From Clostridiaceae bacterium (lineage in GTDB: Bacteria; Bacillota; Clostridia; Saccharofermentanales; DTU023), in the NCBI GenBank assembly GCA_012799825.1, contig JAAZKK010000079.1, positions 1-35,311 of the forward strand: DNA of 35,311 nucleotides, given 5' to 3'. Under the pieces are notes generated by a model. The model was not told the origin of the DNA. It saw nothing but the letters and a program-made list of their open reading frames with translations, and did not search any database. Positions 1 to 35,311 of this stretch are shown here, one piece after another. Numbering within the stretch: position 1 is the first letter of the stretch; the number at the start of each line of letters is the position of its first letter. Position numbers and translations under genes: made by a program.

Positions 1-186
1 GTCGATTCATAGATCCTCCAAGTGCAAGGGTTTTCCTCAATATCCTGCATTTTGCTTGCACCTATTATACTGGATATAAACCGCTAATCGCCTTATCTCA
101 AGCATTTGATGCCTGCGCAGTAGGCTCGAGATATCTTCTCAGTTTCACACAAAGATCACAGATAGGGGAGTTATGTGTTTGATTTG

Positions 187-1329
187 TCAGCGATTGATAT
201 CCAGATGTTCCATTAGGTCGAAGAAGAGCGGCAAGCCGCCTGTGTGAAGAAAAACGACGGTCTTCTCTTTGATATCTTGTTTTATCAAATACTGTTGCAT
301 GCCCCACCAGGTTTTTCCTGTGTATGTCGGGTCAAGGGGAATGCCGTCTGCAGTCAGTACCGTTCGGATGGCGTCCAAAATGCTTTCGTTGTACTTTCCG
401 TATCCTCCCGCGATATAACTGTCATCGATGTGTAAGTGATGATCAATCCAAGCATCAGGTATGGCTTGCTTTCGCTCTTCACCTAACCGATGCAGAGCCG
501 TTCGCACATGGGAAGACGCCTTTTCGCGGTCGCGGGCGATGGAGATGCCGACGATGTTCATGGAAGAGTCGGTGAGGTATTTTCCATAGAGCAGCCCGGC
601 GAGGGTACCTCCCGTACCGCAGGGAAGAAAGAGATAATCGGGCGCGATCGATAGCGCGTCCGCCTGCTGCGACAGTTCGCTGAAAACGTCGGCATAAGGT
701 GCAGCGGGTACGGCTTCGTTACCTTTTCCGAACGTGTTGCCGTATATGTAATAAGGGATCTCACCCTCTTCCCGAAGGCGGTTTATTGTCGACTCGACGC
801 ATGGTGCGACGGCATCTTTGGAGCAATGAATGATGTTGGCGCCGTAAAAAAGAGAGAGACGACGATTGAACGTCATGACGTCTGCACCAGCAAGATGCGC
901 GCTATCTGACAGCGTAAAGAGCTGTGAAGGCTTGTCATTGAGGGCAGTGGCATCTGTATTGGCCGATTGGCCTAGATGTGCACGTGATTCTGCATCAGAA
1001 CGATTGTCCGGTTCGTCGGGCGAAATGATGTAGCATTTCACGCCATATTTCTTCGCCATCCAAGAAAGCACGCGAGAGAGATTGGAGCGGACATTGCCGT
1101 AGCCGACCATGCATGTGCCGCCTTTTTCAAACATATCTTGGAAAAAAGCGGCTGCGATGCGGACTTTGTTGCCTCCCAATGCATACGGAATTAAATCATC
1201 TCGCTTATACCAGAGCGTGTTCCCGGAAAGGGAAGATGACGCGGGATGAAGCGGCGTTATGGGAAGAGTTATCGGTCGTCCGTTCGCGTTTTGCGGCGCG
1301 GACGTTTCTTTGGTTTCTCGTTGACTCAT
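187..1329 (-). CDS. D-cysteine desulfhydrase / ACC deaminase-like PLP-dependent enzyme
   Basis: Motif WYKRDDLIPYALGGNKVR (PLP-lysine region) and a C-terminal FLHTGGLPLFF. The ORF track starts at 1392, but ATG at 1329 overlaps the rfbB stop as ATGA, so I prefer 1329. Confidence 0.85.
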   Translation of the reverse strand: MSQRETKETSAPQNANGRPITLPITPLHPASSSLSGNTLWYKRDDLIPYALGGNKVRIAAAFFQDMFEKGGTCMVGYGNVRSNLSRVLSWMAKKYGVKCYIISPDEPDNRSDAESRAHLGQSANTDATALNDKPSQLFTLSDSAHLAGADVMTFNRRLSLFYGANIIHCSKDAVAPCVESTINRLREEGEIPYYIYGNTFGKGNEAVPAAPYADVFSELSQQADALSIAPDYLFLPCGTGGTLAGLLYGKYLTDSSMNIVGISIARDREKASSHVRTALHRLGEERKQAIPDAWIDHHLHIDDSYIAGGYGKYNESILDAIRTVLTADGIPLDPTYTGKTWWGMQQYLIKQDIKEKTVVFLHTGGLPLFFDLMEHLDINR

Positions 1330-2348
1330 CGATTGCCGTACATTTTTTCGTAGTAGGTGCGGTATTCGCCGCTGATGATTGTCTCCCACCATTCACGATT
1401 CTCCAAATACCATGAGATCGTTTTCTCGATGCCTTCGCTAAACGGTGTCTCCGGAAGCCAGCCGAGTTCTTCGTGGATCTTCGTTGGGTCGATTGCGTAA
1501 CGCAGGTCGTGGCCTTTGCGGTCGGCCACGTAGGTGATGAGTTCTTCCGGCTTATCCAGGGCTTTGCAGATCAAGCGGACAATGTCGATGTTGCGCATCT
1601 CATTGTGGCCGCCGACGTTGTAGACTTCACCGGGCGTGCCGTTTCGGATGATGAGATCGATGGCGCGGCAATGGTCGTCGACATAGAGCCAGTCGCGCAC
1701 ATTGAGACCTTCTCCGTAGACTGGAAGCGGCTTGTCGTGCAATGCGTTTGCGATCATCAGCGGGATCAGCTTCTCAGGGAACTGCCAAGGACCATAGTTG
1801 TTGGAACAGCGGCTGATCGTCACAGGAAGACCGTACGTGCGGTGATAGGCTTGGACCAAGAGGTCCGCTGCAGCCTTTGATGCGCTATAAGGACTTGATG
1901 TTTGAATCGGAGTTTCTTCTGTAAACAGGAGATCCGGCCGATCAAGCGGCAAGTCGCCATACACCTCGTCGGTTGAAACTTGGTGGAAGCGGGCGACATC
2001 GTATTTCCGGCAGGCATCCATCAAGACTTGTGTTCCGAGGATGTTGGTCGTCAGGAATACGCCCGGGTTATCGATCGAACGATCGACATGGCTTTCTGCG
2101 GCGAAATTGACGACGCAGTCCGGTTTTTCCTTTTCAAAAATTTCAAAGATCGCTTCACGGTCACAGATATCGTCTTTGTAAAATGTGAATGTCGGTTTTT
2201 TCAGTGCCTCAGCAAGCGTTGATAAATTTCCGGCGTAAGTGAGCACATCAACGCAGATCACGCGAACATCCGGATGATGCTCAAGTAGGTAATAAATGTA
2301 ATTTGCGCCAATAAAACCCGCGCCTCCGGTCACTAGGATCGTTTGCAT
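1326..2348 (-). CDS. rfbB: dTDP-glucose 4,6-dehydratase
   Basis: TGGAGFIGANYIYYLL Rossmann motif, STDEVYGDL, YSASKAAADLLV, full-length 340 aa; GGAGGG ribosome-binding site upstream of ATG. Confidence 0.96.
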   Translation of the reverse strand: MQTILVTGGAGFIGANYIYYLLEHHPDVRVICVDVLTYAGNLSTLAEALKKPTFTFYKDDICDREAIFEIFEKEKPDCVVNFAAESHVDRSIDNPGVFLTTNILGTQVLMDACRKYDVARFHQVSTDEVYGDLPLDRPDLLFTEETPIQTSSPYSASKAAADLLVQAYHRTYGLPVTISRCSNNYGPWQFPEKLIPLMIANALHDKPLPVYGEGLNVRDWLYVDDHCRAIDLIIRNGTPGEVYNVGGHNEMRNIDIVRLICKALDKPEELITYVADRKGHDLRYAIDPTKIHEELGWLPETPFSEGIEKTISWYLENREWWETIISGEYRTYYEKMYGNR

Positions 2349-2652
2349 TTTAACCCTCCAATGATGTCAGCCGAACAGCCTTTTCTTCAAAAAGCGCACA
2401 TTTCGCGGTCGTGTGACAACACGAAAAACGCATTGGATGCGCTCTGCGTTTTTGCGGTCTGTTAGCCGTGATTTTGTTCATTGTAGCAGATAACGGAGCG
2501 CTTTCGTCGAATTGACGCTGTCAGTTTGCTTAATGTTTCTCTAGACGGTTTTTGTTTAGGGGATGGATGTAAATAAGCACGGTCGGTTTTTTATTTGTAA
2601 TAGAGCGTATCCGTTGAATCAACTTTGTCAGTTTACCGAACTCTCACCGGAT

Positions 2653-2812
2653 CGATGTTGCGATCTTACGGCAAAGAAGCAACGTATTGGATTGACGTTG
2701 TGATCCTGCGGCAATGAAGTCGCGCACTTGATTGGCACTATAATTTTCGAAAAAAGAAGCAACGTGTTGTGTTGACGTTGTGGTTTGCGGTTATGAAGTC
2801 GTACTCCTTCTC
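2653..2812. repeat. Degenerate tandem repeat, about 40 bp x 4
   Basis: Units start at 2653 (gatgttgcgatc), 2694 (gacgttgtgatc), 2734 (ggcactataatt) and 2774 (gacgttgtggtt), with shared 'gaagcaacgt.ttg..tt' and 'aatgaagtcg' blocks. Confidence 0.75.
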
Positions 2813-2852
2813 TTGCCGATTTAGTCGGAACCGTTCACAGGAACGGAGGTTG

Positions 2853-4331
2853 TTAACCGGTCGAGCCTTCATCGGTACGATCATTCGATCGTGAAGCGAA
2901 AAAGGAACGCGCTTTTCTTTTGATATAGAGGTACGATTCAAGTTTGAACAGTTCCGCTAGCCCGATATAGAGCGCCACACCGGCAACGAGCTGAAGTAGT
3001 AGTGTGATCCACGGTGAGAAATAGGCAAGACGGATGAGAAAGATGGCGCCGCCCATGATGAGCGAACATGCCGCCGAAGGGAAGAGATCGCGCACCTGCT
3101 CATTGAGCTTGTAATTCAAGAGAAAACGGTTGGGGTACATGTTAACAAGACCGCTAAATATCGTGCTTACGGCTGCGCCGGCGGCAATAGCCATAGGGCT
3201 TTCGAAGAAGTATACCGATGCGGCGAGAATGCCGATGCCAAGAAGTGCTTTGACGATTTCAAGACGGAGGAACCAATCGCTGCGCCCCCGTGCATTGATG
3301 GCCTGCAGGTTCGCCGTATGGATCGGATAAAACGCATATACAAAACAGAAAATCTGAAGATAGGGAACACAAGGAAGCCACTTGTCGGTGAGCAATATGT
3401 GTACAATGGGCTCTGCCGTCACGGCAAGCAGTGTCAGCACGGGAAAGAGCACAAAGCAACTGGTGACGATGGAGCGACGCACCATCACCTTGAGGCGTTC
3501 AACGTTATGCTGTTCCCTTGAAAAAACAGGCAGCATAACGGTCTGGATTGATCCGTTGATGTTGTTAACGACGAGGTTCGGGAATTGTTTACCGCGGTTA
3601 AAGAAGGCTAGTGTGCTGGAGCTGTATTTTTTTCCGATAACAAAGCTTTGAAGTTCTTGATACAGCGCGTTAATCAGGCTGGAACAGAGCAGTTTCCATC
3701 CAAAGGTGAAGAATGTGCGTACCCGCGCAAAGTTAAAGATAAAACGAGGGTGCCAACGCACGACAACCGTCAGCAGCAATGAGGTTGCTGCATGGTTGCT
3801 TAATTGTTGTGCGACGAGTGCCCAGACGCCGAAGCCGCGGTACGCGAAAAATATACCGATTGCGCCGGAGATCAAGGCGGCGGCAAAAGAACACCACATC
3901 AGCGATTTGAATTTCATCTCGCGTGTGATCCGCGCTTGCTGAATCGAATTCAGCGCGCCCGGTATGAGAATCAGCGCAAGCACACGCAAAACGCGTGTTA
4001 ATAAGGGCATGTTGAAAAACTGTGCGATGGCGGGAGCGCCAACGTAAAGCAATCCGTAGAAAAGGATCGCAATGGCGAGACTGATCCAGAATACCGATGA
4101 GTAATCATCTTCCTCTACGTCATCTGATTGGATTAGCGCCGTATTGAGCCCGCTTTGGACAAAAACTTGAGAAATTGTGATAAAAATGGCAAGAATCGTC
4201 AGCACGCCATAGTCGCTCGGGTCGAGCAAACGCGCCAGAATAATCTGGATGACAAAAGAGGTGCCCTGACAGAGCATGCGCTCGGCGTATTTGAAGCCTA
4301 AGGATCGTATGACTGAAGGTCTTTTATTCAT
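2853..4331 (-). CDS. Lipopolysaccharide/oligosaccharide flippase, Wzx-like (MOP superfamily)
   Basis: 492 aa, about 12 hydrophobic segments; N-terminal LGFKYAERMLCQGTSFVIQIILARLLDPSDYGVLTI is typical of the polysaccharide transporter family. Confidence 0.88.
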   Translation of the reverse strand: MNKRPSVIRSLGFKYAERMLCQGTSFVIQIILARLLDPSDYGVLTILAIFITISQVFVQSGLNTALIQSDDVEEDDYSSVFWISLAIAILFYGLLYVGAPAIAQFFNMPLLTRVLRVLALILIPGALNSIQQARITREMKFKSLMWCSFAAALISGAIGIFFAYRGFGVWALVAQQLSNHAATSLLLTVVVRWHPRFIFNFARVRTFFTFGWKLLCSSLINALYQELQSFVIGKKYSSSTLAFFNRGKQFPNLVVNNINGSIQTVMLPVFSREQHNVERLKVMVRRSIVTSCFVLFPVLTLLAVTAEPIVHILLTDKWLPCVPYLQIFCFVYAFYPIHTANLQAINARGRSDWFLRLEIVKALLGIGILAASVYFFESPMAIAAGAAVSTIFSGLVNMYPNRFLLNYKLNEQVRDLFPSAACSLIMGGAIFLIRLAYFSPWITLLLQLVAGVALYIGLAELFKLESYLYIKRKARSFFASRSNDRTDEGSTG

Positions 4332-4350
4332 GATGTCATGATACTCATAA

Positions 4351-4500
4351 TGAGGCGATGATTAAATCGCTCCTTTCTTGTCGTCCATTCTTGCTTTCTC
4401 TGAGGTGTTGATTAAATCGGATCTTTTTTGCCTTCCATTGTTGCCGTCCCTTAGGCGGTAATTAAATCGGATCTTCTTTTGTCCATTCTTGCCATCCATG
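4351..4500. repeat. Tandem repeat, 50 bp x 3 in register
   Basis: 4351-4400, 4401-4450 and 4451-4500 each read (t)gaggcg.t.attaaatcg.atctt...ttg..gtccattcttgcc.t.c. Confidence 0.8.
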
Positions 4501-4524
4501 TATTATATTATAGATTGACCGTTG

Positions 4525-4692
4525 CCGTTGCATCTCACGTGTTACTTCTGAATAGAGAGCTCCGATTTTGCGACACGGGACAAAGGGCAGATCGTCGCAT
4601 TTTGCGTGTTATCTCTGGAGGGTGAGAGTATGGCTTTTTCTGGCTCTATAATCGCGTCGATTGCATCTTGCGTATTGTCGCTGAAGGGAGAC
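4525..4692. repeat. Degenerate tandem repeat, about 66 bp x 3
   Basis: gttgcatctcacgtgttacttctgaatagagag (about 4527), gtcgcattttgcgtgttatctctggagggtgagag (about 4593), gattgcatcttgcgtattgtcgctgaagggagac (about 4658). Confidence 0.6.
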
Positions 4693-4703
4693 CCTTGTCA
4701 ATT

Positions 4704-5813
4704 ATGACTGCGTCCATTCTTCATCTTTTTCCTGCGGATATGGCGCACATCTACAGGCACTATATTCGCTTCATCAACGAACACTTCGACGCGAGCGCGC
4801 ATGCCTTTTTGCTCGTCAGTCAAGGCGCTTCGGAAACGCTTGAAAAAGCGATTCCGGAGTCGATACGCCGGTACGACAATATAACGCTCTTTGACTACGA
4901 CGATCGCAGAGATCGGACTTCATTATTTTCTCGTATCGATCGGGGACGTTTGACTCTCTGCCACTCCCTTTATTTTCCGGTGCGGTTGTTGGTTCAAATG
5001 ATGCTAAAACCGTATCGTATGCGCCGACTTGTATGGGTGTCTTGGGGGCGGGACATGACGAGCTGGTCAGCGCCTAAAGGTTCCTTGCGCCGTCGGATCG
5101 GATATTATTTCCGTTGCCGCGTTCCTTATTTTGTCGCGATCTTTGAACCGGATCTTGCGACATTTCAGCAGAATTATCGCTCCGGCGCGTGTACTTTTCT
5201 TGCCGGTTACCCAGTAACAATTTACAGCGGCCTCGAGAACCTAAAAGAAGTTGTGCCGTCGCTCCCTCATAAGATCGAACAAGACCTTCCCGTCAACGTG
5301 ATGATCGGACACTCGAGCACCGATGAGCTCCGTCACCTCGACGTGATTCGAGATCTTGCTCACCTGAAAGATCATAATCTGCGCTTCTACTTTCCTTTAA
5401 CCTATGGCGATTCAGCGTATGGCGACAACGTTTCAGGAGCGGCAACGGATGTTTTCGGTAAAAAAGCGATCTGTATGAGAGACAGCATGCCGCTTGAGGA
5501 TTACCTTAATTTTCTTGCCTCGGTGGATATCGCCATCTTCAACACCGAGCGTCAGATTGCGCTCGGCAATATTCACCCGTTGCTTTATATGGGGAAGACG
5601 ATCTATCTGCCGCATGAATCTGTCTTATCAAAGCATTATCGTTCTCACGGTGTTCCCATCGTCGATTATGAAAGCATCGCGACATCTACATACGACACAT
5701 TCGTCAAGTCCGGAGATGTATCGAAAAGTCGAGCTTATGTTGAAACGTACGAGCTTGACATGGATCGCTTCGTCTCCAGTTGGTCAGACGTCTTTTCCAT
5801 AGCCTCTTTATAA
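4704..5813 (+). CDS. TDP-N-acetylfucosamine:lipid II N-acetylfucosaminyltransferase family (WecF-like glycosyltransferase)
   Basis: ILHLFPADMAHIYRHYIRFINEHFD N-terminus, LVWVSWGRDMTSW, and VMIGHSSTDELRHLDVI. Start moved from the TTG at 4668 to ATG at 4704. Confidence 0.8.
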   Translation: MTASILHLFPADMAHIYRHYIRFINEHFDASAHAFLLVSQGASETLEKAIPESIRRYDNITLFDYDDRRDRTSLFSRIDRGRLTLCHSLYFPVRLLVQMMLKPYRMRRLVWVSWGRDMTSWSAPKGSLRRRIGYYFRCRVPYFVAIFEPDLATFQQNYRSGACTFLAGYPVTIYSGLENLKEVVPSLPHKIEQDLPVNVMIGHSSTDELRHLDVIRDLAHLKDHNLRFYFPLTYGDSAYGDNVSGAATDVFGKKAICMRDSMPLEDYLNFLASVDIAIFNTERQIALGNIHPLLYMGKTIYLPHESVLSKHYRSHGVPIVDYESIATSTYDTFVKSGDVSKSRAYVETYELDMDRFVSSWSDVFSIASL

Positions 5814-5963
5814 CCTCTTTATGCCCTCTCTTCAAAATGACAAATGCCTCACATTGTTGTCATGTGAAGGGCGCTGTGACCTGTGCGACATGTTCTTCGA
5901 TCAGCTAAGACGCTCAACCATCCGGCGGAAAAACAACACGAAGCATCAGCGCAAGAAAATGTT

Positions 5964-7280
5964 TTACGCTAACGTTCCCATCGGATCCCAAGGCTCGAGC
6001 TCTACCGGCTTTTCTTCGAGAATGGCGCGAGCCTTGTCGCTCAAATATTTTTTATTGACGACGGCTTGGTAGACATAGCGGTCAAACCAGATGTCGCTTC
6101 CGACAAAATAGCCTTCGCGAGCGATCTTATCGCCCCATGAATTCTCAATTTTCCACTTGGTTGGCGCATCATCTACAAGATTTACACCTGTGAACAGCAT
6201 GGCGTGGTTCATCGCGCTTTCGCCTGTGTGGAGCGCCTCCTCCTTGGTAATCGAAAAATCGACATCAAAGACGGTTTCGAAATCGAAGGCCTCAGGTGCC
6301 CAATATCCATCCTTTCGATCGCCGAATTTGCCGCAGTCGCAACCGAACCAAACGACAGTGTCGTCCTTGAGCTGGGAAAGCACGGCATCTTTCAGTTCCT
6401 CAAGCGGGACGTTTAGGTAACGCACCGGTTTACCTTTGACATTGCCCAGAAATTTCACCGTATAAAGCTTGTGATACGGTGTTTCTACGCGTGGCGAGTG
6501 AATCAGCGAGATATAGTCATTAAGGTTCACGCCGACAAATTGTTCGTAGAATGACAATGGTGTCAAACTCCTAACACAGTGATACTGTTTATCCTTATCG
6601 ACATATTCGAAATCAAACGTTTTGGGAGGGACGCCGAAGCTGGTGCACAGCATACCGTAGATTTCAGACAGGCAACGTTCTTTCATCGCCTTTTGCTCTG
6701 ACTTGTCTCTGACTTGCTTGATGTCTACGGCAAAACGGCGCAGTCGGCGGTTCATCAGATTCGCCAGTGTTCGCGTATTGCTGGACGCATAGGTCTCCGG
6801 CATGGCATCTTTCGGTACCAAGCCGTATTTTTGAGTGATCGCGGTGAACATGTCCCATTGACCGCCGTCACCTATGCCTTGACTGTTGATCCAAGCCAGC
6901 GTTCGGTCATCCCATGAGCGATCCTGCAGTTTTAAAACCGATTCGAGGAAAAAGTTTGATTTCTCTAATTTGTCCCAGAAGGCCGTATAGTTTTGCGAGA
7001 ATTCGAAGCGATCGAGATTCAGATCCCTCGCTGTTTTTTCACGCAACATATTCAACGCCGAAAAGATCCAGCAACGCCCTGTGCGCTGCTGGTTCGTCGC
7101 GGGAAGGGTTCGAATGTCAATCGAAAAGTAAGATTGTAAACCGCCCATCGCTTCTTGCACGCCAGCCGCATCTTGAATATCAGTTTTCTGAAGGGCGTGG
7201 CGCATGGCGGTTGACGTTTCGTTGTTGCTGTATTCGGTTTCCATTCGTTGAAGCAGTGTTTTAGAAATAGATGATGACAT
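5964..7280 (-). CDS. pepC: Aminopeptidase C / bleomycin hydrolase (peptidase C1B)
   Basis: Catalytic Cys in NQQRTGRCWIFSALNMLRE, His in NHAMLFTGV, Asn in ENSWGD; TAGGAGGATTTCG ribosome-binding site upstream of ATG. Confidence 0.95.
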   Translation of the reverse strand: MSSSISKTLLQRMETEYSNNETSTAMRHALQKTDIQDAAGVQEAMGGLQSYFSIDIRTLPATNQQRTGRCWIFSALNMLREKTARDLNLDRFEFSQNYTAFWDKLEKSNFFLESVLKLQDRSWDDRTLAWINSQGIGDGGQWDMFTAITQKYGLVPKDAMPETYASSNTRTLANLMNRRLRRFAVDIKQVRDKSEQKAMKERCLSEIYGMLCTSFGVPPKTFDFEYVDKDKQYHCVRSLTPLSFYEQFVGVNLNDYISLIHSPRVETPYHKLYTVKFLGNVKGKPVRYLNVPLEELKDAVLSQLKDDTVVWFGCDCGKFGDRKDGYWAPEAFDFETVFDVDFSITKEEALHTGESAMNHAMLFTGVNLVDDAPTKWKIENSWGDKIAREGYFVGSDIWFDRYVYQAVVNKKYLSDKARAILEEKPVELEPWDPMGTLA

Positions 7281-7478
7281 CGAAATCCTCCTATAGTTAA
7301 GCTCGTAAGGTTTGTGGTATTTTGACAGGCTTTACTGTTATTTCCACTAAGGTTATCATGCTCTGACGGAAATGTCTTCTCAATGTCTGTGCAATGTCAA
7401 TTATTGATAAATCAGTGTTTATGATAAATCCCTGCCTAACAATCGAACTGTGTTTAGCGTGTTCTATCAAGCGAAGAG

Positions 7479-7844
7479 CGGGGCGACGACCATGGCCAAT
7501 TTTTCGATTTTATTAGATTTTTAATCTGCCAAAAAGCTAGATAAGCACTGTTTTTCTTCTTTAATTGAAAAATTGACCGGAAAGAGGTTGGACACTGGTC
7601 ACTTTTTCAAAATTAATTGATTTTTTGGCCTATGAGAAATAGAGTGCTGGCAGTTCTTATAAAAAAATCGAATTATTGACCAACAGGATCGTGAGGTAAA
7701 AAGCGCAGACAGTTTTTCAAGTTTATTAGAACTCTTGGCAGACGGGGTGACGACCATAGCCAAATTTTTGGTTTTATTGGGTTTTAAACCTGCTGAAAAA
7801 CAAGATAAGCACTGTTTTTCTTCTTTAATTGAAAAATTGACCGT
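7479..7844. repeat. Two-copy direct repeat, about 101 bp, 265 bp apart
   Basis: 7479-7580 ggggcgacgaccatggccaa...gataagcactgtttttcttctttaattgaaaaattgaccgg and 7744-7844 ggggtgacgaccatagccaa...gataagcactgtttttcttctttaattgaaaaattgaccgt. Confidence 0.85.
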
Positions 7845-7865
7845 GATCTATACTAAAGTTGCCTG

Positions 7866-7947
7866 ATTTTCTAAATCACCTTAAAAACTGACCACATCTT
7901 CTGCTGGAGTGGCAGTTTTTCTAAATTATCTTAAAAATTGACCAAGA
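7866..7947. repeat. Short direct repeat with A-rich TTGACC-type core
   Basis: ttttctaaatcaccttaaaaactgacca followed by ttttctaaattatcttaaaaattgacca. Confidence 0.65.
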
Positions 7948-8032
7948 TATAAAAAGCATGTGGAGAGACACAAAAGTTAAGAGGAAGGGATGTTAGCCCG
8001 CACTTTTTATTAACTTTATTGGAAATTAGAAG

Positions 8033-8310
8033 TGACGGTCGTAGCCTTAGCGAAGGGTTGGAAACAATGGGAGTAGTCTAAGTGACGGATTAGAAGTGAC
8101 GGTCGTAGTCTAGTGACGGGTTGGAAGCAAGAGACGCGGTTGAGTGACGGTTGTAGTCTAAGTGACGGGTTGGAAGCAAGAGACGTGGTTTAGTGACGGA
8201 TTGGAAGTGACAGTCGTAGTCTTTTTGACAGATTGGAGGTGACGGTCGCTGATTATTGACAGATTGGAGGTGACGGTCGCTGACTATTGACGGATTGGAA
8301 GCGACGGGCA
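8033..8310. repeat. Minisatellite with about 31-bp units (gacggattggaagtgacggtcgtagtcta-type)
   Basis: At least 7 degenerate units, including two consecutive near-identical 31-mers gacagattggaggtgacggtcgctgattatt / gacagattggaggtgacggtcgctgactatt. Confidence 0.85.
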
Positions 8311-8333
8311 CAACATCGAGTCAATTTGGAAGA

Positions 8334-9041
8334 TCAAACAGAGACGATAAGAATTCCCTCTTTGTCGTAGGGGAATTGTTCGGCGATGTGACCGTCTCTG
8401 AAATCAAAGGCTCCGCCGTGCGCGGTCGGTTCGTTGGACAGGACATTGACCATGAGTGTACGGCTTGCTGCGAGATAGGCCTGATCGGCATACTCCTGTT
8501 CAAACGCATGCCATTCTTCAAGGCTGAAGTTCACATAAATCGGCCATAGTAACAGCCCGTTCGTCATAAAGCGTTCAGGAAATTCCCACAGATCGCCGCA
8601 TAATGTGATATTGCATAGTTTCCCGCGGTACAGAAATTCGCGCACATCGGTTCCCTCTTGGTAATGCTCGTCAGTTTTGCTGATGACTTTCCAGCCTGCA
8701 GAAATTCGTCGGTAGTTGTGGAATAATTTACCCCGTTCCAAGAGAGCACAGGACGAGTAGAGCGTGTCGTCCTCCTTTTCGAAATAACCGAAAAGCAAGT
8801 CTGTTTTGTAGAAAAGTGTAAGCTCGCATAGATGTTGGATGACATCGCTATCTTGCGCGACGGCGATCTCAATGTCGTCATCGATATTCCAAGAAAGCGC
8901 GTCAAATCCTTGGAGAAAAGACTCTCCAAAGCAGAGGAGGTCGACTTTGCCGCGCGATAGCTCAAAAGCTTCCTCCATTTTGCCGATATTAAAAGCTATG
9001 TCGTTATTCTGAGAAGTGTAGACAGCAAGGCCGATGTTCAT
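8334..9041 (-). CDS. Carbon-nitrogen hydrolase (nitrilase-fold) family protein
   Basis: Glu motif LLCFGESFLQGFDAL, Cys motif ITLCGDLWEFPE, and EQEYADQAYLAASRTLMVNVLSN. ATG 9041 preferred over the 9125 start in the track. Confidence 0.8.
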   Translation of the reverse strand: MNIGLAVYTSQNNDIAFNIGKMEEAFELSRGKVDLLCFGESFLQGFDALSWNIDDDIEIAVAQDSDVIQHLCELTLFYKTDLLFGYFEKEDDTLYSSCALLERGKLFHNYRRISAGWKVISKTDEHYQEGTDVREFLYRGKLCNITLCGDLWEFPERFMTNGLLLWPIYVNFSLEEWHAFEQEYADQAYLAASRTLMVNVLSNEPTAHGGAFDFRDGHIAEQFPYDKEGILIVSV

Positions 9042-9348
9042 ATCATTTTTCCTTTCACGCATATATGCGGGATCGTTTCCACCGGCATTGAACCATGAGT
9101 TTTTCTCACACTTTATTGTGTGCAAAAAGGTGCCGTTGTATCTTTAGCTATACTTAAGGAACGAGGAGTCTCATTCATGTTTTCGAGTAGTCGCAAGAAC
9201 CATACTCTGTCGGCTCGCTGAATGCCAGAATATACTGGACGATCTGCGCGTCTCACTGTCCGGCATACTTATAGCATTCAGCATACCCTGACGGTTTAAA
9301 TGCGAAGAGTAGGATTCTGCAAGCTCGATCTTGTCATCTCATTATATG

Positions 9349-10392
9349 CTAAATACGCTCATTTGATTCTTTGTGTTCTCCGGAAGAGCCTCGAATGCAT
9401 AAATGAGGCTGTAAGACAATTTCTTGATGCGGGAATTGGGCGTAAGATTTTGAGTGGATCAAGTCCAGTAGCGTGCGTATTAGTACGGCACCTAATTGTT
9501 GGATGGGCTGTTCTAACGTCGTAAGAGGCGGTTCAGCCAATTTTGCGATGGGCGAATCGGTAAAACCTGCTATGGAAAGATCTTCGGGAACAGCGATCCC
9601 TGAATGTCTTGCCGCTCTTAAGATGCCGAATGCCATTTCATTGCTTGCGCAAAAGAAAGCATCTGGTTTCTCATCTGCCCGAAAAATCTCAAGCGCCCTA
9701 TGGTAACCGCCTTCCATATCATTGATCGTATGAATAATCCAATCATCGGAGAAGTCGGTCCCGTTCTCAAAATAGGCGCGTCTCCACCCGGCGCAGAAGC
9801 TTTCTACAAATTGAAGAGAGGCTTTTTCGACCATAAGATTGATTTTTCGATGGTTGAGAGCTAGAAGGTATTTCGTCATGCGATACGAGCCTACCTCAAA
9901 ATCTGTATAGCATCTCGGATAGGCAGATTCGGAGTAGCTGTATTTTCTGGCAAAGACAATTGGGATATGGTGTTTACGGCATTGTGACACGAAGTCATCG
10001 TGGAAATCTCTTAGCGCAAAAATAATGCCGGCGATGTTGTTGTTTAGCAGGGAGTAAAGCTGCGAGGTCGCTCTTTTGTCAATTGGTGAAATCGGGCAAT
10101 AGAGAACCGCACCATATTGATCATTGAGAAGGGCCTCAAATCCATAGAACATCGATTCATAGAATCGATAATCTGCCTCGTCGAAGATGAACAGCAAAAG
10201 TGATGATTGACTCTTTTTGTTTTGCAGAGTTCTTTTTGCGACGTAGCCAGTCTTATGTATCGCGTCGATGACGCTCGCTCTCGTCTCAGGCGATACCATC
10301 TGCGGCTGATTGATGGTTCGCGACACGGTTGCGGTGGATACACCGGCTAATTTGGCTACTTTTCTAATATTGACATGCTCATTACGTTTCAT
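9349..10392 (-). CDS. LacI-family transcriptional regulator
   Basis: N-terminal NIRKVAKLAGVSTATVSRTINQPQMVSPETRASVIDAIHKTGYV, followed by a periplasmic-binding-like domain. Start at MKRNEHV assumed; the track starts at 10428. Confidence 0.92.
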   Translation of the reverse strand: MKRNEHVNIRKVAKLAGVSTATVSRTINQPQMVSPETRASVIDAIHKTGYVAKRTLQNKKSQSSLLLFIFDEADYRFYESMFYGFEALLNDQYGAVLYCPISPIDKRATSQLYSLLNNNIAGIIFALRDFHDDFVSQCRKHHIPIVFARKYSYSESAYPRCYTDFEVGSYRMTKYLLALNHRKINLMVEKASLQFVESFCAGWRRAYFENGTDFSDDWIIHTINDMEGGYHRALEIFRADEKPDAFFCASNEMAFGILRAARHSGIAVPEDLSIAGFTDSPIAKLAEPPLTTLEQPIQQLGAVLIRTLLDLIHSKSYAQFPHQEIVLQPHLCIRGSSGEHKESNERI

Positions 10393-10395
10393 GAC

Positions 10396-10489
10396 CATTC
10401 TGCCTATTTGCTTTCGGACATATCTCACGTTGACACGGTTCAGACCGTGATGCTGTGATTCTGCCTATGTGCTTTCGAACATATCCCAA
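10396..10489. repeat. Direct repeat, 62-bp period, at the LacI-type gene 5' end
   Basis: attctgcctatttgctttcggacatatctca (10396) and attctgcctatgtgctttcgaacatatccca (10458). Confidence 0.7.
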
Positions 10490-10807
10490 TAAGCGACCTT
10501 TTAATCGCCGTTCAAGAAAGTGCACTCGTTATTGCTATTAATGCTTATCCTCGCAAATCGTGTTTTCTAAGTATAACAGATTGAAAAAAAGTGATTGAAG
10601 GCCTGAAGTTACATGACATCATCGATTGGGCGCTCTCGATCACAGATCACAGCGATTACACAAAGAGCCTAAGACTATAGGGACTCATCGTTGAGTTTGC
10701 ACGTCGAGTGAATGACATTGTCCATCTCCCTCATGTCCACAGAAAGAGTTGGCTGATATGCGTCTGTCACAAAACATAGTAACCGTTTCCTTTGTGCTCA
10801 CGCGAAA

Positions 10808-10850
10808 GAGTGCCGTACTTGATCTATCTCAAATACGGCACTCGCTTTTT
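10808..10850 (+). terminator. Rho-independent terminator-like hairpin, orphan on the + strand
   Basis: gagtgccgta (10808-10817) pairs with tacggcactc (10834-10843), then gcttttt. Confidence 0.6.
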
Positions 10851-11057
10851 AACAGGTTCTTTTAGTTGTTTTCTGACAAGTTTTTTAGTCGTTTTCCTTC
10901 GCTGTCTCTTTTAATTTCTGCTATCAGCAATCCTGATTGCCTGCAGTTACCCTAACAGCTTTCTTTAGTCGTTTTCCTTGGCAACTTCCTTGACAACTTT
11001 GATTGACGATGAACGGTCTTGTTTTGGCTACTACATTTTCCAACGATTACGATCTTC

Positions 11058-12923
11058 TTAGCCTTCGACTGTTACCTTGTCTGTGTTCTCAAGGTAAGGC
11101 GTCAGGATTTCCATAAATTCTTCGCCTGTAATGGTTTCATGTTTCAGCAGATAGCCGGCAAGCTCGTGCGTGGCATCCTGATGTTGACGGAGCAACGTCG
11201 TCGCTTTATTATGGCAGTGCGAGACGATCTCGACAACGATGTCTTCGACTTCTTTCATTGTCTGCTGCGAAACAGACATGCTGCCCTCGTCTCCCATGTA
11301 GCGTGAACCGCTGTCTTGTAGTTTGACCATGCCGAAGCGTTCGGTCATCCCGTACTGTGTTACCATGCTCTTCGCGACGGACGTTGCCTTTTCGATGTCG
11401 TTGGAGGCGCCGTTCGTCATCGTGTTGAAGAATACTTCCTCTGCTGCGCGACCGCCACAAAGCGTTGTGATATATGTGAGCATGTCTTCTCTTGAGAGAA
11501 GATTCTTCTCTTCTTCCGGAACTTGCATTGTGTAGCCTAATGCACCGGAAGTGCGCGGAATGATCGTAATCTTCTGAACAGGCATGCTATGTTTTTGCAG
11601 CGATGCAACGAGAGCGTGCCCAATCTCGTGATAACTGACGATCTGCTTCTCTTCCGGTGTGAGGATATCTTGCTTTTTCTGTTCGCCGGCAATAACGACC
11701 TCGATGGATTCTTGGATATCTTCCTGTGTGACGACAGTCCTTCCATGTCGCACTGTACGCAGTGCCGCCTCATTTAGAATGTTGGCTAGGTGAGCGCCGG
11801 AAGCACCTGCTGTGGAGCGCGCAACCAGTTCGTAATCGATGTTATCGGCGATCACATAGTTTTTGGCATGAACCTTGAGAATAGCGACGCGGTCTTGTAA
11901 GCTTGGGAGCTCGACGCGAATCTGGCGATCAAAGCGTCCGGGGCGAAGCAAAGCAGGATCGAGCACTTCAGGTCGGTTCGTCGCGGCGAGGACGATGATG
12001 CCGAGGTTGCCGTCGAAGCCGTCCATTTCCGTCAGTAGCTGATTTAGCGTTTGCTCACGTTCATCATTAGTTGACATACCTGATGAACGGCTTCTGCCAA
12101 TGGTGTCAATTTCATCGATAAAAATAATGCATGGCGCATGTTTTTTTGCTTCATCGAATAGTTCGCGCACTCGTGCCGCACCGCGACCTACGAACATTTC
12201 GACGAATTCGGAACCGGCGATCGAAAAAAACGGAACGTGTGACTCACCGGCGACGGCTTTGGCCAGCAGTGTCTTTCCCGTTCCCGGAGGCCCTACCAGC
12301 AGTGCGCCTTTGGGACATTTTGCGCCGACTTTTGAATATTTATCGGGGTTTTTCAAATAATCGACAATTTCTCGCAACGAAGCCTCTGCTTCCTCTTGCC
12401 CTGCCACATCGTCAAATGTCTTGCTTTCATGTGAAGGCTCATATTTTTTGATGTTCTGTTTGCCGAAAAGTCCGCCCTGCATGCTGCTGACGCGCTTGCT
12501 CATCGAGTAACGAAGGAAGATGAACAGGAGGATGGGAATGCCCCAAGTGAGAAGAAAAGACAAAAAAGTATTTGGGGGCTCGGGTATGGTAGCCGCATAG
12601 TTGATACTCTTCTCTTCCATGAGCTTTATGATGTCCGGATCATCCATCACACCGGTCTTGTATATGCGCTCAACACCGTCTTTGTTGAGAGCGACGAATA
12701 GAATTTGATTTTCGTCAAAACTGACTTCTTTGACTCGATCTTCCGCGATCATATTCCGGAATTCGGAATAGGTGCTCGTGATAATACGGCTCTCCGCAAT
12801 TTTAGGTATAATCACGAAGTTCAGTAGCAATATTATCACGAGTCCGAAGAGATAAAATCGAAGTACACTTGGATTAATGTGCGGGCCTCGATTGTCTTCT
12901 TGTTGGTTTTTGTTGTCTTGCAC
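11058..12923 (-). CDS. ftsH: ATP-dependent zinc metalloprotease FtsH
   Basis: Walker [21 protein letters not shown] region, zinc motif [12 protein letters not shown] at 12923 is preceded by AAGGAG at good spacing; the track starts upstream at 12983. Confidence 0.96.
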
Positions 12924-13126
12924 AGTCGTTCTCCTTCTTGTCATTCTCTTACTATTATTAATGATTATTTTTACAACCGTCACGGATATGCAGGATTATG
13001 CTATCTTGACGTTGATTCGACTTTCCTTTGCAAAGCATAAACAGCAACCTTCCCTGTCAAGGTCATGTTATTTTAATATAGTTATTTGTCAAAAATGTGA
13101 CGTTGTGTAGAATTGCTTGTTAAAGT

Positions 13127-13166
13127 TAAACAAAAACAGAACGCAATGAAAGCTATTACGTTCTGT
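13127..13166 (-). terminator. Rho-independent terminator for the P-type ATPase transcript
   Basis: On the minus strand ACAGAACG-TAATAGCTTTCATTG-CGTTCTGT followed by TTTTGTTT. Confidence 0.75.
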
Positions 13167-13254
13167 CTTCATTATGCCTCTTGTGAAGATCGTCTTTCAT
13201 TCAGCGGTGATCAGATGTCGGAATCCGGTAAAACCGGTGATGCCGTTATACGTG

Positions 13255-15912
13255 TTATTTGATTCCGTCTTTTGCTGCTTTTTTTGCATGGTGTTTTCGT
13301 TGGAAATACTTAATGATTTCAACGATCGGGATAATCAAGGAGGCTAAGCCTATGGCGACAAGATATTCCACAAAACTGATGTGTTCAAAGCCAAAAGCAT
13401 TCGTGAGGAAAGGCACATAGAGCACCAACGTTGTGGAGACAAAACTGGCAAGCGCCGCAAAGACGAGAGTTTTGTTCTTCGTTTTTAGTCTGAAAATGCT
13501 GCCTCGCTGTGAGCGCATGTTAAAGCTGTGGAAGATCTCTGCCATGCTAAGCGTCAGAAACGCCATGGTCATGCCATCCGCACTGTTGAGATTTGACCAG
13601 CTACCGCCTTCAAAAACGTGTCCAATGAAATAAGCCGCAAGCGTTAAGATAGTGATCAGCACCCCGTTGTAAGCGATGTCGACGCCTAAGCCTCGTGAAA
13701 ATATGCCGGCAGAAGGTGAACGGGGAGGACGCTTCATGACATCAGATTCTGCTTCTTCGACGCCGAGCGCGAGGGCAGGGAAGCTGTCCGTAACTAGGTT
13801 GATCCACAGCAGGTGAACCGGTTTTAATATCGTGAAATTTAGAAGTGTGGCAGTGAAAATGCTGAGCACTTCACTCATGTTAGAGCTGAGAAGGAATTGG
13901 AGCGCTTTGAGAATGTTGTCGTAAATGCGGCGTCCTTCTTCAACGGCGTGGACGATGGTGGCGAAGTTGTCATCTGCAAGCACCATGTCGGCGACGTTTT
14001 TCGTCACGTCAGTGCCGGTAATGCCCATGCCAATGCCAATATCGGCCGATTTTATGCTCGGCGCGTCGTTCACGCCGTCTCCGGTCATGGCGGTGACGTA
14101 ACCTGCGTTTTTCCATGCGTTTACGATGCGCACCTTGTGTTCCGGCTGCACGCGAGCGTAGACGCTGACGTGCCGGAAGACGCTCTCGAATTCGTCGTCG
14201 CTCATTTTGGAGATCTCTCTACCGGTGAGCGCTTTATCTTGAGAACCGAGGATTCCAAGCTCTTCGGCGATAGCGCGAGCCGTGTCGACGTGGTCTCCGG
14301 TGATCATGATGGGACGAATGCCGGCGGAGCGACATTCATCGATAGCGGCTTTGACTTCCGGTCTGACGGGATCCATCATGCCGGCAAGGCCAATAAAACA
14401 AAGTTCTTTCTCGAGAGTGGAGGGTTCATTGTTTTCGGGCGGTTCCGGCCATAGGCGTTGCGCGCCGGCAAGAATGCGCAAGGCTTTGCCGGCCATATGG
14501 GTGTTTGTCTTCATGATGGTGTTGCGCGCCTCGTCTGTGAGCGGGAGCACTTCGCCATCTTTTAGGTAGGTCGTGCAATGATGAAGCACGACGTCGGGCG
14601 CGCCTTTTGTGAACTGGATGATGCCCTTGTCGGTTTTATGGAGGGTGGACATCATTTTTCTCATGGAGTCAAATGGTGCCTCATCTACACGGGGCGCACG
14701 TTCTTCAAGTTTTCCTTTAGGCATACCGAGTTCTTTTGCCCAATACACCAGCGCGTTCTCGGTGGGCTCACCTGTGACTTCGCCATTTTCATCGAGTTCA
14801 GCGTCGCTGCAAAGCGCCATCGCCGCTGCCAATCTATTTTTATCATCGCTGAAGTAGTCGACGACCGTCATTTTATTTTGCGTTAATGTGCCCGTTTTGT
14901 CTGAGCAGATGATTTGCGCACTTCCGAGTGTTTCCACGGCAGTCAGCTTGCGAATGATGGCATTGCGTTTTGCCATCTTGGTGACGCCAATAGATAAGAC
15001 GATCGTGACGACGGCTACCAAGCCTTCGGGGATTGCGGCGACGGCGAGGCTGACGGCAATCATGAAACTGTTGATCACGGTAGGTAAGGTCGGATGGCCA
15101 TCTCGGATCAGACTGACAGCGAAGATCACAATGCAAATGGCGATGACCAGTATTGTCAAGATGCGGCTGAGTTGAGCGAGTTTTTTCTGGAGAGGGGTTA
15201 AGCCTTCTTTCGCGCTCACTAGCGCATCGGCGATTTTGCCCATCTCGGTGTCGATGCCAGTCGCGGTAACGACGATCTTGCCTCGCCCATAGACCACGTT
15301 GCAGCCCATGTAGGTCATATTTTTGCGATCGCCGAGCGGAAGATCGCCATCCTCTTGAATATTGAATTTGCCGGTGACTTTATTGACGGCTACGGATTCT
15401 CCTGTCAACGGCGCTTCCTCAATTTTGAGGCTGTTGGATTCGATGACCCGCCCATCCGCAGGCACGGCATCGCCGGCTTCCAGGACGATGATGTCGCCGA
15501 CTACGATGTCTTCACTTTTGATCAACTGAATATGGCCATCGCGGATTACTTTGCTCGTTGCTGCCGACATTTCCTGTAGCGCTTCAAGGGCTTTTTCTGC
15601 TTTGTTCTCCTGATAGACGCCGAGCGCCGAGTTGACGATGACCACGGCCATGATAATGACCACGTCAACGTAGCCATCACCCGAATAACTCGAGGTGATG
15701 GCGGAAATCACGGCGGCAACGATCAACATGATGATCATGGGATCTGCCATCTGAGCGAAAAAACGTTTAATGATGGAATCTTTTTTGTCTTCCGGTAGAC
15801 GGTTTTTGCCATTTTTGACAAGTCTATTTTCAGCCTCTTCCGAAGTGAGTCCGGACTGAGTCGAGCCGGTTTTTTTCAGGACGTCGTCGACGTCGTGTAA
15901 ATAATGCTTCAT
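13255..15912 (-). CDS. P-type cation-translocating ATPase (P2A, Ca2+/Mn2+ type)
   Basis: ICSDKTGTLTQNKMTVVDYF, AAIPEGLVAVVTIVL, MTGDGVNDAPSIKSADIGIGMG. ATG 15912 preceded by GGAGGG. The longer start at 15975 lies inside a terminator hairpin and is rejected. Confidence 0.95.
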   Translation of the reverse strand: MKHYLHDVDDVLKKTGSTQSGLTSEEAENRLVKNGKNRLPEDKKDSIIKRFFAQMADPMIIMLIVAAVISAITSSYSGDGYVDVVIIMAVVIVNSALGVYQENKAEKALEALQEMSAATSKVIRDGHIQLIKSEDIVVGDIIVLEAGDAVPADGRVIESNSLKIEEAPLTGESVAVNKVTGKFNIQEDGDLPLGDRKNMTYMGCNVVYGRGKIVVTATGIDTEMGKIADALVSAKEGLTPLQKKLAQLSRILTILVIAICIVIFAVSLIRDGHPTLPTVINSFMIAVSLAVAAIPEGLVAVVTIVLSIGVTKMAKRNAIIRKLTAVETLGSAQIICSDKTGTLTQNKMTVVDYFSDDKNRLAAAMALCSDAELDENGEVTGEPTENALVYWAKELGMPKGKLEERAPRVDEAPFDSMRKMMSTLHKTDKGIIQFTKGAPDVVLHHCTTYLKDGEVLPLTDEARNTIMKTNTHMAGKALRILAGAQRLWPEPPENNEPSTLEKELCFIGLAGMMDPVRPEVKAAIDECRSAGIRPIMITGDHVDTARAIAEELGILGSQDKALTGREISKMSDDEFESVFRHVSVYARVQPEHKVRIVNAWKNAGYVTAMTGDGVNDAPSIKSADIGIGMGITGTDVTKNVADMVLADDNFATIVHAVEEGRRIYDNILKALQFLLSSNMSEVLSIFTATLLNFTILKPVHLLWINLVTDSFPALALGVEEAESDVMKRPPRSPSAGIFSRGLGVDIAYNGVLITILTLAAYFIGHVFEGGSWSNLNSADGMTMAFLTLSMAEIFHSFNMRSQRGSIFRLKTKNKTLVFAALASFVSTTLVLYVPFLTNAFGFEHISFVEYLVAIGLASLIIPIVEIIKYFQRKHHAKKAAKDGIK

Positions 15913-15962
15913 AACCACTTGCCCTCCAGAGGGTGACTGTTGCCTTATTTTTTGCTTCCCCA

Positions 15963-16001
15963 AAAAAAAGCCCATGGATAGGCAAAACGCCTATCCATGG
16001 G
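15963..16001 (-). terminator. Intrinsic terminator / expression platform of the riboswitch
   Basis: Minus strand CCCATGGATAGGC-GTTTT-GCCTATCCATGGG then CTTTTTTTT: a 13-bp perfect stem with U-tract just upstream of the ATPase. Confidence 0.92.
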
Positions 16002-16101
16002 TCTGATCGTTTAATACAAGTCAGGTGTTTGACACCGGGATGTTGACTTGAACCGTACTTGGCATTGTGATGTGCCTAGTGCGCTGACTACTCCCCCACG
16101 G
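15995..16101 (-). ncRNA. yybP-ykoY (Mn2+) riboswitch aptamer
   Basis: Minus strand CCGUGGGGGAGUAGUCAGC...GUCAACAUCCCGGUGUCAAACACC...CAGACCCAUGG. The GGGGAGUAG and CAGACC loops match the family as I know it, P1 is CCGUGGG/CCCAUGG, and it lies upstream of a P-type ATPase. Confidence 0.85.
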
Positions 16102-16109
16102 GTGCTTTC

Positions 16110-16138
16110 ATACTATTCTTCTGAAAGAATGATGTCAA
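16110..16138 (-). promoter_or_regulatory. Sigma-A-type promoter for the riboswitch-ATPase transcript
   Basis: Minus strand TTGACA (16138-16133), 17-nt spacer, TAGTAT (16115-16110), immediately upstream of the aptamer 5' end. Confidence 0.75.
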
Positions 16139-16255
16139 GTTCCCGTGCTTCAATTGAGACCAGCAACACCAGTAAGCTGACACCAGTATCACTCTTGCTT
16201 TCTGGCATTAGATGGATGTCAAGCTCCCGTTCCGCCGTTGTTGTACCTGTTATCT

Positions 16256-17431
16256 TTACTGAAATGTTCCGGCCAGAATCTCTTCTAATTGCGCGTCATC
16301 GACCTCAATGTTGTAGAAGAGTTTGAAGAAATCTTTTACTTGAGTCTCAGGCGAATCTTCGTAGATTTCTGGATAGAATGTCGCGCCGAGCCAACGAACG
16401 CCGAGATAACGGTTGACGGATGGCGGTCCGCCCATGAAACCGTACGGAACCGAAGGAACAATGATGAGTTTGTCATTTTTGACGGCCTCAAGCGTGCTCC
16501 ACGCGGGATCGTTTTTGATCTCTTCGGCTAATGCGGCTCCATCGACGAGGATGTAGTCGGGATTCCATTGGATTATCTGTTCCATAGAGACTTCTGTGCC
16601 TCCGCCTTTTGAAGAGGCTTCGACGTCGGCCACGTTGACGACGGGAATGTAGTCAAGAAGCTCACTGTGGAATGAGCCTACAGCATTCGTGTTGAGTCCG
16701 AGATCGCCGAGTGCCCAATAGACCTTGACAACGTCTTCTTCAGGAATCTCCGCTTTTGCCTTTTCGCAGAGCTTAAGCGTTGCCTCGCAGTATTTGGCAA
16801 GCTCTTCAGTTCTTGAATTGTCGCCAATCAGTTCTCCAATGTCGCGATACGTTTTCGGCATGCCTGCGAATGTAGCCTCAATAAAGATGGTGGGCGTGTT
16901 GATCTGCTCTTGCATCCCGTCCATGTCTTCCTTGATGGTCTCTTTCTTTTCTCCGATGTCAATGATGACTTCCGTCTCTGCCGCAAGAACAGCCTCTAGG
17001 TTAAAATCGCTACTCTTTCCGTAAAATTGTCCGAATACTGGCAAATCGCCGAATTTCTTGTCAATCAGCTTGAGTTGCGCGCCTGAAAACTCTCTTGCTT
17101 TCCCGCAGAGCAGATCCGGCGCTGCCGTATAAAGGACGATCTGCGCCAAAGGACCTGAGGGCGCAATCCTAGATAGCTTTGTCGGAACTTCTACTTCTCT
17201 GCCGACGGAATCTGTAAATGTGCGCGTTTCCGGCTCGGTGGGTTTTGGATCCGTCGGATCGGGTTTAGTTGTAGCAGGCGGAGCAGGTTCAGTCGCTTCA
17301 ACAGATGGCGGTGAAGACGGCTCCGTCGCATCGTCAGACGGAGTTTTAGGTCCACAGCTCGTGATCATCAACGACAGAGCCATGATCATCGCTAAAACAA
17401 GCGAAACCCATGTCAAATTCTTCTTTTTCAT
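16256..17431 (-). CDS. ABC transporter substrate-binding lipoprotein (Fe/B12/oxyanion type, cluster A)
   Basis: Signal plus lipobox MKKKNLTWVSLVLAMIMALSLMITSCG, Ser/Thr/Pro linker, SVGREVEVPTKLSRIAPSG, GPPSVNRYLGVRWLG; GGAGGAAAAAC ribosome-binding site. Confidence 0.92.
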   Translation of the reverse strand: MKKKNLTWVSLVLAMIMALSLMITSCGPKTPSDDATEPSSPPSVEATEPAPPATTKPDPTDPKPTEPETRTFTDSVGREVEVPTKLSRIAPSGPLAQIVLYTAAPDLLCGKAREFSGAQLKLIDKKFGDLPVFGQFYGKSSDFNLEAVLAAETEVIIDIGEKKETIKEDMDGMQEQINTPTIFIEATFAGMPKTYRDIGELIGDNSRTEELAKYCEATLKLCEKAKAEIPEEDVVKVYWALGDLGLNTNAVGSFHSELLDYIPVVNVADVEASSKGGGTEVSMEQIIQWNPDYILVDGAALAEEIKNDPAWSTLEAVKNDKLIIVPSVPYGFMGGPPSVNRYLGVRWLGATFYPEIYEDSPETQVKDFFKLFYNIEVDDAQLEEILAGTFQ

Positions 17432-17612
17432 GTTTTTCCTCCTAATTTCTTTTTTTGTTTAACATAATTGGTGGCAAATTGATTTGCCGCTCCCATCGCG
17501 ATGTACCTCATCGCGTATGATCCTTTTGTTGACGCTTTGCCTTTAGCTTTTTTCTGTTTCAAGAACGTTTACAGGCATTTAGTTATGCTCTTTTTGTCTC
17601 TGAGATTTCGCG

Positions 17613-18449
17613 TCACATCTCTCTTTTTGTTGCGTCTTGACTGCGTATTTCTTCGAAATTTGGCAAAACGGTTACGATATCCGTTTTTGCACTTTTTTCT
17701 AGGTGTATGGGCACACGGTAGACATGCGATAAAAGCGATTCGGACAATACTTCCTGAGGTTTTCCGAACGCTATTGCAGATCCCCCCTCAATGAGCAACA
17801 CGTTATCGGCGTAAAGAAAGATATGTTGCGGATTGTGTGTTGAAATGAGCACGAGATAGCCGCAGTTCGCGAGTTGTCGAATCTCTTCGAGGACACGTAT
17901 CTGATTGCCGTAATCGAGGCTCGCCGTCGGCTCGTCCATGATCAGGATCGGAGCATCCTGCGCGACAGCACGTGCAATCAGAACCAATTGTTGTTCGCCG
18001 CCCGAGAGCTGGTCATATAATCGATTGGCGAATGATTCAATTTGCAAAAGCTTCATCGCCTCAACTGCTTTAATGCGCTCGCGCTTTCCCGGTTGCGCGA
18101 ACATGCTGAAAGAAGCAGTTGTCCCCATCAGAACCATTTCTTCGACGGTAAACTGAAATGTTCCTCTTTGAGTCTGCGGAATATATGCCATCTGCTTGGC
18201 ACGTTCGCGACTCGACAAGGTTTTAACGCTGAGCCCGTTGATCTTGATTTCCCCTCTCTTCAGCGGAAGTACGCCGAGGATTAACTTGAAAAGTGTTGAT
18301 TTTCCGGCGCCGTTTGCTCCGAGAACACCGACCACTCGTCCGCGCGGGACGGAGAAGGTGAGATTCTTCAACACTTCGTTCTGGCGGTAGCTGAACGAAA
18401 CATTTTGCACGTCTATGCCGCCCGACTTCTCAAGATTCGTTTTTATCAT
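17613..18449 (-). CDS. ABC transporter ATP-binding protein (FecE/BtuD type)
   Basis: Walker A GANGAGKSTLFKLILG, signature LSGGEQQLVLIARA, Walker B ILIMDEPTASLD; ATGA overlap with the upstream permease gene. Confidence 0.95.
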   Translation of the reverse strand: MIKTNLEKSGGIDVQNVSFSYRQNEVLKNLTFSVPRGRVVGVLGANGAGKSTLFKLILGVLPLKRGEIKINGLSVKTLSSRERAKQMAYIPQTQRGTFQFTVEEMVLMGTTASFSMFAQPGKRERIKAVEAMKLLQIESFANRLYDQLSGGEQQLVLIARAVAQDAPILIMDEPTASLDYGNQIRVLEEIRQLANCGYLVLISTHNPQHIFLYADNVLLIEGGSAIAFGKPQEVLSESLLSHVYRVPIHLEKSAKTDIVTVLPNFEEIRSQDATKREM

Positions 18450-20167
18450 CCCGTCACACCCTTTCTGCCCTCACGAATAATGAGAAAAACAAAGAAGGGA
18501 GCGCCGATAAACGCGGTCAATATCCCGAGCGGAATACCTGATGTCGTGGCGCGCCGCGCGATGTTGTCGACGAATAAGAGAAAACTTGAACCAATGATCG
18601 TCGAAGCGGGTAGAGATACACGGTTGTCACTTCCGACCATCATTCGTGAGATGTGCGGCACGACCAATCCGATCCAGCCGATGACGCCGCTTACTGAAAC
18701 GCATGTGGCGGTGATCAATGTTGCCGACACCACCATGAGCGTCCTGACTAAACGCGTGCGCACACCCATCGTCGCCGCGGCTTCTTCGCCTAGCGCGAGC
18801 AAGTTGAGTTGCCATCGGAGCAGAAGAATGACCGTGATCCCTAAGAGGATCGGTATGGCGGCGAAGGCAAGGGATTTCATGCGAGCCGAATTCAAAGAAC
18901 CCATAAGCCAATATGTGATCGAAGGCAACTGGTTTGTCGGATCGGCTGCGTATTTTATGAGCGACAGTCCGGCAGAGAACAGCGAGCTGACGACGATGCC
19001 TGTCAGGACAAGTGACAGCAGCTTGTTTGCCCTGACAAGAGAAGAGATAAAAAGAACGAGAACAATGGAGAGCAGGCCGAACGCAAACGATGTGATTGTG
19101 ATTCCTGCCGACGAGAATCCTGCCAGAATCGCAAGCGCCGCGCCAAAACTTGCTCCCGATGACGCGCCCAAAACGTCGGGGGATACCATGGGGTTCTGAA
19201 AAACACCCTGGAATGTATGCCCCGCCACTGAGAGCCCAGAGCCGACGAGAATCGCCAGTAGGATGCGCGGCAATCGTACATTGATGAGGACGGTCGTGAT
19301 CTCCTCTGCGAACACCTCGCCTGTCGCCCAAAGACGGCTCCAAAAGTAACGGATAATTGTTATGGGGTTGATGGAGTACCAGCCAATAGCAAACGAGATA
19401 ACGACTAGAAAGATGAAAATCGCTCCCATTATCCCGAACCGGAGTGTCAGATGCTTTTTTTTGTTTCCCTCCGAAAGCTCGCCCGGCTCCTCTTCCAACT
19501 CTTTTGTGATGGTGCCGTCGTTTTCAAGCACAGCTCTAATGATAGATTCATGTGTCAGAATAGCTTGGCGTCGCTCATAGAGTCTGACTTTATCGGATTC
19601 ATTAATATCGTAGCGCGAGAGCGTATGCTCAAGCGATTGGTCGTTTTTCCAGACGACGATCAGCGGTGTCGCCTTGCTTTCAAGCAACTGAATCACGCGG
19701 TTGAAAATCTTATCGTCAAGGAGCTCAACTCCTCCAAGTTCATCGAGGACGATGACGTCGCCCTGATTGTTGAGCAGAGCAAGCACTTTGTCAGAAAACT
19801 GATTCATGTCAAATCGACTGCCCTCCCCCTCAACAAGAAGGAAGCAATCTTTAGGAAAGGTTAAGCCGTTTTGGTGGCGTACGGTTAATAATCCCGTTTC
19901 TCGTTGTGTGCCGGCGGCAATATGCGAAAACCCTATTTTTCTCCCATTCTTGGAGATGTGTCGAATCGTCATATATCCGGCGGGGTTCAATGCCGCGTCT
20001 CCAAGGTACCGCTGTACGAAGGTCGATTTTCCGCTGCCAACCACACCTGTCACGAGGAGGTGTCCTTTGTAGGAGCCGTCATCATTGAATAAAGCAGACT
20101 GCGCGAACAACATTAGGCCACGTTCATTGGCCGGATAAATGAATGTTTTTTCTTGTAAAACTGTCAT
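18446..20167 (-). CDS. Fusion protein: N-terminal THEP1/NTPase_1-like P-loop NTPase (about aa 1-235) + FecCD-family ABC permease (about aa 240-573)
   Basis: Walker A GVVGSGKST (aa 41-49), Walker B DVIVLDELGGVEL (aa 137-149); then RLPRILLAILVGSGLSVAGHTFQGVFQNPMVSPDVLGASSGASFGA and VGPHISR-like VVPHISRMMVGSD of FecCD. One uninterrupted ORF. Confidence 0.9.
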   Translation of the reverse strand: MTVLQEKTFIYPANERGLMLFAQSALFNDDGSYKGHLLVTGVVGSGKSTFVQRYLGDAALNPAGYMTIRHISKNGRKIGFSHIAAGTQRETGLLTVRHQNGLTFPKDCFLLVEGEGSRFDMNQFSDKVLALLNNQGDVIVLDELGGVELLDDKIFNRVIQLLESKATPLIVVWKNDQSLEHTLSRYDINESDKVRLYERRQAILTHESIIRAVLENDGTITKELEEEPGELSEGNKKKHLTLRFGIMGAIFIFLVVISFAIGWYSINPITIIRYFWSRLWATGEVFAEEITTVLINVRLPRILLAILVGSGLSVAGHTFQGVFQNPMVSPDVLGASSGASFGAALAILAGFSSAGITITSFAFGLLSIVLVLFISSLVRANKLLSLVLTGIVVSSLFSAGLSLIKYAADPTNQLPSITYWLMGSLNSARMKSLAFAAIPILLGITVILLLRWQLNLLALGEEAAATMGVRTRLVRTLMVVSATLITATCVSVSGVIGWIGLVVPHISRMMVGSDNRVSLPASTIIGSSFLLFVDNIARRATTSGIPLGILTAFIGAPFFVFLIIREGRKGVTG

Positions 20168-20352
20168 AAAATGTAAGTTCTTTTGATTCCTGCTTGTTGT
20201 ATTTCACGAGTGTCGGCGATCGTTTTTGTTACCGTTTCGTCGTCGAGGCTCCTGCATCACCATTTTCACTGTTCCTGCGATCGCTTTTCTCAAAGCCTCC
20301 GGCGATCGTTTCGTCACCGCTTCCACCTCTAACCTTCCGGCACGCATGGCCT

Positions 20353-20522
20353 CTGTTTTCCGGAATGCAAGCGCCCGATCGTTATACTCTCGGATGCCGT
20401 GATCGTTTTGCCTTAATCCTTCCGGATCACAGAACTCCTGTTTTCCGGAATGCAAGCGCCCGATCGTTTTACTCTCGGATGCCTTGATCGTTTTGCCTTA
20501 ATCTTTCCGGATCGCATAGGCG
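20353..20522. repeat. Tandem duplication, 85 bp x 2
   Basis: ctgttttccggaatgcaagcgcccgatcgttatactctcggatgccgtgatcgttttgccttaatccttccggatcaca (20353) repeated nearly exactly at 20438. Confidence 0.9.
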
Positions 20523-20826
20523 TCATACCGGAAGACTCGAGTGCGAGAATCCGAACACTTCGCATTTCATAATTGTAGCCGACTTATATTTAAAAAACAA
20601 TCGAGAGCAATTCTTTTTTATGAAAGGAAATATCTTAGCTGAATGCCAAAGGAAGCCGGACAGTGAGAGGCGCGGGTCGTCCAGTTTTATCTGGCAGATC
20701 GCCCTGTTCATTTTGTCATTCTAGGAATTGTTAGAGGATAAGGAGTTGAATGTCAAAAATATGTGTGAACAACTGTTTTTTTGTTCCACGTCATTGGCAG
20801 TTAAAATAACGGTACACGTAGAAATG

Positions 20827-21390
20827 TTAGAGATTTGCAGAATCAGATGCGCTCTCTTTAGTATCTGTTGATCCAATATTAGATTCGGAGTCTATGGCTC
20901 TAGCATTCGATCCGCCATCTGATATTTCAGTACTTGTTCCGGCGTCTATTCCTTTAGCGTTAGATCCGGGATCTGTTGATCCAATATTTGATCTGGCGTC
21001 TGTTGATTCAGGTTTTGATTCTGCGCCTTTAGCCTCGGCACTTGATTCGGCTTCTGTTACTTCAGTATTTGTTCCGGCGTCACTTTTAACATTGCGCGCC
21101 ATAATATTTTCAGCAACTTTGAGTGAACTTAAGAACCGTTGTACCGTCATCTCATCGAGTTCGCTACTCTGATCTTTGCCTTTTAGCCCAACAAGATAGT
21201 CTAACGACACGCCATAATACTCTGCGAGCTTAAGAAGCGTCGTCAAATCAGGTTCGCGAGTGCCCAACTCATATTTGGAAATCGCCTGACGGCTGACGTT
21301 CAAATGTTGTGCTACATCTATCTGTCTGATATTTCGCGCTTTTCTAAGAGAGGCTAATCGTCTTCCGAGAATGTTTGCTGATTTTTTCAT
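20827..21390 (-). CDS. XRE/Cro-C1 family HTH regulator with 9-residue-repeat C-terminal tail
   Basis: LGRRLASLRKARNIRQIDVAQHLNVSRQAISKYELGTREPDLTTLLKLAEYYGVSLDYLVG (HTH_3), then about nine Ser/Asp-rich nonapeptides. Confidence 0.88.
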   Translation of the reverse strand: MKKSANILGRRLASLRKARNIRQIDVAQHLNVSRQAISKYELGTREPDLTTLLKLAEYYGVSLDYLVGLKGKDQSSELDEMTVQRFLSSLKVAENIMARNVKSDAGTNTEVTEAESSAEAKGAESKPESTDARSNIGSTDPGSNAKGIDAGTSTEISDGGSNARAIDSESNIGSTDTKESASDSANL

Positions 21391-22483
21391 GTCGGTAAAT
21401 TGTGTAATATTCTCGGTATGTTTCTCAAGAAAAAATCAAAAAAGCGCCAAAATGGATCGTATCGCCCTTTTAAACTTAGAAAATCACTCGAGGTGTAACT
21501 ACTCATTGTAGACCGTCATGTCCTCCGGAGGGTGACCGAATACAGACGTAGAGGGAAATATAAAGTTAGGATTGCGCGCTTTAGTATGTAGTCGAAAGGT
21601 TGGACCACAAGTAACAACGGCTCAGCGCCATGCCGCAAAATTGAGCAAATTCCATTAGAAAATATGTTATCGAGCCAAGATATAAGCAAATCAAGCTGAG
21701 TAAGCGGAAAAAATTTCCTTGTTTCTCTTCAATATTGCAGTAAACACATCGTTAATTACATCTATAAGAACGCTATTCTACCAGCCATATTATTAAAATC
21801 ACAACTATCCAAAAATACCAGCACTCTATGAGATTTTAAGGAGAAATGCAAGCATTTGAGATCGATATTTGTATGAGATGTTTTGACTCGTTCACTTCAT
21901 AACCGCAGGATATATCCTTTATGGATTGTCCATATCATCGAAAAAAGCTAGCTGATTCTTTTTGTGTTGATCATCCTTCCAAGCAGCCTTTATTTGATAT
22001 GTCAAAGTATCAATTATATTAATATTCGTGTCGAAAAACTCAGTTAATGTGATGTGAAAACATCGAAGTGATACACCTTTCACGTCGTCATGACGACCGC
22101 TCACGTGTCCACAACACGAAGACACCGAAGAAACACATTTTTGCAAAAAAGCGCCGTAAGCGACGATTATCAGTCATTTTCTTGTCATAAATTTTACATT
22201 AAGTTTTCATTTGTCAAATAATGTAAAATCGAAATGCCTCAACTGTCGGTGTTACAGCCTCCAGAAATCTAGAAAGCATTGTCGTGCAAGTTATACACAG
22301 AGTTATCAACATTATTAACATTTTTACGGATTCTGTTAATATAAGTCGCTTGTGTAAAGATTTTAAGTCTACTGAACTGAACGAACGTATCATTTGAGTG
22401 CGATACGTTTCATTTTCCTATCAGCAAAACATTTGTATGGCATGGATCGATGATGTAAAATAAAATAAAAATCGGAGGTTTGA

Positions 22484-22927
22484 ATGAAACTTGTCGTTGC
22501 CAGTGATCATGGCGGATTCTCTCTGAAACAGGCAATTATTGAACATCTTCAAGCGAATGGGCATGAGGTCATCGACGCAGGAACAGACTCGGAAGAGTCG
22601 GTTGACTACGCAGTTTATGCAAAAAAAGCTGCATCCATGGTGGCAAGCGGTGCCTGTGAGCGCGGTATTGTCGTCTGTGGGACAGGGATCGGGATATCTA
22701 TCTCCGCCAATAAGGTTCATGGTATTCGATGCGCGCTTTGTACGAACGAATTTATGACGAAAATGGCAAGGCGTCACAATGACGCAAACATGTTAGCAAT
22801 GGGGGCTCGAATTTTGGCCGTACCGTATGCATTAACGCTCGTCGATCTGTTCTTAGAGGAGCCTTTTGAAGGTGGCCGTCATCAAAGACGAATTGACCAG
22901 ATCGCTGAAATCGAAAGGGGAGATTAA
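22484..22927 (+). CDS. rpiB: Ribose-5-phosphate isomerase B
   Basis: [58 protein letters not shown]; ribosome-binding site cggagg. Confidence 0.96.
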
Positions 22928-22928
22928 C

Positions 22929-23591
22929 ATGAAGGCTCCATGTGAAGAAAAAGCGGAATTGTTTGAAAATGTCTATATTTTGGATCATCCACTTATCCAG
23001 CACAAACTAACGCTGATGCGCGATAAGAAGACGAGTACCAAAGAATTTCGCGAGCTCGTTGCGGAAGTGTCCATGCTCATGTGTTATGAAGTGACACGTG
23101 ATTTGCCGCTTCGGAGTGTGAGGGTCGAGACGCCCTTGCAGAAAACTCAAGGGAAAATAATCGACGGTAAAAAATTAGCGCTTGTTCCGATTCTTCGTGC
23201 CGGTCTTGGCATGGTCGATGGAATGACGAATCTCATTCCCATGGCAAAAATCGGTCACATCGGCTTGTACCGTGATCCGGAAACGCTTAATGCCATTGAG
23301 TACTATTGTAAGTTGCCGAGCGATATCGAAGAACGCGACGTTATCTTACTTGACCCTATGTTGGCGACAGGCGGAACCGTGGTAGCGGCCATCGGTTTCT
23401 TAAAAGAGCGAAACATTAAAAACATCAAGTATGTTTGTTTGATTGCGGCGCCGGAAGGGGTCAGAAATATGCACAGCCACTATCCGGATATTCCCATCTT
23501 CTGCGCCAGTCTCGACGAGGCTTTGGATGAAAAAGCATACATTGTCCCAGGCCTAGGCGATGCGGGCGATCGCCTCTTCGGAACGAAGTAA
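22929..23591 (+). CDS. upp: Uracil phosphoribosyltransferase
   Basis: [72 protein letters not shown] 22929 with ribosome-binding site aaagggga; the 22866 start would overlap rpiB. Confidence 0.96.
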
Positions 23592-23617
23592 CGGTCGCGC
23601 AACCCTGAACAAACCCA

Positions 23618-23672
23618 CGGGTGCTTCCCATTGTGACGTATTGCAGCACCCGCGCTGTTGTAGTTTTCATTT
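23618..23672 (+). terminator. Possible terminator after upp
   Basis: cgggtgct (23618-23625) pairs with agcacccg (23645-23652); the T-rich stretch is about 12 nt downstream, so this is weak. Confidence 0.35.
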
Positions 23673-23830
23673 TCTGATTCTTATAACAAATAATAACCTC
23701 TCAACCACTCCTCATAGGTTGCCATTCGGTTTGACAGCCTGGCACGGCAAAGACATGTTTTTACAATTCACGAGTTAATGGATGAGCTGCTTTTTATGTC
23801 ATCTCAATCGTGAAAAGCTTTGCCTATCGG

Positions 23831-25405
23831 TTAGTCAGAACGAAAATAAAACACAGCGTCCCCAAACGCAATTCTGCACATCTCCGGCAACAGCTGTACA
23901 GTGTGTTTTTTTATTTTTATTCCATCAATGGTTGTCCCGTTTTTCGACCCCATATCTTCAATAAAAAAGTGGCCGCCACTTCGTGTAATGCGAGCGTGGA
24001 TTCGACTGACGCCTGGATCGTCAAGTGCAAAATCTGCTTTGCGAATGTCACGTCCGATCAGAAAAACGTCAGTTAAGATATACGCGTGCCTACTGTGTTC
24101 TTCTTCGGGTGTGCCTGGAAGGCCTTCAGATAACGAGGCGATGCGGAGTGCATTTTCAGAGAGATCAAGATCTTCGGTCGATTCCTCCTCAAACGCCTCA
24201 TCCGTAAAACCGAATATTCGTCTAAAAAATGAACCCATTATGCTTTCCTCCTTGTGTTGTCGATGCGCCTTTGTCAGATGATGCCGCGATGATACCTGTG
24301 TGCTGGTGTTACTATTCTGTTGATCGTCCTTTCGTGCTCGGGAGTGGCGATTACGAACAGAAAAAAGTGATTTAGAACGTGAAAAATCAGGTTCACATGC
24401 GCTATATCTGAGATTTTTTTGATCGCTATCAATGGAGGTCTTTAGTTCTTTCTGCCGGTACAATTTCAGATGATCATGCTTCCTATTTTTAACAGATTCA
24501 ACATGATCAGAGGATTCAGTCTGCTCATGGAATGCTTTTTGATCCCACTGCCTGTACGACTGCAGATGATCATGCTTCACGTTGTCAAAAGATCCGGTAT
24601 GTGTGGCATAATCCCCGATCAGTCGATTATGCCAAGCGGCTCGATTTTTATTGAGTGTTTCTTCATCCCAATCAAAAACTGCAGCAAACCAGTTCGGAAG
24701 AGCATCAATTTTGTGTTCATCAATCAATTCGTCGACGACTTCATTCAAGTACGATATGGATTTGGCGCTAGGTTGTAGTGTTAAGCCGGAATTAGACTGT
24801 AACTCTAAGTCGGAATTAGTCTGAAATGCCGCGTCGGAATTAGACTGTAATGTCACGTTAGAGGCGTCCCGTAGTTCCGAGTTATAATCGGGCCGATGTG
24901 CCGGTTCAGGTGTGGGCTCCGATGACGAATCAGTGACAAATTGCAACGACAAATCGGAACCAGACCGCAACGCCAAGTCGGATCCATGCTGTAGTACCAA
25001 GTCGGGAAAAGGAAGTGTGACAAGAGAAAGATGCATGCCATCAGAGGAATCCGAAGATAGAAAGATTAAGTCAGGGATCAAAAGTTCCACGATCAATGAG
25101 AAAAGGTGATCACGAAGCAAATCTACCGTCTCGAGGATTTTCTGAAAAAGATCACATCCATTCAGTGTGTGTTCCTTTCTTTCTTCACATATTTGACGTA
25201 AAGAGTAACATCTTGACATTTTGGGTCTGAAGATTATTTCGCCAGAAGTGAGAATACCCCACCACACTGTTTGAAGAAATGGCCAGTTTCCGCTTGTCAG
25301 TGCTGTATCTTGAATGGTGTCTAAAGGTGACTTCAGCCGGCATCCAGTACTTGAAAGACACCAGACGCCGGCAATATTCATCTTGTGAAGCTCTATGCTG
25401 CTCAT
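23831..25405 (-). CDS. FHA-domain protein of the Tad locus (N-terminal DUF6382-like region, repetitive linker, C-terminal FHA)
   Basis: C-terminal LIGRDIRKADFALDDPGVSRIHARITRSGGHFFIEDMGSKNGTTIDG is a canonical FHA domain; the N-terminus and position match Firmicutes Tad loci. Confidence 0.88.
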   Translation of the reverse strand: MSSIELHKMNIAGVWCLSSTGCRLKSPLDTIQDTALTSGNWPFLQTVWWGILTSGEIIFRPKMSRCYSLRQICEERKEHTLNGCDLFQKILETVDLLRDHLFSLIVELLIPDLIFLSSDSSDGMHLSLVTLPFPDLVLQHGSDLALRSGSDLSLQFVTDSSSEPTPEPAHRPDYNSELRDASNVTLQSNSDAAFQTNSDLELQSNSGLTLQPSAKSISYLNEVVDELIDEHKIDALPNWFAAVFDWDEETLNKNRAAWHNRLIGDYATHTGSFDNVKHDHLQSYRQWDQKAFHEQTESSDHVESVKNRKHDHLKLYRQKELKTSIDSDQKNLRYSACEPDFSRSKSLFSVRNRHSRARKDDQQNSNTSTQVSSRHHLTKAHRQHKEESIMGSFFRRIFGFTDEAFEEESTEDLDLSENALRIASLSEGLPGTPEEEHSRHAYILTDVFLIGRDIRKADFALDDPGVSRIHARITRSGGHFFIEDMGSKNGTTIDGIKIKKHTVQLLPEMCRIAFGDAVFYFRSD

Positions 25406-25410
25406 GACGG

Positions 25411-25596
25411 TTAAAGCTCGTTGATAATAGACGGCCTAAAGACTTTGTCGATCAATGATCGCGCAAAGGCGATGATATTTTCCCGAAACAACAGCGCAAT
25501 GGTAATTAACACAGCGATAATGATGACCACCTCGATCGTGCCGAACCCATCAAGTAGCAGGCGCTTTTTCTTTTGTTCAATCCTTCTTTTATTCAT
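25411..25596 (-). CDS. Flp1-like type IVb pilin / prepilin-like small protein
   Basis: 61 aa: basic N-terminus then GFGTIEVVIIIAVLITIALLF; AGGAGG ribosome-binding site; next to Tad genes. Confidence 0.78.
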   Translation of the reverse strand: MNKRRIEQKKKRLLLDGFGTIEVVIIIAVLITIALLFRENIIAFARSLIDKVFRPSIINEL

Positions 25597-25610
25597 AAAT
25601 CACACCTCCT

Positions 25611-25830
25611 GAATGTTCATGTCTGTCAAAGCTACAGCGCCTCGACAGCCTATTTCAGTTCTTTCTTCTGCTTACCATGCTTATCCACTGAATTCTCATG
25701 TCCGCTAGGTCGACGGAGCTTCTCCGAGCTATTCGTAATCTTTCTTTGTCCTTTCATGCTCATTCCGCTCAATGCTCATGTTTGCCAAGTCGACGGAGCT
25801 TCTCCGACCTCTTTCCATTCCTACTCGACG
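25611..25830. repeat. Degenerate tandem repeat, about 80 bp x 3
   Basis: gaatgttcatgtctgtcaaag (25611), gaattctcatgtccgctagg (25690), caatgctcatgtttgccaag (25770); gtcgacggagcttctccga occurs twice at 80-bp spacing. Confidence 0.8.
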
Positions 25831-25916
25831 AAAACGAGCGCTCTTTCTTTCTTAAGTGATTCACTGATAACAGTATGTCGGTGAAGCGATGAGTTTTTCT
25901 AAACGATTACCTACCG

Positions 25917-26115
25917 TTGGGTGTCAATAGGCGACAATTTGACAAAATCAGTTAAATGATTTTTAGTTCGTTGCCTATAGGGAGCGTTTTGACAGGCAAC
26001 CAGCTTGCCACATTTTTTCAAGTTTTAGTTCATTGCCCATAGGGAACGTTTCGTGTGAGCAACATAATTGACAGACACGTCGCCTTTAGTTCATTGTCAG
26101 TAGTGAGCGTTTAGC
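25917..26115. repeat. Degenerate tandem repeat, about 62 bp x 3-4
   Basis: ttttagttcgttgcctatagggagcgttt (25961), ttttagttcattgcccatagggaacgttt (about 26024), ctttagttcattgtcagtagtgagcgttt (about 26084), plus a weaker copy near 25917. Confidence 0.8.
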
Positions 26116-27874
26116 TAAATGAGCGCATGCTGAGGATCGCCGGGAGCACGACAGTAGCCATGACAACCATGAGATCTATCGCCATTGGCAGGGTCAGCAA
26201 AAGAGAGCGTTGTTCAGCGCGTCCTCGGATGGCATCGCGATAGAGCTGACGGCCGCGCTCCGCCTGCATGTGAATGAGATCTAGGATCTCGCGTCCGCCT
26301 TCACGTTCGTAACGAGCCATGAGATGGAGCGCCGCTTGGATTTCCGGCAGCGGGCAGCGTTCTGCGAGGTGCTGAGCGGCCATCGCACTGTTAAAGCCGG
26401 TATCAAGTCGAAGGACAGCTTGCCGAAGATCAGACGCGACGGGGTTTTGCCTTTGTGTGCGCGTTTGAGGGAGAGCGACCTGCGCGACGATGCGCAACGC
26501 ACGATCAAGCGTAAGCCCGCTTTCAAGCAAGATATAGAGCGTATTGATCACGGATGGATAGTGAAAACGATATTCCTCTCTTCGCTTACTGGTTGCCGAA
26601 GCAACGGAGAGGTCGCGGAGAAGAGGGATAATGAGAACGATCAACAAAACAACAAGCGGATGAGGTCGACTCGAAAAAGCAATAACAACAGCCATCGCGG
26701 TGCCTATCGAGAGATCATACACTTTCTGATTCATGTACCGCGCCCACGCAGCATCTTGATCATCCGCCGGAAGACAAACTGCCGAAGCCAACGATAGACC
26801 GAGCTGTCCGGGAAGAACATCGAGATAAATTTTAGAAAGGAGACGTGCCACAGGGGACATCGTATCCGGCAATGATTTTCGTTTCTTCTGTTTTTTCTTA
26901 GGCGGTTTTTTCATGGCAGTTTTTTTCGGCGCGAGAGCTGTAAATAGTATAAAAATGGCGACCATCGCCATGATATAAAGCACGGCCATGGGGAGTGTAA
27001 TCGTTTCCGGAGAGAGGCTGCCGCTATAGGTGCCGGAAGCATTATTGACAAATTGCGCCATCACAAAGGGAATGAGGGACAAAATAACAGCTTCACTCGT
27101 ATTGCCTCGGCGCTCGTGCGCGACCTCAATCTTGGCATTGATCTGCGCCGTCAAATCGTGGTGTGTTTGCCTAACATAAACGTCGATCTTCCCTCCAAGA
27201 TTTGAAAGAAGAGAAAGAATCGTAAAATCACGCTGGCAGTTTGGGAGATTGACGTCACGAACAAAGGCAGTCAAAGCCGGGCGCAAGGCCATCTGTGCCT
27301 GAAGATTGTTGGTAAGACGCTTCAATGCGCGAGCAACGGCATTGCGGTGTCCGATTTGTTCGGTGACCGGATTTACCGCGGAGGCGAGTGCCTTTTCAAG
27401 GGGGATTCCTGCAGACAGTCGTGTGTTGAGATAGCCTAAAAGATGCTGATATTGAATGAGAAGCATATCTTCCTCACGACGCCGAAAATAAATAAATAAA
27501 CCGGTTCCCAAAAGCAAAGCTCCTAGAATGGCCGCTACCCATCCCTCCGGCACTGTTCCGAGGAAGGCCATGGCGCCAAGGCGCGCGGGAAGAACGGCTA
27601 GCAACAACCACTGTCCCCAAGCAATGAATTGTCGTATCGCATTTTGAGGAATTGATGAGTAGGCACGCTGACGTCGGCTGCGCAAGTGTTTTGAAAGGCG
27701 ATTGCGTTTGACTATGCGCGGTTCGTGCGAATAAGCAGGCGATTTTGCTTTTACCGCAATTTTTGCTGATCCCGTCTTTTGACGTGATTTTGGTGAGCGG
27801 CGTGTCCGCCTAGAAGCTTTATCTTTCCTTCGGCGTGATTTTGGCGACCCGAAGAGTGTTCTGCGATTTTTCAT
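26111..27874 (-). CDS. Tad secretion inner-membrane protein, TadB-TadC fusion (two T2SSF domains)
   Basis: N-half LLGYLNTRLSAGIPLEKALASA...LSNLGGKIDVYVRQTHHDL (TadB-like); C-half YRFHYPSVINTLYILLESGLTLDRALRIVAQ...MARYEREGGREILDLIHMQAERGRQLYRDA (TadC-like). ATG 27874 with AAAGGAG; the track's 28045 start is TTG without a ribosome-binding site. Confidence 0.87.
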   Translation of the reverse strand: MKNRRTLFGSPKSRRRKDKASRRTRRSPKSRQKTGSAKIAVKAKSPAYSHEPRIVKRNRLSKHLRSRRQRAYSSIPQNAIRQFIAWGQWLLLAVLPARLGAMAFLGTVPEGWVAAILGALLLGTGLFIYFRRREEDMLLIQYQHLLGYLNTRLSAGIPLEKALASAVNPVTEQIGHRNAVARALKRLTNNLQAQMALRPALTAFVRDVNLPNCQRDFTILSLLSNLGGKIDVYVRQTHHDLTAQINAKIEVAHERRGNTSEAVILSLIPFVMAQFVNNASGTYSGSLSPETITLPMAVLYIMAMVAIFILFTALAPKKTAMKKPPKKKQKKRKSLPDTMSPVARLLSKIYLDVLPGQLGLSLASAVCLPADDQDAAWARYMNQKVYDLSIGTAMAVVIAFSSRPHPLVVLLIVLIIPLLRDLSVASATSKRREEYRFHYPSVINTLYILLESGLTLDRALRIVAQVALPQTRTQRQNPVASDLRQAVLRLDTGFNSAMAAQHLAERCPLPEIQAALHLMARYEREGGREILDLIHMQAERGRQLYRDAIRGRAEQRSLLLTLPMAIDLMVVMATVVLPAILSMRSFS

Positions 27875-28071
27875 GCAAACTCCTTTGCTGTCGACGAGGC
27901 AACTTGAGAAGGCTAACTTGTTCCTAGTGATCTGAGCGACCCGAACGGCACACTGCGATTTTTTGGGAGCTCCTTTACTGGTGACGTGTCTTCCCAAGAG
28001 GTTTGTCTTCCTTTTTGGCGTGATTTTGGTGAACGGTGTATCCAACTAGGATGTTTGTCTTTCCTTCGGCG
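27783..28071. repeat. Degenerate repeat array spanning the tadA 3' end and tadBC 5' end
   Basis: 53-bp block cgtgattttggtga.cgg.gt.tcc..ctag.a...tt..tctttccttcggcg at 27783 and 28019; gcgacccgaa...ctgcgatttttt.g..a.ctccttt.ctg at 27844 and 27936. Confidence 0.82.
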
Positions 28072-29224
28072 ATTGAACCATCCGAGATGCTTTCAAGGTA
28101 GGTGTAAGACAATAGATGGTCTCAATCTGAAAATGATCGCGTTCAAAGCCTCTGATGGCGCTGATTTCTGCGACGCGTCGTCGCCCATCGGGCAGTCGGA
28201 TAAGGTGCATTATAAGGTCGATCGATGACGCAACCATGTGACGACATGCTTCCCAAGGGAGACCTGATGCGGTCATAAGAAGAAGGGAAAGGCGATCCAA
28301 CATGTCAGGAATTCCGTTGCCGTGTCCGGTCGACATTGACCCCGGATGCCCCGTCTGCATCGCCTGAATCATTTCGTACGCCTCATTCCCCCGAACCTCA
28401 CCGACAATAATGCGGTCAGGACGAAGCCTAAGCGAAGATCGGATAAGATCGGAAAGCGTGATGGCGCCGACGCCATCTACAGCCGACGCTCTAGCCTCCA
28501 GGCGCACTAGATTATGCCGACCGCTGAGTTCAAGCTCCGCGGCGTCTTCAATGGTGACAATGCGCTCCTCTTCCGGAATAAAAGCAGCCAGAGCATTGAG
28601 AAAAGTAGTTTTACCGGATGCTGTGCCGCCACTGATAAATATGTTTTTACGAGATTGAACGGCCTCTTTCAAAAAATGGGCATCCTTCTTGCGGAGTGTG
28701 CCGTTCTCGATCAGTGCCTCCATCGTCGGCAGAATGCCTGTGAAACGTCGAATAGAGAGCACGGGACCATCCGGAGCGGCGGGAGGAAGGATGGCATGCA
28801 CACGCGATCCATCAGCCAGTCGCATGTCAGCAATCGGAGAACGCTCGTGAACGAGTTTGTTCGCGCTTCCGAAATATCGGCTGATGACGTGTGTAAGATG
28901 CGCCGGCGAGTCAAACGCAAGATTGGTTTTCTCTATTTTCCCTCCGCGTTCAATGTAGATTTGCGAGGGATTATTCACCATGATTTCTGTAATGTCAGGA
29001 GACTCAATCAGAGGTTGCAAAATATCAAGTCCTCGCATGGCATTGAAGATGCTCGAGATCAGCTCAGACTTTTCGGAGACGGTCATGGCGGATCCCTGAG
29101 TCCGAATGGCGACTTCAGCGGCGATAATGCGCCGAAGTTCAGTATCGGAGGGCTCATGCTCCGGATTCATATAAGTTGCGATTCTGTTGATCCATTTCTG
29201 CTTCTCGCGATGTCCAATTTTCAT
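28046..29224 (-). CDS. tadA: Tad/CpaF-type pilus assembly ATPase
   Basis: ISGGTASGKTTFLNAL Walker A, RIVTIEDAAELELSGRHNLVRLEAR, SLRLRPDRIIVGEVRGNEAYEMIQAMQTGHPGSMSTGHGN. Confidence 0.96.
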   Translation of the reverse strand: MKIGHREKQKWINRIATYMNPEHEPSDTELRRIIAAEVAIRTQGSAMTVSEKSELISSIFNAMRGLDILQPLIESPDITEIMVNNPSQIYIERGGKIEKTNLAFDSPAHLTHVISRYFGSANKLVHERSPIADMRLADGSRVHAILPPAAPDGPVLSIRRFTGILPTMEALIENGTLRKKDAHFLKEAVQSRKNIFISGGTASGKTTFLNALAAFIPEEERIVTIEDAAELELSGRHNLVRLEARASAVDGVGAITLSDLIRSSLRLRPDRIIVGEVRGNEAYEMIQAMQTGHPGSMSTGHGNGIPDMLDRLSLLLMTASGLPWEACRHMVASSIDLIMHLIRLPDGRRRVAEISAIRGFERDHFQIETIYCLTPTLKASRMVQSPKERQTS

Positions 29225-30303
29225 GTTCGCACCTCCATTTCGTGTTTGGCGGAGCGAGGAAGTTCCAAGATGTCACATTCGGCGGGCAGTTCGGCGAGAA
29301 AAAGACTTAGTTCGCGGCGTGCGATCGCCGAAGCTGAAGACTCGACTTCGTCAGGTGTTTCAACATATATGAAGTCGCAAAATGACGCGATGGCTTGGCG
29401 TTTTTTCAATGGCAATCCTCGCGAATCGATCCAAACGATCATCTTTTCGTCCCGTGAGCGCGCGTATGATCGGATGACCTGCAAAAGTTGGCGCAGTGTC
29501 TCGCGCGTGCAGGAAATCAGATCGTCGGCACGTTCGGGAAGACGAAAAGTGTAATATCCGTTTTCATGCCAGTAAAGCCAGCGTCCAAGTTGAGAATCCT
29601 GCGGAGGATCATGTGCATTGACGCGATCGATCAGGTCGCCAAGTGTTCTTCCAGGGCCGTGCTGAAATGGCTCAGTCATGCGATAGAGCGGCATGATGGG
29701 CACGTACAAAAGGGTGATTCCTTCTACGATAGCGCGATGCATCACAAATCGACAGGCGCGTTCTGCGAACGATTCAGAAAAAGCGAGCAAGGTACCGGTT
29801 TGTGACAATCCGTTATCCGGCGAGTCTGACCTTCGCGCGTCATTTGGCAACAAGGAAAGCAATCTCCGATGGATGTCGGAAACCGCAGAAAATCGTGAGA
29901 TTATTTTGGATTCCTTTAGGCAGATGTCGTTGCTGAAATGAAAGATCGTAATATTATCAGCACACGGGCGAAAAACAGGGCATAGATCGTAGAATTGTCT
30001 TGTGTCAATTGTCTCGGGGAGAATTACAGCAAAAAGTCGCGCGGGGAGAAAGCGCGCCAGTTCTCTTGACGTTGAGTGTTCAAGGCAGTTTGTTGTGCCG
30101 CGCAGTCCAAGACGTCCGTTCGAGTCGTATACATATTCAAACGAAGGTGGAAGTGTACCGTTTTTTGTTTGGTCAAACAGGGCATGAACATCGACAATAA
30201 TGAGGTCATAGGCGTTGCTCATCATCGCTTCACGCTTCAGTTGCAGCTCTAACCTTGTAAGAAAATCAGCGTGGTGATCAGCGATCAGTACAATAGGTTT
30301 CAT
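29221..30303 (-). CDS. TadZ/CpaE-like protein lacking a recognisable P-loop
   Basis: Position directly upstream of tadA with ATGA overlap; receiver-like start VLIADHHADFLTRLELQL; GITLLYVPIMPLYRM and YYTFRLPERADDLISCTRETLRQLLQVI match the layout of Firmicutes TadZ-like proteins, but no GxxGxGKT. Confidence 0.6.
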   Translation of the reverse strand: MKPIVLIADHHADFLTRLELQLKREAMMSNAYDLIIVDVHALFDQTKNGTLPPSFEYVYDSNGRLGLRGTTNCLEHSTSRELARFLPARLFAVILPETIDTRQFYDLCPVFRPCADNITIFHFSNDICLKESKIISRFSAVSDIHRRLLSLLPNDARRSDSPDNGLSQTGTLLAFSESFAERACRFVMHRAIVEGITLLYVPIMPLYRMTEPFQHGPGRTLGDLIDRVNAHDPPQDSQLGRWLYWHENGYYTFRLPERADDLISCTRETLRQLLQVIRSYARSRDEKMIVWIDSRGLPLKKRQAIASFCDFIYVETPDEVESSASAIARRELSLFLAELPAECDILELPRSAKHEMEVRT

Positions 30304-30679
30304 GAACGTTCCTCTCTAGCGTGAATACAAAAATGTGTCATACGGATGGCATAGACCAAATTTTTTCCCGCAGTATCTTCTTTCCTATTTCTATATCGAT
30401 TCGGTTCTGTGGACGCTATATTTATCGTGAAGGATTGTGGTGAGGAACAAGATCACTTTTTTCCACTGTGAGCTACCATTAGACGTCAATTTGTCGAAAA
30501 ACATCAAAAAAGTGCGACAAAGGATTATGATATAGTAAGTGCCAAGGTTTTCAGCGTGCTCATGATAACCCGTTTTTTCGGAGTGACTGACGAGGCCGAT
30601 TTGACTGAGAGGAAAGCTTTGACGCAAACTTTCAAAAGAAAGAACGTGTGTATTACGTGGAAAAGAGAGGAGTTTAGAC

Positions 30680-31855
30680 ATGACAGCCGGTAATAATACT
30701 TGGCTTTTTACATCAGAATCAATTACAGAGGGACATCCTGATAAAATTTGTGACCAGATTGCGGATGCGGTACTTGATGAACTTATCAGGAATGACAAGG
30801 ACGCGCGCGTCGCCTGTGAAGTGATCGCGACGACGGGTCTTGTTCTTGTTATGGGCGAGATTACGACCACCGGATACGCGGATATTCCTTCCATTGCTCG
30901 AGAGACGATCCGCCGCATCGGTTATAGCGGCAGTCGATTCGGCTTTGACGCGGATTCGTGTGCCGTGTTGACATCAATCGATGAGCAGTCAACAGATATC
31001 GCGATGGGTGTCGACATTGCTAAAGAGGCGCGGGACGGCGAGATGAACCAAAGTTTGGGTGCCGGCGATCAGGGGATCATGTTCGGATTTGCAAACAGTG
31101 ATACGCCGGAGCTGATGCCCATGCCTATTACGCTCGCACACCGTCTGTCGCGACAGCTTGCGATTGTGCGCAAAACAGGTGAAGCCAAGACCTTTTGTCC
31201 GGATGGCAAATCGCAGGTGACCGTTCGCTATGAGAATGAAAAACCGGTGCACATCGATGTTGTTGTCATTTCAACGCAACATCACGCTAAAAGCGATATC
31301 GAGGAAGTGCGTCAGGAAGTTGAGGATCTGGTTATTTATCCGATGCTCGCAGGCGACCTTTTTGACAAAGATACGAAGATATTTATCAATCCGACTGGTC
31401 GTTTTGTGATCGGAGGGCCGCAAGGCGATACAGGGCTTACAGGGCGCAAAATAATATGTGACACGTACGGGGGCTTCGGACATCATGGGGGCGGTGCCTT
31501 TTCCGGGAAAGATCCCACGAAAGTTGACCGATCAGCGGCTTATGCGGCGCGTTATATCGCCAAAAATATCGTTGCCGCCGGATATGCGCGTCATTGCGAG
31601 GTGCACTTGGCATACGTGATCGGTGTCGCACAACCAGTCTCGGTAACGGTTTCGACTTTTGGAAGCGGAAGTTGCTTTTCTGATGAGCAATTGAGCTCAC
31701 GTGTGCGAGAGGTTTTTGACCTTCGGCCGGAATCCATTATTGAGAGATTTGACCTTCGCCGTCCGATTTATGCGCAGCTATCAAACTACGGCCATTTCGG
31801 ACGACCGGAGCTCGATCTCCCTTGGGAACGGTTAGATGCTGTTGATCTGATCTGA
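30680..31855 (+). CDS. metK: S-adenosylmethionine synthetase
   Basis: [62 protein letters not shown]; ribosome-binding site gaggag. Confidence 0.98.
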
Positions 31856-31877
31856 TGCGGTGATTCGCGATCAGAAG

Positions 31878-31912
31878 AGCGGCGGTTCATGACAGGAGCC
31901 GCCGCTTTTCTT
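31878..31912 (+). terminator. Rho-independent terminator of metK
   Basis: agcggcgg (31878-31885) pairs with ccgccgct (31899-31906), then tttctt. Confidence 0.8.
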
Positions 31913-32117
31913 CGACAGCAATCAATATGAGCCGATAGAGTGTGATGGAACAGCAAAATGGTGTGCAGTAGCAGAGAACACAAAGCAGCAAAGAAGATGG
32001 AGTAACAGGGTACACAGATAAACAAGCGACGAGGAGAAGTAAAGTGCGCGCGGTTTGTAGAATAATGTGGATAAGTAAAGATCTTGAAATAACAGAATAA
32101 CGCGGAGTTGTAGAGCA

Positions 32118-35102
32118 ATGTCAAACATAGAAAATGACGCTGAAAACAAAAAAAGACCTCATCTTCTTGCGCAACTTGATATTGGCGATGTGCTTGCTGT
32201 TGGAGAGAGTGGGCATGTATATGACGATAGCCGCCCGCCATACGAGTATGATTCATTCACGGAAACCGGCGAAAATATGTATGGTGAAGGTTTGTTGATG
32301 AGTGCGTCGGAAGCATCGGATGCAGGTCTAAAAATCGGCGAAAATGTGTATGCATACGACGATGATGAATCGGATTTATATACCGGCGATGTACGTTTTT
32401 CAGGTATAGCGTCACGCATTGTTTTTCGAAATGAGCAAAATAGTTATACCGTATTGGAGTTGGACAGCGAGGACGACAAATACACGCTCATCGGTGTCAT
32501 GCCGGTCATTTCTGCAGGTGATATGGTCGAAGGCGAGGGCGTGTGGAAATTTCATTCTTTGTACGGTCCACAGATTGAAGTCCGGACGATTTTTCGAAGA
32601 GAACCGGAAGAGCCCGAAAAAATCGAGCGCTATCTTGCCGCTGGCGCTGTAAAGGGCATTGGACCGGCCACGGCTAGAAAATTGGTTGAAGCATTTGGAG
32701 CGGAGACGCTTAATGTGATGCGCGAGCAACCGGAGCGCGTCGCTCGCCTGCGCGGTATTGGCAGAAAAAAAGCTCTTGAATTTAGCCGTGAACTGCAGAA
32801 AGATCGGGCTTACCAGGCGTTGCTGTTCATGTTGCTTCCGCTTGGTATTGGCGCTTCGCGTGTGTTGCGGATCTATAAAATGTATGGCCTTCATGCAGAA
32901 ACTGTTATTCGAGAAGATCCGTTTGCTTTGGCAGAAACTATTCCGGGTATCGGTTTTCAGACGGCTGATCGAATCGCTGAAGCCGTAGGAGTCAGCGGGG
33001 ATCATCCAACACGCCTGCGCAGTGCCGTCTGTTTTGCGTTACAAAGACATCTCTACCGCGACGGTAATACCATTGTTCCGTCTGAAAAGATTGTCTCGGA
33101 ACTAAAAGACAAATTAAATGTTGCTGCTGAAAGCATTGAGGCAGCGATCGATGATCTCCTGATTACAGGAAAAGTAGTGCGGCCGTTTGAACCGTTGATA
33201 CCGATGCCGGAAGCTTTACAAACATCACACCAACCATCATGCCCATTGTCACACCAACCATCATCATCACCCTCGCACCAGACGTCACGCCAACCATTAC
33301 CTTCCTCATCGCACCAAACATCACACCAACCATCATGCCCATCATCGCACCAAATGTCATGCCAGTCCTCATCAGATCGCGCCATCCTCATCTCTGAATC
33401 GCGTCAGGCTTATAAAGACTCCTTAGAGCCCCGGTTGCCTTCGCAGGGGCAATCAGTCATTGATTCTCAGACAAACCGCTTATCTTGTCATGATCAGGAA
33501 GACAACACTTCACAGACGATCCGTCTACAGCGGCAAGATCAGCAGGACAATGCTTCAAAGGCAAACCGACTACAGCGGCAAGATCAGCCAGACAACACTT
33601 CACAGGATTGTTCTCATCCTTCGGAAGTACAGGAAATGGATGAGGCGACAAGAAAACAGACAGCTAGCGATTTACTAGTTCCGGCTTCGCCGGAGGGAGT
33701 CGATTGGATCACGCTCCAAGACACCGCGTTGATTGAACAGCGATTTGCGTGTCGCGTCAGTTTTCTTGCATCGCATGATCTGTCGGGGGATCTTCAAATA
33801 ACGGAGGAGGAAGCGCTTCGTGCTATCCGAGCGACAGCTGAGGCGGAAGGGTTCGAGCCGGATCAAGAGCAAGTGAACGCCTTGATGATGGCATTAACGC
33901 ACTCATTCTCTGTTTTAACCGGTGGTCCGGGAACTGGAAAAACAACGATTGTTCGTTTGTTAACCCGTCTGCTGCGAGAGCGCGGCGAGAATGTGCAGCT
34001 TGCTGCGCCGACTGGACGCGCGGCACGTCGCCTTGCTGAAGTTTGCCAACTAAATGCTAAGACGATTCATCGCCTGCTTTCTTTGCAAGTAATCGAGGAA
34101 GGGCATGTGGATGCCGGCTTTTGGTTGGATGCGGAGGCGTTGGAGGCTGACACGCTCATCGTCGACGAATGCTCGATGATCGATATTTTCCTGTTTACAC
34201 GGCTTCTCCACTCGGTAATTCCGGGTAGTCGTGTTCTCTTGATCGGAGATGCCGATCAGTTGCCATCGATCGGCCCCGGCCAGGTGCTAAGAGACTTGTT
34301 GAGCGCGCCGTCGATTCCACATGCTCGGCTTGACCGGATTTACCGTCAGGAAGAGCACAGGCTCATCGTCTCAAACGCCCACCGCATCCTAAAAGGCGAG
34401 CCTTTAGAGATTGATCAGACGCTTGAATCGGATTTTCTTTTCATCCCATGCACAAATGAAGAAGAGATGCAAAAAGGAGTACTAAAGCTTTGTAGTGAGG
34501 TGTTGCCCCGCCATTACAAAGTGGACGGCATCTATGGAGCACAAGTGCTAACAGCGATTCGTCGCGGGAAGGCAGGAGTTTCAGAACTTAACACGGTGTT
34601 GCAAAAATTCGCGCACAAAGGAATGGTCAGAGGATTAGAGACGCATGGCGACACCTTTATGACAGGTGACAAAGTTATTCAGACGAAAAATCGTTACCAG
34701 TTGGAGTGGACGATTCGTGGCACAGGAACAACGGGAAAAGGTATTATGAATGGCGAGATGGGTGTTGTCCAAGCCGTAAGCCTTTCAAGGCGCAGTGTGA
34801 CCGTTCTTTTTGAAGAAGAACGTGTTGCTGTCGTCGAAGGTGAAGATTTAGACAGCCTCGATTTGGCGTATGCAACGACCGTTCATAAAGCGCAAGGATC
34901 AGAATATCCTGTGGAAATTCTCGTCATTCCGGCTGGTTCCCCCTCTTTTTTGACACGCAACCTGCTTTATACAGGCGTCACACGTGCCAAACAGCATCTC
35001 TTCCTTTTGACACGAAAATCGACACTGTCGATGATGTTGCGAAACAATGAGGCAAACGAACGCGCCTGCGCATTCCCATATTGGCTCAACATGTTCACGT
35101 AG
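32118..35102 (+). CDS. recD2: RecD2-type ATP-dependent helicase (SF1B) with acidic N-terminal extension and two repeat blocks inserted before the motor
   Basis: GPATARKLVEAFG / IPGIGFQTADRIAEAVG HhH motifs, LTGGPGTGKTTIVRLL Walker A, IVDECSMIDIFL, GDADQLPSIGPGQVLRDLL, YATTVHKAQGSEYPVEILVIP. Confidence 0.94.
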   Translation: MSNIENDAENKKRPHLLAQLDIGDVLAVGESGHVYDDSRPPYEYDSFTETGENMYGEGLLMSASEASDAGLKIGENVYAYDDDESDLYTGDVRFSGIASRIVFRNEQNSYTVLELDSEDDKYTLIGVMPVISAGDMVEGEGVWKFHSLYGPQIEVRTIFRREPEEPEKIERYLAAGAVKGIGPATARKLVEAFGAETLNVMREQPERVARLRGIGRKKALEFSRELQKDRAYQALLFMLLPLGIGASRVLRIYKMYGLHAETVIREDPFALAETIPGIGFQTADRIAEAVGVSGDHPTRLRSAVCFALQRHLYRDGNTIVPSEKIVSELKDKLNVAAESIEAAIDDLLITGKVVRPFEPLIPMPEALQTSHQPSCPLSHQPSSSPSHQTSRQPLPSSSHQTSHQPSCPSSHQMSCQSSSDRAILISESRQAYKDSLEPRLPSQGQSVIDSQTNRLSCHDQEDNTSQTIRLQRQDQQDNASKANRLQRQDQPDNTSQDCSHPSEVQEMDEATRKQTASDLLVPASPEGVDWITLQDTALIEQRFACRVSFLASHDLSGDLQITEEEALRAIRATAEAEGFEPDQEQVNALMMALTHSFSVLTGGPGTGKTTIVRLLTRLLRERGENVQLAAPTGRAARRLAEVCQLNAKTIHRLLSLQVIEEGHVDAGFWLDAEALEADTLIVDECSMIDIFLFTRLLHSVIPGSRVLLIGDADQLPSIGPGQVLRDLLSAPSIPHARLDRIYRQEEHRLIVSNAHRILKGEPLEIDQTLESDFLFIPCTNEEEMQKGVLKLCSEVLPRHYKVDGIYGAQVLTAIRRGKAGVSELNTVLQKFAHKGMVRGLETHGDTFMTGDKVIQTKNRYQLEWTIRGTGTTGKGIMNGEMGVVQAVSLSRRSVTVLFEEERVAVVEGEDLDSLDLAYATTVHKAQGSEYPVEILVIPAGSPSFLTRNLLYTGVTRAKQHLFLLTRKSTLSMMLRNNEANERACAFPYWLNMFT

Positions 35103-35311
35103 TTTTGTGCGGAGCTGCAAAGCTAAAAGACGGTACAACTAAGCTAAAGAGAACGGAGCCGTCCAACCAAGAAAGTGGCGCTACCTAGGGCTCGCTGAAC
35201 AAATCAGCTATTAGTATTTTGTCATGCCATCGCAGTCAATTTATGCCGTCTTTTTGCGAAAAATCGCATGGAAAAAATGAAGATAAAAAGATCTCTCAGG
35301 ATCTTTTGCAA

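Follow-up and report, generated by a model that had tools for sequence, protein, structure and literature searches.

The 35,311-nucleotide stretch analyzed here (the window; contig JAAZKK010000079.1 of a Clostridiaceae bacterium) encodes a protein in which a THEP1-like NTPase is fused to the FecCD-type permease of an ABC importer. NTPases of the THEP1 family are known from thermophiles, archaea and eukaryotes, humans among them. Judging from domains, relatives and gene neighbors, we favor with moderate confidence the reading that this THEP1 subfamily is a late Moco-maturation factor for xanthine-dehydrogenase-type hydroxylases, here tethered to a molybdate/tungstate importer, and the tether probably couples metal entry to cofactor assembly. 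The importer itself is a variant of the known MolBC-A type; of wider interest is the proposal that a THEP1 subfamily serves in Moco maturation. Repeated fusions and neighbors point one bacterial THEP1 branch to a specific, testable role in this process, and in the fusion nature may have linked the import of the metal physically to its insertion. The genes lie on the minus strand in the order fusion, ABC ATPase, binding protein (16256-20167), with the following features:

18446..20167, minus strand: fusion of a THEP1-like NTPase and a FecCD (MolB-like) permease, 573 aa, ATG start; one ORF with PF03266 and PF01032 above cut-offs
20021..20047, minus strand: Walker A, GVVGSGKST, aa 41-49 (lysine K47); G41, G46 and K47 invariant across 31 NTPases
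19721..19759, minus strand: Walker B and putative catalytic Glu, DVIVLDELGGVEL, aa 137-149 (D142, E143); D142, E143, G145 and E148 invariant across the 31 NTPases
19613..20062, minus strand: NTPase_1/THEP1 domain, aa 36-185; PF03266 2.3e-13, profile match to 1ye8 and 2i3b, pLDDT 87.7
19463..19519, minus strand: flexible linker, about aa 217-235; pLDDT <50, length varies among fused homologues
18473..19417, minus strand: FecCD permease domain, aa 251-565; PF01032 5.9e-81, HI1471 MolB the best PDB relative by sequence and fold
17613..18449, minus strand: ABC ATPase of the importer (FecE/MolC-like), 278 aa; PF00005 1.8e-32, 4-bp overlap with the fusion
16256..17431, minus strand: substrate-binding lipoprotein, MolA-like, 391 aa; PF01497 3.6e-16, PDB 4pag 3.4e-41, HI_1472 MolA 1.9e-16

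The fusion is an uninterrupted in-frame ORF in which both domains score well above the curated Pfam cut-offs. An initial annotation of the window had described 573 codons at 18446-20167 with an NTPase half followed by a permease half, and both the ORF and the two-domain layout hold, on the minus strand. Scanned by itself, the N-terminal part scores 50.8 bits against NTPase_1 (cut-off 23.9), which places it in the P-loop-containing NTPase_1/THEP1 family, and the permease match spans profile positions 2-311 of 311, a complete permease. The profile match, the P-loop and the Walker B DE motif that identify a THEP1 protein are all present. The annotation had located both Walker motifs correctly but had numbered the Walker A lysine K48 where it is K47; E143 is presumably the catalytic glutamate. 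A profile of the 31 related NTPases matches the THEP1 structures 1ye8 (Aquifex; 3.6e-27) and 2i3b (human NTPCR; 1.5e-23) nearly end to end. Membership of the MobB family was rejected, as the fusion protein has no PF03205 match up to an E value of 1. The NTPase half alone is modeled confidently by AlphaFold (mean pLDDT 87.7); a Foldseek search with it finds 2i3b at a probability of 0.99 but weakly (E 9e-3, TM 0.43-0.53), and 1ye8 falls outside the top 50. The full-length model consists of the NTPase, a disordered linker and a multi-helix permease, and at a pTM of 0.59 it gives no reliable contact or mutual orientation between NTPase and permease.

The draft genome that contains the window is split into 129 contigs, and the annotation had itself raised the concern of a sequencing-made fusion. 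We have set aside a sequencing or assembly artefact, the chance of which is negligible: in an order-level survey of 188 genomes the fusion ORF (558-603 aa) is found in nine of the 14 sampled genomes of the genus, eight besides this one, and purifying selection acts on both halves. The named MAGs L009-L012, evidently four of these nine, carry the same fusion at a best-segment identity of 73-82%. Between the window and L009, the NTPase half has a dN of 0.162 and a dS of 1.60 (dN/dS ~0.10), and the permease half a dN of 0.062 and a dS of 1.42 (dN/dS ~0.04). Among the 188 order-level genomes and an even draw of 391 class-level genomes, no NTPase-FecCD fusion was found outside the genus. The annotation's judgement that the architecture is undescribed also stood up, given that a literature search (most subscription journals outside its coverage) returned no paper joining THEP1 with FecCD, none combining nucleoside-triphosphatase, molybdate and XdhC, and nothing useful on DUF2478 or NTPase_1 with molybdenum.

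Could the ORF be real and still yield two proteins? Internal initiation near a conserved methionine at aa 247, where the first membrane helix begins, would do so; the ATG is kept in nine of nine fused sequences, and GGAGG lies upstream of it in the window. However, GGAGG is seen in the window alone, some 38 nt away from the ATG; all fused sequences keep the reading frame through a linker whose length differs across the genus; and aa 247 lies inside the first predicted helix (233-260), part of which a product starting there would lose. We hold two separate products to be very improbable.

In the NTPase tree, stand-alone proteins of the sister genus g2 (L131, L132) group in one 99/99 clade with the fused domains, at a fork whose order the tree does not settle. 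In g2 the stand-alone NTPase, which falls in this clade, adjoins XdhC with no FecCD gene beside it (L187, L188). This points to an XdhC-associated NTPase as the probable source of the fusion; the tree does not establish a single origin, because L131 and L132 sit in the same clade. One can ask whether the joining has any consequence: operon neighbors may simply have been joined in frame, so that the NTPase keeps its earlier function and the tether does no more than fix stoichiometry and co-expression. Such a neutral event would agree with the unfused colinear order XdhC-NTPase-FecCD-FecE-SBP at two loci (L013, L030), with a linker that is long and variable, and with the model, in which the halves make no reliable contact. 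It is improbable in our view, given that the genus has retained the fusion while diverging deeply (NTPase identity down to 0.47) and that in this genome it has been relocated as one cassette with the ATPase and the binding protein.

The separate ABC ATPase that the initial annotation had placed at 17613-18449 is indeed there. For the permease, HI1471 MolB is the top PDB match (2.5e-72), the permeases for heme, ferrichrome and B12 that follow score no better than 7e-50, and 2nq2 leads the fold comparison with a TM of 0.94 on target length, consistent with a ten-helix BtuC-type fold. The binding protein matches 4pag first (ligand not established here), and HI_1472 MolA is its best named match in the PDB. 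Because permease and binding protein match MolB and MolA better than heme, B12 or siderophore importers, we predict, with the moderate confidence given jointly to the Moco-maturation reading of the NTPase, that the three genes form a MolBC-A-type importer; molybdate or tungstate is the predicted substrate, inferred from homology and the XdhC/MocA/ModE context. MolBC-A of Haemophilus influenzae (HI1470-HI1472) transports molybdate, and its MolA binds tungstate too (PMC4031551). It provides the closest characterised relatives of the permease and binding protein and has the same three-part type II layout, whereas, of the two, only the importer described here has an N-terminal THEP1 NTPase fused to the permease. 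Like Haemophilus, which has both MolBC-A-type and conventional Mod systems, this genome also encodes a conventional ModA, so the predicted importer is not the sole molybdate route.

In trans-inhibited type I molybdate importers the ModC regulatory domain inhibits transport. Unlike in these ModC-type importers, a Pfam scan of the ATPase at 17613-18449 found no TOBE/Mop or other extra regulatory domain, and a regulator could thus sit elsewhere. The main rival to a maturation role is a regulatory effect on transport: the NTPase would sense nucleotide, molybdate or cofactor state and inhibit or release transport as the ModC domain does. In one genus the NTPase is attached to the permease, and elsewhere FecCD operons encode it; accumulation by Haemophilus MolBC-A appears limited, with its regulation poorly understood (PMC4031551). 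Nevertheless, we consider a transport regulator rather unlikely, given the company the NTPase keeps in other genomes. Some loci combine XdhC with the NTPase, or an NTPase-methyltransferase fusion with XdhC and MocA, with no transporter alongside (L161, L163, L187, L188), and the fusion of the NTPase to MocA elsewhere is not explained by a pure transport regulator. The initial annotation, which had neither a substrate nor comparative data to go on, had proposed that the NTPase gates transport, senses nucleotide state or acts on the incoming ligand. The Moco context and the slow turnover of THEP1 proteins favor a maturation role instead, and the NTPase is usually a separate protein tied to XdhC, MocA or a transporter operon, in some genomes with XdhC and no transporter beside it, which argues against gating as the leading reading.

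A Moco role for the NTPase is proposed because of its neighborhood and fusion links to XdhC, MocA, ModE and the transporter. Stand-alone relatives adjoin XdhC, MocA, ModE and MolBC-A-type transporter genes, and XdhC lies immediately upstream of the fusion in L009-L012, L193, L194 and L195. The NTPase is present in 28 of 80 FecCD-relative loci (fused in four of the 28), together with XdhC in 14, a conserved methyltransferase in 17, ModE in three and MocA in two; hosts include Bacillota, Chloroflexota (Flexilinea, Anaerolineaceae) and Spirochaetota. Tallied by hand, approximately two thirds of the above-cut-off PF03266 genes in the order-level survey have a FecCD importer, MocA or XdhC as fusion partner or neighbor. 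At class level, also by hand, molybdenum-related genes or genes of Mol-type transporters lie close by in 16 of 20 other NTPase loci, a neighborhood count biased upward by a query built mainly from transporter-linked NTPases. Across the 391 genomes of the class sample, XdhC occurs in 15 of 21 genomes with the NTPase versus 48 of 370 (p 7e-9); XdhC was not seen in the remaining 6 of the 21, which counts against the Moco reading.

The NTPase has been joined to other partners as well. A MocA-NTPase fusion lies beside ModE and FecE at five loci (L117-L119, L122, L123), and the reverse order, NTPase-MocA, follows FecCD-FecE at L111. The NTPase-methyltransferase fusion beside XdhC and MocA (L161, L163) has no transporter in the fetched stretch. 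An NTPase_1-NUDIX fusion follows FecE (L114, 1075-2277), and an NTPase_1-histidine phosphatase fusion follows FecBCD (L049, 3356-4540). In a further fusion, a MocA-like nucleotidyltransferase is joined to a ModE-type DNA-binding domain (L078, 4058-4990), beside XdhC, the NTPase and a FecBCD importer. Separately, five genomes of the genus carry a THEP1-like paralogue, which in both loci inspected lies between recF and gyrB in a dnaN-recF-gyrB cluster (L196, 2366-2926; L197, 7634-8191), a non-molybdenum setting that counts against the Moco reading.

For the Moco-maturation role, we picture the following sequence. Molybdate or tungstate would enter via the permease dimer, and two tethered NTPase domains would stand at its cytosolic face, where the N-terminus is expected to be. 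In its NTP-bound state the NTPase would assist MoeA, MocA or XdhC in metal insertion, cytidylylation or Moco hand-off, slow NTP hydrolysis would reset the switch, and the tether would hold the assembly step and its partners at the importer mouth. Aquifex THEP1 and human NTPCR hydrolyze only some 20-30 NTP per hour, and when this was reported no in vivo function of the human protein was known (PMC2700126). Hydrolysis this slow is easier to reconcile with a switch in assembly than with a motor or gate for transport. XdhC binds Mo-MPT and shields it until sulfuration and insertion have taken place (PMC2997495). We raise only tentatively a stronger version, in which the importer passes its metal straight to a complex that assembles the cofactor: XdhC, MocA or MoeA might be recruited to the membrane by the tethered NTPase, which would couple molybdate or tungstate entry to insertion of the metal into the pterin, and the subfamily might supply the NTPase still missing from the MCD/xanthine-dehydrogenase branch of Moco maturation.

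The fusion NTPase resembles THEP1/NTPCR proteins (COG1618, PF03266; 1ye8, 2i3b) in its P-loop, its Walker B with catalytic Glu and its end-to-end profile match. Known members are stand-alone and soluble, whereas this one is permease-tethered and belongs to a molybdenum-linked group. The proposed functional likeness is to MobB, as an accessory P-loop protein working alongside MoeA and a Moco nucleotidyltransferase, and the NTPase would act as MobB does in the guanylyl/tungsten branch. A MoeA1-MobB platform has been proposed to mediate tungstate insertion in Methylorubrum (PMC13197769), and the MobA-MobB fusions in NCBIfam are paralleled by the NTPase_1-MocA fusions described here. MobB is nonetheless a different family: PF03205 is matched neither in the fusion protein nor in the contigs of this genome, which is ~92% complete.

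The genome itself encodes MoaA, MoaC and two MoeA-like proteins for Moco biosynthesis, six MoCoBD_1 (xanthine-dehydrogenase-type) hydroxylase subunits, XdhC, YqeB and a YqeC-MocA fusion. The last of these (L202, contig C1, 8397-9959; 520 aa) adjoins YqeB and is itself a further case of two molybdenum-hydroxylase accessory proteins fused into one. This set overlaps the selenium-dependent molybdenum hydroxylase accessory system (YqeB, YqeC, MocA, XdhC), the description of which by Haft and Self in 2008 makes no mention of an NTPase, an ABC transporter or molybdate (PMC2276186). On contig C125 (L089, 3636-12939), a second FecBCD importer lies with a stand-alone NTPase_1, two Oxidored_molyb (molybdopterin-binding) lipoproteins and two further small lipoproteins, possibly another molybdenum- or Moco-related uptake cluster judging from its gene content.

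XdhC lies away from the fusion in this genome, on contig C103, which counts against the Moco reading. There (L101, 929-3118), a peptidase-C26 gene directly follows XdhC, an apparent empty site; in relatives such as L012 this gene lies beyond the binding-protein gene. From the adjacency of XdhC and peptidase-C26 we conclude that fusion, ATPase and binding protein moved together, as a cassette, from their usual position to the one in the window. A tblastn search found no decayed xdhC upstream of the fusion within the window. Upstream of the fusion, in a stretch without a recognised gene, there are about two copies of an 85-bp repeat (20353-20513); it was rejected as a recombination site common to contig C103, with which no repeat is shared. 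Beyond it, an HTH_3 regulator (20827-21390) has a repetitive Ser/Asp/Gly-rich C-terminal tail derived from a 54-bp tandem repeat.
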